Of a stretch of DNA of 64,000 nucleotides, positions 1 through 64,000 are shown piece by piece. Position numbers and translations under genes: made by a program. The stretch comes from Microbacterium trichothecenolyticum. Lineage in GTDB: Bacteria > Actinomycetota > Actinomycetes > Actinomycetales > Microbacteriaceae. Location: assembly GCF_030818955.1 (NCBI RefSeq), contig NZ_JAUTBF010000001.1, positions 682,001 through 746,000 of the forward strand, given 5' to 3'. The notes under the pieces were generated by a model. It saw only the letters and a list, made by a program, of their open reading frames with translations, searched no databases and was not told the origin of the DNA. How positions within the stretch are numbered: position 1 is the stretch's first letter; each line of letters opens with the position of its first letter.

Positions 1-307
1 CGCGGGCGCGTTTCTTGCCAAACGCCGACCACCAGCCGTTCTCCGACGTAATACGCCATGCGGTCCGGTCGGACATCGCCTCCCCGGCGTCGCGGGCCTC
101 ATCGGCGAGGAGGCGGTGTCCGAACTCGGGGTCGTCGCGGTGCGCGTCGAACAGCGCGTTCGCGCGAAATGCCTCCACCAGCTCCGCGTTGGTGATGGGG
201 TTGGCGAGCCAGCGGTAGTAGGGCTGGCGGGCGAGCTTGAGGACCCGGCACGTCACCGTGACGGGGATCCCGTCACCGGCGAGCTCTTTCACGAGCGGGT
301 AGAGCCT
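1..307 (-). CDS. IS3-family transposase OrfB, amino-terminal part (runs off the left edge)
   Basis: This is the reading frame entered from orfA by a -1 frameshift. Just after the slip it reads LYPLVKELAGDGIPVTVTCR and continues into RQPYYRWL, the typical amino-terminal region of IS3 OrfB, ahead of the DDE integrase core. About 100 residues are visible; the catalytic DDE core and carboxy terminus are outside the window, so activity cannot be judged. It is normally made as an OrfAB fusion that cuts and joins the element's ends. Confidence 0.8.
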
Positions 308-606
308 TTTCCCGGCAGATGCGCCTGCGACAGATACGCCGTCGCCCGTCGCAGCACCTCGACCTCCTGCTCCAGCAGCCGGTTGCGCGCCCGCAGTTCG
401 CGGACCTCGGCGTCTCGGTTAGTTGGCGACGGAGCACCGGTATCGGCAGCGGTCTTCTCGGCGCGGGAGCGGGCGAGCCACTTCGTGAGGGTCATCGGGT
501 GGACCCCGAAGTCGGCGGCGATTCGCTCGATCGTCACACCGGGCTCACGGTTCTCGGCGACACGCACCACGTCGTCGCGGAACTCCTTCGGATAAGGCTT
601 GGGCAC
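289..606 (-). CDS. IS3-family transposase OrfA (helix-turn-helix, leucine zipper)
   Basis: A protein of 105 residues beginning at a GTG (VPKPYPKEFRDDVV). It has the amino-terminal helix-turn-helix of IS3 OrfA (ERIAADFGVHPMTLTKWLAR) and a carboxy-terminal zipper-like coiled coil (VRELRARNRLLEQEVEVL), used in the family for end binding and multimerisation. The frame ends 16 codons after the zipper region, overlapping orfB in the -1 frame. An upstream ATG in the same frame is less likely because it lies at the element's terminus. The protein looks intact. Confidence 0.85.
   Translation of the reverse strand: MPKPYPKEFRDDVVRVAENREPGVTIERIAADFGVHPMTLTKWLARSRAEKTAADTGAPSPTNRDAEVRELRARNRLLEQEVEVLRRATAYLSQAHLPGKGSTRS
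306..310 (-). promoter_or_regulatory. A-AAA-G programmed -1 frameshift site of the IS3 element
   Basis: On the minus strand the codons GGA AAA GGC near the end of orfA contain A-AAA-G. A one-base backward slip turns the following codons into AGG CTC TAC CCG, which begins the conserved OrfB sequence. This is the known IS3-family mechanism for making OrfAB. Confidence 0.7.
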
Positions 607-657
607 GATGGCATCCTTCCAGGCCCGTCCTGCGGGGCAAGCCAGATCAGATGTCAC

Positions 658-1086
658 CTATCCGTGCAGCAGACCCAGCTGCTCCTGCACTGTCTCGTAC
701 CGGCGCAGGTAAACCTGCCGCCCGAGAGGTTTGTCGAGCTTGATGATCAAACGCTTGATGTATTGAGCGTGAAGCTCCTGCAGTTCCAGGTCGTAGCCGT
801 AGCCGTCGATGACCGCGGGGACGACAGGCGCGACGCGAAAGAATCCGCCGAAGATGAAGTAGTTCGGCCCGTACGGGTAATACTGCGCCCAAGCCATCAG
901 GTAACGGGCATCCCTCATGTTGTTGTTCGCGCTGACGGCGCGCCATCGGCTGAGGTTCAGCCATTCGGGGTGGTCGTCGACGAGGAAGTCCCATGCCTCG
1001 CCGCCGCCGTTGCCGGCACGCATGTTGAACTTCAGCTTCGTGGAGGCCGGCTCGGGCACGGGCAAGAAGTCCGCGAGGCGGATCAT
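658..1086 (-). pseudogene. GIY-YIG nuclease-family protein, amino-terminal fragment cut by the IS element
   Basis: The 142-residue frame (MIRLADFLPVPEP..., YYPYGPNYFIFGGFFRV, YIKRLIIKLDKPLGRQVYLRRY) resembles the amino-terminal, non-nuclease half of actinobacterial GIY-YIG-family proteins, from memory of the family. The frame stops three codons before the IS terminus, and the expected GIY-YIG catalytic half is absent, so the IS insertion or the events around it removed it. The visible part contains no frameshift. A second and much more degraded copy of the same sequence lies at 6885–7076. The family assignment is moderately confident; the truncation is clear from the abrupt end at the IS. Confidence 0.55.
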
Positions 1087-1147
1087 CGGTGGCCCGAGCT
1101 GGTTAACATGAATGAAGGCTACCGAGTGTGAATTCGCGACAGTTGCG

Positions 1148-1173
1148 CCCGATCAGACCTGTACGTGATCGGG
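1148..1173. repeat. Inverted repeat CCCGATCA-N10-TGATCGGG
   Basis: A perfect 8-base inverted repeat with a 10-base loop lies just past the 3' end of the minus-strand TOMM operon. It could be the operon's terminator (there is no T tract) or a protein-binding site for whatever lay upstream of the GIY-YIG gene. I cannot choose between these. Confidence 0.4.
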
Positions 1174-1208
1174 AAGACTCACCGCAAGTCCCGCCCGGAA
1201 CTCAGCAT

Positions 1209-1808
1209 TTATAGGAACCGAAGAGTTTCTCTTTCTGGCCCATAGACGGTTCGGCGAGTTGCCTGCGAGTCATTGAAGATGGGGTACCACGATGAGCGAG
1301 GTTCTGAGCATGGTTGGGCACGGACGGAGGTTCCGAAAACCTTCAAGTAGAAATTATCGCTGGCGCTTGGTCGAGGTGAATACAACCGGCTGCCGACGAT
1401 CCCCCCACCGATGCCGAGTTCGGTGGGATTGACGCCGGATACACCATGGCCCTCCCAGAGGCCCGTGGTGGCGCCCAACGGGTCGGCAAAGACGGCGATG
1501 CGGCCGGAGCAGCCGATGGGCACTGGTGGGGTGAGCGTCCTGCCGCCGGCCGCTCGAATGCGGTCGAGGGCGTCCTCCAGGTTGGGAGTGTGCAAGTAGG
1601 TGGCCCATTCGGTGGCCGCAGTGAGGCCGAACATCTTCGGGCCGATGGCCGCGACTTCCTGGTATCCGGCGTAGGCGATGCAGTAGGAATTCTGATCGGG
1701 TGCGGGTGCGAAGCTCCAACCGAAGTGCTGCGCATAGTAGCGACATGCCGCGACAACGTCGTCGACGCGAAGTTCCCACCAGCAGGGTTGGCCTTCCCGG
1801 ATTCTCAT
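1209..1808 (-). CDS. VOC-fold (glyoxalase/bleomycin-resistance type) protein, last gene of the TOMM operon
   Basis: A protein of 199 residues. Residues 1–125 form a recognisable VOC module (PCWWELRVDDVVAACRYYAQHFGWSF near the start, then ATYLHTPNLEDALDRIRAAGG, then FADPLGATTGLW). Related actinobacterial proteins usually have two such modules in about 260 residues; here the second is short and poorly conserved, so the protein is probably truncated or diverged. It starts with an ATGA overlap with the permease gene, so it is translated with the exporter. VOC proteins include antibiotic-binding resistance proteins such as those that sequester the bithiazole drug bleomycin. A self-protection role against an azole-containing peptide is my inference; an enzymatic role is also possible. 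Confidence 0.75.
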   Translation of the reverse strand: MRIREGQPCWWELRVDDVVAACRYYAQHFGWSFAPAPDQNSYCIAYAGYQEVAAIGPKMFGLTAATEWATYLHTPNLEDALDRIRAAGGRTLTPPVPIGCSGRIAVFADPLGATTGLWEGHGVSGVNPTELGIGGGIVGSRLYSPRPSASDNFYLKVFGTSVRAQPCSEPRSSWYPIFNDSQATRRTVYGPERETLRFL

Positions 1809-2524
1809 CGGTGCACGGTCCGTTCGACGCGGCGATACCCCACTCCCGCAGCGATCGCGAACACCGCCGCGTATCCCACACCGACCAGGATGGCTTGCCC
1901 GGCCGGCGCATTGGTGAGAGCGGCGTAGATGAGGTCCATCCATGCGCCGGTGGGTGACCAGGGATGAATAGCACCGAGCAGACCGTCGGTGACGGGTCCG
2001 AACAGTCCGCCGATGAAGGACAAGGGAAAGTAGATCAGGTTCGTGATACTGGCGGCACCGCGGGCGGGAAGCCAGTAGCCCAGGGCGAGCCCGAACAGCC
2101 CGTGAACGATCGCACCGAGGAGGAGCGCTCCGAGGACGGCTGCCACAGTCGGGACGGACAGCGGGTGGAGCTTGCCTGCGACGAACGCTGCGGCGGAGAT
2201 CGGGATGCAGAAGGCGGTGGAGAAGAGTGCGCCAGAGGTAAGGAGCGCAGCAATGCGCTGCCATGCCCGTCCGGGCAGGGTGAGGGTGTACGTATTCCAT
2301 GGGTCGTCTCTGGTGGCGGCGATGCCGACACCGAACTGGAACATCATCGTCCCGAGGATCGCGAAGGCGCAGTACCCCAGGTAAATCAGGTCGGTGCTAC
2401 CAGGTTGTTGGAGGCCAAGAAAGAGGTAGAGAACCGTCGGAAAGACCGCGAGCGGTAGCAGGAAGGAGGGTAGTCGCAGCAGTTCTTGGACGCTCGCCCG
2501 AACCGAGGCGATGACGATGCTCAC
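1805..2524 (-). CDS. ABC-2-type transporter permease of the TOMM operon
   Basis: A protein of 239 residues starting at a GTG that overlaps the ATPase stop codon (GTGA). About six hydrophobic segments are visible, for example around FLLPLAVFPTVLYLFLGL, LIYLGYCAFAILGTMM, VAAVLGALLLGAIVHGLFGL and AILVGVGYAAVFAIAAGV, which is the usual layout of ABC-2 export permeases. With the adjoining ATPase it should form a small homodimeric exporter for the mature modified peptide or provide self-immunity. Overlapping starts and stops on both sides place it firmly in the operon. Confidence 0.85.
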   Translation of the reverse strand: MSIVIASVRASVQELLRLPSFLLPLAVFPTVLYLFLGLQQPGSTDLIYLGYCAFAILGTMMFQFGVGIAATRDDPWNTYTLTLPGRAWQRIAALLTSGALFSTAFCIPISAAAFVAGKLHPLSVPTVAAVLGALLLGAIVHGLFGLALGYWLPARGAASITNLIYFPLSFIGGLFGPVTDGLLGAIHPWSPTGAWMDLIYAALTNAPAGQAILVGVGYAAVFAIAAGVGYRRVERTVHR

Positions 2525-3450
2525 CGCTGACCGTCCGTCTTCACATCGTTGCGGCCATTGTCGCCTCCGGCCAGGAGCGACTCGATCGCCTCCGCCAGGG
2601 TGGGCTTCCGGATGAGCAGCCCCGGATTGGGAAGGGTGTTCAGGATCAGTCGCGCTACCGCATCCGGCCGCTCGGTGATGGCCTCCACTCGACCGCAGGA
2701 AAGGCTCACGCGGGCACCCGGGTCGCACCGATAGATCATGGGCAGCACCTGGTCGACCGTGCTCGTGAACGTGAGTGTGATTCCATCGAGTTGGTCCTTG
2801 ATCCCGGCGACGTCGTCGGACGCCACGAGCCGCCCATGAGCAATGAGCTGGATGGTGTTGGCAATCTGTTCTACTTCCCCCAGATCGTGAGAGGCGACCA
2901 GCACGGTGCGGCCCTCCTGTCCGAGAGCTCTGATCAGTTGGTGCAGCTGCTGCTGACCGGGGACGTCCAAACCGGCAACAGGTTCATCCAGAACCACCAC
3001 CGGCGCGTTCCCCACGAGCGCGCACGCCAATCCGAGACGACGCGTCTGCCCGCCAGACAGCCCCCCACACAAGGACCTAGCCTGTTCTGCTAACCCGGCC
3101 CAATTGAGTACCTCGCGCACCGGCACTGGGGCGGGATAGTGCGCGGCAACCAAGCGCAGGACCTCCTCGACCGTCAAGGTGGCAGGGAAAGTCAATGCTT
3201 GCGGGGCGAAGCCGATCAGCTTGGAGGCTTCACCACCGCGTCGGACTCGGTGATCGGCAACCCACACCTCGCCGCGGTCGGGCCGACGAGCGCCGGTCAA
3301 CAGCGCGAACGCAGTCGACTTTCCCGCTCCATTGGCCCCAAGGATGCAATGAACACCCGCGCCGAGGGACAAGCTAAAATCGTCCAACGCCGCCACTTCA
3401 CCGAAATGTTTACTCACCCGTCTCCACTGAACGGTGGTTGCAGTACTCAT
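2521..3450 (-). CDS. ABC transporter ATP-binding protein of the TOMM operon
   Basis: A protein of 309 residues. Walker A is GANGAGKST (residues 38–46), the signature is LSGGQ (131–135), Walker B is VVVLDEP (151–157), and the switch histidine lies in VLVASHDL (about 188). All catalytic motifs are present. The start is the ATG overlapping the dehydrogenase stop (ATGA at 3447–3450). The last 90 residues are an accessory domain of the kind found on ABC-2 exporter ATPases. It drives the adjoining permease, and by position exports or protects against the azole peptide. Confidence 0.9.
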   Translation of the reverse strand: MSTATTVQWRRVSKHFGEVAALDDFSLSLGAGVHCILGANGAGKSTAFALLTGARRPDRGEVWVADHRVRRGGEASKLIGFAPQALTFPATLTVEEVLRLVAAHYPAPVPVREVLNWAGLAEQARSLCGGLSGGQTRRLGLACALVGNAPVVVLDEPVAGLDVPGQQQLHQLIRALGQEGRTVLVASHDLGEVEQIANTIQLIAHGRLVASDDVAGIKDQLDGITLTFTSTVDQVLPMIYRCDPGARVSLSCGRVEAITERPDAVARLILNTLPNPGLLIRKPTLAEAIESLLAGGDNGRNDVKTDGQR

Positions 3451-4244
3451 GAGATTTCGATCGGGTGTCCGAAGGCAGCACTGTGCACGGCGGAGGCAGC
3501 GACGCCATCCAATCCGAATGTTGTATCCACATCCCGGTCGAAGAAGCCACCGACGGTGCACGCGCCGATACCTTCCGCTTCGGCGATGAGAAGCATGCTC
3601 TGCACGAGGTGCCCGGCCTCAATCAGGGCGAACCGGTATGCGCGCTGTCCGTACTTCACGCGAACACGATCAAAATTAGCGACAGTGAACACATGGAACG
3701 CTGCTGTCCCGGCGAGATCCTGGTAGGCCAGCACCGAAATGAGCCATTCCCGCGGGTCGCGGGTGATGTTCAACGGCAGAAGACGGTGATGATAGGGATC
3801 ATATCCGTAGAAGCCTGCGTGAACATCATCGACGTTTGCAACGGTGACGTAGCAGTCCAACGGATACAGCGCCCCTGGTGACGGCGTTCCTCTCCCGTAT
3901 GCGGTTGTGATCCCAGCTGCCTCGTCAAGCACCCGATAGAGTACCTGGCTGGCCACCGGCCGCCCGTCATCGAAAATGGGCAGGGATCGGCGGGATCGGA
4001 GAGCGTCGATCACACCCACAACGCTTTCCTGAGTGTCCTCGGGTGCGCGTATTGCCGAGGGGCCGGAGGCGAATACCGTTGGCGTACCGAAGCGCGCCAA
4101 CGCTGCCGGATCGGTCGCGAACTCGTACGCGTACGCCTCGGAATAGGCCCCGCTCACCAGCGGCGACATCTTGGAAGCTACGAGGAAATTTTCCGCCGGG
4201 TCGTCCAGACCGGGCACCGGCAGCGGTCGGAACTGATCATTCAC
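3447..4244 (-). CDS. SagB-type FMN-dependent azoline dehydrogenase (TOMM B protein)
   Basis: A nitroreductase-fold protein of 265 residues. Visible family features are the LRSRRS segment (82–87), the flavin-binding PSPGALYPL (121–129), and KYGQRAYR with the Lys-Tyr pair (197–198) known to be needed in McbC/SagB enzymes, followed by FALIEAGHLVQ. It should oxidise azolines to aromatic thiazoles and oxazoles with FMN. I chose the GTG at 4244 because AAAGGGG sits five bases upstream; a GTG at 4259 overlapping the YcaO stop is the alternative and would add five residues. The YcaO and E1-like genes next to it separate it from ordinary nitroreductases. Confidence 0.88.
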   Translation of the reverse strand: MNDQFRPLPVPGLDDPAENFLVASKMSPLVSGAYSEAYAYEFATDPAALARFGTPTVFASGPSAIRAPEDTQESVVGVIDALRSRRSLPIFDDGRPVASQVLYRVLDEAAGITTAYGRGTPSPGALYPLDCYVTVANVDDVHAGFYGYDPYHHRLLPLNITRDPREWLISVLAYQDLAGTAAFHVFTVANFDRVRVKYGQRAYRFALIEAGHLVQSMLLIAEAEGIGACTVGGFFDRDVDTTFGLDGVAASAVHSAAFGHPIEIS

Positions 4245-4255
4245 GAGGGCCCCTT

Positions 4256-5503
4256 TCACGGAAACGGATGAGGAACAGCGTTGGCAATCACCGGCAGCTG
4301 CGCCCGGTGGATTGCGGTGACGTCGAGGGTCGCGGCATTCGGGCTGAGCGCGCGGATCACATGCCAGCCTGCAGTTCGGACATCTGAAGAAGCGACGTCC
4401 GCCAAGTACACGGTCCACCCGGCACTTGCGCATCGGGACAAGGCACCCTCGAGGGTGAGTTCCGGTCCGGCCAAGAACTCAGTGACGCTGATGCGGGAAC
4501 CGCTGTCGATGAATGCGTTCAGCGGCTTGTTGACCGGGTTGGCGTGAAGAGCGATGTGAGACTCCAACGACACCATCTCGTCAGTGAACCGTGCAGGTTC
4601 GATCGTCGTGGCCCAATTATGCGTGTGGACGCATTCGATGAAAGCTGCCCGCAGAGCCTGCTGGAGGGTTGGCTTGGCGGCGCACCCGACAGCGAGCCCG
4701 ACGGTCTCAGAGCGAGCGCAAGCCAGCACACCGGACAGCCCACCGACCGCCGGCATCTTCACAAATCGAACCCGCACTCCCCGGAGTTGCACTCGCTTGG
4801 CCATCGCAGTGGCCTCGGGGTCAAGAGCACCGCTCTTCAGAACGTCCTCCAACGTCACGACGGGGTGCGTGAAGCCTCCGTACCATGCTCGGAGGAAGCT
4901 GTCTCGTTCGATAAGTTCGAACACCGCGGCCCGAGCTGCGGCTCCCGCCGTGCGGTGCGCGGCCAGCCCGTTGGAGGAAATGGTGCACCACTGACTTTCC
5001 CCGGTGGCACGCAGGTACACCAAGTCAGCTGGAACTCCCACCTGGTCCCCGCTGATCGGATCAACAGCCCAGACGTGTGCAACCTCGCCCGTTGCCGGCG
5101 GTGGGCTGAAGGGAAATCCCGGTGTTTGGTACTGGTCGTGGGTGAAGGGGAGCCACTGGGCCAGGCCCGTCCGGCGCTCGACGGGGATCTCGGGGAACGT
5201 GTCTGGAGTGATCGCCGCTGCGTATCGCTCGATCACTTCCCCCGTGCCCGATCCAATCAGTTGCTCCGCCGTGAAGCCAAACCCGGTAGCCGGTCGCGCC
5301 GGCGCATCAGTCAGGGTGAATGCGGGCAGGCGTGGCATGTCCATCATCACGGCTGCCGCTTGTATGTTCCCCGGTCGCACTCGGGTTGGGATGACGCGGC
5401 TGATGACCCCGAAATCGGGGCCTATGAGTCCGTCGCGGAGCTGTCGGGGCGCAACCAGGGATAACTGGTCGAGTAGGTCTCGATCGCGGAACAGGTTGGG
5501 CAC
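4256..5503 (-). CDS. YcaO cyclodehydratase (TOMM D protein)
   Basis: A YcaO protein of about 415 residues that uses ATP to activate the peptide backbone and cyclise Cys, Ser and Thr into azolines. ATP-site motifs are visible: SGTGEVIERYA (about 85–95), SSNGLAAHRTAGAAARAA (176 on) and ELIERD (196–201). The carboxy terminus is PHPFP, matching the P-x-P-x-P end typical of azoline-forming YcaO proteins and not of other YcaO types. The start is uncertain: a GTG at 5503 has GGAG nine bases upstream, and a TTG at 5518 is possible. Either overlaps the preceding gene by more than 80 bases in another frame, which is unusual. No frame damage is seen. Confidence 0.92.
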   Translation of the reverse strand: MPNLFRDRDLLDQLSLVAPRQLRDGLIGPDFGVISRVIPTRVRPGNIQAAAVMMDMPRLPAFTLTDAPARPATGFGFTAEQLIGSGTGEVIERYAAAITPDTFPEIPVERRTGLAQWLPFTHDQYQTPGFPFSPPPATGEVAHVWAVDPISGDQVGVPADLVYLRATGESQWCTISSNGLAAHRTAGAAARAAVFELIERDSFLRAWYGGFTHPVVTLEDVLKSGALDPEATAMAKRVQLRGVRVRFVKMPAVGGLSGVLACARSETVGLAVGCAAKPTLQQALRAAFIECVHTHNWATTIEPARFTDEMVSLESHIALHANPVNKPLNAFIDSGSRISVTEFLAGPELTLEGALSRCASAGWTVYLADVASSDVRTAGWHVIRALSPNAATLDVTAIHRAQLPVIANAVPHPFP

Positions 5504-6306
5504 CGGGGCACGCTCCAAACTCGTGAGGTGTACATGGTGAGATCGGTCAAGTTCAGCGATGTTGCATGCCCCACCGCGTCGTCATCGCGGCTCACAAACG
5601 CTCGTTTGATCAACCGAACGCCCACACGGGCGGCGAGCGCCAGGTCCTCCGTCTTCCAGCGCCGCACAAACGCCGGGCTTTCCGTCAGCGCCCAGTAGTC
5701 GTCGGCGTTTACTGCCGTGCCGCTATTTCGCAATCGCAGACACGTGTAGCACGCGGTGACCGGGGGGAGCGCTAGTGGGCCGATCAAGGCCGCCCGCCCG
5801 TTCGGGGCGCTCAAGGGCAGGTGCGGCCGCTGCGCTGTCCAAGCGGCGACTGCCATCTTCGACAGCTCCGCGGGGGCGGAGGACACAAGGAAAATGACAT
5901 CGGCTAGCTCTGACGCCGTGGTCGTGACGTCTTCTGCCTCCGTCAACGCCGAACGCACCACGGATGCCAGAGCCTCATCGTCGCTCTCGACACCGATGTG
6001 CAGCGCACGATTCTCGGTCAGCGCATAGTCGAACGTCGCTGCTAGACCCGGAGTGTGGGTACGCCGTCGCGCCGGGTACGTCGTGAGTACGCCCGCGGAG
6101 ATTAACCGTTCGGCCAGATCGATCGCGTCGACCTCCGGGACGGCCTGCGTCAGATGTTCGGGGGAAACCCCGCCGGACATGGCGCTGAAGAAACGCTCCA
6201 CCAGTTTCCCCTCGGTGGGGAACCGCAAGGTGGTGCGGTCTCGCACGACGACAAAGCCGTCCCGGAAATCGCACCACCCCACGCCCGGAGCAAGCCGGTA
6301 CTGCAT
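5422..6306 (-). CDS. E1-like TOMM cyclodehydratase partner / leader-binding protein (C protein)
   Basis: A protein of 294 residues. The first 80 residues (MQYRLAPGVGWCDFRDGFVV..., LAERLISAGVLTTYP) look like the winged-helix leader-recognition domain found at the start of TOMM C proteins. The rest is a diverged E1/ThiF-like domain with two cysteine pairs, CYTC (186, 189) and CPTC (269, 272), likely a zinc site. It should bind the precursor's leader and deliver it to the YcaO enzyme. The ATG is three bases past the precursor stop codon (TGAGCATG), so the two are probably translationally coupled. Its last 80 bases or so also encode the start of the YcaO protein in another frame. Confidence 0.82.
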   Translation of the reverse strand: MQYRLAPGVGWCDFRDGFVVVRDRTTLRFPTEGKLVERFFSAMSGGVSPEHLTQAVPEVDAIDLAERLISAGVLTTYPARRRTHTPGLAATFDYALTENRALHIGVESDDEALASVVRSALTEAEDVTTTASELADVIFLVSSAPAELSKMAVAAWTAQRPHLPLSAPNGRAALIGPLALPPVTACYTCLRLRNSGTAVNADDYWALTESPAFVRRWKTEDLALAARVGVRLIKRAFVSRDDDAVGHATSLNLTDLTMYTSRVWSVPRCPTCSAIETYSTSYPWLRPDSSATDS

Positions 6307-6308
6307 GC

Positions 6309-6476
6309 TCAGTTCTTTCTTCTCCCACCCGCGCAGCAGGACGTCGTGGTCGAGGTACACAGCGAGAAGTCCATGGTGTACGTGTCCGCACCCGGACCCG
6401 TCATCTCGAACTCAATTTTGACTGCATCAGACATGGGCGCGCACGCGGGCGCAGGCTCCATCGTTGCGATACTCAT
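6309..6476 (-). CDS. TOMM precursor peptide, 55 residues with a CTSTTTSCC core
   Basis: A short gene directly upstream of the modification genes. An AAAGGAG ribosome-binding site stands five bases before the ATG. The peptide starts MSIATMEPAPACAPMSDAVK, continues with an acidic, hydrophobic leader (IEFEMTGPGADTYTMDFSL), then has Cys40-Thr-Ser-Thr-Thr-Thr-Ser-Cys-Cys48, nine successive cyclisable residues, and ends AGGRRKN. This is the layout expected of an azole-peptide substrate: leader first, Cys/Ser/Thr core near the carboxy terminus. A leader cysteine (Cys12) is probably not modified. The cleavage site is not evident; a cut before or within MDFSL is a guess. I do not recognise the sequence as any characterised peptide. 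Its length makes it easy to miss in automatic annotation. Confidence 0.88.
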   Translation of the reverse strand: MSIATMEPAPACAPMSDAVKIEFEMTGPGADTYTMDFSLCTSTTTSCCAGGRRKN

Positions 6477-6884
6477 TGCTACTCCTTTCGGTCGACTTGC
6501 GTCGGGGGCTCCACCGCGTCAAACCATCAGCAGTGATGCGTCTCCCACCTCGATTCGTAGCGTCGTCTCGCGGGCGAAAGCTGCGGACGCGCGAACCTTG
6601 CAGACAGGGTGAGAGTCGAGAAAAGGGGCCTTTACCGCCCGCACAAGTCGATGAGGCGGCTCGCGTGTTCGAGAGTTGGGTACGCGATCTGAGGCCGGCT
6701 CTCGATACCTGGCTCATCCTCCTAGTCGTCATCCCTCTGTCACCGCTCACCCATGGTGCGTCGGAGCGATAAGCGGTGTGAACCACCTGATCGGTGAGGC
6801 AGCTATGCATGACGCGCCTGCGCTCCACGTGGAGCGAAGCCCATCCTGCAGACGGCATGCGGCGCACGACAAGGAGCGAGCTGC
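6477..6884. other. Region upstream of the TOMM operon without a convincing gene
   Basis: This stretch should hold the operon promoter on the minus strand. A TTGACG that could be a -35 lies about 45 bases before the precursor's ribosome-binding site, but I see no good -10 at a proper distance. Open frames exist on both strands but have no recognisable sequence, no matching ribosome-binding sites and atypical composition. The sequence looks like decayed DNA joined to the second GIY-YIG remnant. Confidence 0.4.
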
Positions 6885-7076
6885 TCCTGCACGGTCGTAC
6901 CTGCGAAGATCGCCCTGTCGCCCTAGTGACTTGTCGAGCTCGATGACCAGACGCTCGATGTACTGGGCTCCACGTGGTAGCCGGAGCCGTCCGTCACGGA
7001 ACGCATCACTGGCGTGATCCGGAGAAGATCGCCGAAGAAGATCCCACGTTTCATCGCCGCCGTTGCCGGCACGCAT
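6885..7076 (-). pseudogene. Second, internally deleted copy of the GIY-YIG-family gene
   Basis: Read on the minus strand this begins MRAGNGGDETWDLL and later has YIERLVIELDKSLGRQGDLRRYD. These match MRAGNGGGEAWDFL and YIKRLIIKLDKPLGRQVYLRRYE in the fragment at 658–1086. Most of the middle is deleted and both ends are lost, so it is a dead remnant. The two remnants have the same orientation and bracket the TOMM operon. Confidence 0.7.
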
Positions 7077-7084
7077 GTGGGAAT

Positions 7085-7420
7085 CTAGTTATGTGGAGTG
7101 AGCTCGGGTAGCGAAGGGTGCGGTAGCAGCGCAGCTGGTCGTCGCGACCGATACGGGTGCTCAGAGCGATCGAAGATCATCGTGTTCTCCCACGTCGGCT
7201 GAATGTGTGGCGGCAGAGCACCGTCATCGGCGTACCCGGGGTCGATCTCATAGTCGTTAGCGAGCAGCAGCCATTGCACGGCCGCTGTCGCACTCTGTGG
7301 CGCGTCCGGTCCGAGCCTGATGGCCCGTATGGGCAACTTCGGCGCCGCGCCGGCGTTGTCGACCACAGCACCCCACTTGCCGGTCGGGCTGGTCACGAGC
7401 CGGCCGTGAGGTCGTGGCCC
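7085..7420 (-). pseudogene. Unrecognised coding remnant, carboxy-terminal part
   Basis: The minus-strand frame ending at 7085 contains a stretch that reads like real protein (SATAAVQWLLLANDYEIDPG, then PPHIQPTWENTMIF) before a less protein-like tail. I do not recognise a family. Upstream the same frame degenerates into low-quality sequence opposite the peptidase fragment, so this is at most the end of a broken gene. Confidence is low; it could be a chance frame. Confidence 0.25.
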
Positions 7421-7471
7421 CATGCTGCTCGGAGTCGTGTCCCGGGCGCTGCTGCGCGCCGCTCGCGCTCT

Positions 7472-8104
7472 CTCGTAACCGTGCACGGAGGATTCGGTCT
7501 GTCCCTGCAGCCCGTGTCGGGCATCTCCGACCGCGCCGACGACCTCGACATGCTCTTCGCTCATGTTCGGGGTGGCGGCGAGCTCGGCAGCGGATGGGCC
7601 TCCGCGGGCCGCGGGCAGCGCAAGCGTCAGGCGCTCGACGATATCGGCGCCGTTGTCCGCCACGAATCCGCGTGTCGTCGCACCGTCAGCCTGATGGGCA
7701 CCTCGCACGGTGGATGGCTGGCATTGCTGTGTGCTCTTCGCCACCCGTCGCTCATCGACCGGGTGTGCGTCACTTCGCCGATCACGCACCTGCCTGCCTA
7801 CTTGCGTTCGGATATGGGGCGGAAGCACCGCGCTGAGTTCCCACCCGAGGACGTTCTCGACCAGTTCGATCCGATGACGCGTATCGCACGGGCGACCGGC
7901 GTCGTCCCCGACCTCATGATCGTGCACGGGGCAGCGGACACGACGGTCCCGAACCAGGATCCTGAGGCCTTCGCTGCGGCATGGCGGCGCGCAGGGGGTC
8001 GGTGTCGCATCGTTCGACATTCCGGAGGCCATTACGGTCCCACGGACGGCGAGGCTCCGCGCATCGTGCGCGAGCAGAGGAGCTTCGTCGGGGTCGATGC
8101 CTGA
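7472..8104 (+). pseudogene. Prolyl-oligopeptidase (S9) family fragment, catalytic domain only
   Basis: From about 7472 the frame reads LVTVHGGFG..., AHVRGGGELGSGW, then the nucleophile elbow GTSHGGWL, then VHGAADTTVPNQD with the acid residue and GGHYGPT with the histidine, so the triad of an S9-type serine peptidase is in place. The usual 350–400 residue beta-propeller is missing. The same frame continues upstream to 7157 but with no similarity to the family. The region between HGGFG and AHVRGGG is shortened. I read it as a truncated gene. It is not obviously part of the TOMM operon, being on the other strand. Confidence 0.6.
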
Positions 8105-8171
8105 CAAATGTCACATCTGCCGGTGATGCCGGGTCCTGGCCGAAACCGGACTCGGACATCACTGTAGAAGC

Positions 8172-9185
8172 ATGGTCGACAGTCACTCTTCGGCGTCTCT
8201 TCCTTCCCTCAGCATGGACCGTGTCGATTCCGCGATCGTCGTCGAGCAGGCGCGTTGCGCATACGACGATTTCGTCGCGGTGGATGACGTGTCCTTCACG
8301 GTGCGTCAGGGCGATGTGCATGCCCTCCTCGGGACCAACGGCGCGGGAAAGACGACTCTGCTGGAGAACATCCAGGGCTTTCGTCAGCCCGCTGATGGAA
8401 CGATCCGAGTGTTCGGACGAGACCCGTGGCGAAACCGGACGACGCTGGCGGCGAGGACAGGCACGATGCTGCAGGAATCGTGCTTGGTCGACGAGATGAC
8501 GGTGGCGCGTCAACTGTCGCTCTGGCGCTCGATCAGTGTGCGTGAGGACTCGACAGACCGTGTGCTGGAGATCGTCGGGCTGACCCACCGCAGGAAGGTG
8601 CCGGTTGCGGTTCTCTCCGGCGGAGAACGACGCAGGCTCGACTTCGCGATGGCCATTTGGGGGAGCCCCGAGTTGCTCATTCTCGACGAACCGACCACCG
8701 GACTGGATCCGCAGTCGCGCCGCGCGATGTGGGAGATCATCGGCGACCTGCACGCAAAAGGATCGACCGTTCTCCTCACCACCCACTACCTCGACGAAGC
8801 GCAGAGCCTCGCGGATCACGTGACGATCCTGGATCGGGGCAAGGTCGCCGTCGCCGGGTCCCTCGCCGACGTGCTCGACAGCATCCCCGCGCGGATCTCG
8901 TTCACCTGTCATGCCGCCGTCGGCGAGCTGGCCGGGCTGCGGACACGCCTCCATGGAGCACTGGATGCCGCGGGCGACGCATCGATGAGCAGTGTGGAGA
9001 TCCGCACCGGTGCGTTGCAGGAAGACGTCAGCACGGTCATGGACTGGGCGCGCGCGCAGAGCCTGAGCCTCGGCAGCTTCCGTTGCTCCCCGGCATCCCT
9101 CGAGGACGTGTTCTTCACGATGCCCACAGCCGCAGCCTCCCGCGGAGCGACGCGCCCGGAAATGACGACAGGAGGAGCACGATGA
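8172..9185 (+). CDS. ABC transporter ATP-binding protein (first gene of the transporter/two-component module)
   Basis: A protein of 337 residues with Walker A GTNGAGKTT (54–62), signature LSGGE (148–152), Walker B LLILDEP (168–174) and the H-loop in LLTTHYLDEA. The layout is that of DrrA/CcmA-like ATPases of drug or antimicrobial-peptide exporters. A second start at 8214 (MDRVDSAIVV) would better fit family lengths. It ends in an ATGA overlap with the permease gene. The gene starts about 70 bases after the peptidase fragment and is co-directional with the permease, kinase and regulator that follow, so the four probably form one operon. Confidence 0.88.
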   Translation: MVDSHSSASLPSLSMDRVDSAIVVEQARCAYDDFVAVDDVSFTVRQGDVHALLGTNGAGKTTLLENIQGFRQPADGTIRVFGRDPWRNRTTLAARTGTMLQESCLVDEMTVARQLSLWRSISVREDSTDRVLEIVGLTHRRKVPVAVLSGGERRRLDFAMAIWGSPELLILDEPTTGLDPQSRRAMWEIIGDLHAKGSTVLLTTHYLDEAQSLADHVTILDRGKVAVAGSLADVLDSIPARISFTCHAAVGELAGLRTRLHGALDAAGDASMSSVEIRTGALQEDVSTVMDWARAQSLSLGSFRCSPASLEDVFFTMPTAAASRGATRPEMTTGGAR

Positions 9186-9988
9186 CGGTGACACCGCCGC
9201 TCACCTCGACGGCCGACAACCCGGGGCGGCGCACCCCGCGAGGAGAAAGAAAGAGCGCCCCACGCCTGATCTTCGCGCTCGCCGCGGCCGAGATCGGCGT
9301 TTTCTTGCGGCAACCGGTGATAATCGCCCTGACCCTTCTGCTGCCTGCCGGCCTGCTTGCCATCACAGCGCTGGGACCGACCTCGGGGGGTGCCGAGCTC
9401 TGGGCCGAGACGGCGGGCCGCAACATGGTCGCCACACAGTGCATCACGGTCTATTTCGTCGCGTTGAACACCCTGACGGCGCGCCGCCACACACTCGCGC
9501 TCAAGCGCCTGCGCAGCACTTCGCTTCCCAGCGCCGGCATCGTGGCGGGGCTTCTGGTCCCGCCGCTGCTGGTGGGCGGGTTCCAGATCGTGGTGATCTT
9601 CGCCGGCATGATGCTTCTCGGCGCTCCCGCCCCCCAACGCCCTCTGCTCGTGGCGATCTCCGCGGTGCTCGGGATGAGCGTCGCTGCTCTGGCGGGCGTG
9701 ATGACCAGCGGTTTCACGGCCACACCGGAGAAGGCGCAATGGACGATGATGCCGCTCTTCGTGGCGGCGCTCGGGGCCACCGCGGTTCTGCCCGTCGTCG
9801 ATGCGGGGCTCGCGGTCGCCGTGCGCGCGGTTCCGTTGGTGGCGAATGCTCACCTAGCGGCGGCAGGATGGTACTCGGCGACGGAGGATGTCGGCGCGGT
9901 CGCGCTCGATCTGATCTACATCGTCGCGTGGGGCGGTTTCTTCGCTCTGATCAGCTGGAAGACGTTTCGCTGGGAGAGACGGCACTGA
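9182..9988 (+). CDS. ABC-2-type transporter permease
   Basis: A protein of 268 residues, with a short cytoplasmic start followed by about six membrane segments (IIALTLLLPAGLLAITAL, GIVAGLLVPPLLVGGFQIVV, VAISAVLGMSVAALAGVM, LFVAALGATAVLPVV, and a last one near LIYIVAWGGFFALISW). It partners the preceding ATPase through an ATGA overlap. The likely role is export of a small toxic molecule or peptide, controlled by the two-component system immediately downstream. The substrate cannot be read from the sequence. Confidence 0.85.
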   Translation: MTVTPPLTSTADNPGRRTPRGERKSAPRLIFALAAAEIGVFLRQPVIIALTLLLPAGLLAITALGPTSGGAELWAETAGRNMVATQCITVYFVALNTLTARRHTLALKRLRSTSLPSAGIVAGLLVPPLLVGGFQIVVIFAGMMLLGAPAPQRPLLVAISAVLGMSVAALAGVMTSGFTATPEKAQWTMMPLFVAALGATAVLPVVDAGLAVAVRAVPLVANAHLAAAGWYSATEDVGAVALDLIYIVAWGGFFALISWKTFRWERRH

Positions 9989-9995
9989 CGAGCAC

Positions 9996-11234
9996 GTGAA
10001 GATGCGGGGGCGGATGAGCGGCGACGGGCGAGAACACGACGGTCTCCGTGCCATCTCGCTGTACGTGCACGCGACCCACGTGATCCTCGCGGTGGCGACG
10101 GTGGCGCTGCCCACGGCCGCCTTCATCGTCGATCCTCGACCTTTCGCCATGGTCGGCCCGGGAGCTGTGTCAGCGATCATCGTCGGTGCGGGCGGCGCGT
10201 TCCTCGTCGCAGCCACGTTCGCTCCTCATCACCGACTCGCCCGATGGTTGCAGAGACCGGGCGCTACGACAGGGCTGCGCCTGGCCGTGCTCGCTGCCGC
10301 TGTCGTCGTCGAAGCCCTCCTTCCGCCCGCCTCGCCGCCCCATCTCGCCGAGGCGGTCCCGATCGCGTGGGCGCTGTTGGCTGTCACAGGCGGTTTCTCG
10401 CGGCGCGGAATGGCGCGATTGCTCGCCTCCGCGGTGGGCATCGGGATCGTGACGTGGACGGTCGACTTCGTGGTGGGGCGGGACTGGGAAGCCGTCACCC
10501 TGATCGTCGCAGCCTTGCTCACACTCGGAGTGTTCGGACAGGACGTGGTCTACACGCTCGCCATCGAGCTCGACGATCTCCGCACGCGCGAGGCCGAGCG
10601 TGCCGTGCTCACGGAACGCAGGAGGTTCGCCGGCGACCTCCACGACATCCAAGGTCAGCATCTGGGACTCATCACGGTGGAGTCCGAATTGGTCAGAAGA
10701 CTGATCGCACGCGGTGACTACGCCGCAGCGGCAGCGCACGCCGAACGGGTCCAATCGATCACCATCGAAGCCCTCGACGAGATGCACCGGGTCGTCCACG
10801 CGAATCGCGAGGTCCGTCTCGACGAAGAAATCGCCAATGCGATGCGCGTGCTCCGGTCCGCGGGAATCTCCGCCCGCCGGAATACCGCCGATGTGTCCTC
10901 TCTCGATGACGAAACGGACCGCCTGCTCGGTCTCACCGTCCGCGAGGCGATCACGAACGTCCTCAAGCACACGCGGGCGCGTACCTGTTCGATCGAAGCG
11001 CGATATGAACGCCGCCAAGGCCGAGAGGGCGTTTCCCTCGTCGTCGTGGACGCTCCATCGAGCGCCCGGCCCATACCTTCGACCGGCGGGATGTCATCCG
11101 GGACGGGCTTGAAGACCCTCGCTGAGAGATATCGCCGACGGGGCGGGACTTTCGCATTCGACCAGAGCGATGGCGGCCGCCTTGTCGGATGGCTCCCTCT
11201 CGCGAACCCCGGCCCCCAAGGAGACGCATCATGA
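9996..11234 (+). CDS. Sensor histidine kinase, DesK/NarL-partner type
   Basis: A protein of up to 412 residues. The first 195 residues hold about five or six membrane segments and no large extracellular domain, as in DesK-like kinases. Next is a HisKA_3 dimerisation segment, ERRRFAGDLHDIQGQHL, with phosphoacceptor His216, then the ATP-binding region (REAITNVLKHTRA N-box and the glycine motif GTGLKTLAERYRRRGG). The start could be the GTG at 9996 or the ATG at 10014, which has GGGGG just upstream. It overlaps the response-regulator gene by ATGA and lies eight bases after the permease, so transporter and sensor are probably co-expressed. Confidence 0.87.
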   Translation: MKMRGRMSGDGREHDGLRAISLYVHATHVILAVATVALPTAAFIVDPRPFAMVGPGAVSAIIVGAGGAFLVAATFAPHHRLARWLQRPGATTGLRLAVLAAAVVVEALLPPASPPHLAEAVPIAWALLAVTGGFSRRGMARLLASAVGIGIVTWTVDFVVGRDWEAVTLIVAALLTLGVFGQDVVYTLAIELDDLRTREAERAVLTERRRFAGDLHDIQGQHLGLITVESELVRRLIARGDYAAAAAHAERVQSITIEALDEMHRVVHANREVRLDEEIANAMRVLRSAGISARRNTADVSSLDDETDRLLGLTVREAITNVLKHTRARTCSIEARYERRQGREGVSLVVVDAPSSARPIPSTGGMSSGTGLKTLAERYRRRGGTFAFDQSDGGRLVGWLPLANPGPQGDAS

Positions 11235-11842
11235 ACCCCATCAAAGTGGTCCTCGCCGACGACGAGCAACTCCTCCGGGAGGCAGTCGTGACCCTGCTCA
11301 GTCTCGACGAAGACATCGAGATCGTCGGCACTGCTCGCGACGGCGCTGACGCCGTCGACGTCGTCGCGCGCACGCGACCGGACATCGCCGTACTGGACCT
11401 GGAGATGCCCCATCGCGACGGGCTCGAGGCCGCCGCCGAGATCCGCGCCGCATCACCCGATACCCGGGTGGTGCTCCTCACGCGTTACGCCCGCCCGGCT
11501 GCGCTGCGACGGGCTCTCGAAGCCGGCGCTGTCGCCTTCGTCACGAAGGCGACTTCCGTCACAGAGTTGCCGCACATCCTACGCACGGTGCACGACGGCG
11601 GCCGCTATGTGGACGGTTCCGTCGCGACCGCCGCGTTGTCTGAGAGTGGATGCCCCCTCACGGATCGCGAGATCGACGTTCTGCGGGAGTCGATCGACGG
11701 CGCAACGGTGAGGGTGATCGCCGAGCGTACGCATCTCGCGCAGGGCACCGTGCGCAATTACCTCTCGACAGCGATGACAAAACTCGGAGCAGAGACCCGC
11801 GTGGGCGCGGCGCGCATCGCGTGGAGCGAGGGATGGATCTGA
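11231..11842 (+). CDS. Response regulator, NarL/LuxR type
   Basis: A protein of 203 residues. The receiver domain has the acidic pair Asp10-Asp11, phosphorylation site Asp56 in VLDLEMP, and the conserved Lys in AFVTKATS. The carboxy-terminal 60 residues form a LuxR-type helix-turn-helix (LTDREIDVLRESIDG..., HLAQGTVRNYLSTAMTKL). It is the partner of the preceding DesK-like kinase and by position probably controls the ABC transporter genes. Confidence 0.92.
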   Translation: MNPIKVVLADDEQLLREAVVTLLSLDEDIEIVGTARDGADAVDVVARTRPDIAVLDLEMPHRDGLEAAAEIRAASPDTRVVLLTRYARPAALRRALEAGAVAFVTKATSVTELPHILRTVHDGGRYVDGSVATAALSESGCPLTDREIDVLRESIDGATVRVIAERTHLAQGTVRNYLSTAMTKLGAETRVGAARIAWSEGWI

Positions 11843-11879
11843 GATCGCGGCTACGCGGGGCGCGCAGGGAGCGAACGAC

Positions 11880-12149
11880 TTATCGGCGGCGCCACCGGGG
11901 GAGGCCGACCGCGAGTCGCACGGCGAAGTAGACGACGGTCGCGCCCACAAGCACCCACCGCCACGCGTCGGGCAAGCGATCCGGGAAGAGCACGAACAGC
12001 AGGAGCACCACTGCCCCGATCTGCACGAGAGCCGCGAGGAGCTCCCGGCCCGGGGTCGATGCGGGCCCCAAACCCATGATGTCCGCGGCCAACCCCCTCC
12101 TAGCGTGGGGAGGGGTGTGGGGCTGATCGTCGGGCCAATGCGTCATCAT
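11880..12149 (-). CDS. Small membrane protein of unknown function
   Basis: A protein of about 89 residues from the ATG at 12149 (MMTHWPDDQPHT), preceded by GGTGGGAA. A GTG at 12191 is an alternative. It has a short polar start and two hydrophobic helices (LLAALVQIGAVVLLLFVLF and WVLVGATVVYFAVRLAVGL) ending in a basic RWRRR tail. I do not recognise a family. It is divergent from holA and convergent with the response regulator. Confidence 0.6.
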   Translation of the reverse strand: MMTHWPDDQPHTPPHARRGLAADIMGLGPASTPGRELLAALVQIGAVVLLLFVLFPDRLPDAWRWVLVGATVVYFAVRLAVGLPRWRRR

Positions 12150-12294
12150 GTTCCCACCGTGCCAAGCTCCTCCGGCCAAGGACAGGTACACCCATCACCA
12201 CTGGGATGACATCCGTCATGTTCTGAACTCGTGCGCTGCCTTCTCGTGCCGTCCGTCGGCGGGCGCTGCGCGGTGCGATGTCCGAGCCGATCGG

Positions 12295-12300
12295 TAGGCT
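12295..12300 (+). promoter_or_regulatory. Candidate -10 (TAGGCT) for leaderless holA mRNA
   Basis: TAGGCT lies six bases before the GTG start of holA, so transcription would begin at or next to the start codon. No ribosome-binding site precedes the GTG. Confidence 0.5.
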
Positions 12301-12306
12301 GGGCTA

Positions 12307-13344
12307 GTGACCCCGGCACCCCGACGATCCGCTCCCGCGAAGGCGAAGTCCGTCATCCCGCAGGTGTCGTGGCGCACCCCGCAGCCGGCTCCGATCGTGC
12401 TCGTCTCGGGCCCCGAAGAGGTCTGCGCCGAGCGGGCGATCGCCGGTATCCGCGCGATGCTGAAGAGCGAAGACCCGAGCCTCGAGGTCACCGACATCCG
12501 CGCCGACGACTACGCCGCGGGCACGCTCCTCGCCGTCACCTCGCCGTCGCTCTTCGGCGAGCCACGCCTGGTTCGCATCAGTGGCGTCGAGAGATGCAGC
12601 GACACGTTCCTCACCGAGGCGGTGTCGTATCTTTCGCAGACGCAAGAGGGCGCCACGGTCGTCCTGCGGCACACCGGCGCCAGCGTTCGCGGCAAGAAGC
12701 TGCTCGACGGCATCCGCGCGGGCCAGGGGAGCGGCATCGAGATCGCCTGCCCCGCGGTGAAGCGCGACTCCGACCGATTCGACTTCGCCGTCGGCGAGTT
12801 CAAGGCCGCGGGCAAACGCATCGCCCCCGTCGCCCTACGCTCACTCGTGTCGGCCTTCGCAGACGACCTCACCGAGCTCGCCGCGGCTTGCCAGCAGCTC
12901 ATCGCCGACGTCCCCGGCGACATCGACGAACGCATCGTCGAGCGCTACTACGGCGGCCGCGTCGAGACCTCTGCCTTCACCGTGGCCGACACCGCCATCG
13001 CCGGTCAGTACGGCCCGGCCATGCTCGCCCTGCGTCATGCCTTGGCATCCGGGGCCGACCCCGTACCCCTCGTCGCCGCGGTCGCGATGAAGCTGCGCAC
13101 CATGGCGCGCGTCGCCGGCACCCGCGAGTCGTCGTCGGCTGCGGCTCAGCGTCTCGGTATGAAGGACTGGCAGGTCGACCGCGCCCGCCGCGACCTCGTC
13201 GGGTGGACCGGCAACACGCTCGGCATGGCGATCCACGCCACTGCCCGCGCCGACGCCGAGGTGAAGGGTGCCTCCCGCGACGCCGTGTTCGCGCTCGAAC
13301 GCATGATCACGGTGATCGCGACGCGCGCGCCCTACGGCGACTGA
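12307..13344 (+). CDS. holA: DNA polymerase III subunit delta
   Basis: A protein of 345 residues that opens the beta clamp within the clamp loader. Family features include the amino-terminal APIVLVSGPEEVCAERAI segment in place of a P-loop, SPSLFGEPRLVRISG (about 80–95), and carboxy-terminal helices with ALASGADPVPLVAAVAMKLRTM. The length is normal. It is followed convergently by rpsT, the usual actinobacterial arrangement. The GTG start is supported by the nearby -10-like TAGGCT and by the lack of an earlier start. Confidence 0.93.
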   Translation: MTPAPRRSAPAKAKSVIPQVSWRTPQPAPIVLVSGPEEVCAERAIAGIRAMLKSEDPSLEVTDIRADDYAAGTLLAVTSPSLFGEPRLVRISGVERCSDTFLTEAVSYLSQTQEGATVVLRHTGASVRGKKLLDGIRAGQGSGIEIACPAVKRDSDRFDFAVGEFKAAGKRIAPVALRSLVSAFADDLTELAAACQQLIADVPGDIDERIVERYYGGRVETSAFTVADTAIAGQYGPAMLALRHALASGADPVPLVAAVAMKLRTMARVAGTRESSSAAAQRLGMKDWQVDRARRDLVGWTGNTLGMAIHATARADAEVKGASRDAVFALERMITVIATRAPYGD

Positions 13345-13451
13345 TCCGCGGCCGTCCAGAGCCCGGCGGTCATCGGGCCCGCCGGGCGCCGCACCCGGCG
13401 CACCCACCCGCTGGGGCGTCTCCCGGCGTCGCACCTGCCCGCCCGGCAGCA

Positions 13452-13527
13452 CGAGAACAGGGGATCGCGTGAGAACAGGTCGGATCCGCGCGACGTCGCC
13501 CTGTCCTCGCGTGATCCCCTGTTCTCG
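13452..13527. repeat. Intergenic double-repeat hairpin (GAGAACAGG type)
   Basis: GAGAACAGG occurs twice, 9 bases apart (13453 and 13471), and its complement occurs twice with the same spacing (13500 and 13518), giving a large hairpin with a 20-base loop. The outermost 15 bases (13452–13466 with 13513–13527) pair perfectly. It lies between convergent holA and rpsT. The rest of 13345–13617 shows no gene. Confidence 0.75.
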
Positions 13528-13617
13528 ACGCGCAGAACACCCCACCCCGCACGCACCACAGCCAGTCCCACCCGCTGCGCCACGTCTCCCACAACCGACC
13601 GCAGCCCGGAAACCACG

Positions 13618-13650
13618 AAGGCCCGCCCCGTTCGACACGGGGCGGGCCTT
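13618..13650 (-). terminator. Terminator hairpin of rpsT
   Basis: A 13-bp perfect stem (AAGGCCCGCCCCG with its complement) and a 7-base loop lie 14 bases past the rpsT stop. The outer A/T pairs give short T runs on both strands, so it may also stop holA transcription. Confidence 0.75.
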
Positions 13651-13663
13651 CGACGATCGGGGC

Positions 13664-13924
13664 TCAGAGAGCGTTGACCTGCTTCGCGATGGCCGACTTG
13701 CGGTTCGCGGCCTGGTTCTGGTGGATGACACCCTTGCTCACGGCCTTGTCGAGCTTCTTGGTCGCGGCGGCGAGGGCCTTCTCTGCGGCCTCCTTGTCAC
13801 CGGCCAGGATGGCCTCGCGGGTGCGACGCACGTGCGTCTTCAGCTCGCTCTTGACGGCCTTGTTGCGCTCGTGCGCCTTCTCGTTGGTCTTGTTGCGCTT
13901 GATCTGCGACTTGATGTTCGCCAC
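13664..13924 (-). CDS. rpsT: 30S ribosomal protein S20
   Basis: A lysine- and alanine-rich helical protein of 86 residues starting [20 protein letters not shown] and ending in the conserved [14 protein letters not shown]20 binds 16S rRNA early in small-subunit assembly. The length is standard. It is a single-gene unit with its own terminator, convergent with holA. Confidence 0.97.
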
Positions 13925-14042
13925 GTCGACGGTCTTTCGTTTGAGTGAGTGTTGGAAGTGCCGGTCAAGCGGTAGAGGGACGCTGCACCAGCGGTCGTGG
14001 AGGTCGGGAAAAACCCCACACGCAAGCCAAGGACCGAGTCTA

Positions 14043-14774
14043 TCAGGTCGAGGCCTCGATCGTGGTGAGGGCCACGTCCAGCAGCGCGTTGAACACGCGC
14101 GGTCGCATCGCCGTGACGAGGTGCGTCGTGCGCGGGACGACGATCAGCTCGGCATCCCTCGCCACCGACAGGAAGAGTCTTTCGTTCGCGCGCAACTGGT
14201 CCCACTGCCCGTTGATGAACCACAGCGGCACGCGGATCCTCCGCAGCGCCGCCAGCAGATCCAGCACCGACAGCGACGCGAGGGCCGTGTCCTGCGCGTC
14301 GAAGGCGTACCCACCGGCACCGAAGTCGGCGCGGGTCTCGGGCGGCAGGGTGCGATCGAGCACGCGGTTCGTCAGCCCGAGGCCCCGGTCGGGGAGGCTG
14401 TCGAACCGGCGAGCCAAGAACCGATACGCGGCGAGGCCCACGCCCCGCGGGATCGACGTGCACGACGCGGCGATGAAGGCGGCGACCGGCGGGGGCTCTT
14501 CACGACCCACGTACTCGATCGACAGCAGCCCGCCCATCGAATGCCCCACGAGCAGCACGGGGCCGCGGGTCGCGGCATCCCGGACCGCGCGGTCGATGGT
14601 GGCGAACGCCTCGTCCAGGGTGAAGACCTCACCGAGGCGCGAACCGTGACCGGGCAGATCGACGGCGGTGACGGAGTTTCCGCGCCGGGCGAGATGCTCG
14701 ATCTGCGCCCGCCACATCGTCGCCGACGTGCGGATGCCGTGCACGAGCACGACCTGGACCGCCATGGCATCCAT
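14043..14774 (-). CDS. Alpha/beta-fold hydrolase
   Basis: A protein of about 243 residues (from [14 protein letters not shown]). It has the oxyanion region [13 protein letters not shown], the nucleophile elbow GHSMGG, an acid candidate in NGQWDQL and the catalytic histidine in RTTHLV. The lid region between the elbow and the acid is helical. The substrate is unknown: esterase, lactonase or haloperoxidase-like activities all fit. The start could also be the ATG nine bases downstream. It is divergent from the aminotransferase gene. Confidence 0.8.
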
Positions 14775-14834
14775 GCTACGAAACCGATGTGGCGCGCACC
14801 CCGGCGCGAGACCGAAGTCGAAACATGCCGTGCC

Positions 14835-14840
14835 TAGCAT
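14835..14840 (+). promoter_or_regulatory. Candidate -10 (TAGCAT) for leaderless aminotransferase mRNA
   Basis: TAGCAT ends six bases before the ATG at 14847, and no ribosome-binding site is present. Confidence 0.45.
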
Positions 14841-14846
14841 GAGCGC

Positions 14847-16001
14847 ATGCCCCAGTTCTCGTCCCGCGCGTTCGCCATGCCCGCGTCGGGGATCCGTCGT
14901 ATCTTCGAGCTCGCGCTACTGCGCCCTGACACCGTGATGCTCGCCGTGGGCGAGCCGGTCGCCGAGCCGCCCGCCCACACGCTCGCAGCCGCGGCCGACA
15001 CCTGGTCGGTCGCCGATGTGCGCTACACGGCGAACGCCGGCATCGCGGGGCTCCGCGCCGCCATCGTCGACAAGCTCCGCCGCGAGAACGGCCTCGTGGT
15101 CGACGGCGCGCGTGTCCACGTCACCAACGGCGGCACGCAGGCCCTGTCGCACGCCATGCTGCTCACCCTCGGCGAGGGCGACGAGGTGCTCGTGCCCGAT
15201 CCCGGCTACACGGTGTTCTCGATGGCTCCGCGCATGATCGGCGCCGTCCCCGTGCCGTATCGCCTGCGCGCCGAGCACGGTTTCGTGCCGCAGGCCGACG
15301 ACCTCGCCGCACTCGTCACCCCGCGCACGCGTGCGATCGTCGTCAACTCCCCGTCGAACCCGCTCGGTGTGGCGTACTCGCGCGACACGCTGCAGGCGAT
15401 CGTCGACCTCGCCGTGGCGCACGACCTCTGGATCATCTCCGACGAGGTGTACGAGCGGTTCGTGATGGATGCCGCACACGTCTCCGTCGCGGCGCTGCCC
15501 GGCGCCGCGGAGCGCACGCTCACCGTGCACTCGGTCTCGAAGACCTACGCGCTCACCGGCGCGCGTGTGGGCTGGCTCGTCACCCCGGCGGGCGCCGAGG
15601 TGACGCTGGCCAAGATCCAAGAAGCGACGACGAGCTGTGTCAACACGCCCGCGCAGCACGCGGCCCTCGCCGCGCTCACCGGAGCGCAGGATGCCGTGGA
15701 TGCCGCCCGCGAGCTGTACCGCGAGCGCCTCCGCGCGAGCTGCGCGGTGCTGGATGAGCGCGCAGTGCCGTATCTGCCTCCCACCGGTGCGTTCTACCTG
15801 TGGATCGACGTGTCCCACGCCTCCGGGGGAGATGTGGCCGGCTGGGCGGAGCGCTTCCTCGTCGAAAAGGGCGTCGCCGTGGCCCCGGGCTCCGCCTTCG
15901 GTGCGGGCGGCGAGGGCTGGATCCGCATCTGCGCGGCGAGCCCGTGGGACGACCTCGCGCGCGGTCTCGCGGCCCTGCCGTCTCCACAGCGCCCGGCGTG
16001 A
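14847..16001 (+). CDS. Pyridoxal-phosphate-dependent aminotransferase, class I/II
   Basis: A protein of 384 residues. Fold-type I features are MLAVGEPVAEPP near the start, the cofactor-binding TNGGTQAL, NSPSNPLG, the SDEVYERF segment, and the Schiff-base lysine in SVSKTYALTGARVGW. The carboxy-terminal Arg that binds the substrate carboxylate is in GWIRICAA. It resembles aspartate/aromatic-type aminotransferases; the exact amino acid cannot be assigned. It stands alone between a divergent hydrolase and lepA. Confidence 0.9.
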   Translation: MPQFSSRAFAMPASGIRRIFELALLRPDTVMLAVGEPVAEPPAHTLAAAADTWSVADVRYTANAGIAGLRAAIVDKLRRENGLVVDGARVHVTNGGTQALSHAMLLTLGEGDEVLVPDPGYTVFSMAPRMIGAVPVPYRLRAEHGFVPQADDLAALVTPRTRAIVVNSPSNPLGVAYSRDTLQAIVDLAVAHDLWIISDEVYERFVMDAAHVSVAALPGAAERTLTVHSVSKTYALTGARVGWLVTPAGAEVTLAKIQEATTSCVNTPAQHAALAALTGAQDAVDAARELYRERLRASCAVLDERAVPYLPPTGAFYLWIDVSHASGGDVAGWAERFLVEKGVAVAPGSAFGAGGEGWIRICAASPWDDLARGLAALPSPQRPA

Positions 16002-16015
16002 GGCACGCCCTCCCG

Positions 16016-16021
16016 TAGAAT
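16016..16021 (+). promoter_or_regulatory. Candidate -10 (TAGAAT) for lepA
   Basis: TAGAAT lies nine bases before the lepA ATG. The mRNA would have almost no 5' untranslated region. Confidence 0.45.
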
Positions 16022-16030
16022 CGACGGAAC

Positions 16031-17876
16031 ATGTCACCGCGCGCACTGAAGCCCCTCGAGCCGTCTGCCACCCCGCCGGAGCAGATCCGCAACTTCTGCA
16101 TCATCGCTCACATCGACCACGGCAAGTCGACGTTGGCCGACCGCATGCTGCAGATCACCGGTGTCGTCGCCGACCGCGACATGCGGGCGCAGTACCTCGA
16201 CCGCATGGACATCGAGCGCGAGCGCGGCATCACGATCAAGTCGCAAGCGGTGCGGATGCCATGGGCCACCGCCGACGGCACGTTCGCGCTCAACATGATC
16301 GACACGCCCGGCCACGTCGACTTCACGTACGAGGTCAGCCGCTCGCTCGCCGCGTGCGAGGGCGCGATCCTCCTCGTCGACGCCGCACAGGGCATCGAGG
16401 CGCAGACCCTCGCCAACCTCTACCTCGCGCTCGAGAACGATCTGCAGATCATCCCGGTGCTGAACAAGATCGACCTGCCCGGCCGCCGACCCCGAGAAGT
16501 ACGCGGCCGAGCTCGCCGGTCTCATCGGCGGCGACCCGGAAGACGTTCTGCGCGTCAGCGGCAAGACGGGTATGGGCGTCGAGGCGCTGCTCGACCGCAT
16601 CGTCGAGCAGATCCCGGCTCCGGTCGGCAGGGCTGATGCTCCGGCGCGCGCGATGATCTTCGACTCGGTGTACGACGCCTATCGCGGCGTCGTCACGTAC
16701 GTGCGCATGGTCGACGGGGCCCTTCAGCCGCGCGAGCGCATCCAGATGATGTCGACCGCCGCGACGCACGAGTTGCTCGAGATCGGCGTGTCCAGCCCCG
16801 AACCGGTGCCCACCAAGGGCCTCGGCGTCGGCGAGGTCGGCTACCTCATCACCGGTGTGAAAGACGTGCGCCAGTCGAAGGTCGGCGACACGATCACGAA
16901 CCAGCGCAAGCCCGCCACCGAGGCCCTCGCCGGGTACACCGATCCGAAGCCCATGGTCTTCTCGGGCATCTACCCCATCGACGGCAGCGACTACGCGGAG
17001 CTGCGCGAGGCACTCGACAAGCTCAAGCTCTCCGACGCCTCGCTGCAGTACGAGCCCGAGACCTCGGTCGCCCTCGGCTTCGGTTTCCGCGCCGGGTTCC
17101 TGGGCCTGCTGCACCTCGAGATCATCACCGAGCGCCTCTCGCGCGAGTTCGGCCTCGACCTCATCACCACGGCGCCCTCGGTCACGTACGAGGTCACCAC
17201 CGACACCGGCGACACCGTCTCGGTCACCAACCCCAGCGAATACCCCGACGGACGCGTCGCCGAGGTGTCGGAGCCGATCGTCAAGGTCGGCATCCTGCTG
17301 CCGAAGGACTACGTGGGCACCGTCATGGAGCTCTGCCAGTCCCGCCGCGGCACGCTGCTCGGCATGGACTACTTGAGCGAGGACCGCGTCGAGCTGCGGT
17401 ACAACATGCCCCTCGGCGAGATCGTGTTCGACTTCTTCGACCACCTGAAGTCCCGCACGCAGGGCTACGCGAGCCTCGACTACGAACCCGCGGGCTCGCA
17501 GACGGCCGACCTCGTCAAGGTCGACATCCTCCTGCAGGGCGACAAGGTCGACGCGTTCAGCTCGATCGTCCATCGCGAGAAGGCGTACAGCTACGGCACC
17601 ATGATGACCGAGCGCCTGCGCAAGCTCATCCCGCGTCAGCAGTTCGAGGTGCCCATCCAGGCCGCGATCGGCGCGCGCATCATCGCGCGCGAGAACATCC
17701 GCGCCATTCGAAAAGACGTGCTCGCCAAGTGCTACGGCGGTGACATCACCCGCAAGCGCAAGCTGCTCGAGAAGCAGAAAGAGGGCAAGAAGCGCATGAA
17801 GATGGTGGGCCGCGTCGAGGTGCCGCAGGAAGCGTTCATCGCCGCCCTGTCGGGCGACGTCGAGACCAAGAAGTAA
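16031..17876 (+). CDS. lepA: Elongation factor 4 (LepA), interrupted by one frameshift
   Basis: A ribosome-bound GTPase that acts on stalled or mistranslocated ribosomes. G1 is AHIDHGKST (26–34); DTPGHVDF and NKIDLP follow. Right after NKIDLP the frame is lost: the sequence CTGCCCGGCCGCCGACCCC encodes the expected LPAADPEKY only if one G (16481 or 16482) is removed. Downstream, from [25 protein letters not shown] to the end, the protein is intact, including the LepA-specific carboxy-terminal domain ([22 protein letters not shown]). Total coding length would be about 614 residues, normal for LepA. As it stands the first frame stops at 16636. Either the strain lacks LepA or the read has an error. 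Confidence 0.93.
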
Positions 17877-17900
17877 CGACCGAACCGAGAGGGGAGACCC

Positions 17901-18546
17901 ATGCGCCGGCAGAACTTCACCGACGACACGGTCGACTACGCGGCGGTCGGCGCCACCCAGGCGCCCGATCTCATGCAGTACCCCGCCCGAGCATTCCGTG
18001 CCCGCCGAAGACGCGTGGCGTATCGGCAGCGGCGAGGAGCGCTTCATCGCTGCGAGCGAGCTGCTGCTGTCGTGGGCGCCCCTGCGGGTCGAAGAGCTCA
18101 GCATCAGCGACGTGCGCCCGGCATCCGGAGAGGGATACGCGGGCGTCGGCTTCGACGCCGAGGGCGCTCCCGTCGCCCCGAGCCGCCTCGAGGCCGAGCA
18201 GCGGTTCGCCGCCGACGGCACCCCGTTCGTAAGCCCCGGCACGGGTGTGAAGCTGCACGGCAAGGTCGACGGCCACCGCGCCGACGCCGAGCTGCGGGTC
18301 ATCTCGGTGTTCGAAGAGCCGCGGCGCGTGGGGTTCATCCTCGGCACGGTCGGCCACTCGATCGTGAGCGGGGAAGAGCTGTTCGCGCTCGAGTGGCGTG
18401 ACAACGACGAGGTGTGGTTCGTCGTGCGGGCGTTCGATCGCCCCACGGCCCCGTCGTACAAGCTGTTCACCAGTCTCGTGCGCCGCCGTCGCAAGGCGCT
18501 GTTCGCGCGCTACCTGCGTGCGATCTCGCCGCTGTTCACGTCCTGA
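17901..18546 (+). CDS. DUF1990 family protein, interrupted by one frameshift
   Basis: The frame from 17901 reads MRRQNFTDDTVDYAAVGATQ...LMQYP and then loses sense; from 17998 another frame continues VPAEDAWRIGSGEERFIAAS... to the stop. Removing one G at 17985, inside CCCCGCCC, joins them into a normal DUF1990 protein of about 214 residues. Downstream signatures VGFILGTVGHSIVSGEE and VRAFDRPTAPSYKL are intact. The function is unknown. AGAGGGGA before the ATG is a good ribosome-binding site, and the stop overlaps the hemW start (TGATG), so it sits in a lepA–DUF1990–hemW operon. Confidence 0.85.
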
Positions 18547-19763
18547 TGGGGGGACCTCTTCCGCTCGGAGATCCCGCCCCGGTCGACGGCCGGCTGCCCG
18601 CCGATCTGACGATCGACACCGCCGTCGACTTCGGCGTGTACCTGCACGTGCCGTTCTGCCGTGTGCGGTGCGGCTACTGCGACTTCAACACCTACACCGC
18701 GAGCGAGCTGCGCGGTGCCCGTCAAGACGACTTCGCCGACACCCTCACGGCTGAGGTGCGCCTGGCGGGCGGAGTGATGGATGCCGTGGGCGGCCGCCGC
18801 GCGGCATCCACCGTGTTCTTCGGCGGCGGAACGCCCACCCTGCTGCCACCCGGCGATCTGGCGCGCATGCTCGACGCCGTGCGGACGGAGTTCGGCATCG
18901 AGGACGACGCCGAGGTGACGGTCGAGGCCAATCCCGACACCGTCGACGACACCGTGATGCGGACCCTCGCCGCCGCGGGCGTCACCCGCGTGTCGATCGG
19001 CATGCAGTCTTCGCGCCCGCACGTGTTGGCGATCCTCGACCGCACCCACGACCCCGCCAATGTCGCGACGGCCGTCGCCGCCGCGCGTCGTGCCGGACTC
19101 GACGTGTCGGTCGACCTGATCTACGGTGCGCCGGGGGAATCGCTCGACGACTGGCGGTCCTCGCTCGAGACGGCGATCGCTCTGGACCCCGATCACGTGT
19201 CGGCGTACGCCCTGATCGTGGAGGATGGCACGAAGCTCGCCCGGCAGATCCGCTCGGGTGTCGTGGCCGAGCCGTCCGACGACCTCCAGGCAGACATGTA
19301 CGAGTTGGCCGACGACCTGCTCGCCGCCGCGGGGTACGACTGGTACGAGGTGTCGAACTTCTCGCGCGGTGTCGCCCACCGATCGCGGCACAACCTCGCG
19401 TACTGGCGCGGGACGGACTGGTGGGGCTTCGGGCCCGGTGCGCACAGCCACGTCGCAGGGCTGCGGTGGTGGAACGTCAAGCATCCCGCGGCGTACGCGC
19501 AGCGTCTGGCCGCGGGGGAGTCACCGGCCGCCGCGCGCGAGCGCCCCGACGAGACCGCGCGGCGTCTGGAGTCGGTGCTGCTGCGCAGCCGCATCCGCGA
19601 GGGCCTCGCGGTGTCGGAGTTGCACGTGGAGGGGCGCAAGGCGGTGGCCTCGCTCATCGCCGACGGGCTCGTCGAGGGCGGGGATGCCGTGCGCGGGCGC
19701 ATCGTGCTGACGCGCCGGGGCCGGCTGCTGGCGGACGCCGTCGTGCGGGCACTGACGGCCTGA
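18546..19763 (+). CDS. hemW: Radical-SAM heme chaperone HemW-like protein
   Basis: A protein of 405 residues. The [4Fe-4S]-SAM motif is CRVRCGYC (Cys38, Cys42, Cys45), then FFGGGTPTLL, the SAM-contacting VEANPDTV and RVSIGMQS, and carboxy-terminal helix-turn-helix-like segments. HemW proteins share the CxxxCxxC fold of HemN but lack the residues for coproporphyrinogen oxidation and are thought to deliver heme. The ATG overlaps the preceding stop. A lepA–hemW–hrcA–dnaJ order is common in Gram-positive bacteria. Confidence 0.92.
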   Translation: MGGPLPLGDPAPVDGRLPADLTIDTAVDFGVYLHVPFCRVRCGYCDFNTYTASELRGARQDDFADTLTAEVRLAGGVMDAVGGRRAASTVFFGGGTPTLLPPGDLARMLDAVRTEFGIEDDAEVTVEANPDTVDDTVMRTLAAAGVTRVSIGMQSSRPHVLAILDRTHDPANVATAVAAARRAGLDVSVDLIYGAPGESLDDWRSSLETAIALDPDHVSAYALIVEDGTKLARQIRSGVVAEPSDDLQADMYELADDLLAAAGYDWYEVSNFSRGVAHRSRHNLAYWRGTDWWGFGPGAHSHVAGLRWWNVKHPAAYAQRLAAGESPAAARERPDETARRLESVLLRSRIREGLAVSELHVEGRKAVASLIADGLVEGGDAVRGRIVLTRRGRLLADAVVRALTA

Positions 19764-19856
19764 GCGCGGCGCGACCGTCTCGCGCGGCGGGTCCGGGGGT
19801 GCGGGCGCGAGGTGCGGCGCGGGCGTCAAGGGCGGGGGTGCCGCCCAACGCACACG

Positions 19857-19921
19857 CATAAACGCGATTCGCGCGCATAAACGCGCTGTCCCCGCGTTTA
19901 TGCGCGCGAATCGCGTTTATG
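19857..19921. repeat. Intergenic double-repeat hairpin (CATAAACGCG type), perfect 29-bp stem
   Basis: CATAAACGCG-N9-CATAAACGCG (19857–19885) is followed by a 7-base loop and its exact complement (19893–19921). It lies between hemW and hrcA, where it may end hemW transcription. No T tract follows. Confidence 0.85.
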
Positions 19922-19988
19922 GGGGTACGTCGACGGAGCCGTGCTCGCCACCGCGCGAGCCGCCCGGCGTGCTGCCGCGACGATCCCG

Positions 19989-19994
19989 TAGAAT
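19989..19994 (+). promoter_or_regulatory. hrcA-dnaJ promoter -10 (TAGAAT)
   Basis: TAGAAT abuts the CIRCE operator, so bound HrcA would cover the transcription start. No clear -35 is visible. Confidence 0.55.
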
Positions 19995-20020
19995 TGGCAC
20001 TCAGGTATTCGGAGTGCCAG
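19994..20020 (+). promoter_or_regulatory. CIRCE operator (HrcA binding site)
   Basis: TTGGCACTC-N9-GAGTGCCAG matches the CIRCE consensus TTAGCACTC-N9-GAGTGCTAA with exact 9-base spacing; the arms differ only by a compensating A-to-G/T-to-C change. It lies 17 bases before hrcA, so hrcA and dnaJ should be repressed by HrcA and induced by heat. Confidence 0.9.
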
Positions 20021-20036
20021 CCGAGAGGAGCAGCGC

Positions 20037-21077
20037 ATGGTGTCGGAACGCGGCCTTCAGGTGCTCCGCGCGATCGTGCAGGACTACGTCGACACGCGTG
20101 AGCCTGTCGGGAGCAAAGCCATCGTCGAACGCCACGCCTTCGGGGTGTCGGCGGCCACCATCCGCAACGACATGGCTCTTCTCGAAGACGAAGAGCTCAT
20201 CGTCGCCCCGCACACGTCGTCTGGGCGCGTTCCCACCGACAAGGGCTACCGGGTCTTCGTCGACCACCTCGCCGAGCTGCGCCCGCTCTCCGGAGCCCAG
20301 CGCAGCGCCATCACGTCGTTCCTCGACGAGGCCGGCGACCTCGACGACCTGCTCGCCCGAACGGTTCGCGCACTGACCCAGCTGACCGGCCAGGTCGCCA
20401 TCGTGCAGTACCCCTCGTTCGCGCGCGCCAACCTGTCGCACGTCGAGCTGGTCGCCCTCGGCGGACCTCGGGTGCTCGTCATCCTGGTCACCGACACCGG
20501 CCGTGTCTCGCAGCGCATCGCGCTCGTGCCGATCGAGCCCACCGAGGCCGACATCGTCCAGTTGCGAGCCCGCGTGGGTGCCGTGCTCGTCGGGCGCAGC
20601 GTCGCGGACTGCGTGCAGCGCGTCGCCGCCACCGTGGCCGAGGGCCCGCGTGCGGGCGTCTCCCTCGATGTCGTCGCCGACGCCGTTCTGCGCGTCGTGG
20701 GTGAGGAACTCGAGGAGTTCCGTCAGGACCGCCTCGTGATGGCGGGGACCGCGACGCTCGCCAAGCGCGAATCCGATTTCCGCGGCAGCATCTACCCGCT
20801 GCTCGAGGCCATCGAAGAGCAGGTGACGTTGCTGCGGCTCATGAGCGAGATGGTCGCCGACGAGCAGGGCCTGTCGGCGAGTATCGGCCGCGAGAACGAG
20901 CCGTTCGGTCTCGTCGAGGCCTCGGTGCTCGCCAGCCGGTACGACGGCTCCGCGGGCGGTGCGCGAGTCGGCCTGCTGGGCCCCACCCGCATGGACTACT
21001 CCTCGAACCTCGCGGCGGTGCGTGCCGTCGCTCACTATCTGACCCGGGTGCTCGAAGACGACGACAGCGCCCGCTGA
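20037..21077 (+). CDS. hrcA: Heat-inducible transcription repressor HrcA
   Basis: A protein of 346 residues. The amino-terminal winged helix (MVSERGLQVLRAIVQDYVDT, then GVSAATIRNDMALLEDEEL and HTSSGRVPTDKGYRVFVD) is the DNA-binding domain; the remainder is the GAF-like dimerisation domain. AGAGGAG precedes the ATG. It represses its own operon through the CIRCE element just upstream and is followed by dnaJ, 54 bases on. The length is typical. Confidence 0.97.
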   Translation: MVSERGLQVLRAIVQDYVDTREPVGSKAIVERHAFGVSAATIRNDMALLEDEELIVAPHTSSGRVPTDKGYRVFVDHLAELRPLSGAQRSAITSFLDEAGDLDDLLARTVRALTQLTGQVAIVQYPSFARANLSHVELVALGGPRVLVILVTDTGRVSQRIALVPIEPTEADIVQLRARVGAVLVGRSVADCVQRVAATVAEGPRAGVSLDVVADAVLRVVGEELEEFRQDRLVMAGTATLAKRESDFRGSIYPLLEAIEEQVTLLRLMSEMVADEQGLSASIGRENEPFGLVEASVLASRYDGSAGGARVGLLGPTRMDYSSNLAAVRAVAHYLTRVLEDDDSAR

Positions 21078-21131
21078 CGACGAGCATCCCATCCGTGAAC
21101 AATCCCGCGAGAGCGGGCAGGAAGGCGATTT

Positions 21132-22253
21132 GTGGCTGACCACTACGAGGTCCTGGGCGTCGAACGCGACGCCAGCCCGGAGGACATCAAGAAGGCGTAT
21201 CGACGTCTCGCGCGCCAACTGCACCCCGATGTGAACCCCGGTGAAGACGCCTCCGAGCGTTTCAAGCTCGTCACGCACGCGTACGACGTGCTGAGCGACC
21301 CCGAGCAGCGCCGCCGCTACGACATGGGCGGCGACCAGAACCCCTTCGGCGGCGGGGGAGCGGCCGGGTTCGGCGGCTTCAGTGACATCTTCGAGACGTT
21401 CTTCGGCGGTGCGCAGGGCGGCGGCGGCCGCGGGCCGCGACCCCGCTCGCGCCGTGAGCGCGGACAGGACGCCCTCGTGCGTGTGACCCTCCAGCTCGGC
21501 GACGTCGTCTTCGGCACCCACCGTGACATCGACGTCGACACCGCCGTACTCTGCGAAACCTGCCAGGGCGCGTGCACGCAGCCGGGCACGAGCGAGGTCA
21601 CGTGCGACATCTGCCACGGCTCGGGCCATGTGCAGCGCACGGTGCGGAGCCTGCTCGGCAACGTCGTCACCAGTCAGCCCTGCACCGTCTGTCACGGTCA
21701 CGGCACCACCATCCCCTACCCGTGCGGCACCTGTCAGGGACAGGGGCGCGTGCGTGCCCGTCGCACGGTGTCGGTCGACATCCCCGCCGGCGTCGAGTCC
21801 GGTCTGCGCCTGCAGCTGCCGGGCTCGGGCGAGGTCGGCCCCGCGGGCGGCCCGAACGGCGACCTGTACCTCGAGATCACGGTCGAGGCGCACGACGCCT
21901 TCAGCCGCGAGGGCGACGACCTTCTCGCCACCCTCGAGGTCTCGATGCCGGACGCCATCCTCGGCACCACCACCACGATCGACGCGCTCGACGGCTCCGT
22001 CGACCTCGAGGTGCGCCCGGGCGTGCAGTCGGGCGACGTGCTCACGATCAAGGGCCGCGGCATCACGCCGCTGCGGGGCAGTCAACGCGGTGACCTGAAG
22101 GTCGGCGTGCACGTGGTGACCCCCACGCGTCTCGACCACAAGGAACGCGCCCTCATCGAGGAGTTCGCGAAGCGGACGAAGGCCCCCAAGCCCCGTCTCG
22201 CCGAGTATCAGCAGGGCATGTTCTCGAAGTTCCGCGACCGCTTCCGGCACTGA
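21132..22253 (+). CDS. dnaJ: Co-chaperone DnaJ
   Basis: A protein of 373 residues. The J domain has the HPD tripeptide (LHPDVN), then a Gly/Phe-rich linker ([14 protein letters not shown]), then four zinc-finger repeats ([28 protein letters not shown]), then the carboxy-terminal substrate-binding domain. It stimulates DnaK ATPase and delivers clients. It uses a GTG start with GGCAGGAAGG upstream. Position after hrcA without grpE/dnaK marks it as the second actinobacterial DnaJ (DnaJ2 type). Confidence 0.96.
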
Positions 22254-22255
22254 TC

Positions 22256-22990
22256 GTGGTGCTGCACTTCGTCACCGCCGACGCGGCATCCGCGCGCCCC
22301 GGCGACATCGTCGAGCTCACCGGTACCGAGGCGCATCACGCGGCCGTGGTGCGGCGCGTGCGTCTCGACGAGCCGGTGACGCTCGGTGACGGGCGCGGGG
22401 CGTGGCTGGTGGGGGTCGTCTCGGCCGTCGCTGCGAAGCAGGTCGACGTGACCGTGACCGCGCGCGAGGACGTGCCGGCCCCGAGCCCGCGCTTCGTGCT
22501 CGTCCAGGCCCTGGCGAAGGGCGACCGCGACGAGCTCGCCGTGCAGGCCGCGACCGAGCTCGGCGTCGACGCGATCGTGCCCTGGCAGGCGGCGCGCAGC
22601 GTCTCGCGATGGGATTCCAAGGCCGAGAAGGGGCTGACTCGCTGGCGCACGATCGTGCGCGAGGCGGCGAAGCAGGCGCACCGGGCATGGATCCCGCAGG
22701 TCGAGGGGGTCGTGCGTACGGCCGACCTCGTGCGCCTCGCCGGCAGCGCCCGGGTGCTGGTGCTCGAGCCCTCGGCATCCGCTCGTCTGACAGCGGTCGC
22801 GACCGAGGCGTCGGACGTACGTGACGTCGTGCTCGTGGTGGGACCGGAGGGTGGGATCGCCCCCGAAGAGCTCGCGGCTTTGACCGAGGCGGGGGCTCTA
22901 CCCGTTCGCCTCGGGAACACGGTGCTGCGCACCTCCACCGCCGGCGCCGCCGCGATCGCGGTGCTGTCGGCCTCGCACGGCCGGTGGTGA
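22256..22990 (+). CDS. rsmE: 16S rRNA (uracil1498-N3)-methyltransferase
   Basis: A protein of 244 residues of the SPOUT class. Typical RsmE features are GTEAHHAAVVRRVR near the start (PUA-like domain), RFVLVQALAKGDRDELAVQAATELGVDAIVPW, VVGPEGGIAPEEL (SAM site) and the carboxy-terminal knot RLGNTVLRTSTAGAAAIAVL. It methylates U1498 of 16S rRNA. The GTG start lies two bases after the dnaJ stop, so it is in the hrcA operon. Confidence 0.94.
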   Translation: MVLHFVTADAASARPGDIVELTGTEAHHAAVVRRVRLDEPVTLGDGRGAWLVGVVSAVAAKQVDVTVTAREDVPAPSPRFVLVQALAKGDRDELAVQAATELGVDAIVPWQAARSVSRWDSKAEKGLTRWRTIVREAAKQAHRAWIPQVEGVVRTADLVRLAGSARVLVLEPSASARLTAVATEASDVRDVVLVVGPEGGIAPEELAALTEAGALPVRLGNTVLRTSTAGAAAIAVLSASHGRW

Positions 22991-23030
22991 CGCTCCCGTC
23001 GCACGGGTTCGGTTCGGTGCGCGCTTCTGT

Positions 23031-23094
23031 TTGGGGCGCGTTCTTCCCATTGGGGCGCGCAATCCCGCGCCCCGAACGGAAGAAGGCGCCCCAA
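23031..23094. repeat. Intergenic double-repeat hairpin (TTGGGGCGCG type)
   Basis: TTGGGGCGCG-N9-TTGGGGCGCG (23031–23059), a 6-base loop, and a near-exact complement with the same 9-base spacing (23066–23094; each repeat has one mismatch, the spacer two). It lies between rsmE and hinT and may terminate the hrcA operon. Confidence 0.8.
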
Positions 23095-23170
23095 AGCATT
23101 CTCGGCGGCGCCGCGGCGCGGCGGCCGGGCCGCGGCGCGGCGGCCCGAACTGCGTGTCGGAGGCCGTCAC

Positions 23171-23176
23171 TAGACT
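23171..23176 (+). promoter_or_regulatory. Candidate -10 (TAGACT) for hinT-phoH-ybeY-era transcription
   Basis: TAGACT ends seven bases before the hinT ATG and no ribosome-binding site is present, so the operon mRNA is probably leaderless. Confidence 0.5.
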
Positions 23177-23183
23177 GGATGAC

Positions 23184-23531
23184 ATGACCGAACCGTCGAT
23201 CTTCACGCGCATCCTGCAGGGCGAGATCCCCGCCGAGATCGTGGCCGAGACCGAGAACGCTTTCGCGATCCGCGACATCGCGCCGCAGGCGCCGGTGCAT
23301 CTGCTCGTCATTCCGAAGACGCAGAAGTACCGCAATGTGGTCGAGCTGGCCGCCGGCGACCCCGATCTCCTCACCGAGGTCATCGGCCTCGCCAATTCCG
23401 TCGCCGCGGAGCACGCCGACGGCGATTTCCGTCTCGTCTTCAACACCGGCGAGGGCGCCGGACAGACCGTCTTCCACGTGCACGCCCACGTTCTCGCGGG
23501 TGGCCTGAACGAAAAGAGCCTGGGTGGCTGA
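23184..23531 (+). CDS. HIT family protein (histidine triad nucleotide-binding)
   Basis: A protein of 115 residues of the HINT type. The histidine triad is TVFHVHAHVLAGG near the carboxy terminus, and the amino-terminal FTRILQGEIPAEIV and PVHLLVIPK segments are typical. Members hydrolyse nucleoside phosphoramidates. It overlaps the phoH start by eight bases, so it is the first gene of a tightly packed hinT–phoH–ybeY–corC-like–era operon. Confidence 0.93.
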   Translation: MTEPSIFTRILQGEIPAEIVAETENAFAIRDIAPQAPVHLLVIPKTQKYRNVVELAAGDPDLLTEVIGLANSVAAEHADGDFRLVFNTGEGAGQTVFHVHAHVLAGGLNEKSLGG

Positions 23532-24606
23532 TTCCCCCGAAGAAAACGTCGTCGAGCGCATCGAGGTCGACGGTGTGGCCATGGTGCAGCTGCTCGGTCC
23601 CCAGGACCGCCTCCTGCGCGTCGTCGAGAAGGAGCACCCCGACGTCGACGTACACGTGCGCGGCAACGAGATCACCCTGTCGGGAACGGCGTCGGCCGTC
23701 CGCGCTGCACGCGGCCTCGTCGACGAGCTGCTGTCCATGACCCGCTCGGGTCAGGGTCTCGACCCGTCCGACGTGTCGAGCTCGAACCGGATGCTGCGTA
23801 CCGACGGCGGGCCGCGGCCCTCCGAGGTGATGGGCGAGGCGATCCTGTCGTCGCGCGGCAAGGTCATCCGGCCCAAGACCGCGGGGCAGAAAGAGTACGT
23901 CGACGCGATCGACGAGAACACGATCGTGTTCGGTATCGGTCCGGCCGGTACCGGAAAGACCTACCTCGCCATGGCGAAGGCCGTGCAGGCGCTGCAGCGC
24001 AAAGAGGTCAACCGCATCATCCTCACGCGTCCCGCCGTCGAGGCGGGGGAACGACTGGGCTTCCTCCCGGGCACCCTCACCGACAAGATCGACCCCTACC
24101 TGCGCCCGCTCTACGACGCGCTCAACGAGATGATGGATCCCGACATCGTCCCCAAGCTCATGGCGACGGGAACCATCGAGGTCGCGCCTCTGGCGTACAT
24201 GCGCGGGCGCACGTTGAACGACTCGTTCGTCGTGCTCGACGAGGCGCAGAACACCACGCCCGAGCAGATGAAGATGTTCCTCACACGCCTCGGCTTCGGC
24301 ACCCGCATGGTCGTCACCGGCGACATCACGCAGGTCGATCTGCCGCAGGGGGCATCCGGCCTGCGGCTGGTCACGCGGGTGCTGAACGAGATCGACGACA
24401 TCCACTTCTCCCGCCTCACCAGCGACGACGTCGTGCGTCACTCGCTGGTCGGCCGCATCGTCGACGCGTACAGCGAGTACGACGAGAAACGGTTGGCCGC
24501 GCGCCGTGAGCGCGACGAGGCCTCCGAGTTCGCCGCCCGTGCGGAGCGACGCGGCTCGAGCGCCGCCGGTCCCCGCGATCACCTCCCGAGACGAAACCGC
24601 TCATGA
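23524..24606 (+). CDS. PhoH family ATPase
   Basis: A protein of 360 residues. It has an amino-terminal KH-like region, Walker A GPAGTGKT (139–146), ILTRPAVEAGERLGFLPG, Walker B SFVVLDEAQN and GDITQVDLP. PhoH proteins are RNA-associated ATPases that travel with YbeY. It uses a GTG start inside the hinT gene and an ATGA overlap with ybeY. Confidence 0.94.
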   Translation: MADSPEENVVERIEVDGVAMVQLLGPQDRLLRVVEKEHPDVDVHVRGNEITLSGTASAVRAARGLVDELLSMTRSGQGLDPSDVSSSNRMLRTDGGPRPSEVMGEAILSSRGKVIRPKTAGQKEYVDAIDENTIVFGIGPAGTGKTYLAMAKAVQALQRKEVNRIILTRPAVEAGERLGFLPGTLTDKIDPYLRPLYDALNEMMDPDIVPKLMATGTIEVAPLAYMRGRTLNDSFVVLDEAQNTTPEQMKMFLTRLGFGTRMVVTGDITQVDLPQGASGLRLVTRVLNEIDDIHFSRLTSDDVVRHSLVGRIVDAYSEYDEKRLAARRERDEASEFAARAERRGSSAAGPRDHLPRRNRS

Positions 24607-25070
24607 CGATCGAGATCAACAACGAATCCGGCTACGAGATCGACGAGCAGGTCCTGCTGCGTCTGATGGAGTACAACCTCGCGGAGCTGCACGTCAGCGC
24701 CGACGCCGACGTGGCGATCGTGCTCGTCGACGAGGGCGCGATGGAATCGCTGCATGTGCAGTGGATGGACGAGCCTGGCCCCACCGACGTGCTGAGCTTT
24801 CCGATGGACGAACTGCGGCCCGGCTCCGAAGACGCCCCCACGCCGGCGGGGCTCCTCGGCGATATCGTGCTGTGCCCGGCCGTCGCCGAGACGCAGGCGG
24901 TGACCGCGAAACATTCCACGCAAGACGAGTTGATCCTGCTCACCACGCACGGTCTGCTGCATCTGCTCGGTTTCGATCACGCTGAGCCCGACGAGGAGCG
25001 CGAGATGTTCGGCCTGCAGCGCGAGCTCATCACCGGCTTCCAGGCCGTCGAGCGCCAGCGCCGCGCATGA
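24603..25070 (+). CDS. ybeY: rRNA maturation endoribonuclease YbeY
   Basis: A protein of 155 residues. The zinc-binding HxxxHxxxxxH motif is complete in HGLLHLLGFDH (His116, His120, His126), and PTDVLSFPMDE is the other family block. It processes the 3' end of 16S rRNA and acts in ribosome quality control. ATGA overlaps exist with both phoH and the next gene. Confidence 0.96.
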   Translation: MTIEINNESGYEIDEQVLLRLMEYNLAELHVSADADVAIVLVDEGAMESLHVQWMDEPGPTDVLSFPMDELRPGSEDAPTPAGLLGDIVLCPAVAETQAVTAKHSTQDELILLTTHGLLHLLGFDHAEPDEEREMFGLQRELITGFQAVERQRRA

Positions 25071-26377
25071 CAGAGGCGCTCCTCCTCGTCGCCGCCTTCC
25101 TGCTCGTCGCGTTCGGCGGACTGATGGCGGCGTCGGAGGCAGCCCTCGGCGTCACCTCCCGCGCCGATCTGCTCGAGCTCGGCGCCGGCGGCCGAAACGC
25201 TCGTGCGCTGCGGCGCATCGCCGATGACACGAGCGCGCACGTCACCGCCGTCGTCTTCATCCGTGTTCTGGCCGAGACCACCGCCGCTGTCCTGGTGGCC
25301 GCGGCGTTCATGCTCATCTTCGACAACATCTGGCTCGCGGTGATCGCGGCGGCCGTGCTCATGACCGGCATCTCCTTCGTTGCCGTCGGCGCCAGTCCTC
25401 GCTCCGTCGGCCGCCAGCACGCGCGGGGACTTCTGCGCGGCGGGGCACCGATCATCCGCGGCATGCGCATCCTGCTCGGCCCCCTCGCGTACGGGCTGGT
25501 GGCGGTCGGCAACCGCGTGACACCCGGTGTGCCGCACTCGACGTCGTTCGCGTCGGAGGAGCAGCTGCTGAGCATCATCGACGAGGCCGCCGAGAACGAA
25601 CTCATCGAAGAAGACGACCGCGAGCTCATCCATTCGGTGTTCGACTTCACCGATCGCTACGTCCGCGAGGTCATGGTGCCGCGCACCGACATGGTGACGG
25701 TGGATGCCGCGGCCACCTCCCGCGAGGCCCTGGCCCTGTTCCTCGAGAAGGGCGTCTCCCGCGTCCCGCTCGCCGACGACGACGCCGACGATGTCGTGGG
25801 CGTGCTGTACCTGAAAGACCTCGTGCAGTTCGGCTTCCGCGACGAAGAGGGGTGGCGCGACGCGCCGATCCGCCGCATCGCGCGTCCTGCGGTCTTCGTG
25901 CCCGAGTCGATGAAGGCCGAGACGCTGCTGCAGCAGATGAAGAAAGACGCCGTGCACGTGTGCCTCGTCGTCGACGAGTACGGAGGCGTCGCGGGCCTGG
26001 TCACGCTGGAAGATCTCATTGAGGAGCTCGTGGGCGAGATCTCCGACGAGTACGACGCCCCCACCAGCGAGGTCGTCCCGCTCGACGAGGGCCGGTATCG
26101 CGTGAATGCGCGCCTCGGCCTCGACGAGGTCGGCGACCTGTTCGGCATCGAGCTCGACGACGACGACGTCGATTCGATCGGCGGCCTGCTGGGCAAGGCC
26201 CTCGGGCGCATTCCGCAGCCCGGCGCCACCGCCGAGCACTCCGGTCTCGTGATGACCGGCGGAGCCTCGCGGGGTCGCAACCGCGGCATCGCCACGGTGA
26301 TCGTGGAGCGTGCCGAGACTCCCATCGACGACGGCGCCGAGGCAGAGACCTCCGCGCGTGAGAGGAACGACAGATGA
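25067..26377 (+). CDS. CNNM/CorC-type (hemolysin family) membrane protein
   Basis: A protein of 436 residues. The amino-terminal 180 residues carry three or four membrane segments (DUF21-type). A CBS pair follows (VREVMVPRTDMVTVD..., VHVCLVVDEYGGVAGLVTLEDLIEELVGEISDEYD), then a CorC_HlyC domain (RYRVNARLGLDEVGDLF). Such proteins are linked to magnesium/cobalt efflux; the name hemolysin is historical. Its place between ybeY and era is the usual one. Confidence 0.92.
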   Translation: MTEALLLVAAFLLVAFGGLMAASEAALGVTSRADLLELGAGGRNARALRRIADDTSAHVTAVVFIRVLAETTAAVLVAAAFMLIFDNIWLAVIAAAVLMTGISFVAVGASPRSVGRQHARGLLRGGAPIIRGMRILLGPLAYGLVAVGNRVTPGVPHSTSFASEEQLLSIIDEAAENELIEEDDRELIHSVFDFTDRYVREVMVPRTDMVTVDAAATSREALALFLEKGVSRVPLADDDADDVVGVLYLKDLVQFGFRDEEGWRDAPIRRIARPAVFVPESMKAETLLQQMKKDAVHVCLVVDEYGGVAGLVTLEDLIEELVGEISDEYDAPTSEVVPLDEGRYRVNARLGLDEVGDLFGIELDDDDVDSIGGLLGKALGRIPQPGATAEHSGLVMTGGASRGRNRGIATVIVERAETPIDDGAEAETSARERNDR

Positions 26378-27267
26378 CCGACACCCGATCCGGTTTCGTG
26401 ACCTTCGTGGGCCGGCCCAACGTCGGCAAGTCCACGCTGACCAATGCCCTGGTGGGCGAGAAGGTCGCGATCACGAGTGAGAAGCCTCAGACCACGCGAC
26501 GCGCGATCCGGGGCATCGTCAACCGCCCGGGCGGCCAGCTCGTCGTCGTCGACACCCCCGGCATCCACCGCCCTCGTACCCTGCTCGGTCAGCGGCTCAA
26601 CGATCTCGTCGAGCAGGTGCTGGGCGACGTCGACGTGATCGCCTTCTGCGCGCCGGCGACCGAGAAGGTCGGCCCCGGCGACCGCCGCATCGCGGAGTCG
26701 CTGTCGGGTTACCCGCGTGCGAAGAAGGTCGCGCTCGTGACCAAGACCGACGCCGCGACCCGCGAGCAGATCACCGAGCGCCTGATCGAGGTCGACGCCC
26801 TGCGTGAGGACTGGGCCGCCGTCATCCCGCTGTCGGCCGTCACCAACGACCAACTCGACGTGCTGAGCGACGAACTCCTCGCCCTCATGCCCGAGGGGCC
26901 GGCACTGTACGACGACGACGTCGTGACCGACGAGACGCTCGAGGACCGCATCGCCGAGATCATCCGCGAGGCGGCGCTGCACGGTGTGCGCGACGAGCTG
27001 CCGCACTCGATCGCGGTCACGGTCGACGATGTTGCGAAGCGCCAAGACAGTGATCTCACCGACGTATACGCGAACATCGTGGTCGAGCGCGACAGTCAGA
27101 AGGCCATCATCATCGGGCGCAAGGGCTCCCGCCTCGCCGACGTGGGCGCGCGAGCTCGGCAGGGCATCGAGCCCCTGGTGGGCGGACGCGTGTACCTGTC
27201 GCTGCACGTGCGCGTGGCCAAGGAATGGCAGCGCGACCCCAAGCAGCTCGGCCGACTCGGTTTCTGA
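26374..27267 (+). CDS. era: GTPase Era
   Basis: A protein of 297 residues. G1 is GRPNVGKST (13–21), then the TTRRAIRGI switch, DTPGIHRP, TKTD, and the carboxy-terminal KH domain with IIIGRKGSRLADVGARAR. It binds the 3' end of 16S rRNA during 30S assembly. It begins with an ATGA overlap and closes the hinT operon. Confidence 0.97.
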   Translation: MTDTRSGFVTFVGRPNVGKSTLTNALVGEKVAITSEKPQTTRRAIRGIVNRPGGQLVVVDTPGIHRPRTLLGQRLNDLVEQVLGDVDVIAFCAPATEKVGPGDRRIAESLSGYPRAKKVALVTKTDAATREQITERLIEVDALREDWAAVIPLSAVTNDQLDVLSDELLALMPEGPALYDDDVVTDETLEDRIAEIIREAALHGVRDELPHSIAVTVDDVAKRQDSDLTDVYANIVVERDSQKAIIIGRKGSRLADVGARARQGIEPLVGGRVYLSLHVRVAKEWQRDPKQLGRLGF

Positions 27268-27321
27268 CTCGCGCCCGCCGGGGACGGCGGGTGCGACCGC
27301 ACGACGATGAAAGGCGCAGGC

Positions 27322-28269
27322 ATGGACAAGAGGTGGACGACTCCGGCCCCCGGTCCCATCGACACGTGGAGCTTCGACGACGTCGAGGTCGCACGGCCCG
27401 GTGCGGGTGAGGTGACCGTACGCGTGCACGCCGCCGGGGTGAATCCCGCCGATGCCAAGCACGTCGCACACGCGCGTCCCGGGGTGATTTTTCCCGCACC
27501 GATCGGCTACGAGCTGTCCGGCGAGGTGACCGCCGTCGGCCCCGGTGCCGTCGGCGGCTCCGGTCCGCTCGCCGTCGGCGACGAGATCGTGGCGTTCCGC
27601 GTGCAGGGCGCCTACGCCACCGCGCTCAACGTTCCCGCGCGCGACGTCTTCGCCAAGCCCGCGAACCTCTCCCACGCCGAGGCGGCGAACCTGCTGCTGG
27701 CCGGAACGACGGCTGCCGAGATGATCCAGGTCACGCGCGTCACCGCGGGCGACACCGTGGTGCTGCACGCCGCGTCCGGCGCGGTGGGTGTCAGCCTGCT
27801 GCAGCAGGCGCGCACGCTCGGCGTGCGGGTGATCGGCACGGTGGGCCCGGATGCCGAGGACTCGGCCGCGCGCGTGCGTCGCTACGGCGGCATTCCGGTG
27901 GCCTACGGGAACGGCCTGCGTGAGCGGATCGAGGCTGCCGCGCACGGCGCCGAGATCGTCGCGGCGTGGGACGCTGCGGGCACCGACGAGGCGATCGACG
28001 CCTCCCTCGCCCTCGTCGCCGCGCGCGATCGCATCGTGACGATCGTGAATCCCGACCGGGCGCGAGAAGACGGCTTCCTCTGGATCGCCGGATCTCGTGC
28101 CGAGAGCGCACGCTTCCGCGACATCGCCCGCGCCCGCGTGCTCGAGCTCGCGGCATCCGGTGCGCTCGAGGTGCCGCTTGCGCGCACCTCGGCACTCGCT
28201 GATGCGGTCGAGGCTCTGCGATTCGTCATGACCGGCCACCCCGGCGGCAAGGTCGCGTTGCTGCCGTGA
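27322..28269 (+). CDS. NAD(P)H:quinone oxidoreductase-like, zinc-independent medium-chain dehydrogenase
   Basis: A protein of 315 residues. Family features: HAAGVNPADAKHVAHARPG near the start, IGYELSGEVTAVGPGA, GDTVVLHAASGAVGVSLLQQARTLGVRVIG (the NADP-binding fold) and the GGKVALLP ending. It lacks the structural and catalytic zinc ligands of alcohol dehydrogenases. The ATG at 27322 follows AAAGGCGCAGG; an ATG at 27307 is less likely. The substrate is unknown. Confidence 0.88.
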   Translation: MDKRWTTPAPGPIDTWSFDDVEVARPGAGEVTVRVHAAGVNPADAKHVAHARPGVIFPAPIGYELSGEVTAVGPGAVGGSGPLAVGDEIVAFRVQGAYATALNVPARDVFAKPANLSHAEAANLLLAGTTAAEMIQVTRVTAGDTVVLHAASGAVGVSLLQQARTLGVRVIGTVGPDAEDSAARVRRYGGIPVAYGNGLRERIEAAAHGAEIVAAWDAAGTDEAIDASLALVAARDRIVTIVNPDRAREDGFLWIAGSRAESARFRDIARARVLELAASGALEVPLARTSALADAVEALRFVMTGHPGGKVALLP

Positions 28270-28330
28270 GACGGATCGGATGAGCACCGCGCGCGTGCCC
28301 GGCGGGACCGGATGCATCGCGAAGGTTTGC

Positions 28331-28336
28331 TACGAT
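28331..28336 (+). promoter_or_regulatory. Candidate -10 (TACGAT) for the leucine leader and leuA
   Basis: TACGAT ends six bases before the leader-peptide ATG, so the leader peptide would be translated from a leaderless mRNA. Confidence 0.55.
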
Positions 28337-28342
28337 CGCAGA

Positions 28343-28396
28343 ATGCGCTTCGGTGGTCTGCTTCTTCTTAGCTGCCGCGACGAGTCCTCGATCTAG
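28343..28396 (+). CDS. leuL: Leucine leader peptide (leuA attenuator), 17 residues
   Basis: A short frame, MRFGGLLLLSCRDESSI then TAG, with four successive leucine codons (CTG CTT CTT CTT). CTT is a rare leucine codon in this G+C-rich sequence. The peptide lies 85 bases before leuA and runs into a 10-bp hairpin, the arrangement of classical leucine attenuators: ribosome stalling at the Leu codons when leucyl-tRNA is short would change folding downstream. No other product is suggested. Regulation is inferred from the layout. Confidence 0.8.
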   Translation: MRFGGLLLLSCRDESSI

Positions 28397-28413
28397 GGCC
28401 ATCCTCGTCGCGG
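28375..28413 (+). promoter_or_regulatory. Attenuator hairpin between leuL and leuA
   Basis: CCGCGACGAG (28375–28384) pairs perfectly with CTCGTCGCGG (28404–28413). The 5' arm lies inside the leader-peptide gene directly after the Leu codons, so a stalled ribosome would cover or free it. I could not define the competing structure with confidence; a small TTCCC/GGGAA stem lies nearer leuA. Confidence 0.6.
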
Positions 28414-28436
28414 AGCTCGTCGTCGGCCCCTCCTGA

Positions 28437-30242
<1,806 letters not shown>

Positions 30243-30253
30243 GAACGTCGCCG

Positions 30254-30793
30254 TGGCCTACGCCGCGGACACCACGAGGGCGTGCTGCGTTCCCACGCCG
30301 CGCGCACCGTCGCAGACTCGGCGGCGTACCTGGTGTCGTCGCTGTACCCCGGCGCCCGCATCCTCGATGTGGGCGCCGGGTCCGGCCCTGACGGGCTCGG
30401 CGCGACGCGCGACGTCGATGACGGCGGGGTGATCTGGCATCCACGGATCCCGGCCCTCGACGAGTGGCTCCTTCTCTGCGACGCGGTGCATCGCGGGCTC
30501 TCCGGCGAATCGAACGCGGGCCGCCGACGGAAGTCCTGGGCTCGGGAGGCGAGCTTCACCCGTGTGAGGCCAGCGCGAGCGTCCGGTTGTTCGACACCGA
30601 CGAGAAACGCGCGTGGTGGGGCGGGATGTGGGCCGACCGCGCACTCGCCTCGGCGTTCGCGGGCCACGCGCGGGCGCTCGGGCTCGCCGACGACGCGCTG
30701 CTCCAGCGCAGCTCCGTCGCGTGGCGCGAGTGGGCGGAGCACCCCGACGGCCGGATCCTGTTACCGCACGGCGAGATCCTCGACCGCTGCTGA
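30254..30793 (+). pseudogene. SAM-dependent methyltransferase, decayed
   Basis: Fragments of a class I methyltransferase can be read in three frames: GHHEGVLRSHAARTVADSAAYLV and ILDVGAGSGP (SAM motif I), then after a large internal deletion RDVDDGGVIWHPRIPALDEW, then after a shift AWWGGMWADRALASAFAGHAR and REWAEHPDGRILLPHGEI. The stretch between motif I and RDVDDGG, about 90 residues in relatives, is missing, and at least two frameshifts are present (near the start and around 30545). The gene is dead. Confidence 0.8.
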
Positions 30794-30832
30794 CATCGTG
30801 CGATCGTCCCGCGTCACCGGGCGCGGTCGCCG

Positions 30833-31540
30833 TTACTCCGCGTCGTCGGTGCGGATGATCGGGATGCCGGTGGTCTCGACCGCGACCTTCCGGCGGTAGA
30901 GCTTGCGCTGCTCGGGCAGCGACAGGTCGAACAGCACCGCGAGCACGCGGATCACGGTCGTGACCACGAGCCCCACGACCGCGGCGATGGGGAGGGGCAC
31001 GCCGAAGGCGGCCACGGTCGCGAGCACCGCGCACCCGCCTCCCGCGGCGACGGCGTAGAGCGACCCGACGTGCATGATCGACACGGGAAGTCCCATCAGC
31101 ACGTCGCGCAGCACGCTGCCGCCCACCGCGGCGAGCACGCCGACGAAGATCGCGGGCACGGCCGGAAGACCGAGAGCGAGCGCCTTGGACGTGCCGAACG
31201 CTCCGAAGAGGCCGATCACGACGGCATCCAGCATGACGATCGCGCGGTTCAGACGTTGGAAGAGTCCCGACATCAGCATGCCGACGATCGCGGCGCCCGT
31301 CGCCGTGAGCAGATACCAGTTGTTCTGCAGCGTCGCCGGGGTCTGACCCAGCAGGAGGTCGCGGATGAGTCCACCGCCCATCCCGAGCAGGATGCCGATG
31401 ATCGCCACACCCAGGAGGTCGAGCCGGCGCTGGCCCTGGAAGCCCGACGCGAAGAGCGCGCCCTGGATGCCGCCCAGCGCGACGGCGACGAGGTCCGCCC
31501 ACAGGGGGATGATGAAGGTGGGCGCGTTCACGGCATCCAT
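30833..31540 (-). CDS. TRIC/UPF0126-family membrane protein
   Basis: A protein of 235 residues from MDAVNAPTFIIPLWADL. It has about seven membrane segments arranged as two similar halves, each with a glycine-rich motif: LLGMGGGLIRDLLLG and LAAVGGSVLRDVLMG. Bacterial TRIC homologues form cation channels, and YadS/YicG-type members are thought to carry glycine; the exact role here is unknown. The upstream in-frame extension to 31639 is polar and probably untranslated. Confidence 0.85.
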   Translation of the reverse strand: MDAVNAPTFIIPLWADLVAVALGGIQGALFASGFQGQRRLDLLGVAIIGILLGMGGGLIRDLLLGQTPATLQNNWYLLTATGAAIVGMLMSGLFQRLNRAIVMLDAVVIGLFGAFGTSKALALGLPAVPAIFVGVLAAVGGSVLRDVLMGLPVSIMHVGSLYAVAAGGGCAVLATVAAFGVPLPIAAVVGLVVTTVIRVLAVLFDLSLPEQRKLYRRKVAVETTGIPIIRTDDAE

Positions 31541-31790
31541 TCTCCTGCGTCGCGCCTCGCGCGCGGCCCGAGAAGACGCCGTCACGGGGTGAGCATCGGC
31601 GGCGTCCTCGAAGGCTCGCATTACCCAGCGCACGACCACTCGTCCTCGAGCACGGGGACGAGCCCCACGACGGGGCCCCGACGCGGGCCACCGGCTGAGG
31701 CGACGTCATCTCGATCGTCACGCGCCGCACCCCGGCGCCGATCCCCGCGCCCCGAGCGCGCCGCGTAGGCCTCTCACGGCAACGGCGGAC

Positions 31791-31796
31791 GATAAT
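31791..31796 (+). promoter_or_regulatory. Candidate -10 (GATAAT) for leaderless recO mRNA
   Basis: GATAAT ends five bases before the recO GTG. No ribosome-binding site is present. Confidence 0.5.
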
Positions 31797-31801
31797 GGAC
31801 T

Positions 31802-32530
31802 GTGCCCACCTACCGCGACGAAGTCGTGGTCCTGCGTACCCACAAGCTCGGGGAGGCGGACCGCATCCTCACCCTCCTCAGCCGCCGCAACGGCAAGATC
31901 CGCGCGGTCGCGAAGGGCGTGCGGCGCACGTCGTCGAAGTTCGGCTCGCGGCTCGAGCCGTTCATGGTCGCCGATGTCCAACTGTTCAAGGGGCGCAACC
32001 TCGACATCGTGCAGCAGGCCGAGTCGCTCGGCTCGTACGGCGCCGACATCGTCGTCAACTACGACCGGTACACCACCGCCAGCGCGATGGTCGAGACCGC
32101 CGACCGGCTCAACGAGGCCGAGGCGACCCCGCAGCAGTACCTCTTGCTCGTCGGGGGGCTGCGCTCGCTCGCGCGCGGAGATCATTCCGAACGCAGCGTG
32201 CTGGATTCTTACCTGCTGCGCGCCATGGCACTGTCGGGCTGGGCTCCCGGGTTGACCGAGTGCGCGCGGTGCGGCACGGTCGGCGACCACGCGTTCTTCC
32301 TTCCGCAGCTCGGCGGCATGGTCTGCTCCACGTGCGCGCCGGCCGGTTCACCCCGGGTCGCCCACGACACCGTCGCGATGCTGCGCGCCCTCATGGCGGG
32401 CGAGTGGGACACCATCGACACCGCCCCCGGCCGCACGGTCGCCGCGGCCTCGGGCCTCGTCGCCGCGTACGCGCAGTTCCATCTGGAGCGCGGCATCCGT
32501 TCCCTCTCGCACCTGGAGTCGCATCGATGA
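31802..32530 (+). CDS. recO: DNA repair protein RecO
   Basis: A protein of 242 residues. An amino-terminal OB fold ([26 protein letters not shown]) is followed by a helical domain and a zinc site with Cys154, Cys157, Cys175 and Cys178. RecO loads RecA on SSB-coated DNA with RecR. It overlaps uppS by ATGA; recO–uppS is a standard actinobacterial pair. Confidence 0.95.
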
Positions 32531-33333
32531 CACCGAAGCCGTTCACGCACCGCGACGCCGTGCCGTACCGCCCGCTCGACTGGACGGGGGAGTACCCGCC
32601 CGTCTACCCCAAGGGGTCGGTGCCCGAGCACGTCGCGATCGTGATGGACGGCAACGGCCGCTGGGCCAACCGCCAGGGCCTCACGCGCGTCGAGGGTCAC
32701 CGCGCGGGCGAGGCGGCGCTGCTCGACGTCGTCGCCGGAGCGATCCAGGCGGGCGTCAAGCACCTGTCGGTGTACGCGTTCTCGACCGAGAACTGGTCGC
32801 GCTCACCCGACGAGGTGCGCTTCCTCATGGGCTTCAACCGCGAGGTGCTGCACCGCCGCCGCGACCAGCTGAACGAGTGGGGCGTGCGCATCCGCTGGTC
32901 GGGACGCAAGCCGCGCCTGTGGGGCTCGGTCATCAAAGAGCTGCAGCACGCCGAGCGCCTCACCGAGGGCAACTCCACCCTGACCCTGACGATGTGCGTC
33001 AACTACGGCGGACGTGTGGAGATCGTGGATGCCATGCGCCGGATCGGCGACGACATCGCGGCCGGGAAGCTCAAGCCGTCCGCCGTGACAGAGAAGCTGA
33101 TCCGCAAGCACCTTTACCAGCCCGACATGCCCGACGTCGACCTGTTCGTGCGCTCGAGCGGCGAGCAGCGCACCTCGAACTTCCTGCTGTGGGAGTCGGC
33201 ATACGCCGAGATGGTCTTCCTCGACACGCTGTGGCCGGACTTCCGCCGCACGCACCTCTGGGACGCGATCGGGCTCTACCTCTCCCGCGACCGCCGCTTC
33301 GGCGGTGCGATCGACACCCCCACCGGGAAATGA
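32527..33333 (+). CDS. uppS: Isoprenyl transferase (cis-prenyl diphosphate synthase)
   Basis: A protein of 268 residues. The pyrophosphate-binding [22 protein letters not shown] (metal Asp41) and carboxy-terminal [24 protein letters not shown] are diagnostic. It makes the long-chain polyprenyl diphosphate carrier for cell-wall synthesis. It starts with an ATGA overlap with recO. Confidence 0.95.
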
Positions 33334-33379
33334 ATGCCGCGATCGGAATAGATCGCTCGCCTGAAGGGTTCTACGCGAT

Positions 33380-34063
33380 ATGACGGATGCCATCAAGATC
33401 GACGTGTGGAGCGACATCGCCTGCCCATGGTGCTACATCGGCAAGCGAAACCTCGAGAACGGCCTCGCCGCGACGGCCGATGACGACGACGCTCCGGTCG
33501 TCGAGATCGAGTACCACTCGTTCGAGCTCTCGCCCGACACCCCCGAGGACTTCGACGGGGGAGAGGTCGATTACCTCTCGCAGCACAAGGGCATCTCGCC
33601 CGCCCAGGCGCGCGAGATGCTCGACCGGGTGACCGGTGTCGCCGCCGACGCTGGTCTCGCGTACCGCTTCGACATCCTCAAGCACACCAACACCGTGAAG
33701 GCGCACGAACTCTTGCACTTCGCGAAAGAGAACGGCAAGCAGCTCGAGCTGGCCGAGGTGCTCATGTCGGCGTACTTCCTCGAGGGCAAGCACGTGGGTC
33801 GCGACGACGACCTCGTCGCCCTGGCCGCCGAGGTGGGTCTCGACGAGGATGCCGCCCGCGAGGCGCTCGCGTCGCAGCGCTACCGGGCCGCTGTCCGTGC
33901 CGACCAGGAGCAGGCGCAGCAGTTCGGGATCACCGGCGTGCCGTTCTTCGTGATCGACGGCAAGTACGGCGTGAGCGGGGCGCAGCCGGTCGAGGCGTTC
34001 TCGCAGATCGCCCGCCAGGTGTGGGGCGAGCGACGCGAGGCATCCGCGACCGCCGACGCCTGA
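33380..34063 (+). CDS. DsbA-family (FrnE-like) oxidoreductase
   Basis: A protein of 227 residues with a thioredoxin fold and an inserted helical domain. The CPWC active site (Cys15, Cys18) lies in DVWSDIACPWCYIGK and the cis-proline in GVPFFVIDGKYGVSGAQP. No signal peptide is present, so it acts in the cytoplasm, as FrnE-type proteins do. The substrates are unknown. Confidence 0.9.
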   Translation: MTDAIKIDVWSDIACPWCYIGKRNLENGLAATADDDDAPVVEIEYHSFELSPDTPEDFDGGEVDYLSQHKGISPAQAREMLDRVTGVAADAGLAYRFDILKHTNTVKAHELLHFAKENGKQLELAEVLMSAYFLEGKHVGRDDDLVALAAEVGLDEDAAREALASQRYRAAVRADQEQAQQFGITGVPFFVIDGKYGVSGAQPVEAFSQIARQVWGERREASATADA

Positions 34064-34073
34064 CTTCCCCTCC

Positions 34074-34118
34074 ACAGCGGTGTCCGCTCCCGGCTCACGC
34101 CGGCGCGGGCACCGCTGT
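34074..34118 (+). terminator. Hairpin after the DsbA-family gene
   Basis: ACAGCGGTG (34074–34082) pairs perfectly with CACCGCTGT (34110–34118), with an inner G+C-rich stem possible. It starts 11 bases after the stop codon; there is no T tract. Confidence 0.5.
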
Positions 34119-34132
34119 CGCACGACGTCTGG

Positions 34133-34138
34133 GAGAAT
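34133..34138 (+). promoter_or_regulatory. Candidate -10 (GAGAAT) for leaderless dusB mRNA
   Basis: GAGAAT ends six bases before the dusB GTG, the same spacing as at several other genes here. Confidence 0.4.
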
Positions 34139-34144
34139 GAGACA

Positions 34145-35311
34145 GTGAACACGGCATTGGCTCCGGCGCGGACGCTCCGCATCGGCAACATCGAGCTCGA
34201 CGCTCCCGTCGTCCTCGCTCCGATGGCCGGCATCACGAACACGGCGTTCCGTCGCCTGTGTCGCGAATACGGTGCCGGGCTGTACGTGAGTGAGATGATC
34301 ACGACGCGCGCCCTCGTCGAGCGCAACGACACGACCATGCGGCTCATCCGCCACCACGAGTCCGAGACTCCGCGCTCGATCCAGCTGTACGGCGTCGACC
34401 CGGCGACGGTCGAGGCGGCCGTGCGCATCATCGTCGACGAAGACCACGCCGACCACATCGATCTCAACTTCGGCTGCCCCGTCCCCAAGGTCACCCGCCG
34501 CGGCGGGGGAGCCGCACTGCCCTGGAAGACCACCCTGTTCCGCGAGATCGTCGAGCGGGCCGTCCGCGCCGCGGGCGACAAGCCCCTCACGATCAAGATG
34601 CGCAAGGGCATCGACGCCGACCACCTCACCTACCTCGAGGCCGGCCGGATCGCCGAGGGGGCCGGCGTGGCATCCATCGCCCTGCACGCGCGCACCGCGA
34701 GCGAGTTCTACTCGGGCCACGCGGACTGGTCGGCGATCACGAAGCTCAAAGAGACCGTCACGAGCGTTCCCGTCCTCGGCAACGGCGACATCTGGTCGGC
34801 CGACGACGCCGCGCGCATGATGGCCGAGACCGGCTGCGACGGTGTCGTGGTGGGCCGTGGCTGCCTCGGCCGCCCGTGGCTCTTCGGCGACCTCGCCCGC
34901 GCACTCGGCGAGCCCGGAGCCGCCCACGGCGAGCCCGTCGACGCCACGCTGGGCTTCGTCGCGAACGCCTTCCGCCGCCATGCCGAACTCCTCGTCGAGT
35001 TCTTCGAAGACGAGGGCCGCGGATGCCGAGACATCCGCAAGCACGTCGCCTGGTACTTCAAGGGTTACCCGGTCGGCGGAGAGCTGCGCGCGAGCCTCGC
35101 CACGGCGTCGACCCTCGACGAGATCGACGAGCTGCTGGCCACGATGGAGCTCGACGCGCCCTACCCGGGAGCCGCCGCCGAGGGTCAGCGCGGGCGCGCC
35201 GGCACGCCGAAGCGCCCGGCGCTGCCCGACCGGTGGCTCGACTCGCACGAGATCGGCGACGCCGCCGGTCGCGAGCTCGCCGAAGCGGAGCTGCACCACA
35301 GTGGCGGCTGA
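34145..35311 (+). CDS. dusB: tRNA-dihydrouridine synthase
   Basis: A protein of 388 residues with an FMN-binding TIM barrel. VVLAPMAGITNTAFRRLCREYGAGL is the flavin-binding start, Cys111 in IDLNFGCPVPKVTRRGGGAAL the proton donor, and VVVGRGCLGRPWLF the phosphate-binding end. It reduces uridines in tRNA. The GTG start is the first in-frame start after the upstream hairpin. The stop overlaps the dgt start. Confidence 0.93.
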   Translation: MNTALAPARTLRIGNIELDAPVVLAPMAGITNTAFRRLCREYGAGLYVSEMITTRALVERNDTTMRLIRHHESETPRSIQLYGVDPATVEAAVRIIVDEDHADHIDLNFGCPVPKVTRRGGGAALPWKTTLFREIVERAVRAAGDKPLTIKMRKGIDADHLTYLEAGRIAEGAGVASIALHARTASEFYSGHADWSAITKLKETVTSVPVLGNGDIWSADDAARMMAETGCDGVVVGRGCLGRPWLFGDLARALGEPGAAHGEPVDATLGFVANAFRRHAELLVEFFEDEGRGCRDIRKHVAWYFKGYPVGGELRASLATASTLDEIDELLATMELDAPYPGAAAEGQRGRAGTPKRPALPDRWLDSHEIGDAAGRELAEAELHHSGG

Positions 35312-36632
35312 GGTGACGGTGGCGTCCGCCCGCCCGCTCGGGTACGCGGATGCCGATGCCGCCCGGTTCCACGAAGAGAAGCACCGCTCGCAGCGCGACG
35401 ATTTCGCCCGCGACCGTGCTCGCGTGCTGCACTCCGCCGCCCTGCGCCGCCTCGCCGCGAAGACGCAGGTGCTGAGCCCGGCCAGCCCCGCCGACTTCGC
35501 CCGCAACCGCCTCACGCACTCGCTCGAGGTCGCCCAGGTCGGACGCGAGCTCGCGACGGCCCTGCAGCTCTCACCCGATGTCGTCGACACGGCGTGCCTG
35601 AGCCACGATCTCGGCCACCCGCCCTTCGGCCACAACGGCGAGCGGGCGCTGAACGACTGGGCATCCGACATCGGCGGCTTCGAGGGCAACGCGCAGACCC
35701 TGCGCATCCTCACGCGCCTCGAACCCAAGGTGTTCGGTGCCGACGAACCATTCGGACTCAATCTGACGCGCGCCAGCCTCGACGCCACGTGCAAGTACCC
35801 GTGGACGGTCGACGAACCCGTCCCCGACCCCGGCGGGCGCCTCAAGTTCGGCGTGTACCCCGACGACGAGCCGGTGTTCCACTGGATGCGCGGGGGAGCG
35901 CCCGCGCGGCAGCGCTGCATCGAGGCCGAGGTCATGGACCTCTCCGACGACATCGCCTACTCGGTCCACGACTTCGAAGACGCCGTCGTCAACCGTTACG
36001 TCGACCCCGCCCGTCTGGCATCCCGGGTCGGACGCGAGGGGCTGCTCGACGCGATCCAGCGCTGGGTCGGCTACGACTTCGTCCGCGACGACCTCGCGCA
36101 GGGGCTCGACCGGCTCATGGCCATGCCGGAGTGGATCCACTCCTTCGACGGCACGCGCCCCGCTCTTGCGCGGCTCAAGAACCTCACCTCCGACCTCATC
36201 GGACGCTTCGCACGCGCGGCGACCGCGGCCACCCGCGAGGCGTACCCGGCCGACGAGCTCACGCGCTACCGCGCGCGCGTCATCGTCCCCGCCGAGGTCG
36301 AGACCGAGATGGCGGTGCTGAAGGGCATCATCGGTGCGACTGTGGTCTCGATCGACGGCCGCAAGGTGCTGTATCGCGAGCAACGGCACGTCCTCAAGCG
36401 CTTGGCATCCGCCCTCTGGGAGAACCCGGGAGCCCTCGACGCGCTGCACGCCCCCGATTTCGCCGCCGCGGAGGACGACACCGCCCGCCGCCGGGTCGTC
36501 GTCGACCAGGTCGCGAGCCTGACCGACCAACTCGCGATCGCCTGGCACAACCGCCTGGTGGGCGACGTGGATGCCGCCGAGCTCGGCGTCTGGGCTCCGG
36601 GTGCGCGTCCGCCGCGCGGGGCGGATGCCTGA
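35301..36632 (+). CDS. dgt: Deoxyguanosinetriphosphate triphosphohydrolase-like protein
   Basis: A protein of about 443 residues with an HD phosphohydrolase domain. Metal ligands are visible in NRLTHSLEVAQVGREL, CLSHDLGHPPFGHNGE and MDLSDDIAYSVHDFEDA. It removes triphosphate from dNTPs and so controls dNTP pools. The start is the GTG at 35301 within the end of dusB; a GTG at 35313 is the alternative. Its stop overlaps the dnaG ATG (TGATG), so dusB–dgt–dnaG form one operon. Confidence 0.92.
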   Translation: MAAEVTVASARPLGYADADAARFHEEKHRSQRDDFARDRARVLHSAALRRLAAKTQVLSPASPADFARNRLTHSLEVAQVGRELATALQLSPDVVDTACLSHDLGHPPFGHNGERALNDWASDIGGFEGNAQTLRILTRLEPKVFGADEPFGLNLTRASLDATCKYPWTVDEPVPDPGGRLKFGVYPDDEPVFHWMRGGAPARQRCIEAEVMDLSDDIAYSVHDFEDAVVNRYVDPARLASRVGREGLLDAIQRWVGYDFVRDDLAQGLDRLMAMPEWIHSFDGTRPALARLKNLTSDLIGRFARAATAATREAYPADELTRYRARVIVPAEVETEMAVLKGIIGATVVSIDGRKVLYREQRHVLKRLASALWENPGALDALHAPDFAAAEDDTARRRVVVDQVASLTDQLAIAWHNRLVGDVDAAELGVWAPGARPPRGADA

Positions 36633-38470
36633 TGCCCCGCATCCGCCAGTCCGACGTCGAGGAGGTCAAGGCGCGGGTCAACATCGCCGATGTCGTCGGT
36701 GAGCGGGTGGCGCTGAAGCCCGCTGGCGTCGGGTCGATGAAGGGCCTGTGTCCCTTCCACGACGAGCGCAGCCCCAGCTTCCACGTGCGTCCGCAGGTGG
36801 GGTACTACCACTGCTTCGGCTGCGGCGAGTCGGGCGATGTGTACTCGTTCCTGCGGGCGATGGACCACGTGTCCTTCACGGAGGCCGTCGAGCGGATGGC
36901 CGCGCGCGTGGGCTACACGCTGCACTACGAGGACGGCGGCCCCGCCCCCGAGACGACGGGCCGCTCGCGGCTGTACGCCGCCAACGCCGCGGCCGCGGAG
37001 TACTTCCGCGCGCAGCTGATGACACCGGAGGCCGAGACGGGTCGGCGGTTCCTCGGCGACCGCGGTTTCGACGCCGGCGCGGCCGCGCACTTCGGTGTCG
37101 GCTACGCGCCGAAGGGCTGGTCGCACCTCATGGACCACCTGCTCGCGCAGAAGTTCTCGCGCGACGAGTTGCTGCAGGCGGGACTCGTGTCCCAGGGCCA
37201 GCGTGGTGTCTACGACCGTTTCCGCGGACGACTCGTCTGGCCCATCCGCGACGTGACGGGCCAGGTCATCGGCTTCGGCGCGCGCAAGCTGTTCGACGAC
37301 GACCAGGGCCCCAAGTACCTCAACACCCCCGAGACGCCGATCTACAAGAAGGCGCAGGTGCTCTACGGTCTCGATCTCGCCAAACGCGACATCTCGCGCT
37401 CGCACCGCGTCGTCGTCGTCGAGGGGTACACCGACGTGATGGCGTGCCACCTCGCCGGAGTGACCACGGCGATCGCGTCGTGCGGCACCGCGTTCGGCAG
37501 CGACCACATCACGGTGCTCCGCCGCGTCATGGGCGACGACAGCTCCTCGGGAGAGGTCGTGTTCACCTTCGATCCGGATGCCGCGGGTCAGAAGGCGGCG
37601 CTGCGCGCCTTCGCCGACGAGAAGCGTTTCGCCGCCCAGACGTACGTCGCCGTCGCCCCCGAGGGCCTCGACCCGTGCGATCTGCGCCTCCAGCGCGGTG
37701 ACGGTGCCGTGCGAGCGCTCATGGACAACAAGGCGCCGATGTTCGAGTTCGTCATCGACCAGCGCCTGAAGGACTTCGACCTCGGCAGCGTCGAGGGGCG
37801 CGCCGGGGCGCTCCGGGCCGCGGCCCCGATCGTCGCCGACATCCGCGACCCCGCTCTGCGACCCGGGTACGTCCGCGTGCTGGCCCGGCGACTCGGTCTC
37901 GACATGCCCGAAGTCCAGGCCGCGGTGGAGCGCGCGGCGCGCGGGGCCGACCGGGCCGAGAAGCGCGAGACGACGCGCGAGGCCGATGCGGCCCCCGTCG
38001 CGGTGGCCGTGACGATGGCGTCTCTGCCCAACACCCGCGACGTGGCTCTCGAGCGCGGCGCGATGATGGCGTTCCTCCAGTACGGGCACCGGATCGAGCC
38101 CGAGCTGTTCCTGCGCGCGTTGCAGACGCCGTTCGGCCACCCCGCCCTCGAAGCGGTGCGGAGCACCTTGGCATCCACGGATCTGTCCCAACCCGGTTGG
38201 GCCGTCACAGCCGTCGAGGCGGTCCGCGAGCCGTTCCGCTCCCTGGCCGCGGAGTTGCTCACGGCCGAGTTCCCGGCGCGCACCGAGGAGGGGGCGGTCG
38301 TCGCGGCGAACGATCTCTCCCGGCGCCTGCTCGTCCGCGAACTCGAGCGGCAGAAGGCCGAGCTGCTGCGCGAGGTGCAGCGCGTCCCGGCCGACACCGA
38401 CGAGGGACGCCGACTCGGGCTCCGCCTGCGTGACCTCGAGGCCGATCGCCAGCGTCTCATCGCCTCCTGA
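36632..38470 (+). CDS. dnaG: DNA primase
   Basis: A protein of 612 residues. It has a CHC2 zinc finger with Cys40, His43, Cys61 and Cys64, the catalytic TOPRIM core (VVVVEGYTDVMACH, FTFDPDAAGQKA) and a carboxy-terminal helicase-binding region. It makes the RNA primers for replication. The dgt–dnaG order is the normal actinobacterial one. Confidence 0.97.
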   Translation: MPRIRQSDVEEVKARVNIADVVGERVALKPAGVGSMKGLCPFHDERSPSFHVRPQVGYYHCFGCGESGDVYSFLRAMDHVSFTEAVERMAARVGYTLHYEDGGPAPETTGRSRLYAANAAAAEYFRAQLMTPEAETGRRFLGDRGFDAGAAAHFGVGYAPKGWSHLMDHLLAQKFSRDELLQAGLVSQGQRGVYDRFRGRLVWPIRDVTGQVIGFGARKLFDDDQGPKYLNTPETPIYKKAQVLYGLDLAKRDISRSHRVVVVEGYTDVMACHLAGVTTAIASCGTAFGSDHITVLRRVMGDDSSSGEVVFTFDPDAAGQKAALRAFADEKRFAAQTYVAVAPEGLDPCDLRLQRGDGAVRALMDNKAPMFEFVIDQRLKDFDLGSVEGRAGALRAAAPIVADIRDPALRPGYVRVLARRLGLDMPEVQAAVERAARGADRAEKRETTREADAAPVAVAVTMASLPNTRDVALERGAMMAFLQYGHRIEPELFLRALQTPFGHPALEAVRSTLASTDLSQPGWAVTAVEAVREPFRSLAAELLTAEFPARTEEGAVVAANDLSRRLLVRELERQKAELLREVQRVPADTDEGRRLGLRLRDLEADRQRLIAS

Positions 38471-38559
38471 CGGGGCATTCCCGGCGAGGCGCTACCGCAC
38501 CGGCGTGTCGGGAGGGAAGCCCGATGCGCACGCACGGCTCTTCAGGGGAGGATGGGGGA

Positions 38560-39333
38560 ATGCCCCGGACACTCGACACCGACGTCGCCATCCGCGCCGA
38601 CGATCTCTCGCTCGCCCGCAACGGCGTCCGCGTGATCGACGGCATCACCCTGACGCTGCCGTTCGCCGAGACCCTCGTGGTGAGAGGGGCGACGGGCTCG
38701 GGCAAGACCTCCCTGGTGTCGATGCTCGCGGGCCGACCCGACGACGGACTGAGCGTCGTCGGGGGAGAGGCGTACGTGCACGGCATCTCCGCGAGGCGCC
38801 CGGGGCGTGCCCATCGTGAATGGACGTTCCACACGGGATACCTCCCGCAGGGCGCCGGGGCGTCGCTGCCCTCGCGCCTGACCGTACAGGACGTCATCGC
38901 CGAGCCCATCACGAGTCGCGATCGCCGCGTGAACAGCCGCGCGCTCGCGGTCCGGGTCGCGACCCTTCTCGACGAGATGGAACTGCCCCTCGGCACGGCG
39001 CCGAAGTACCCGTACGAACTCAGCGCCGGCATGCGACAGCGCGTGGCCCTCGCCCGCGCGTTCGTCCTCGAGCCACGACTGTTCGTCGCGGACGACCTCT
39101 ACGCCAACCTCGACGTCGAGGTCCGCGCCGCGGCGCGCGCATCGATCGTGCGCCGACGCGACGAGCGCGGCATGGCCACGCTGGTCGTCACGAACGACGC
39201 CGATGCGCCGACGGATCTGGATGCCGACGTGCTCGTGCTGCACGGGGGACACGCCGTCGCGCTCGGTCACGGGTCCGAGGACCTGCAGTGGACCCCGGGC
39301 GGCGCGCCCGACCGGCGCGTTTCGACGGCCTGA
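38560..39333 (+). CDS. Orphan ABC-type ATPase with altered Walker B
   Basis: A protein of 257 residues from MPRTLDTDVAIRADDL. Walker A is GATGSGKTS, the signature is LSAGMRQR, and the Walker B region reads LFVADDLYANLD: the catalytic glutamate that normally follows the aspartate is aspartate here. The histidine of the H-loop (VVTNDADAP) is also absent. No permease gene adjoins. It may be a regulatory or degenerate ABC protein, or serve a distant transporter; I see no frame damage. GGAGGATGGGGGA precedes the ATG. Confidence 0.82.
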   Translation: MPRTLDTDVAIRADDLSLARNGVRVIDGITLTLPFAETLVVRGATGSGKTSLVSMLAGRPDDGLSVVGGEAYVHGISARRPGRAHREWTFHTGYLPQGAGASLPSRLTVQDVIAEPITSRDRRVNSRALAVRVATLLDEMELPLGTAPKYPYELSAGMRQRVALARAFVLEPRLFVADDLYANLDVEVRAAARASIVRRRDERGMATLVVTNDADAPTDLDADVLVLHGGHAVALGHGSEDLQWTPGGAPDRRVSTA

Positions 39334-39336
39334 TTT

Positions 39337-39364
39337 TTCGACTGCGCCGCGGTGCTGTTAGTAT
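39337..39364 (+). promoter_or_regulatory. Candidate promoter of tRNA-Asn
   Basis: TTCGAC and TAGTAT are separated by 16 bases, about 30 bases before the tRNA. Confidence 0.5.
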
Positions 39365-39395
39365 CGTGTGGTTGCCCGCCGCAAGGCGAGCATGA

Positions 39396-39468
39396 TCCTC
39401 GGTAGCTCAATTGGCAGAGCAATCGGCTGTTAACCGATAGGTTCTTGGTTCGAGTCCAAGCCGGGGAG
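39396..39468 (+). tRNA. tRNA-Asn (anticodon GTT)
   Basis: A full cloverleaf can be drawn: acceptor TCCTCGG with CCGGGGA (one T-G pair), anticodon stem ATCGG/CCGAT around CTGTTAA with GTT at 39429–39431, and a T arm with GGTTCGAGTCC. The discriminator base is G. CCA is not encoded. Confidence 0.97.
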
Positions 39469-39505
39469 CGAGAAGTCCACGCCCATCTAGCGTGGCTCTC
39501 ACCCT

Positions 39506-39537
39506 AGGCCCGGGCTTCCACCCCGGGCCTTACCTTT
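39506..39537 (+). terminator. Rho-independent terminator of tRNA-Asn
   Basis: AGGCCCGGG (39506–39514) pairs with CCCGGGCCT (39522–39530), followed by TACCTTTTTCC. Confidence 0.85.
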
Positions 39538-39649
39538 TTCCCGGCGACGACCACGGGGGAGCTGCTCCCCGGACCCGTGTCCCCGCCTATGGGAGCGGTT
39601 CCATTAGACTCGCTCCGGCCGACTCCCGCGGCCGGAGAGGACGCCGCCC

Positions 39650-42592
39650 GTGCACGCTGCGACACCGCGTGTGCGCCGCGACCTCCAGGGACTCCGCGCC
39701 CTCGCCGTCCTCGCCGTGGTGGCGACCCATCTGACGGGCTGGCCGCGGGGCGGGTTCGTCGGCGTCGACGTGTTCTTCGTCCTCTCGGGCTTCCTGGTCA
39801 CCGGCATCCTGCTCCGCGATCTCGAGTCCACCGGCACGGTGCACCTCCGCCGTTTCTTCGCGCGCCGGATCCGCCGACTCCTTCCCGCGGCGCTGCTCGT
39901 CCTCGCCGTGATCGTCGGAGCGGGGTTCCTCGTCTTCCCCGGCGTCCGGGCCGAGGCCCTTCTCGGCGACGCGCTCGCGGCCGGGGGACTCGTCTCGAAC
40001 TGGCGGTTCGCCCTCGAAGGGCGCGACTACTTCTCCCACATCGACGTGTCCGCGCTGCAGCACTTCTGGTCGCTGTCGGTGGAGGAGCAATTCTCCCTGG
40101 GCTGGCCGCTGATCGTCCTGCTCTCGGTCGCGCTCGTCCCCGCCCTCGCCCGACGCGGACGCGCGGGCCGTACGGCGGTCGGTTCGGCCGCGGTGCTCGT
40201 CGTCGTGGCATCCGGAACCGTCGCGTGGATCCAGACGGCGAGCGACCCGTCGATGGCGTACTTCTCGACGTTCACCCGTGCGGGGGAGCTCGGCGTCGGG
40301 GCCGTCCTGGCCTGCCTCGCGCCCGCCCTGGGCCGCCTTCCCACTGCGGTCCGCATCCTGTCGATGTGGGTCGGCTTGGGCGTCGTGGCCGCCTCGTTCG
40401 TCGTGGTCGACCCGGGTGAGCCGTTCCCCGCTCCGTGGGCGGCCCTCCCTGTCGCCGGGGCGGCGCTCGTGATCGCCGGGGGGATCGGCGCAGACCCGCG
40501 GCACCGGCACCTGTTCGTCGTGACGAACCCCCTCGCGGTGGCCGTCGGCGACGTCTCGTACTCCCTCTACCTCTGGCACCTGCCGGTCATCGTCTTCGCC
40601 GGCGCGCTCCTGCCTCCGGGGCCGGCAGCCATGCCGATCACCGTGCTGATCCTCGTCGTCCTGACCGTCGCGACGTACCTCGGCGTGGAGCAGCCCGTGC
40701 ATCGGTCACCGTGGCTGTCGCGGAACGACGGCGCCCTCTCCGCATCGGAGGCATCGGCACCCGCGCCGGAGACGTCCGTGGCCGCGCCGATCGCACGCAC
40801 GCCCCCGACGCAGACCGCCCCGCAGCATGAGTCCACGCCGCTTCCCCGTTCCTCCGCCCTGGCCTCGCGGCCCGCCGGGTGGGTGCCGGGACAGCGGTAC
40901 TACCCGGGCTCGCGCCCCCTCGCGCCGGCCCGGTCGGACCCCGCACCCGGTGTCTCCGAAGCCTCCCGACCCGTGGTTCCGTCCGTCAGACCGGCAGGAT
41001 CCCCCTCGCCCGCGCTCCGGGCGTCCGCCCCTGCTCCTCCCGCTCAGCCGGCCGCTCCGTCCTCCTCGCGCGGCCCGGCCTGGGCCGACTGGCGCGCCCG
41101 CTACGGGCCGCGCATGGGGGTCGCCGCCGCGAGCCTCGTCATCGGCGCGGGCGCGACGGTGCTGGCGGTCTTCGTGGCCTACGGAGCCCCCACGCTCCCG
41201 AGCGCTCCCGCCCCCGTCGCGGTCGCCGCCCCGGACGACGGCGCGGATCCGCTCGGCACCCTGCAAGCCGATCTCGCCGCCGCGACCACGGCGTCGGCCT
41301 GGCCCGAGCTGCATCCGTCCCTGGACGACGCGATGCGCGAGTCCTCCGCCGCCAACCGCGCCCACGACTGCTTCACCCCCGACCCCCTTCCCGAGATCGG
41401 CCGCTGCACCTGGGGGAGCGCGGACGCCCCGCGGCACCTCTACCTCGTCGGAGACTCGAGCGCGATGGCCTACGCCCCCACGTTCGCGAAGCTCGCCGAA
41501 GACAGCGGGGGTCAGTGGCGCGTCACCACGGTGGGGATGTACGGATGCCGCTTCACCGACGTCCTCGTCGAGAGCCGGGATCCCGCGGTCACGGCGACCT
41601 GCGCGCAGCGCAAGAGCGACGTCGCCGCCCTCATCGCGGCGGCTCCGGCCGAGGCTGGGACGGTGACCCCCGCACACGATCCCCACCCGTACGACCTCGA
41701 TGACCTGCGCGAGAGCCTGCTCGACGAACGCGGGGGCGAGGTCGACGACAGCATCCCCCAGCTGGCGACAGCCGATCCCGATCTCTGCGCGATCGCCCTC
41801 TCGCTGCCCGACGGCAGCGTGCGCCGGAGTACCGACGCGGAGGTGGCGTTCAGCATCCAGTCCGCGGTGAAGCCGTTCCTGTTCGCGCTCGCGCTGTTCG
41901 ACACCGACGGCGAGGCCCTCGATCGGGTGGGCATCGAGCCCACGGGAGAGTCGTTCGACGCGATCAAGCTCGAGAGCGGAACGGGGCGCCCGCCGAATCC
42001 GATGGTCAACGCGGGTGCGCTGCTCACCGCGTCGCTGGTCGACGGCGGAGGACCCCGCGAGCGCGGCGCCCGCATCGCGCGGGGGCTCGCCGCGTTCGCC
42101 GGTCGCGAGCTCGACGTCGACGAGGACGTAGCGCACAACGAGCACCTGCTCGGCGACCGCAATCACGCCCTCGCGCATCTCATGCGCGCCGAAGGCACGC
42201 TCGCGGTCTCCGCCGATGACGCCGTCGCGGTCTACGCCCGCGCCTGCGCGACACTCGTGGATGCCGAGACCCTGTCCGTCATGGGGGCGACACTCGCGCT
42301 CGGCGGCGTCAACCCGCGCACCGGCGACCGGGTGGTCCCGGAGCGCGTGGCCCGGGACGTCGTGTCGGTCATGGCGACGTGCGGGGTGTACGACGGCTCC
42401 GGCCGCTGGATGCGAGCGGTCGGCGTTCCCGCGAAGTCGAGCGTCTCGGGAGCCCTGGTCCTGTCGGCGCCCGGTCGCCTCGGGGGCGCGGTCGTCAGCC
42501 CGCCGCTCGACGACCAGGGCACGAGCGTGCGGGGGCGCATCGCGAGCGAGAGACTCAGCGACGACCTCCATCTCCACAGCTTCGCGGTCTGA
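39650..42592 (+). CDS. Acyltransferase-3 / truncated SGNH protein running in frame into a glutaminase
   Basis: One open frame of 980 residues. Residues 1–350 are an OafA-type acyltransferase-3 membrane domain (RRDLQGLRALAVLAVVATHL, FFVLSGFLVTGILLRDLE, FFARRIRRLLPAALLVL, QHFWSLSVEEQF). A proline-rich linker, one more membrane helix (about 495–515) and the start of an SGNH esterase domain follow (LYLVGDSSAMAYAPTF). The SGNH domain stops after CAQRKSDVAALIAAA, before its catalytic Asp/His block, and the frame continues directly into a complete glutaminase from about residue 672. Normal acyltransferase-SGNH proteins have about 120 more residues and are not fused to glutaminase. A deletion joining two genes is likely. 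Confidence 0.8.
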   Translation: MHAATPRVRRDLQGLRALAVLAVVATHLTGWPRGGFVGVDVFFVLSGFLVTGILLRDLESTGTVHLRRFFARRIRRLLPAALLVLAVIVGAGFLVFPGVRAEALLGDALAAGGLVSNWRFALEGRDYFSHIDVSALQHFWSLSVEEQFSLGWPLIVLLSVALVPALARRGRAGRTAVGSAAVLVVVASGTVAWIQTASDPSMAYFSTFTRAGELGVGAVLACLAPALGRLPTAVRILSMWVGLGVVAASFVVVDPGEPFPAPWAALPVAGAALVIAGGIGADPRHRHLFVVTNPLAVAVGDVSYSLYLWHLPVIVFAGALLPPGPAAMPITVLILVVLTVATYLGVEQPVHRSPWLSRNDGALSASEASAPAPETSVAAPIARTPPTQTAPQHESTPLPRSSALASRPAGWVPGQRYYPGSRPLAPARSDPAPGVSEASRPVVPSVRPAGSPSPALRASAPAPPAQPAAPSSSRGPAWADWRARYGPRMGVAAASLVIGAGATVLAVFVAYGAPTLPSAPAPVAVAAPDDGADPLGTLQADLAAATTASAWPELHPSLDDAMRESSAANRAHDCFTPDPLPEIGRCTWGSADAPRHLYLVGDSSAMAYAPTFAKLAEDSGGQWRVTTVGMYGCRFTDVLVESRDPAVTATCAQRKSDVAALIAAAPAEAGTVTPAHDPHPYDLDDLRESLLDERGGEVDDSIPQLATADPDLCAIALSLPDGSVRRSTDAEVAFSIQSAVKPFLFALALFDTDGEALDRVGIEPTGESFDAIKLESGTGRPPNPMVNAGALLTASLVDGGGPRERGARIARGLAAFAGRELDVDEDVAHNEHLLGDRNHALAHLMRAEGTLAVSADDAVAVYARACATLVDAETLSVMGATLALGGVNPRTGDRVVPERVARDVVSVMATCGVYDGSGRWMRAVGVPAKSSVSGALVLSAPGRLGGAVVSPPLDDQGTSVRGRIASERLSDDLHLHSFAV
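41663..42592 (+). CDS. glsA: Glutaminase A (possible independent start inside the fused frame)
   Basis: The last 309 residues of the fused frame form a whole serine-dependent glutaminase: the SxxK motif in FSIQSAVKPFLFALAL, PPNPMVNAGALLTASLV, GDRNHALAHLM, GATLALGGVNPRTGDR, VMATCGVYDGSGRW and GVPAKSSVSGALV. It converts glutamine to glutamate and ammonia. A GTG at 41663 (VTPAHDPHPYDL) fits the normal family length, so the enzyme could be made alone; the ribosome-binding site (GAGGCTGGG) is modest. If no independent start is used, it would hang on the acyltransferase at the membrane. Confidence 0.8.
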   Translation: MTPAHDPHPYDLDDLRESLLDERGGEVDDSIPQLATADPDLCAIALSLPDGSVRRSTDAEVAFSIQSAVKPFLFALALFDTDGEALDRVGIEPTGESFDAIKLESGTGRPPNPMVNAGALLTASLVDGGGPRERGARIARGLAAFAGRELDVDEDVAHNEHLLGDRNHALAHLMRAEGTLAVSADDAVAVYARACATLVDAETLSVMGATLALGGVNPRTGDRVVPERVARDVVSVMATCGVYDGSGRWMRAVGVPAKSSVSGALVLSAPGRLGGAVVSPPLDDQGTSVRGRIASERLSDDLHLHSFAV

Positions 42593-42706
42593 GGACTCGT
42601 CCCCGGAACACCGCAGGGATACGGCGCCGGTGCACACGGCATGTGAGAGCATCTGGTTGTCCCCTCCACCCCGCTCATCTCCACCCCGCTCATCCCAGGA
42701 GAGCCG

Positions 42707-43081
42707 ATGCCCGTCGCCGCCCGCCGCCGCGCGTCACGCACCGTGACGATCGGTGTCGTCGCCGCCCTCGCCGCCACCCTCACCGGGTGCGGGCAGGGCA
42801 CGAACGTCTCGGAGGACTACGCGCAGATCTGCCGCGATAACGCCACCGAGAAGCGACTGCCCGACGACGACTGCAACAACCACGGCGGCAGCGCCCACTG
42901 GTACTACCTGCCCCTGGGGTCGAGCAGTCGCAACGTGCCGGCTGTCGGCGATCGCGCCTCCGGCGGCGTCGACACCCTGCCCGGCGGGAAGACCGCCGCG
43001 AAGGGCATCTCGGGTGACGGCGCGAGCGTCTCGCGCGGAGGTTTCGGCGGATCCGGATCCGACGGAAGCCACGGCGGCTGA
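42707..43081 (+). CDS. Small lipoprotein with a glycine/serine-rich tail
   Basis: A protein of 124 residues with a twin-arginine-like start (MPVAARRRASRTVTIG), a hydrophobic segment and a lipobox TLTGC (Cys28), so it is probably lipid-anchored outside the membrane. The middle contains QICRDNATEKRLPDDDC and a SAHWYYLP motif. The carboxy-terminal 40 residues are Gly/Ser-rich. GGAGAGCC precedes the ATG. The stop overlaps the next gene's ATG (TGATG), so the two proteins are coupled. I do not know its function. Confidence 0.8.
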   Translation: MPVAARRRASRTVTIGVVAALAATLTGCGQGTNVSEDYAQICRDNATEKRLPDDDCNNHGGSAHWYYLPLGSSSRNVPAVGDRASGGVDTLPGGKTAAKGISGDGASVSRGGFGGSGSDGSHGG

Positions 43082-44385
43082 TGCGCCGCATCGAATTGGC
43101 GCCCCGGCCCGACTGGGAGCGCACGATCAAGCAGTCGGGCCTCATCTACTCGCGCTCGCTCCGCGACGACGGCTCGGCCGTCGAGTACTGGAACGACGGC
43201 GCAGCGTACGTCTTCACCCTCCCCGAGGTCGAGGCGCTCGAGACGCAGACCGAGGAGCTGCACCGGATGTGCCGCGAGGCCGCGACCTACCTGGCATCCG
43301 GAGAACTCGGTCACCTCGGGCTGACCCCGCAGGCGTTCGAGTTCGCGCAGTGGTCCCTCGAGCAGGACGAGCCCGACGTCTACGCGCGCTTCGACCTCGC
43401 GTATGCCGGCGACGGCTCCCCGGCGAAGATGCTGGAGTACAACGCGGACACTCCCACCGGACTGATCGAAGCGTCGCTCACCCAGTGGTTCTGGCTGCAG
43501 GACCGCATCAAGAGCGGAGCCCTGCCCGCTGACACCGACCAGTGGAACGGGCTGCACGAAGCCCTCGTCGAACGCTGGCGGGTCCTTCTGCACCGGTCGT
43601 TGAGCGAGGGGGAGGGCGGGCGCCTCTTCGTCGCCCACTCGGATGCCGACATCTACGGCGAGGACTGGGACACCGTCGCCTACATGCGCGATCTGGCGGG
43701 CGAAGCCGGCTGGGAGCACACCGGCATCGAGATGAAGGACATCGGCTGGCACCACGGTGCGCGGCAGTTCGTCGGCGTTCCCGAGCCGTGGGGCTCCTCG
43801 CGCAGCGTCAACGCGCTGCCGGGGGATGCCCCCGAGACGCAGTACCCGGTCATTCGCAACCTCTTCAAGCTCTATCCCTGGGAGGACATCGTCTCGGGGG
43901 ACGACCGCGTCGTCGGCGACCAGGAGTTCGGGGCCCTGCTCATCGCCGGGCGCGGTCTGTTCGGGCGCTGGTACGAGCCGGCGTGGAAGATGTTCCTGTC
44001 GAACAAGCTGCTGCTCGCCGCGCTCTGGCGCCTGTTCCCGGATCACCCCAATCTCCTTCCCGCGTACGCCGACGGACCGAACGCGATGACCGACTACGTC
44101 GTCAAACCCGTCTTCGGGCGCGAGGGCGACGGCATCCGGGTCCACCGCGCCGACGGCAGCGTGATCACGAACGGGCAGGAGTACCGCCGCGAAGGGACCG
44201 GGCGCGAACGCGTGTGGCAGCAGTACCACGAGCTCCCCGACTTCCCCGGGTCGAACGGCAGCAACCACCCGGTGCTGGGTTCGTGGGTCGTGAACGACGA
44301 GGCGTACGGCGTCGGCATCCGCGAGTCCGACGGGCCGATCACCGACTACTACTGTCGGTTCGCCCCGAACATCATCGAGGGCTGA
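43081..44385 (+). CDS. Glutathionylspermidine-synthase-like ATP-grasp protein
   Basis: A protein of 434 residues resembling the synthetase domain of glutathionylspermidine synthase (PF03738). Family blocks visible: FDLAYAGDGSPAKMLEYNADTPTGLIEAS, AYADGPNAMTDYVVKPVFGREGDGI and PVLGSWVVNDEAYGVGIRESDGPITDYYCRF. In Escherichia coli the domain joins glutathione and spermidine, but actinobacteria lack glutathione, so the substrates must differ. It is co-translated with a lipoprotein, which suggests an envelope-related peptide ligation. That is inference. Confidence 0.88.
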   Translation: MRRIELAPRPDWERTIKQSGLIYSRSLRDDGSAVEYWNDGAAYVFTLPEVEALETQTEELHRMCREAATYLASGELGHLGLTPQAFEFAQWSLEQDEPDVYARFDLAYAGDGSPAKMLEYNADTPTGLIEASLTQWFWLQDRIKSGALPADTDQWNGLHEALVERWRVLLHRSLSEGEGGRLFVAHSDADIYGEDWDTVAYMRDLAGEAGWEHTGIEMKDIGWHHGARQFVGVPEPWGSSRSVNALPGDAPETQYPVIRNLFKLYPWEDIVSGDDRVVGDQEFGALLIAGRGLFGRWYEPAWKMFLSNKLLLAALWRLFPDHPNLLPAYADGPNAMTDYVVKPVFGREGDGIRVHRADGSVITNGQEYRREGTGRERVWQQYHELPDFPGSNGSNHPVLGSWVVNDEAYGVGIRESDGPITDYYCRFAPNIIEG

Positions 44386-44601
44386 CGGGCGGACCCCGGC
44401 GGATCGGGGAGCCGTGTCCACCACGAGGACCCGCGATCCCCGGTCGGCCGTGGGACGCACCCGGATGAGCGTGCGGGGACACCTCGCGCGCGAAACTCTC
44501 CGCGGGCTTCACCCGTTCCGGGGCTGACGGATCGCGGTGCGCGCGTCCCGACGGGGGGTCGTCGTGCACCGGGCGGACCCGAGCACGACGACCACCATGG
44601 G

Positions 44602-46794
44602 TCAGCGGATGTCGATGATGCTGACGCCCGGCTTGTCGATGTCGTAGTCGCCCGTGTATGCGGTCGTGTCGGACAGGACGGCGAGAGAGAGCGCGCTCGG
44701 ACCCGGGTTCCAGGCCGCGACCACCTTGTTCGTGCTCGTCGACACCGCCGAGATGGTGTCCGGTGTCTTCGTCAGGATCAGGATGCGCGTTCCGTCGGGT
44801 GTCCTCTCGATGTCGGCCACGGACTCGCCCTGGACCGGAATCCGTGCGAGCACCTCCGATGCGGTGAGATCCACCACGGCCACGGAACCGCGCGTCGCGA
44901 CGAACGCGTGTTCACCGTTCGTCGAGACGGCCATCCGTGCGGCGGATTCGATGTCGACGTGCAGATCGAGCTTCCAGACCTCGGTGTGGTCCGACGCCTG
45001 TAGACAGTGGAGGATGCCATCGCCGTCGACGAAGTAGAACCGATCGGCGTAGGCGCCGCGGCCGCCGACGACGGCCGTCAGCCAGGACCCGCTCACCTCG
45101 GCGAGCAGGGTGTCCGCGGCGGTGTCGATGACCATCACGACGCCGTCTCGGGGAGCCGCCGCGTAGACCCGCCCCGCGCTGTCGTGGGCGGAGATCTGGG
45201 CGATCTCGTGACCTCCATCGGGCCGCGAGAGCGTGGCGACGATCGCGTTCGCCGCGATGTCGTACACGAAGACGCGTCCGTCCTCGGGGAACAGGTACAA
45301 CCGGGTCGCATTGCTCTCGGAGGCGGCCGCTATCGAGAAACACGTCGACGGCAGGGTGACGGTGCGGGTGAGGGTGTTGGTCAAGGTGTCGACAGCCTTC
45401 AGGACTCCGGCGACCGGGTCGAGTACCCAGAGGGTCGAACCAGCGAGCACCATCTTCGCCGGGCGGGGCGGAAGGGAGACGCGCTGGCGGATGGCATCGA
45501 TCCAGACGTCCGCTGCGGCGGTGTCGGCGCCGGCCGTCGCCGTCACCCGTCGCCTCCCCGAAGCCGACGGCGCCGACGACACGGTGGCCACAGCGGTGAA
45601 CACCCCGTGGTCATCGGTGGTGCCCGAGAGGGGCGACAGGGTAACGTCGCTGGACGGCGACGAGAGCGTCACCGCGGCGCCCGCGGCGGGGGTGCGATCG
45701 GCATTGGTCGCCGTGACCGTGACCTGGCTCGTCCCACCCCACGGCACGACGGCGGGGGACACCGTCATCACGACCGGGACGACCGGCGACAGCACCGCAA
45801 AGGTCGCTGTCGCACTGTCGGTGCCGGCCTTGGCGGTGACGGTGTACGTCCCGGGTCGCGCCGACTTCTTGGCGACGAGATCGACGGTCACATGGCCATC
45901 CGTGCCCGTCGTCACCGTCGAGGGGTACTTGATCTGCGAAGACGCCACGGCGTCTCCGTCCTCGTTGACCTCCGTCACCGAGATCGTGACGGAGCGCTTC
46001 GCGCGCGGGTTGGCGGCGGCGTTGTAGGAGGCCACGATGGCTCGCGCCGTCCCGCCCTGCTCGATCTGCCGGGTGGCGATCGACAGTTCGAGGGCGTCGA
46101 CGACCGTCACGGACACCGCGTCCTCCAGCCCATCAGCCGTGGCGGTACTGACGGTCCACAGTCCCGGTTGTCCGGGGCCGTCCCCCGTGAGCACATTCGC
46201 CGCGGTGCCCTGCGCATCGGTGTGCGCGTAGTTGTCCTTGAAGCCGATCGGGCCGCTGCCCTCGAACGTGAGCAGGGCGCCCGACACCGGCCTCGCCTGG
46301 TCGTCCAGCAGTCGTACCGTCGCGTTGACGCTCCGGTCGGAGCGCATCCGCGTCGTCGCCAGCGTCAGCAGAAGCGCTCCGGCCACCGAGATCGTCGTCG
46401 AGATGGTTCCGCTGCTCGTCGAGGCGGAGATGACGTAGTCGCCCTGAGCGACGCCGGTCGCGACAGCGACGGTCGCCGTGAAGGTTCCCTGGGCGTCGGT
46501 GGCACCGGTCGAGGGCGTCGCGGTCACGCCGGGGTCGCTGGATGTCAGGGCGACGGCGCGGCCCGAGACCGCGGCGCCCTGGGCGTCGACGACGCGGACC
46601 GCCAGCGTGGTCGTGTCACCGGGCTGCACGCGACGCTGCGCGAGGGTCGCCGAGGTGGCTTCCCCCGAGGTCGCGGCGTGCGCCGGCGTCGCGACCGTGA
46701 GCGACACCGCCGGCACGGACCAGGCTGCGGCGGTGAGGACGGCCCTGCGGCCGACGGGCGAGACGGGCGTCGTGCCCGAGGGGTGCGTGGTCAT
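44602..46794 (-). CDS. Secreted protein with Ig-like repeats and a beta-propeller
   Basis: A protein of 730 residues. The start MTTHPSGTTPVSPVGRRAVL with TAAAWSVPAVSLTVATPAHA is a signal peptide (twin Arg before a hydrophobic run, AxA cleavage near 40). Residues 45–420 hold about four invasin/Big-type Ig-like domains, recognisable by repeats such as VALTSSDPGVTATPSTGATDAQGTFTA and VTLSSPSSDVTLSPLSGTTDDHGVFTA. Residues 430–730 look like a YncE-type propeller (LWVLDPVAGVLKAVDTLTNTLTRTV, VYAAAPRDGVVMVIDTAADTLL). It is probably an exported cell-surface or matrix protein; no sortase signal is seen. It stands alone. Confidence 0.82.
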   Translation of the reverse strand: MTTHPSGTTPVSPVGRRAVLTAAAWSVPAVSLTVATPAHAATSGEATSATLAQRRVQPGDTTTLAVRVVDAQGAAVSGRAVALTSSDPGVTATPSTGATDAQGTFTATVAVATGVAQGDYVISASTSSGTISTTISVAGALLLTLATTRMRSDRSVNATVRLLDDQARPVSGALLTFEGSGPIGFKDNYAHTDAQGTAANVLTGDGPGQPGLWTVSTATADGLEDAVSVTVVDALELSIATRQIEQGGTARAIVASYNAAANPRAKRSVTISVTEVNEDGDAVASSQIKYPSTVTTGTDGHVTVDLVAKKSARPGTYTVTAKAGTDSATATFAVLSPVVPVVMTVSPAVVPWGGTSQVTVTATNADRTPAAGAAVTLSSPSSDVTLSPLSGTTDDHGVFTAVATVSSAPSASGRRRVTATAGADTAAADVWIDAIRQRVSLPPRPAKMVLAGSTLWVLDPVAGVLKAVDTLTNTLTRTVTLPSTCFSIAAASESNATRLYLFPEDGRVFVYDIAANAIVATLSRPDGGHEIAQISAHDSAGRVYAAAPRDGVVMVIDTAADTLLAEVSGSWLTAVVGGRGAYADRFYFVDGDGILHCLQASDHTEVWKLDLHVDIESAARMAVSTNGEHAFVATRGSVAVVDLTASEVLARIPVQGESVADIERTPDGTRILILTKTPDTISAVSTSTNKVVAAWNPGPSALSLAVLSDTTAYTGDYDIDKPGVSIIDIR

Positions 46795-47133
46795 GGGCGT
46801 GTTCCTTCGTGAGGCGATCAGGTCGTGTCGCTCGGCAGCGTCAACGACAACCGTTGCGCATGTATACACGCCCGCACGGACGCCCCGATGATCCCCGCCC
46901 GGGGGGAGACGATGGCGCTACCGGCGGTTACGCGCCGCACGGCGACGACGCGCAGGAAACTTCAGCGGCGTCGCCTCACCCTTCGCTTCAACCTCAGGGG
47001 ACCGGCCGCTGACCCGCTGCCACACCCCTGCCGCGCCGGTCGCGCGAGACCGGGCTCGCGCGACATCGGCACCGCTCGACTTCGAGCGGGCCTCGACGTC
47101 TGCACGCGGAGCCCGACGCCCCGCGCGCCGGCA
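46795..47133. other. Intergenic stretch between def and the Ig-repeat gene
   Basis: No gene is convincing here. It should carry the promoter of the secreted Ig-repeat protein on the minus strand and the end of the def transcript. A short palindrome, TGTATACA, lies at 46861–46868. Confidence 0.5.
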
Positions 47134-47700
47134 TCACGCGTCGATGTCGTCGACTCCCGGCATCCAGGACGCACCGGGCTTGCCCCACTTACGCTTCTTC
47201 GCGATCTTCGCGACGACACGAGCGTCCTCGTCGTCGAGACGGTCGATGTACAGGATGCCGTCGAGGTGATCGAACTCGTGCTGCAGGATGCGCGCCCGCC
47301 AGCCCGTCACCTCGACGCGGACGGGTTGCCCGTCGAGATCGACGCCGGTGAGGAGTGCGGCGTCCGACCGGCGCAGCGGGAAGCGCTCGCCCGGGAAGGA
47401 GAGGCAGCCCTCGGACTCGTCGTCGGGGTCGGGGTAGCCCGGCTCGAGAGGACGGATCCAGAGCTCGGGATTGATGACGACGCCGCGCCACGGGAGACCC
47501 TCGTCGTCCTCGTACGTGTAGGTGAAGATGCGCAGTCCCACACCGACCTGGGGCGCGGCGAGACCCACACCCGGGGCGGCGTCCATCGTCTCGAACATGT
47601 CGGCGACGAGGGTGCGCACCTCTTCGGTGATCTCGTCGACGCGGGCGGCGGGAGCGTGCAGCACGGGATCACCCATGATGCGAATCGGGAGAACGGCCAC
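47134..47700 (-). CDS. def: Peptide deformylase
   Basis: A protein of 188 residues. The three family motifs are GVGLAAPQ (44–51), EGCLSFPG (97–104, metal Cys99) and HEFDH (141–145, metal histidines and catalytic Glu). It removes the formyl group from new proteins. A -10-like TAGGCT lies six bases before the GTG start and there is no ribosome-binding site. Confidence 0.97.
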   Translation of the reverse strand: MAVLPIRIMGDPVLHAPAARVDEITEEVRTLVADMFETMDAAPGVGLAAPQVGVGLRIFTYTYEDDEGLPWRGVVINPELWIRPLEPGYPDPDDESEGCLSFPGERFPLRRSDAALLTGVDLDGQPVRVEVTGWRARILQHEFDHLDGILYIDRLDDEDARVVAKIAKKRKWGKPGASWMPGVDDIDA

Positions 47701-47706
47701 GTCACC

Positions 47707-47712
47707 AGCCTA
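47707..47712 (-). promoter_or_regulatory. Candidate -10 (TAGGCT) for leaderless def mRNA
   Basis: On the minus strand TAGGCT ends six bases before the def start. It faces away from the -10 of the transporter gene, 18 bases to the right. Confidence 0.5.
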
Positions 47713-47729
47713 TCCAGCGAGCGGGCGGC

Positions 47730-47735
47730 TATCGT
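47730..47735 (+). promoter_or_regulatory. Candidate -10 (TATCGT) for the DMT-transporter gene
   Basis: TATCGT ends six bases before the GTG at 47742. Confidence 0.4.
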
Positions 47736-47741
47736 CGGAGG

Positions 47742-48704
47742 GTGATCCCGCTCGATGTCTCCCTCAGCGACGGAATCGACCAACTCGTCGGTGTCTTCCG
47801 CGACCCCCGTATCCTTCTGGGCATCCCGCTCGCTCTGCTGGGCGCGGTGTTCATGTCGTTCGGTGCCCAGTACCAGCACCGCGGGGTGCAGAAGGTGGAG
47901 CGGTTGTCGGGCAAGACCACCGGTGGACTCTCACGCGCGCAGCTCGCGTCGCTGCTCACCCGTCCCTCGTGGGTGGCGGGAACCCTCATGCTCGGACTGG
48001 CGATCGTGTGCCAGCTCGCGGCCCTCTCGGTCGCACCGCTCATCCTCGTTCAGCCGCTCGGTGCGATCGCCCTCGTCATCACCACGGTATTGAACGCTCG
48101 CGTCTCCCGTCACAAGCCCACGCGGCAGTCGCTCATCGCCATCGGCGCCTGCGTGGGCGGCATCTTCATCTTCGTGACGATCGCGGCCTTCTTCGCCACC
48201 GAGCACACCGTCACCTCGCGCGAACTGTTGATCATCCTCGGCATCCTGGCGATGGTCGTGATCGTGTTCGCGGTCTTCTGGATCCTCGTGCGCCGCCGCG
48301 CGCAGGCGCTGTTCTACATCATGGCGGCAGGGGTGATCTACGGCTTCGTCGCGACGCTGGCCAAGGTCATCATCAGCCGTATCCAGGCCGGCAACTTCGA
48401 GTGGCTGACCTTCCTGTGCGTCGTCGCCCTGATCGCCGCGGTGGCCGTCGGGGCCTACTTCGTGCAGACGGCGTATTCGGTCGGCCCGCCCGATTTGGTC
48501 ATCGCCGGCCTCACGGTCATCGACCCGATCGTCGCCGTGTTGATCGGTCTGCTCGTGCTCGGCGAGGCCTCCACGGCTCCTGCGTGGGCGCTCATCGGCT
48601 TCGCCATCGCGGGGGCGATCGCCACGTGGGGCGTCATCCAGCTGACCCGCCACCACCCGCAGATCACCGCCGACGGCAAGGCGGTCGAACCGCGCGTGCA
48701 CTGA
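47742..48704 (+). CDS. DMT (drug/metabolite) superfamily transporter
   Basis: A protein of 320 residues with about nine or ten membrane helices and the internal duplication of EamA-type transporters (ALSVAPLILVQPLGAIALVITTVLNA in the first half; GPPDLVIAGLTVIDPIVAVLIGLLVLGE in the second). The second block is typical of the actinobacterial group related to NIPA magnesium transporters. The substrate is not assignable. The GTG start may be leaderless; GGAGG overlaps the start region. Confidence 0.88.
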   Translation: MIPLDVSLSDGIDQLVGVFRDPRILLGIPLALLGAVFMSFGAQYQHRGVQKVERLSGKTTGGLSRAQLASLLTRPSWVAGTLMLGLAIVCQLAALSVAPLILVQPLGAIALVITTVLNARVSRHKPTRQSLIAIGACVGGIFIFVTIAAFFATEHTVTSRELLIILGILAMVVIVFAVFWILVRRRAQALFYIMAAGVIYGFVATLAKVIISRIQAGNFEWLTFLCVVALIAAVAVGAYFVQTAYSVGPPDLVIAGLTVIDPIVAVLIGLLVLGEASTAPAWALIGFAIAGAIATWGVIQLTRHHPQITADGKAVEPRVH

Positions 48705-48766
48705 GCGGCAGGCGCCCCCGTCGTTTCACGGCCGGCAGCGGATGCCGATAGGCTCGTCGTCGTCAA

Positions 48767-48840
48767 GGGGCGGTGGCCAAGCTGGTCAAGGCAGCGGGCT
48801 CATAACCCGACGATCGTGGGTTCAAGTCCCACCCGCCCTA
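48767..48840 (+). tRNA. tRNA-Met (anticodon CAT)
   Basis: Acceptor GGGGCGG with CCGCCCT (terminal G-T pair), anticodon CAT at 48801–48803 in a CGGG/CCCG stem, T arm GTGGGTTCAAGTCCCAC, discriminator A. The D-arm pattern fits elongator Met rather than initiator; a tRNA-Ile read by lysidine (also CAT) cannot be fully excluded. Confidence 0.95.
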
Positions 48841-48952
48841 CTCCCCGTCGCTCCGGGAGCGCGCCCCGGCGCGGTTCCCGAGCGACGTCGGCCCGCGGCG
48901 CCCGTCCGTTGCCGCAGACGCCCTCCCGCCGTCGACACGCCACTCTGCGCCC

Positions 48953-50374
48953 TCAGGCCTCCCCATCGCGCGGGAGCAGCCCCGCGACGCCCTCGCGACC
49001 GGAGACGCCCAGCTTGCGATACACCCGACGCGCCTGCGTCTTGACGGTGTTCAGGGACACGCCTCGCTCGGCCGCGATCTCACGAAGCGTCTTCGATCCC
49101 CGTAGGGCCTCGGCCACTCCACGTTCCGTCAACGACAGGCGTGCCACCGCGCCGCCCCGTGAGGGAAGCCCGACCCGTTCGAGGGCAGCCGAGATGGGCG
49201 CGACGAGCGGAGACAGACGCGGATGCGCACCGACGACACCCTCGATGAGGCTCAGTGTCTCGTCGACGGGCATCGCGATGAAGGGGTTCGTGGAGTTACC
49301 GGTCTGGTCGATCAGCATCAGCGCCGACTCCATACTCTGATGGGCCCTGCGCCCTTCGCCGATGCGCTGGAAGGCGATCGCACGGCGAACGAGGAGCGGC
49401 ACGAGGGTGCGCAGGCAGTGATCGTCGTGGGATAAGCACGGTGCCGTGTCGGCGAGCAGTTCGCGCTCACGCGCGAGCTGGAGCAGGCACGCCGATCGCT
49501 GCATCGCGAAGCAGATCGCGTGACCGTCGGGACTGACCACGGATACCAGTGCCTCGAGCCCCTCGGTGAACCGGTGCTGCGCGGCGAGGACGTCGGCACG
49601 GAGGCAGAACAGGAAGAATCGAGTCATCCGAAGGGTACCGGTGAGGTCGCCGCGCAGGAGTTGCGTGCTCGCGGCGTCGGCTGCCGCGCGATCGCCGTTG
49701 AGCAGATCACGCATCACCCGCGCCGTGTGGGCGGCGAACACCCACGACGAGTCGTCGGGCCGCAGCATGTCGTGCATGTCCGCGGCTTCCGCGAGCCCGG
49801 TGGCATCCATGCGTGCCGCCGACATGAGCATGTGCGCCTGGAGAAGGAGGAACGACGTGTCGGCGGGCTCCCAGCCGTTGTCTTCGAACAACTGATGCGC
49901 TTCGGCCGCGGCGCCCGCGCCGGCGAGGTACTCGCCGTTCACCGCGAAGTTCAGCGCGCAGGTCGAGAGCGCGCGGTAACGCGCCGGCGCGTGGTCGGCA
50001 AAGAGAAGGGCTTCCCGGCCGAAGCGGGCACCGCGGCTGGCCCGCCCGATCGCGCCGCAATACTCGGCAGCACTCGACATCAGCACGGAACGGGCTTTCG
50101 CCGAGAGTTCTGCCGGAGCGCGGAGTCGGGCGTCGTCGAAGTACCGGTCGACGAGTCCCACATCGTCTTCGAGAACGTCGCGTCGGGCTCGTGCCGCGAA
50201 CATCGCCGACACCCGGTTCGCGATGTCGTCGGTCCACGTCTTCGGTGCCGGAACCGGCGGCGCCTCCGCGAGCATCGCCAGATGGTGGGGAAGGGGCTGA
50301 CCGTATCCGGGAACCAGACGCAGGAGCGTCAGCACGGTCGCGGCGCGAAGCGCCGTGTGTGCAGTCACCGCCAT
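48953..50374 (-). CDS. LuxR-family transcriptional regulator with helical repeat body
   Basis: A protein of 473 residues. The carboxy-terminal 65 residues are a LuxR-type helix-turn-helix (LSLTERGVAEALRGSKTLREIAAERGVSLNTVKTQARRVYRKLGV). The remaining 400 residues are helical repeats of the MalT kind (for example RARFGREALLFADHAPARYRALSTCALNFAV) but without the amino-terminal NTPase of LAL regulators. Regulator and target genes are unknown. It is preceded by no operon partner. Confidence 0.85.
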   Translation of the reverse strand: MAVTAHTALRAATVLTLLRLVPGYGQPLPHHLAMLAEAPPVPAPKTWTDDIANRVSAMFAARARRDVLEDDVGLVDRYFDDARLRAPAELSAKARSVLMSSAAEYCGAIGRASRGARFGREALLFADHAPARYRALSTCALNFAVNGEYLAGAGAAAEAHQLFEDNGWEPADTSFLLLQAHMLMSAARMDATGLAEAADMHDMLRPDDSSWVFAAHTARVMRDLLNGDRAAADAASTQLLRGDLTGTLRMTRFFLFCLRADVLAAQHRFTEGLEALVSVVSPDGHAICFAMQRSACLLQLARERELLADTAPCLSHDDHCLRTLVPLLVRRAIAFQRIGEGRRAHQSMESALMLIDQTGNSTNPFIAMPVDETLSLIEGVVGAHPRLSPLVAPISAALERVGLPSRGGAVARLSLTERGVAEALRGSKTLREIAAERGVSLNTVKTQARRVYRKLGVSGREGVAGLLPRDGEA

Positions 50375-50484
50375 CGGCTGATCCCTTCTCGGCCACGCTG
50401 CCTTCTCCTGCCGAGCGGAAGAGCGTGACGACCGCGATGTCGAGACGCTCCCCGCGTCGTGCGCGGCTTCGGCCGCAGCGCTCC

Positions 50485-51507
50485 TCAGGCGCTCACCGGG
50501 GCGAGCTCACCCGGCCCCGGCAAGATCTCCCGCAACAGATCGTCGAGCGTCACCACACCCACCAGTCGCGTGTCGTCGACGACCGTCGCCAGCTGCACCC
50601 GGCCGCGGCGCATCCGCGCGAGCGCGTCATATGCCGATGCGGCGGGTTCGAGAACGAGCGGCTCGCGGGTGATGTCGAGGGCCGGCGTCGACGGGTCGAT
50701 GGCCAGGGTGTCGCGCACGTGCGCGACACGCGAGCTCGCTCCCGTCCCGACGAGGATGCGCAGGTGCGTGGATGCCGCGGCGGCGGCCTGCAGGTCGGCG
50801 ACGGTCGCGTCGACCCCCACCGCTGTCGGCGTCCGGTCGGTGCGGACGATGTCGCCGACCGTCAGGGTACTCAGGGCGATCGCCTGGGCGATGGGCTCGG
50901 AGTACTGCTCCTCCAGGGTGCCCGCTCTGCGCGAGTGCGCCACGAGCTCACGGATGGTGTCGGCATCCTGTCCGCCGGCGGCCGCCTTGTCGACCGGCTC
51001 GATGCCCGACGCCTTCACGAGACGGTTGGCGATGTGGTTGATCCAGAGCAGGAACGGTCGCAGCGGCCAGGTCATCGCGCGAGCGAGGATGCCGGTGGCC
51101 TTCGCCGCGGTCTCGGGGTGGGCGATGGCCCACGACTTCGGAGCCATTTCGCCGATGACGAGATGGAGGAAGGTGACGACGATCAGCGCGAACATGAACG
51201 CGACGATGTCGGCGAACACGGCGGGCAGGCCCCACTGCGTGAGCAGGGGCGCGAGGGCGTAGTCGATCGCGGGTTTGGTGATCGCTCCGAGGAGGAAGGT
51301 GCACGCCGTGATCCCCAATTGAGCGAAGGCGAGCATGACGGTGAGTTCGTTGATGCCGCGCAGCGCGGCCCGAGCCGATGCGCTGGTCGCGGCCTGCTCC
51401 TCGAGGCGATGGCGACGTGCGGCGAGCAGCGCGAATTCGACGATGACGAAGAAGGCGCTCGCGACGATCAATGCGGCGGTGACGCCGGCGACGGTCCAGC
51501 CGTTCAT
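50485..51507 (-). CDS. CNNM/CorC-type membrane protein, second of a pair
   Basis: A protein of 340 residues: DUF21-type membrane domain (three to four helices; VASAFFVIVEFALLAARRHRLEE, QLGITACTFLLGAITKPAID, LVIGEMAPKSWAIAHPE) followed by a CBS pair ending VVDDTRLVGVVTLDDLLREIL. It lacks the CorC_HlyC domain that its partner has. The start overlaps the upstream partner's stop (51504–51507), so the two are probably co-translated and may work as a heteromer. Confidence 0.9.
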   Translation of the reverse strand: MNGWTVAGVTAALIVASAFFVIVEFALLAARRHRLEEQAATSASARAALRGINELTVMLAFAQLGITACTFLLGAITKPAIDYALAPLLTQWGLPAVFADIVAFMFALIVVTFLHLVIGEMAPKSWAIAHPETAAKATGILARAMTWPLRPFLLWINHIANRLVKASGIEPVDKAAAGGQDADTIRELVAHSRRAGTLEEQYSEPIAQAIALSTLTVGDIVRTDRTPTAVGVDATVADLQAAAAASTHLRILVGTGASSRVAHVRDTLAIDPSTPALDITREPLVLEPAASAYDALARMRRGRVQLATVVDDTRLVGVVTLDDLLREILPGPGELAPVSA

Positions 51508-52901
51508 CGGAACGCTCCCTCGTCGCGGGTGACCGCCGGCGTGGCGTCGCGGTCGCGCTCGTGCACCTGCAGCCGTAGGTGCGACGGGACGTGCCGGTCG
51601 ACTTCGACGACCTCGAGCACGAGCCAGCGTTCGATGTCGAGACCGTGCACCGCCTCCGAGGGGCGCGCGGGCAGGTCGATGCGCACGGCGTCGCCCACCG
51701 CCGGCAGGTCACCGTGCTTCGCGATGACCAGACCTGCGACGGTCTCGGCGTCGGAATCGGTGAGGTCGTGACCGATCAGGCGCTCGAGCTCGTCGAGGTG
51801 CAGGTCGCCGGGAACGCTCCACGCGTCTTCGCCGACCGACGCAGCCTCGGCGGCGACGTCGACGTCATGCTCGTCGGAGAGCTCCCCGATCACTTCCTCC
51901 GTCAGGTCTTCGATGGTCAGGATGCCGTCGAAGTTGCCGTACTCGTCCACGACGCACGCGAGCTCGTTCCGCGTCCGCCGCATGCGGTCGAGGGCGGTCG
52001 GGAGAGCCATGGACGTCGGCAGGACGACGGCCGCGCGCATCACCGCCGACACGGGGGTGTCGTCGGTGGGGTTCTCGCGCAACACGTCGATGAGCTCGAT
52101 GACCCCGACGGGGGAGTCCTCGTCGCCGATGACGGGGTAGCGCGTATGCCCGGTCGCCATGAGCCCCCGCACATCGCCGATCGTGGTGTCGGGTGTCACA
52201 GAGTCGATCTGCGATCGCGGGACCATGGCGTGTTCGACGTCGCGTTGCGGGAAGTCGAGGATGCGGTCGATGATCATCGACAGATCGTCGGGGAGGTCGC
52301 CGCTGGCGCGGGACTCCTCGATGATCGCCTCGAGATCACGTGCGGTGGCGCTGTCGTCGACGTCTTCCAGCGGCTCGATGCGCAGGAGCCTGAGAAGAGC
52401 GTTGGCGGCGACATCGAAGACGGTGATGAGCCATCCGAAGAGCACGAGGTAGATGCGCGTCGGGACGGCGAGGGCGCGGGCCAACGGCTCTGGGCTGGCG
52501 ATGGCGAGGTTCTTCGGATACAGCTCGCCGAAGATCATCGTGACGACGGTTGCCAGCAGCAGCGCGCCGACGGTGCCGATGATGATCGACACAGCCGGGT
52601 CGATCCCGACGCCGCCCAGCAGGGTACCCAGGGACTCGCCGATCAAGGGCTCTGCGACGTATCCGATCAACAGACCGGTCACCGTGATGCCCAACTGGGC
52701 ACCGGACAGCATGAACGAGGTGCGCTTGGTGATCGCGAGCACGCGCTTCGCCTGGGCGTCACCCTTCTCCGCGAGCGCCGCCATGCGCGAGCGGTCGACC
52801 GACATGTATGCGAACTCCTGCGCGACGAAGAAGCCGCACGCGACGATGATCGCCAGGGTTACGATGACGCCCAACAGCAGTGTCAGGACCGCAGCCAGCA
52901 T
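51504..52901 (-). CDS. CNNM/CorC-type membrane protein, first of a pair
   Basis: A protein of 465 residues with the full layout: DUF21 membrane domain (VACGFFVAQEFAYMSVDRSRM, GAQLGITVTGLLIGYVAEPLIG, FGELYPKNLAIASPE), CBS pair (VEHAMVPRSQIDSVTPD..., ACVVDEYGNFDGILTIEDLTEEVIGELSDEHD) and CorC_HlyC domain (WSVPGDLHLDELERLIG). It is likely part of divalent-metal export. A structured leader that can hide its ribosome-binding site lies immediately upstream. Confidence 0.92.
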   Translation of the reverse strand: MLAAVLTLLLGVIVTLAIIVACGFFVAQEFAYMSVDRSRMAALAEKGDAQAKRVLAITKRTSFMLSGAQLGITVTGLLIGYVAEPLIGESLGTLLGGVGIDPAVSIIIGTVGALLLATVVTMIFGELYPKNLAIASPEPLARALAVPTRIYLVLFGWLITVFDVAANALLRLLRIEPLEDVDDSATARDLEAIIEESRASGDLPDDLSMIIDRILDFPQRDVEHAMVPRSQIDSVTPDTTIGDVRGLMATGHTRYPVIGDEDSPVGVIELIDVLRENPTDDTPVSAVMRAAVVLPTSMALPTALDRMRRTRNELACVVDEYGNFDGILTIEDLTEEVIGELSDEHDVDVAAEAASVGEDAWSVPGDLHLDELERLIGHDLTDSDAETVAGLVIAKHGDLPAVGDAVRIDLPARPSEAVHGLDIERWLVLEVVEVDRHVPSHLRLQVHERDRDATPAVTRDEGAFR

Positions 52902-53062
52902 CAGATCTCACCCCCTCTCGAAACGAGGGGGCTCGAAGATCGGCCCTCCTGGTCGGTGGAGGTGCGGTGATGGCTCACGGGTTTGTCTCTCGTGGGTCGG
53001 GGAATCGCAGATCCCCTCGACCTTATCGAGACGTCGGCGAACGATGCTGGGGATTTGCCCCG
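52902..53062 (-). promoter_or_regulatory. Structured 5' leader of the CorC-like pair, possible cis-acting RNA
   Basis: Several stems can be drawn in a row: GTCTC/GAGAC (52985–52989 with 53028–53032) enclosing GTCGGGG paired with CCCC-T-CGAC (52996–53002 with 53013–53021), CCTCC/GGAGG (52945–52949 with 52958–52962), and a 7-bp stem (52911–52917 with 52925–52931) whose minus-strand GAGGGGG is the ribosome-binding site nine bases before the ATG. Masking of that site suggests translational control. It does not match riboswitch classes I know. The remainder, to 53213, shows no gene. Confidence 0.4.
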
Positions 53063-53213
53063 ACGTGCCCGAGGTGTGGTGACGCAGGCCGTTCTCCCGG
53101 CCCAGGCGGTCGATGCGATGGCACAATGGAGATCCCCGCATTGCCTCGCTTCCCGGCGTGGTCCCGCCCTTTGCACAACAGGTACGCTTCGGCGCGCCGG
53201 AAAAGGACCAGCT

Positions 53214-53555
53214 GTGGGACGCCTCATCTACCGCGATCGCGCTTCGTTCGACATCGACGACCGCATCCTCGCCCACCTCCGCATCGTCGTGATGAACAAG
53301 TTGCGCCGTAACGAGGGCTTCATGCTGCAACTGCCCGTCAACGAGGGAGTTCGGCAGGCCAGTCTGTGGATCCATGCATCCAACGCTCTGGTGATGCAGT
53401 TCTACGGCGGTCGCGAGCCCGCCATCGATCGAGAACTCGTCGACCAGATGATGTACGACGCCAGCGGTGCCGACGGGCTCACGCTCTCGGCGTCCGGGGT
53501 CGCCCCGCATCCGGCGCCCGCGCGCCAGCCGGCGGGGACGCGCTCGGCGCGCTGA
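53214..53555 (+). CDS. DUF7882-type small protein
   Basis: A protein of 113 residues starting VGRLIYRDRASFDIDDRILAHL, typical of a Microbacteriaceae family (DUF7882). Further family positions are VVMNKLRRNEGFML, QASLWIHASNALVMQFYGGREPAID and an end rich in Ala/Pro. The GTG start has AAAAGGA six bases upstream. The function is unknown. Confidence 0.8.
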   Translation: MGRLIYRDRASFDIDDRILAHLRIVVMNKLRRNEGFMLQLPVNEGVRQASLWIHASNALVMQFYGGREPAIDRELVDQMMYDASGADGLTLSASGVAPHPAPARQPAGTRSAR

Positions 53556-53615
53556 CGGCCACACCCCGGGCGAAGGCCCGCCGCGCGGGCGGACCGGCCG
53601 ACGGCGGCTGCTCAC

Positions 53616-55043
53616 TCAGGTCGCGTACCGCCCACGCAGGGGGAGCGTGAGCGCGAACCGCGCGCCGCCGGTTCTCGGGGCGTAGCGGACGTCGCCGTCG
53701 TGCGCGCGAGCGATTCCCCGCGCGATGGGCAGGCCCAGGCCGACCCCGGTCCCCGCCCGGGCCGCGTCCAGGCGCACGAGACGCTCGAAGATGCGCTCCC
53801 GGTCCGCCTCGGCCACTCCCGGGCCGTCGTCCGACACGGCGACGGCGGCCGCGGTCTCGGTCACGCTCACCTCGAGCTCGATCGAGCCACGGCCCCCGGT
53901 CGCCCGAGCGGCGTTCTCGACGAGGTTCGACAGCACCTGCGCGATGCGTCCGGCGTCCACGCGCACCGGCACGACGGCATCCGGAAGCACGCTGCACACC
54001 CGCACCGAGGGGTGAACCAGGTGCGCGCGCTCGACTTCGGCGGTGACGAGGGCCCGCAGGTCGATGTCGGAGCGCGTGAGATCGAGCCCCTGGTCGACGC
54101 GCGCCATCGTCAGCAGATCGTCGACCAGGCGGGATGCCCGGGTGGCCTCGCGGGCGACGTGGGCGGCCAGCATCTCGCGCTCGGGGCCGTCGAGGTCGGC
54201 TCGCACCAGGGTGTCTGCCGCGGCACGGATCCCCGCGACCGGCGTGCGCAGTTCGTGCGCCGCATCGGAGAGGAACGCCCGCAGGCGGGTCTCAGCCTGG
54301 CGAGCCGCCTGTTCGGCGCCGGTGACGTCGTCGATCATGTCGTCGAGCGCGGCGGCGACCCGGCCGATCTCGGTGTCTGATCGGGTGGGGTTCAGTCGTC
54401 GATCGCGATCACCCGCACCGATCGACCGCGCGATCTCGGACACCTGGTCCAATGGCCGGAGCGTGCCTCGCACGACCACGGTCACCGCGACCGCGGCGAG
54501 CACCAGGACACCGACCGACGCGAGCGCCATGATCCACCGCACCTGCGCGAGGGTCTCGTCGACGCCGGCGGCGGAGGCCGTGAGCGTCAGCGTCGACCCG
54601 TCGCTGAGCGTGGAGCTCAGTGTCACCAGGTCGTCGTCGCCCGTCACCGAGGAGGCCACGACGCGGACGTCGCTCGACGCGGCAGGCGTCGGCACCGACG
54701 GCTGGGCCGGACCGGGGCCACCGGGTCCGGGCGGAGAGTGGCGGAGTTGCTCGGGGCTCGGTCCCGCCACGACCGACTCGCCGCCCGCGCTGTCGATGCG
54801 AACGGCAAGGCCCTGGTCGGAGAGGCGTTCGGCGAGGTCTTCGTCGTCGACGGTGCCGACGAGTGACGCCGCCGCCGCAGCGCGGTCGCGCAGGCGTTCC
54901 TCGATCTGTCCGCGAAGGCGAGCCCCGAGCGCGATGTCGACGACCACCGACAGCACGATCAGCAGCACGGCCACGAGCGCCACCACGGCGATGATCGTGC
55001 GCCGACGAACGGAACCGGCGCGCAGGGGGCGCGGATCGCTCAC
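53616..55043 (-). CDS. Sensor histidine kinase (two-component, EnvZ/MprB type)
   Basis: A protein of 475 residues: membrane helix (18–40), a proline-rich extracellular domain of about 130 residues, second helix (170–191), HAMP domain, phosphoacceptor His263 in FLSDAAHELRTPVAG, then the ATPase with NLVENAARAT, DDGPGV and GVGLGLPIARGIA. It overlaps the response-regulator stop by four bases. The signal is unknown. Confidence 0.93.
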   Translation of the reverse strand: MSDPRPLRAGSVRRRTIIAVVALVAVLLIVLSVVVDIALGARLRGQIEERLRDRAAAAASLVGTVDDEDLAERLSDQGLAVRIDSAGGESVVAGPSPEQLRHSPPGPGGPGPAQPSVPTPAASSDVRVVASSVTGDDDLVTLSSTLSDGSTLTLTASAAGVDETLAQVRWIMALASVGVLVLAAVAVTVVVRGTLRPLDQVSEIARSIGAGDRDRRLNPTRSDTEIGRVAAALDDMIDDVTGAEQAARQAETRLRAFLSDAAHELRTPVAGIRAAADTLVRADLDGPEREMLAAHVAREATRASRLVDDLLTMARVDQGLDLTRSDIDLRALVTAEVERAHLVHPSVRVCSVLPDAVVPVRVDAGRIAQVLSNLVENAARATGGRGSIELEVSVTETAAAVAVSDDGPGVAEADRERIFERLVRLDAARAGTGVGLGLPIARGIARAHDGDVRYAPRTGGARFALTLPLRGRYAT

Positions 55044-55714
55044 GGACTCACGCTCAGTCGGTAGCCGAGCCCGCGCACGGTGTGGATCAGCCGGGGCCCC
55101 CGGGCCTCCATCTTCCGGCGCAGGGCGCTGAGGTGTACCTCGACGAGGTTCGGGTCGTAGTCGTCGTAGCCCCAGACCTGGGTGAGGATCTGCGCCTTCG
55201 ACAGTGTGCGTCCGCGGCTCTCGGCGAACAGGCGCAGCAGCCGGAACTCCGTCGCCGTCAGATCGAGCACCGATCCCGCACGGCGGGCCGTCGTGGCATC
55301 CGGATCCACCACCAGATCGCCCACCTCGATGGTCTGCGGGAGGCGGCCGCGTCGGCGCAGGACCGCGCTCGTCCGCGCGATCAGCTCCGCCATGGTGAAG
55401 GGCTTGACCACGTAGTCGTCGGCACCTTCGGCGAAGCCGCGCAGGCGGTCGTCGACCTCATCGCGCGCGGTGAGCATGATGACGGCCGCGTCGCTCGTGG
55501 CGCGTACCAGCGGCAGCAACCGGATGCCACTCGGTCCGGGCATCATCCAGTCCAGCACCACGAGGTCGGGGCGGAACGCCTCCAGACGCCCGGCGAGGTC
55601 GGTTCCGTCGGGCGCGGATTCGGCGATGAAGCCGTCGGCACGCAGCGACGTCGTGACGGCGACGCGGATGGTCTCGTCGTCGTCGAGGACGAGAACGCGA
55701 GCGGGAGATGGCAT
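55040..55714 (-). CDS. Response regulator, OmpR/PhoB type
   Basis: A protein of 224 residues from MPSPARVLVLDDDE. Receiver acidic residues 11–13, phosphorylation site Asp55 in VVLDWMMPG, conserved Lys in DDYVVKPF; the winged-helix domain ends ALRRKMEARGPRLIHTVRGLGYRL. It partners the downstream kinase. The gene is divergent from the proline-rich membrane protein, a possible target. Confidence 0.94.
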   Translation of the reverse strand: MPSPARVLVLDDDETIRVAVTTSLRADGFIAESAPDGTDLAGRLEAFRPDLVVLDWMMPGPSGIRLLPLVRATSDAAVIMLTARDEVDDRLRGFAEGADDYVVKPFTMAELIARTSAVLRRRGRLPQTIEVGDLVVDPDATTARRAGSVLDLTATEFRLLRLFAESRGRTLSKAQILTQVWGYDDYDPNLVEVHLSALRRKMEARGPRLIHTVRGLGYRLSVSP

Positions 55715-55854
55715 CCGGCCCACGCTAGGGGTGAACGCTGGACACCGGGTATGCGAACGGCATGGGTTGACTCCGCCGCGATGAGCTTCAGGCTCGCTTC
55801 AGTCGCCGTACGAAAGCTGGTTCTCGAGCCGGTGATCGCCATCGGCGCAGAGAG

Positions 55855-56358
55855 ATGGTCATGAACGACGACGACGACAACCCCACCCTTCCCCTTCCGC
55901 GAATGGACGACGCGCCCGAACCGTCGCGCCGCTCGTGGAAGCGTCCGGCGCTGATCGCGGGCGCGGTCATCGTGGCGGCGGGCCTGACCGGCGGAACCGC
56001 CGCGCTGGCTTCGTCGTCGGGCGGCACACCGGCCCTGACCTCGGCGACCTCGGCGCCGAACGCCGACGGCGTCTCGCCGGGCACTGTCACACCCACGCCC
56101 GGTGCCACGCCGACCGCGGCCCCCTCCGACGGCGCACAGCCCTCACCGCCCTCCGACGGCGCCGCGCCCGCAGGTCGGGGTGGCGGTCCGAAGCCGAGCG
56201 AGTGCGGTTCCGGTGGTCCCGGCGCGCCGACCCCGCCTGCTGACGGCTCGGCCCCGACCCCGCCCGCCCCGCCGGCTGACGGCTCGGCCCCGACGCCGCC
56301 CGCCCCCGGGACGGAACCCGGCACCGGGGCCACACCGCCCGCGCAGTCCGGTTCGTGA
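55855..56358 (+). CDS. Membrane-anchored proline/alanine-rich protein
   Basis: A protein of 167 residues: acidic cytoplasmic start (MNDDDDNPTLPLPRMDD), one membrane helix (PALIAGAVIVAAGLTGGTAAL), then an extracellular low-complexity tail with PPADGSAPTPPAP repeated in tandem. It lies divergent from the two-component system and may be its target or accessory. The function is unknown. An ATG nine bases downstream of the first (MVMNDDDD) is also possible. Confidence 0.7.
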   Translation: MVMNDDDDNPTLPLPRMDDAPEPSRRSWKRPALIAGAVIVAAGLTGGTAALASSSGGTPALTSATSAPNADGVSPGTVTPTPGATPTAAPSDGAQPSPPSDGAAPAGRGGGPKPSECGSGGPGAPTPPADGSAPTPPAPPADGSAPTPPAPGTEPGTGATPPAQSGS

Positions 56359-56366
56359 GCGCACTG

Positions 56367-56418
56367 CCGCGCTGACCGCCGCGCCACGCGTCGTGCGTGC
56401 AGGGTGCGGTCAGCGCGG
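56367..56418 (+). terminator. Hairpin after the proline-rich membrane protein gene
   Basis: CCGCGCTGACCGC (56367–56379) pairs perfectly with GCGGTCAGCGCGG (56406–56418) around a 26-base loop. It starts eight bases past the stop codon. Confidence 0.7.
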
Positions 56419-56435
56419 TGGGGCACGATCGAAGG

Positions 56436-57356
56436 GTGGCGAACACCAAGACACGGCCGAGGTCGTCGACCGGGCGCCGGCCCTCGCGCCGGTCGGGGAC
56501 CCGTCGTCGATCGCGCCGCCCCGCGTCTGCCGTCATTCGGCGACGGCGCGTCGCGATCGGTGTGATCGGTGCACTGCTGGTCGGCCTGGTCGCACTCGCG
56601 ATCACGCCGCTCGTGGGACTCGTCTCGGCGTGGAACGTCGAAACCCGCCGTGCAGCCATCGACCTCACGTCGTTCGACCCCGGCACCCTCATCAGCGATG
56701 CCGATTTCTACGACGGCGATGCCATGACGGCTGACGAGATCCAGTCCTTCCTCGACGAGCAGGTCGGTTCGTGCCGCAACGACTCGTGTCTGAACGTGCT
56801 CACGACGACGCTGCCCGCGCGCGCACCCGTGGTGTCGGATGCCACCGGCGAGACCGTGTGCGAGGGATACGACGGTGGCGAGCTCACGGCCGCCCAGGTC
56901 ATCGACCGCATCCAGCGCGCGTGCGGAATCTCTGCGAAGGTCCTGCTCGTCACGCTGCAGAAGGAGCAGAGCCTTGTCTCCGGCCGGATTGCTCGCGCGC
57001 CCGAGCCACGAGAGTTGGGCGCGGCGATGGGTGCGCGGTGCCCCGACGATGCCGCGTGCGACCCCGGGATCGCGGGGTTCGCGGCACAGGTGGCCCAGGG
57101 CGCTACGGACCTGAAGTCGTACAGCGCCTCCGACTACATGCGCCAGCCCGGGACGCACTACCTCGCGTACTCACCCGATCCCTCGTGCGGTGGCTCCGAC
57201 GTGGCGATCACGAACGAGGCGACGGCTGCCCTCTACAACTACACGCCGTATCAACCGAACGCGGCGGCCCTCGCCGCACGGTGGGGGACCGGCGACTCGT
57301 GCTCGGCGTATGGCAACCGCAACTTCGCGCTGTACTGGGCCCTGTGGTTCGGCTGA
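56436..57356 (+). CDS. Exported protein with one membrane anchor, cell-wall-hydrolase-like
   Basis: A protein of about 306 residues. A very basic start (RSSTGRRPSRRSGTRRRSRRP) precedes a membrane helix ([24 protein letters not shown]). The rest is extracellular, with LISDADFYDGDAMTADEIQSFLDEQVGSC, KVLLVTLQKEQSLVSG and GNRNFALYWALWFG and several cysteines. Similar proteins in Microbacteriaceae are loosely described as glucosaminidase- or hemagglutinin-like; I cannot confirm the activity. The GTG start is provisional. Confidence 0.65.
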   Translation: MANTKTRPRSSTGRRPSRRSGTRRRSRRPASAVIRRRRVAIGVIGALLVGLVALAITPLVGLVSAWNVETRRAAIDLTSFDPGTLISDADFYDGDAMTADEIQSFLDEQVGSCRNDSCLNVLTTTLPARAPVVSDATGETVCEGYDGGELTAAQVIDRIQRACGISAKVLLVTLQKEQSLVSGRIARAPEPRELGAAMGARCPDDAACDPGIAGFAAQVAQGATDLKSYSASDYMRQPGTHYLAYSPDPSCGGSDVAITNEATAALYNYTPYQPNAAALAARWGTGDSCSAYGNRNFALYWALWFG

Positions 57357-57539
57357 CTTCTGTGTCGGTCACGACCTCTCGCGCCGTGCCGAGCCCCGCT
57401 CGCGCCGCGGCACAAAGTCGGTCGTGTGCGTAACGTCCGTCCAGAGCGGCGGATGCCACGGAGTTTATGCACATCCCTGACCTTGTGCCCCGCGCGGAAC
57501 GCCTCGCCGCAGCCGCAGCACGCCCAGGGAATGACAGTG

Positions 57540-57568
57540 TTGTGATTTCGTTATGAACGAGTGATAAT
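57540..57568 (+). promoter_or_regulatory. Promoter of the DUF3145 gene (TTGTGA-N17-GATAAT)
   Basis: A close match to the sigma-70 consensus with ideal 17-base spacing, about 70 bases before the ATG at 57644, giving an ordinary leader with the ribosome-binding site GAAGGAGA. The remainder of 57357–57643 shows no gene. Confidence 0.75.
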
Positions 57569-57643
57569 GGCCGGGACAATCGAAAATACGCCGGCACTCC
57601 GTCACAGGTCGTAGGGGAAGACGTACCTGACGAAGGAGAGACC

Positions 57644-58147
57644 ATGGCGATCACGTCTTCGCGCGGAGTGATCCTGATTCACTCCGCGCCCCGCGCGCTG
57701 TGCCCCCACCTGGAGTGGGCGGTCGGACGCGCGCTCGGCCGCGCCGTGAACTTCGACTGGGCCGATCAACCGGTGCTCACGGGAAGCCGACGCGCCGAGT
57801 TCTACTGGGAGGGCCCGGTCGGCTCGGGTGCGGCCCTGGCCAGCGCCATCCGCGGCTGGGAGCATCTGCGCTTCGAGGTGAGTGAAGATCCCACGCCCCG
57901 TAGCGACGGTGGCCGGTGGATGCACACGCCCGGTCTCGGCATCCACTACGCCCAGACCGACGCGAGCGGGAACGTCGTCATCGGTGAAGACCGGGTGCGC
58001 TACGCGATGGAGATCGCCTGCGGCGATGCCGTCGAACTGCAGCGCGAACTCGACATCGCCCTGGGGTCGGCCTGGGACGAGGAACTCGAACCGTTCCGTC
58101 ACGCCGGCCACGACCAGCAGATCGTCTGGCTGCACAAGGTCGGATAA
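57644..58147 (+). CDS. DUF3145 family protein
   Basis: A protein of 167 residues of a family restricted to actinobacteria (SRGVILIHSAPRALCPHLEWAVGRALG at the start, FDWADQPVLTGSRRAEFYWEGPVGSGA, RYAMEIACGDAVELQRELDIALGSAWDEELEPFRHAG). No catalytic motif is evident. It has a strong promoter and ribosome-binding site. It is often found near fatty-acid synthesis genes, as here. Confidence 0.9.
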   Translation: MAITSSRGVILIHSAPRALCPHLEWAVGRALGRAVNFDWADQPVLTGSRRAEFYWEGPVGSGAALASAIRGWEHLRFEVSEDPTPRSDGGRWMHTPGLGIHYAQTDASGNVVIGEDRVRYAMEIACGDAVELQRELDIALGSAWDEELEPFRHAGHDQQIVWLHKVG

Positions 58148-58234
58148 GACGTCGGGCGGGGGAGGCGCCACTACCGGAGGCCGGTGATCGCCCCCGGCAT
58201 CGGGACCGCGTATCCCTCGCCCGATCAGAAGAAA

Positions 58235-58278
58235 CGCCCTCCGGCATCCTCGATCAGATCGAAGGATGCCGGAGGGCG
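58235..58278. terminator. Bidirectional terminator between DUF3145 and fabF
   Basis: A perfect 16-bp stem, CGCCCTCCGGCATCCT (58235–58250) with its complement (58263–58278), and a 12-base loop. It lies between two converging genes. Confidence 0.8.
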
Positions 58279-58292
58279 CTCGTCGTGCGGCC

Positions 58293-59531
58293 TCAGACCG
58301 ACGCGATGGCCACGACGGCGTTGTGCCCACCGAAGCCGAAGGAGTTGCTGATCGCGAGCTGGTCGCCCGCGCCGAGCTCGATCGGTGAACCGGAGAGGGC
58401 GAAGGGCACCTCGGGGTCTTGCTCGGTGAGGTTGATGGTCGGCGGGGCGACGCGGTTCTGCAGCGCGAGCACCGTGAAGATCGCTTCGAGCGCACCCGTT
58501 CCGCCGAGCAGGTGGCCGGTGGAGGACTTGGTCGCCGACACGGGGATCTCGTCGATGCGCTCACCGAACACCGCACGCAGCGCCTGGTACTCGTTCGGGT
58601 CGCCGACGGGGGTCGAGGTGGCGTGGGCGTTGATGTGCGTGACGTCGTCGACGGACGCGCCGGCCATGTCGAGCGCCATGCGCACGGCACGCGCCGCGCC
58701 GCGACCCTCGGGGTCGTTCGCGGTGATGTGGTACGAGTCGGCCGTCACGCCACCGCCGACGATCGAGGCGTAGATCTTCGCACCGCGCGCCTTGGCGTGC
58801 TCCTCGGTCTCGAGGATCAGCACGCCCGCACCCTCGCCCATGACGAAGCCGTCGCGGTCGATGCTGGCCGGACGCGAGGCCGTCTCGGGGGAGTCGTTGC
58901 GCTTGGACAGCGCCTGCATCGACGCGAACGACGCGATGGTGATCGGGTGGATGGCCGACTCGGTGCCGCCGGCGATCACGACGTCGGCGAGACCGTCGCG
59001 GATGTGCTGCACCGCGTTGACGATCGACTCGGTGCTCGACGCGCACGCCGAAGCCACGGTGCGGGCGAACGCGCGGGCGTTGAAGTGCAGCGACAGGTTG
59101 CCCGCGGCAGCGTTGGGCATGAGCATGGGCACCGTCATGGGCATGACCCGACGGGGGCCCTTCTCACGCAAGACGTCCCACGCGTCCAGCAGCGTCCAGA
59201 CGCCGCCGATGCCGGTGGCGAAGTCCACCCCGAGACGGTCGGGATCGATGTCGGGCGCACCCGCGTCTTCCCACGCCTCTTTCGCCGCGACCAGAGCCAG
59301 CTGCGACGACGGGTCGAGGCGCTTGGCCACCGGACGCTCGAGGACGGTCTCGGGTCGCACGAGCGCCTCGGCGGCGAAGGTGACGGGAAGCTGGTACTTC
59401 TCGACCCACTCGTGCTCGAGGGTGCGCGCGCCGGAGGTGCCGGCCAGCAGGGCGGACCAGCTCTCGGGTGCCGTTCCGCCGATAGGCGAGGTGGCGCCGA
59501 TGCCGGTGACGACGATGCGGGGTGTGCTCAT
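58293..59531 (-). CDS. fabF: Beta-ketoacyl-ACP synthase II
   Basis: A protein of 412 residues, a condensing enzyme of type II fatty-acid synthesis. The Cys-His-His triad is Cys163 in VASACASSTES, His in INAHATSTPVGD and His in KSSTGHLLGGTGA. GIGATSPIG is at the start and NSFGFGGHNA at the end. It is last in the fabD–fabH–acpP–fabF operon. Confidence 0.97.
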   Translation of the reverse strand: MSTPRIVVTGIGATSPIGGTAPESWSALLAGTSGARTLEHEWVEKYQLPVTFAAEALVRPETVLERPVAKRLDPSSQLALVAAKEAWEDAGAPDIDPDRLGVDFATGIGGVWTLLDAWDVLREKGPRRVMPMTVPMLMPNAAAGNLSLHFNARAFARTVASACASSTESIVNAVQHIRDGLADVVIAGGTESAIHPITIASFASMQALSKRNDSPETASRPASIDRDGFVMGEGAGVLILETEEHAKARGAKIYASIVGGGVTADSYHITANDPEGRGAARAVRMALDMAGASVDDVTHINAHATSTPVGDPNEYQALRAVFGERIDEIPVSATKSSTGHLLGGTGALEAIFTVLALQNRVAPPTINLTEQDPEVPFALSGSPIELGAGDQLAISNSFGFGGHNAVVAIASV

Positions 59532-59570
59532 GAGGTGCGAAATCCTTGCTGCGGACCGATGGGACCTGAG

Positions 59571-59594
59571 CGGTGGGGGCCGAAGCCCCCACCG
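59571..59594 (-). terminator. Hairpin between acpP and fabF
   Basis: A 10-bp stem with a CGAA tetraloop. It may partly terminate or stabilise the acpP transcript, giving more carrier protein than FabF. Confidence 0.6.
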
Positions 59595-59600
59595 GGAGAA

Positions 59601-59849
59601 TCAGGCCTGGTTCGAGGTGATGAACGTGACGGCGTCGCCGACGGTCTTGAGGTTCTTGACCTCGTCGTCGGGAATGGTCACGCCGAACTTCTCCTCGGCG
59701 TTGACGACGATCGTCATCATCGAGATGGAGTCGATGTCGAGGTCGTCGGTGAACGACTTCTCGAGGGCGACCTCGTCGGCCGAGATGCCCGTCTCGTCGG
59801 TGATGAGCTCGGCAAGGCCGGCGAGAACCTCGTCGTTGGTGAATGCCAT
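59601..59849 (-). CDS. acpP: Acyl carrier protein
   Basis: An acidic four-helix protein of 82 residues. Ser41 in DDLDIDSISMM is the phosphopantetheine site. ACAGGAGACATC precedes the ATG. It carries growing chains between FabD, FabH and FabF, whose genes flank it. Confidence 0.97.
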   Translation of the reverse strand: MAFTNDEVLAGLAELITDETGISADEVALEKSFTDDLDIDSISMMTIVVNAEEKFGVTIPDDEVKNLKTVGDAVTFITSNQA

Positions 59850-59918
59850 GATGTCTCCTGTTGTGTCGGGGATGAGGCCCGATGGGCCCCGATCAGTTTA
59901 GGGTTCGATGACGCTGCG

Positions 59919-60923
59919 TCAGGGAAGCACGACGACCTGCGCGCCGAAGACCAGACCGGCACCGAAGCCGATCTGCAGCGCGAGTCCGCCGCTGAGCTCG
60001 GGATGCTCCTCGAGCAGGCGGTGAGTGGCGAGCGGGATGGATGCTGCCGACGTGTTGCCCGTGGTCTCGATATCGCGACCGATGACCACCGTCTCGGGCA
60101 GACCGAGCTGCTTGGCGAACTCGTCGATGATGCGCATGTTCGCCTGGTGGGGGACGAACGCTGCCAGGTCGCTCGGCTCGATGCCCGCGGCCTCGATCGC
60201 CTGACGGGCGACCTTGACCATCTCCCACACAGCCCAGCGGAAGACCGTCGGGCCTTCCTGGCGCAACGTCGGCCACGGAGCCGTGCCGTCGCGGAACTCG
60301 GTGAGGGTGGCGTTCATGCTCACGGCGTCGGCCTTGGAACCGTCGGAGCCCCAGATGGTGGGTCCGATACCCGGGGTGTCGCTGGGTCCGACGACGACCG
60401 CGCCCGCACCGTCGCCGAGAAGGAACGAGATGCTGCGGTCCGTCGGGTCGACGATGTCGCTGAGCTTCTCGGCGCCGACGACGACGACGTGCTTCGCGAG
60501 CCCGCCACGGATGAGCGCATCGGCCTGACCCACGCCGTACGCGAACCCGGCGCACGCGGCGTTGACGTCGTAGGCTGCGGCGGGGTTCGCGCCGATGCGG
60601 TCGGCGACGATGGCGGATGCCGACGGCGTCTGCTTCGGGTTGCTGATGGTCGCCACGATCACGGCGTCGATGTCTTCGGGCGCGACGCCCGACTTCTCGA
60701 CGGCCTCGCGGGCGGCTTCGGAGGCCAGGTCGATGGCATCCGTCTCCTTGTTCGCGCGGACGCGCGTGACGATGCCGGTGCGTTGACGGATCCACTCGTC
60801 GCTGGAGTCGATGGGCCCGACGAGGTCGTCGTTGGGCACGAAGTTCTCGCCGCGGGCAGCGCCGTACGAGTAGATGCGCGTGTGGGCCGGGCCCTGCAGC
60901 TGACGGAGGGTGGGGGTGCTCAT
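59919..60923 (-). CDS. fabH: Beta-ketoacyl-ACP synthase III
   Basis: A protein of 334 residues that starts chains from a short acyl-CoA. The triad is Cys124 in DVNAACAGFAYG, His in PHQANMRI and Asn in ETTGNTSAASIP. The WIRQRTGI substrate-pocket segment is present. The start overlaps the fabD stop by ATGA. Confidence 0.97.
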   Translation of the reverse strand: MSTPTLRQLQGPAHTRIYSYGAARGENFVPNDDLVGPIDSSDEWIRQRTGIVTRVRANKETDAIDLASEAAREAVEKSGVAPEDIDAVIVATISNPKQTPSASAIVADRIGANPAAAYDVNAACAGFAYGVGQADALIRGGLAKHVVVVGAEKLSDIVDPTDRSISFLLGDGAGAVVVGPSDTPGIGPTIWGSDGSKADAVSMNATLTEFRDGTAPWPTLRQEGPTVFRWAVWEMVKVARQAIEAAGIEPSDLAAFVPHQANMRIIDEFAKQLGLPETVVIGRDIETTGNTSAASIPLATHRLLEEHPELSGGLALQIGFGAGLVFGAQVVVLP

Positions 60924-61840
60924 GCCTGGTCTTCCTTCAGGAGTGAGACGGCCGCGTCGAGGTCGTCGGGGGTCTTCACCGCCACGGTCGGCGTGCCGCG
61001 CAGGGCGCGCTTGGCGAGCCCGGTGAGGGCGCCCGCGGGGGAGAGTTCGATGATGCCGGTCACGCCGTGCTCGGCGAACGAGGCCATGCAGCGATCCCAG
61101 TGCACGGGTGAGGCGACCTGTGCGACGACGAGATCGAGCGCTCGGCGGCCCTCCGTCACGACGGAACCGTCGGAGTTCGTCCACAGGGTCGTCGTGGGGC
61201 CGGAGACCGCGACATCGGCGGCTGCTGAACGCAGCGCTTCGACGGCGGGCTCCATGAAGCGCGTGTGGAACGCCCCGGCGACCTGCAGCGGAATGACGCG
61301 AGCGCCGCGTGGCGCCTCGGCCGCGAGTTCGTCCAGCGCCGGCAGCTCGCCCGCGGCGACGATCTGTCCGCCGCCGTTGTAGTTGGCGGGGGTGAGTCCG
61401 AGCGCGTCGAGGCGTTCGAGCACGGTCTGCTCGTCGCCACCGACGACGGCGCTCATGCCCGTCTCGACCGCGGCGGCCGCCTCGGCCATCGCCCGACCGC
61501 GCAGGCCCACGAGGCGCAGCGCGTCGGCGTCGCCCAGGACTCCGGATGCCGCCAGCGCGGCGATCTCGCCGACGGAATGCCCCGCGACTCCGGCGACGGG
61601 CGTCTCGATGCGCTCGTTCAGCGCAGCCCACGACAGCAGGCTCGCAGCGACGATCAGCGGCTGGGCGACGCTCGTGTCGCGGATCTGATCGGCATCCCAT
61701 TCGGTGCCGGCTGCCACGAGGTCGACGCCAGCTTGTTCGGAGTAAGCGGCGAGGCGCTCACGCGCCCCGTCGAGCTCGAGCCATGGCGTGAGGAACCCGG
61801 GGGTCTGCGACCCCTGCCCGGGGAAGACGGCGATGATCAC
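60920..61840 (-). CDS. fabD: Malonyl-CoA:ACP transacylase
   Basis: A protein of 306 residues. FPGQGSQTPGFL is at the start, the nucleophile Ser89 in GHSVGEIAALAASG, and the catalytic His in VAGAFHTRFMEP. It loads malonate on AcpP. It starts at a GTG 82 bases after the regulator's stop and is the first gene of the fab operon. Confidence 0.96.
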   Translation of the reverse strand: MIIAVFPGQGSQTPGFLTPWLELDGARERLAAYSEQAGVDLVAAGTEWDADQIRDTSVAQPLIVAASLLSWAALNERIETPVAGVAGHSVGEIAALAASGVLGDADALRLVGLRGRAMAEAAAAVETGMSAVVGGDEQTVLERLDALGLTPANYNGGGQIVAAGELPALDELAAEAPRGARVIPLQVAGAFHTRFMEPAVEALRSAAADVAVSGPTTTLWTNSDGSVVTEGRRALDLVVAQVASPVHWDRCMASFAEHGVTGIIELSPAGALTGLAKRALRGTPTVAVKTPDDLDAAVSLLKEDQA

Positions 61841-61922
61841 CGTCCCATCCTGCCAAGGATCGAGCGTCGGCTTATGGAGGTATCGACACAGATATGCGGC
61901 GTGTCTTTGTGCGAGCCGTGCA

Positions 61923-63239
61923 TCACCGTCCGGCGGACAGGCGCCGACCGGCCGGCCCGCGGCGCCTCGTGGCATCCGTCCCGATCGAGCCGAGGATCAA
62001 CGCGGTCTGCAGGATCAGCGCCTCGCGGGGGCCCGTGGCATCCCACCCGATGACCTCCGACACGCGCTTCAAGCGGTAACGCACGGTGTTGGGGTGCACG
62101 TACAGCTCACGCGCGGTCGCCTCGAGCGAGCGGCCGTTGTCGAGATAGCTCCAGAGCGTCGAGACGAGGTCGGCACTGTGCTCGTGCAGGGGGCGGAACA
62201 CGCGGTCGACCAGCGTCTGCTTCGCCACCGCATCGCCGGCCAGCGCCCGCTCGGGGAGCAGATCGTCGGCTTCCACCGGCCGTGGGGCGTTGCGCCAGGC
62301 GCGCGCGACGGCGAAGCCCGCCAGGGCGGCTCGGGCGCTCTGTCCGGCATCGACGAGAGCTGCCACCGGCGGGCCGAGCACGAGGTGGCCCGACCCGAAA
62401 CCGGGCTCGAGTCGCTTGGCGATCTCGGTGAACGGCAGTTCTGAGGCGTCATCGCCGTGACGGGCGGGCACGTCAGCGCGCCCCAGCACGAGCACCAGAC
62501 GCGATCCCTGCACGCCGATCAGCACGTCGACGCCGAGTTTGCGCGCGGTGCGCCGCACCTGGTCGACGTCGAACTGCGGGGGAGTGGTGCCCACGAGCAC
62601 GGCGACCTCGCCGTGGCCGTGCCATCCGAGCGCGGCGATCCGGCTGGGGAGTTCGTCATCGGCCTCGCCGGTGAGGATCGAGTCGACGACGAGCGCTTCG
62701 AGCCGCGCATCCCACAGCCCGCGGGCCTCGGCCGCACGCGCGTACACGTCGGCGGCCGCGAAGGCGACCTCGCGCGAGTACAGCAGCATCGCCTCGCGCA
62801 CCGTCTTCGAGCGACCCGCGACGCGCTCTTCCATCACCTCGACGGTGACGCGTACGAGCTGGAGCGTCTGCGTGAGGCTCACGCTGCGCAGCAGTTCGCG
62901 GGGCGCCGCGGCGAAGATGTCCGAGGCGATCGCGGGAGTGGATGCCGGATCCTCGACCCACTGCGTGAACGACGTGATGCCGGCCTGTGCCACCAGCCCG
63001 ACGGCTGACCGCCTCGCCGGGGGCATCCCGGCGTACCAGGGCAGCGTCTCTTCGAGGCGCTGGATGGTCGCGGTCGCAAGGTCGCCGGAGATGCGGCGAA
63101 GCCAGGCGAGCGTGTCGGCCTTGTCGCGCGCGGCGGCATCGGCCCCGAGCGCCGCGGGGTCGTCCACGTCACCACTGACGCGATCGGGACCGACCCCGCC
63201 CGAGAGGGAAGAATCGGTCCCGATCGACAGATCACTCAC
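61923..63239 (-). CDS. fasR: PucR/CdaR-type regulator, FasR-like
   Basis: A protein of 438 residues from a GTG just past the aceE stop. The carboxy-terminal domain is a PucR-type helix-turn-helix (SYLDNGRSLEATARELYVHPNTVRYRLKRVSEVIG), and the rest matches the actinobacterial fatty-acid synthesis regulator layout (ISGDLATATIQRLEETLPWY...). FasR-type proteins activate the fabD operon immediately downstream. The gene symbol is given by context and similarity as remembered. Confidence 0.85.
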   Translation of the reverse strand: MSDLSIGTDSSLSGGVGPDRVSGDVDDPAALGADAAARDKADTLAWLRRISGDLATATIQRLEETLPWYAGMPPARRSAVGLVAQAGITSFTQWVEDPASTPAIASDIFAAAPRELLRSVSLTQTLQLVRVTVEVMEERVAGRSKTVREAMLLYSREVAFAAADVYARAAEARGLWDARLEALVVDSILTGEADDELPSRIAALGWHGHGEVAVLVGTTPPQFDVDQVRRTARKLGVDVLIGVQGSRLVLVLGRADVPARHGDDASELPFTEIAKRLEPGFGSGHLVLGPPVAALVDAGQSARAALAGFAVARAWRNAPRPVEADDLLPERALAGDAVAKQTLVDRVFRPLHEHSADLVSTLWSYLDNGRSLEATARELYVHPNTVRYRLKRVSEVIGWDATGPREALILQTALILGSIGTDATRRRGPAGRRLSAGR

Positions 63240-63243
63240 GCCG

Positions 63244-64000
63244 TCAGGCCTCGCCGCCCGCGTTGCCGCTGGTGCCGGCGTTGACGTCGTGCAGGCGGTA
63301 CTTCTCGATCGCCTGTCCGATGACCGAACGGTCGACCTTGCCCTCGTCAGCCAGCGCCTGCAGGGCGCGGACGGCGAGCGAGGGGCCGTCGATCTTGAAG
63401 TACCGGCGCGCGGCGGCACGGGTGTCCGAGAAGCCGAAGCCGTCGGCGCCGAGCGTCAGGTAGCGCTGCGGCACCCACTGGCGGATCTGGTCCTGGACCG
63501 CGTGCATCCAGTCGCTGACCGCGACGACCGGGCCCTCGGCATCCCGAAGCTTCTCGGTGATGTAGGCCGTGCGGGGCTCGGCGTCCGGGTGCAGGAAGTT
63601 GTGCTCGTCGGCGGCAAGGCCGTCGCGGCGGAGCTCCGTCCACGAGGTCACCGACCAGACGTCGGCGACGACGCCCCAGTCGTCCTTCAGCAGGCGCTGG
63701 GCCTCGAACGCCCACGGCACACCGACACCCGACGCGAGCAGCTGGGTGCGGGGACCGTCGCCTTCACCGGTCGAGACACGGTGGATGCCGCGGACGATGC
63801 CGTCGACGTCCACGTTCTCGGGCTCGGCCGGCTGTACGTACGGCTCGTTGTAGACCGTGATGTAGTACATGACGTTCGGGTCGGAGTGCTCCCCGCCGTA
63901 CATGCGCTCGATGCCCGAGCGCACGATGTGCGAGATCTCGTACCCGTACGCGGGGTCGTACGAGACCGTCGCCGGGTTCGTGGATGCCAGCAGCTGCGAG
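63244..64000 (-). CDS. aceE: Pyruvate dehydrogenase E1 component, carboxy-terminal part (runs off the right edge)
   Basis: About 251 residues of the homodimeric AceE type are visible: EISHIVRSGIERMYGG, YYITVYNEPYVQPAEPE, LLASGVGVPWAFEAQRLLKDDWGV, VWSVTSWTELRRDG and VAVSDWMHAVQDQIRQWVP, ending with the family's GFSDTRAAARRYFKID and a helical tail. It decarboxylates pyruvate and passes the acetyl group to lipoyl-E2. The thiamine-binding amino-terminal domains are outside the window. Confidence 0.95.
   Translation of the reverse strand, partial: SQLLASTNPATVSYDPAYGYEISHIVRSGIERMYGGEHSDPNVMYYITVYNEPYVQPAEPENVDVDGIVRGIHRVSTGEGDGPRTQLLASGVGVPWAFEAQRLLKDDWGVVADVWSVTSWTELRRDGLAADEHNFLHPDAEPRTAYITEKLRDAEGPVVAVSDWMHAVQDQIRQWVPQRYLTLGADGFGFSDTRAAARRYFKIDGPSLAVRALQALADEGKVDRSVIGQAIEKYRLHDVNAGTSGNAGGEA

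Follow-up and report, generated by a model that had tools for sequence, protein, structure and literature searches.

The 64,000-nucleotide stretch of Microbacterium trichothecenolyticum DNA analysed here (the window) very probably gives this bacterium a small gene set for making and exporting a short thiazole/oxazole peptide. The best explanation of the sequence, which we hold at a probability of about 0.9, is a plain linear azole-containing peptide (LAP) operon that consists of a precursor, an E1-like protein, a YcaO cyclodehydratase, a SagB-type dehydrogenase and ABC export genes, appears to represent a separate LAP subfamily, and was probably acquired horizontally. Profile matches, invariant residues, the modelled fold of the E1-like protein and a YcaO tree support such an operon, which the preliminary description of this DNA had already placed apart from thiopeptides and plantazolicin.

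Gene layout and predicted proteins

An ORF check of the window recovered all seven ORFs between positions 1209 and 6476, each given below with the basis for its assignment.

6309..6476, minus strand: LAP precursor peptide, 55 aa (HMM of eight relatives' precursors)
5422..6306, minus strand: E1-like leader-peptide-binding protein (C protein), 294 aa (TIGR03882; AF2 model)
4256..5503, minus strand: YcaO cyclodehydratase (D protein), 415 aa, PHPFP end (PF02624; invariant residues)
3447..4244, minus strand: SagB-type FMN dehydrogenase (B protein), 265 aa, Lys197-Tyr198 (TIGR03605)
2521..3450, minus strand: ABC transporter ATPase, 309 aa (PF00005)
1805..2524, minus strand: ABC-2-type permease, 239 aa (40–52% identity to the permeases of all nine related operons)
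1209..1808, minus strand: VOC (glyoxalase/bleomycin-resistance superfamily) protein, 199 aa (PF00903)

The seven minus-strand genes have touching or overlapping ends, as had been claimed, with spacings of +2 bases between the precursor and E1-like genes, −82 between the E1-like and YcaO genes, +11 between the YcaO and SagB genes, and −4 at each of the three remaining junctions; the YcaO (its start picked by us), SagB and permease genes begin with GTG. A ribosome-binding-like AAAGGAG lies upstream of the precursor gene. A promoter and terminator scan of positions 600–7200, built for sigma-70 sites, returned no terminator and a single promoter-like site, located within the VOC gene and no more than expected by chance. 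In agreement with the earlier reading, Pfam and TIGR profiles detect no methyltransferase among the seven genes, and no lanthipeptide-type dehydratase is found among them or among the Pfam-scanned flanking ORFs, a subset of the window's ORFs. That reading also took every gene to be intact by its motifs, which holds for the six conserved genes, open over their full length with key residues retained, but not for the VOC gene.

The three synthetase proteins of the set agree with their earlier assignments both in profile matches and in invariant residues. The E1-like protein matches TIGR03882 at 46.3 bits (cut-off 36.9), and its Cys186, Cys189, Cys269 and Cys272 form two CxxC pairs (zinc-Cys) that are invariant in all ten loci of the family described below. 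Its AF2 model, which is of moderate confidence (mean pLDDT 70, pTM 0.58), has TruD/LynD as best PDB matches, followed by MccB and the McbBCD complex of microcin B17, and we read its N-terminal region as winged-helix-like. The SagB-type protein matches TIGR03605 at 124.7 bits (cut-off 78.4) and the nitroreductase family PF00881 at 71 bits (cut-off 23.5), while its Lys197-Tyr198 pair is invariant at 10 of 10 loci and aligns with K201-Y202 of the microcin B17 enzyme McbC. The YcaO protein matches PF02624 at 124.8 bits (cut-off 25.7); residues E89, E92, R93, S177, G179, E196, E199 and R200 are invariant in the nine intact family members and conserved within the stretch aligned to TruD/LynD. Its score against the SagD model TIGR03604, 141.9 bits, lies under the curated cut-off of 219.25, as do those of the YcaO of G941, a member of the family (159.4), and of the genome's two other YcaOs (174.9 and 199).

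A family YcaO profile finds MJ1094 as its best match in the PDB (E 3e-8), with the heterocyclase TruD behind it (E 4e-7), and MJ1094, listed there as uncharacterised, is what we take to be a thioamidation-type YcaO. Together with low-scoring hits to TIGR03266, the thioamidation model (24.4 bits here, 36.9 in G941), this ranking would suit a YcaO that makes another backbone change, such as a thioamide or amidine, with the remaining genes serving it. We consider such chemistry very unlikely, as E1-like and SagB proteins are present at all ten loci, the PHPFP terminus is kept in 9 of 9 intact family YcaOs, the SagD model scores far above the 24.4 bits for TIGR03266, and the cores are rich in Cys, Ser and Thr.

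The ABC ATPase matches ABC_tran (PF00005) at 82.6 bits (cut-off 25), its top finer profile being a DrrA-type model whose cut-off it does not reach, and it is 42–45% identical to the ATPases of all nine related operons. Pfam matches to the permease are sub-threshold (best 22.5 against a cut-off of 26.9), and its assignment follows those relatives. The VOC protein matches PF00903 at 35.1 bits (cut-off 20.6); judged by eye, its second domain is short by about 60 residues, at 199 aa for the whole protein against 251–370 aa (mostly 251–283) for relatives' ORFs. Because none of the nine related loci has a match to it and its second domain is shortened, we place the VOC gene outside the conserved unit and do not uphold its inclusion in the operon; the same 0/9 count rules it out as the family's immunity gene.

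A family of related precursors and operons

The precursor combines an acidic leader, in which the motif VKIEFEMTG resembles the LKELDFE of relatives, with a core run CTSTTTSCC and a basic tail AGGRRKN. This run is the longest of Cys, Ser and Thr with at least two Cys among the 554 window ORFs of at least 30 aa (the runner-up has 8), and when the precursor's residues were shuffled 200,000 times, one as long arose in 25 cases. Scored against an HMM of precursors from eight relatives (window excluded, and G1166 left out as identical to G1133), the window precursor ranks first among the 554 ORFs (E 9e-4, against 0.23 for the second), and its leader score was matched by 2 of 1000 shuffles when seven distinct relatives were used with near-copies dropped.

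The six genes from precursor to permease recur as an identically ordered set, its precursor related to that of the window, at nine further loci in eight genomes from another family of the same order, giving ten loci in nine genomes with the window included. All ten precursors have the acidic leader, the Cys/Ser/Thr run and the basic tail, which spans 5–9 residues, and their cores vary in both length and sequence. Start codons of the relatives were picked by us, and the G1099-type E1 of L107 thereby lost its first residues. In a tree of 33 chosen YcaOs, with long ones trimmed to their last 460 residues, the intact family members form a single clade (support 100/100), and plantazolicin-like and thiopeptide YcaOs fall outside it, the former in a clade supported at 94/96. 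The YcaO of the relative G1098, which is split across two frames, was left out of the tree and of alignment A2.

Searches beyond the family returned little. With the YcaO alone, the named genome contigs scanned gave no close relatives, the plasmids gave 12 records at no more than 28% identity, and the viral contigs gave a single match of 59 residues; the family alignment matched none of the viral contigs. The window/G941 pair had as its sole YcaO match in named genomes a Dysgonomonas protein at 21% identity, and positions 658–8200 showed no DNA similarity to plasmids. As the genome searches score the best few candidates per genome from a loose first look, a miss does not prove that the genes are lacking. 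On sequence grounds the ten operons look like a family that so far carries no name. The matches listed in the open-licence literature include no LAP of the same kind, which is weak evidence of absence, and among them the precursor seems new, as had been proposed. Automatic tools may have picked up a family member before, because predicted LAP clusters are mentioned, in accounts that give no sequence in the parts seen, for an Arthrobacter genome (PMC9228311) and a Rhodococcus genome (PMC10456417).

Comparison with known azole peptide systems

The gene order, which had also been proposed as new, has precedents. As here, a separate gene for the E1-like protein is followed by one for YcaO and one for SagB, with a small precursor, on a Corynebacterium tuberculostearicum plasmid (NZ_CP073097.1) and in the genomes G874 and G910, all proxies for the plantazolicin group; the plasmid likewise has an ABC ATPase and permease, placed in front. 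A similar run of hypothetical protein, YcaO, SagB, ABC ATPase and permease genes is present on the Lactiplantibacillus plantarum plasmid pPB (NZ_CP104086.1), which, unlike the window, has an insulinase-family protease between the SagB and ABC genes, and whose YcaO is 22.7% identical to ours. What is new therefore seems to be the precursor family, within a gene order ordinary for LAPs.

The Corynebacterium arrangement, and the rank of plantazolicin-like YcaOs as best matches of the window YcaO after its own family (24–30% identity, 97–125 bits), would fit a side branch of the plantazolicin group that makes a similar product. "Plantazolicin-like" is our own label, given to six rows of which five have FEP..AA precursors and one, G1233, was labelled without a precursor. 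The proxies' precursors read FEPTAARCSC..., in contrast to the window family, which lacks the FEP..AA motif. In Cox et al. 2015 (PMC4603692), the plantazolicin group has 13 members, a specific (Arg) methyltransferase is described in 12 clusters, the core begins with Arg in 10, and YcaOs are grouped at a BLAST E below 1e-54. At a set database size, the window YcaO gives E values of 1e-29 or weaker against the proxies, which stand in for the plantazolicin YcaO itself, and of 3e-107 or better against the eight other intact family loci. On its precursor, which has neither the FEP..AA motif nor an Arg-first core, and on the lack of a methyltransferase in the seven-gene set, we reject membership of the plantazolicin group. 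With YcaO clades separate from those of the proxies as well, even a side branch of it is very unlikely.

Goadsporin, whose cluster includes lanthipeptide-like dehydratases, coryneazolisin and the thiopeptides resemble the present system as YcaO-made azoles of actinomycetes. Such dehydratases are also carried by an Actinomyces oris thiazolylpeptide plasmid and, in excerpts from Cox et al. 2015 (PMC4603692), by coryneazolisin clusters; the seven genes of the window have none. A thiopeptide is ruled out by the lack of a dehydratase among the scanned genes and by the different YcaO clade, whose thiopeptide label rests on annotation for A. oris and, for G139, G833 and G177, on two YcaO matches on one contig and grouping with A. 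oris. Compared by description in the same excerpts (Cox et al. 2015, PMC4603692), the propionisin and cytolysin groups share with the window a contiguous heterocyclisable core and, C-terminal to it, an extension that lacks Cys, Ser and Thr, and propionisin clusters share the ABC transporters but differ in having CaaX-like proteases.

Origin, leader removal and possible mechanism

The operon was probably acquired by horizontal transfer, because it occurs in 1 of 366 genomes searched of the window's genus and its third-position G+C of 0.68–0.78 is far under the 0.89–0.95 of seven core genes (named by eye, except the DNA polymerase III delta subunit). A 10-kb stretch matches a Microbacterium record at 80% DNA identity over 58% of its length. 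A phage-type gene flanks the operon on both sides in unequal copies, of which one is clearly broken, and a transposase that we label IS3-type adjoins it. These surroundings, the low G+C, the shortened VOC domain and the broken YcaO of G1098 would also suit a LAP operon by descent that is now decaying or silent here, having arrived recently next to broken mobile genes and with its last gene damaged. We regard this as unlikely, given that the six conserved genes are full-length with conserved residues kept; and since the VOC gene is not conserved, its damage tells little about the others.

In line with the preliminary description, we find no protease among the seven genes, and hence none for leader removal within the operon. 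Microcin B17 relies for this step on TldD/E, as stated in excerpts from PMC10885120, whereas TldD/E (Pfam PF19289) was detected in 0 of 9 carrier genomes of the present family by a search, scoring the best few candidates per genome, that was positive in 10 of 14 control genomes. We therefore reject TldD/E as the leader protease, and an alpha/beta-hydrolase ORF at 7157–8104 is not favoured because it has no match in any of the nine related loci. That the operon is complete, as first described, is thus uncertain.

By analogy with the known biochemistry of E1/YcaO/SagB systems, the plain LAP operon that we prefer would work as follows. The E1-like protein would grip the 55-aa precursor by its leader motif VKIEFE..G (LKELDFE..G in relatives) and present it to the YcaO protein, which with ATP would cyclise Cys, Ser and Thr of CTSTTTSCC to up to nine thiazolines and (methyl)oxazolines. 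The SagB-type enzyme would then oxidise some or all azolines to azoles, a protease encoded elsewhere would cut the leader, and the ABC pair would export the product and may in addition shield the producer. Several antibiotics of narrow spectrum, with differing targets, belong to the LAPs, and an antibacterial role for this product is our guess. Tentatively, and with more doubt than confidence, we suggest an undescribed subfamily in which an acidic leader with LKELDFE..G precedes a thiazole/oxazole run, the basic tail of 5–9 residues is kept in the product, and a housekeeping protease other than TldD/E cuts the leader; ring block and tail could then act inside cells, for example on the ribosome or gyrase, unlike the named LAPs.

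The leader protease missing from the operon is a concrete, testable gap. As ten clusters with one minimal gene set and varied cores, the putative subfamily would offer a natural series for dissecting what each part of the peptide does, from the leader motif through the ring run to the basic tail.

Gene content of the operon and its relatives

Seven consecutive ORFs occupy 1209-6476 on the minus strand, with intergenic gaps of +2, -82, +11, -4, -4 and -4 bases.

Gene 1, minus: precursor, 55 aa, with an AAAGGAG site upstream
Gene 2, minus: E1-like protein, 294 aa, recognised by Pfam/NCBIfam
Gene 3, minus: YcaO, 415 aa, with the C-terminal end PHPFP, recognised by Pfam/NCBIfam
Gene 4, minus: SagB-type dehydrogenase, 265 aa, recognised by Pfam/NCBIfam
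Gene 5, minus: ABC ATPase, recognised by Pfam/NCBIfam
Gene 6, minus: permease, identified mainly from relatives in related operons
Gene 7 (last), minus: VOC protein, recognised by Pfam/NCBIfam

The preliminary description of these genes as a linear azole-containing peptide (LAP) operon with an unusual precursor is correct. The window's own genome apart, no full-length relative was found in 198 relatives (best E 2e-18), 394 genomes of the class (8e-26) or 366 genomes of the genus (4e-14), and in the phylum (296 genomes) only that of the window reached E 1e-30 or better. One full-length relative (45%) emerged among 396 genomes of the order, in G941, a genome from another family of that order. 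With G941 counted, matches are present in 5 of 7 genomes of its genus; of 197 genomes of its family, 8 match at E 1e-80 or below and four more match distantly (E 1e-39 to 1e-21). A second genus searched around G941 has matches in 3 of 4 genomes.

We read nine related loci in eight of these genomes (G941, G1102, G1100, G1099, G1133, G1166, G1098 and, with two loci, G1114). The gene order is ordinary. E1, YcaO, SagB, ATPase and permease follow one another in all nine, and in each a small precursor ORF lies directly before the E1 gene or slightly overlaps it. The VOC gene, originally counted as part of the operon, has no match in any of the nine and is an extra gene. G1114 carries two six-gene copies in different places (L104 and L107) with different precursors. 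Because the G1098 YcaO is split over two frames (L108, 9731-11221), that copy is probably inactive; its remaining operon genes are open.

Precursors, enzymes and proposed biosynthesis

No model in Pfam or NCBIfam matched the window precursor, and those of four relatives had no NCBIfam match. An HMM built from eight relatives' precursors, the window sequence left out, puts the window precursor at the top of 554 ORFs (E 9e-4, against 0.23 for the runner-up), and the score of its leader against seven distinct relatives was equalled or exceeded by 2 of 1000 of its own shuffles. All ten precursors have an acidic leader (-3 to -8), then a C/S/T run of 5-12 residues and a C-terminal tail of 5-9 residues with a net charge of +1 to +3, as in ...MPMALKELDFEAGGALVTPAKMNGDTVTLSSSCSSARPTSPKAP and ...MPELLKELEFEFTGSTARTATMQDGVSLCSSTSCSCSSTTKPSQP from relatives and ...MSDAVKIEFEMTGPGADTYTMDFSLCTSTTTSCCAGGRRKN from the window. 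Proline is present in most tails; the window tail has none.

Residues E89, E92, R93, S177, G179, E196, E199 and R200 are invariant across nine intact YcaOs and fall within the part of the protein that aligns with LynD and TruD. The top PDB profile match of the YcaO is MJ1094, listed as uncharacterised, which we take to be a thioamidation-type YcaO. The E1-like proteins keep four Cys as two CxxC pairs (10/10). An AlphaFold2 model of the window protein, of moderate confidence (mean pLDDT 70, pTM 0.58), has its best structural matches in TruD and LynD, followed by MccB and the microcin B17 synthetase complex; in our reading, the strands and helices at the N-terminus of the model are consistent with a winged helix that binds the leader. 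SagB K197-Y198, likewise kept in 10/10, aligns with McbC K201-Y202, the catalytic pair of that enzyme.

By analogy with established E1/YcaO/SagB biochemistry, the E1-like protein would bind the leader and thereby present the core, whose Cys, Ser and Thr would be cyclised by YcaO and oxidised by SagB before export by the ABC pair. Purely by analogy, an antibacterial role of the product is likely. The six-gene unit holds no protease that could remove the leader. Microcin B17 uses TldD/E for this step, according to PMC10885120; TldD/E were found in none of nine carrier genomes and in 10 of 14 control genomes.

Origin and genomic surroundings

G+C content is 59-65% in the operon genes; at their third codon positions it is 0.68-0.78, versus 0.89-0.95 in seven core genes. 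Within the genus, the operon is present in one of 366 genomes, that of the window; 18 others carry distant YcaOs. Several species of G941's genus have it with an asd-like gene on one side and murB on the other (read by eye, with Pfam recognising murB in two of the species), so that it looks resident there. These features point to horizontal transfer into the window's lineage.

An element that we label IS3-type adjoins the operon. On either side of the operon lies a copy of a phage-type gene; the two copies are unequal and share one orientation:

658-1086, minus: phage-type gene copy, function not known (phrog_26160), left flank, 142 aa
6747-7078, minus: phage-type gene copy (phrog_26160), right flank, broken

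Segments 677-768 and 6879-6968 match at 78%, and 977-1025 and 7029-7078 at 84%. A relative in the genus has a 334-aa open frame at the position of the left copy, which may therefore be partial as well.

On the plus strand, an ORF at 7157-8104 has a prolyl-oligopeptidase-type catalytic domain (PF00326) and looks like a remnant; its first 130 residues match nothing. Just past the operon, a DrrA-type ABC ATPase, an ORF that resembles a permease by eye, a histidine kinase and a response regulator of LuxR type are consecutive at 8172-11842 (plus). Their third-position G+C is also low, and together they might serve in peptide sensing and resistance.

Placement among YcaO groups

Other azole-peptide loci were also seen. 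The window genome has two further YcaO/SagB loci of other clades, L053 (1255000-1274999) and L054 (1746000-1765999). A luciferase-like monooxygenase lies beside one of them, whereas the neighbours of the other are ABC genes and an M50-type protease. G730, of the same genus, has three consecutive small ORFs near a distant YcaO (L089, 2757-3225, minus), with cores such as VCACTCSCGCTSTSC, a probable further azole-peptide cluster. Two genomes of the class each encode a pair of 41-aa precursors (L041, 12978-13378; L042, 12798-13193) that end in runs such as SSSSLVCCCCCS and adjoin plantazolicin-like YcaOs.

With the database size kept fixed, bit scores of the window YcaO are 328-360 against the eight intact family loci and 192 against the locus with the split gene; no other sequence fetched exceeds 125. 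A tree of 33 YcaOs groups the family as one clade (support 100/100), separate from plantazolicin-like (94/96) and thiopeptide (100/100) rows. Cox et al. 2015 (PMC4603692) define groups by YcaO links with E below 1e-54. The window YcaO reaches this value with each intact family locus and misses it with the plantazolicin-like proxies (loci with FEP..AA precursors in 5 of 6 cases, standing in for true plantazolicin YcaO), a rough comparison as E-values vary with database size. With the Cox et al. groups represented by these proxies only, the operons appear to form a new subfamily within a known kind of system, one that is useful and testable and brings no new principle.
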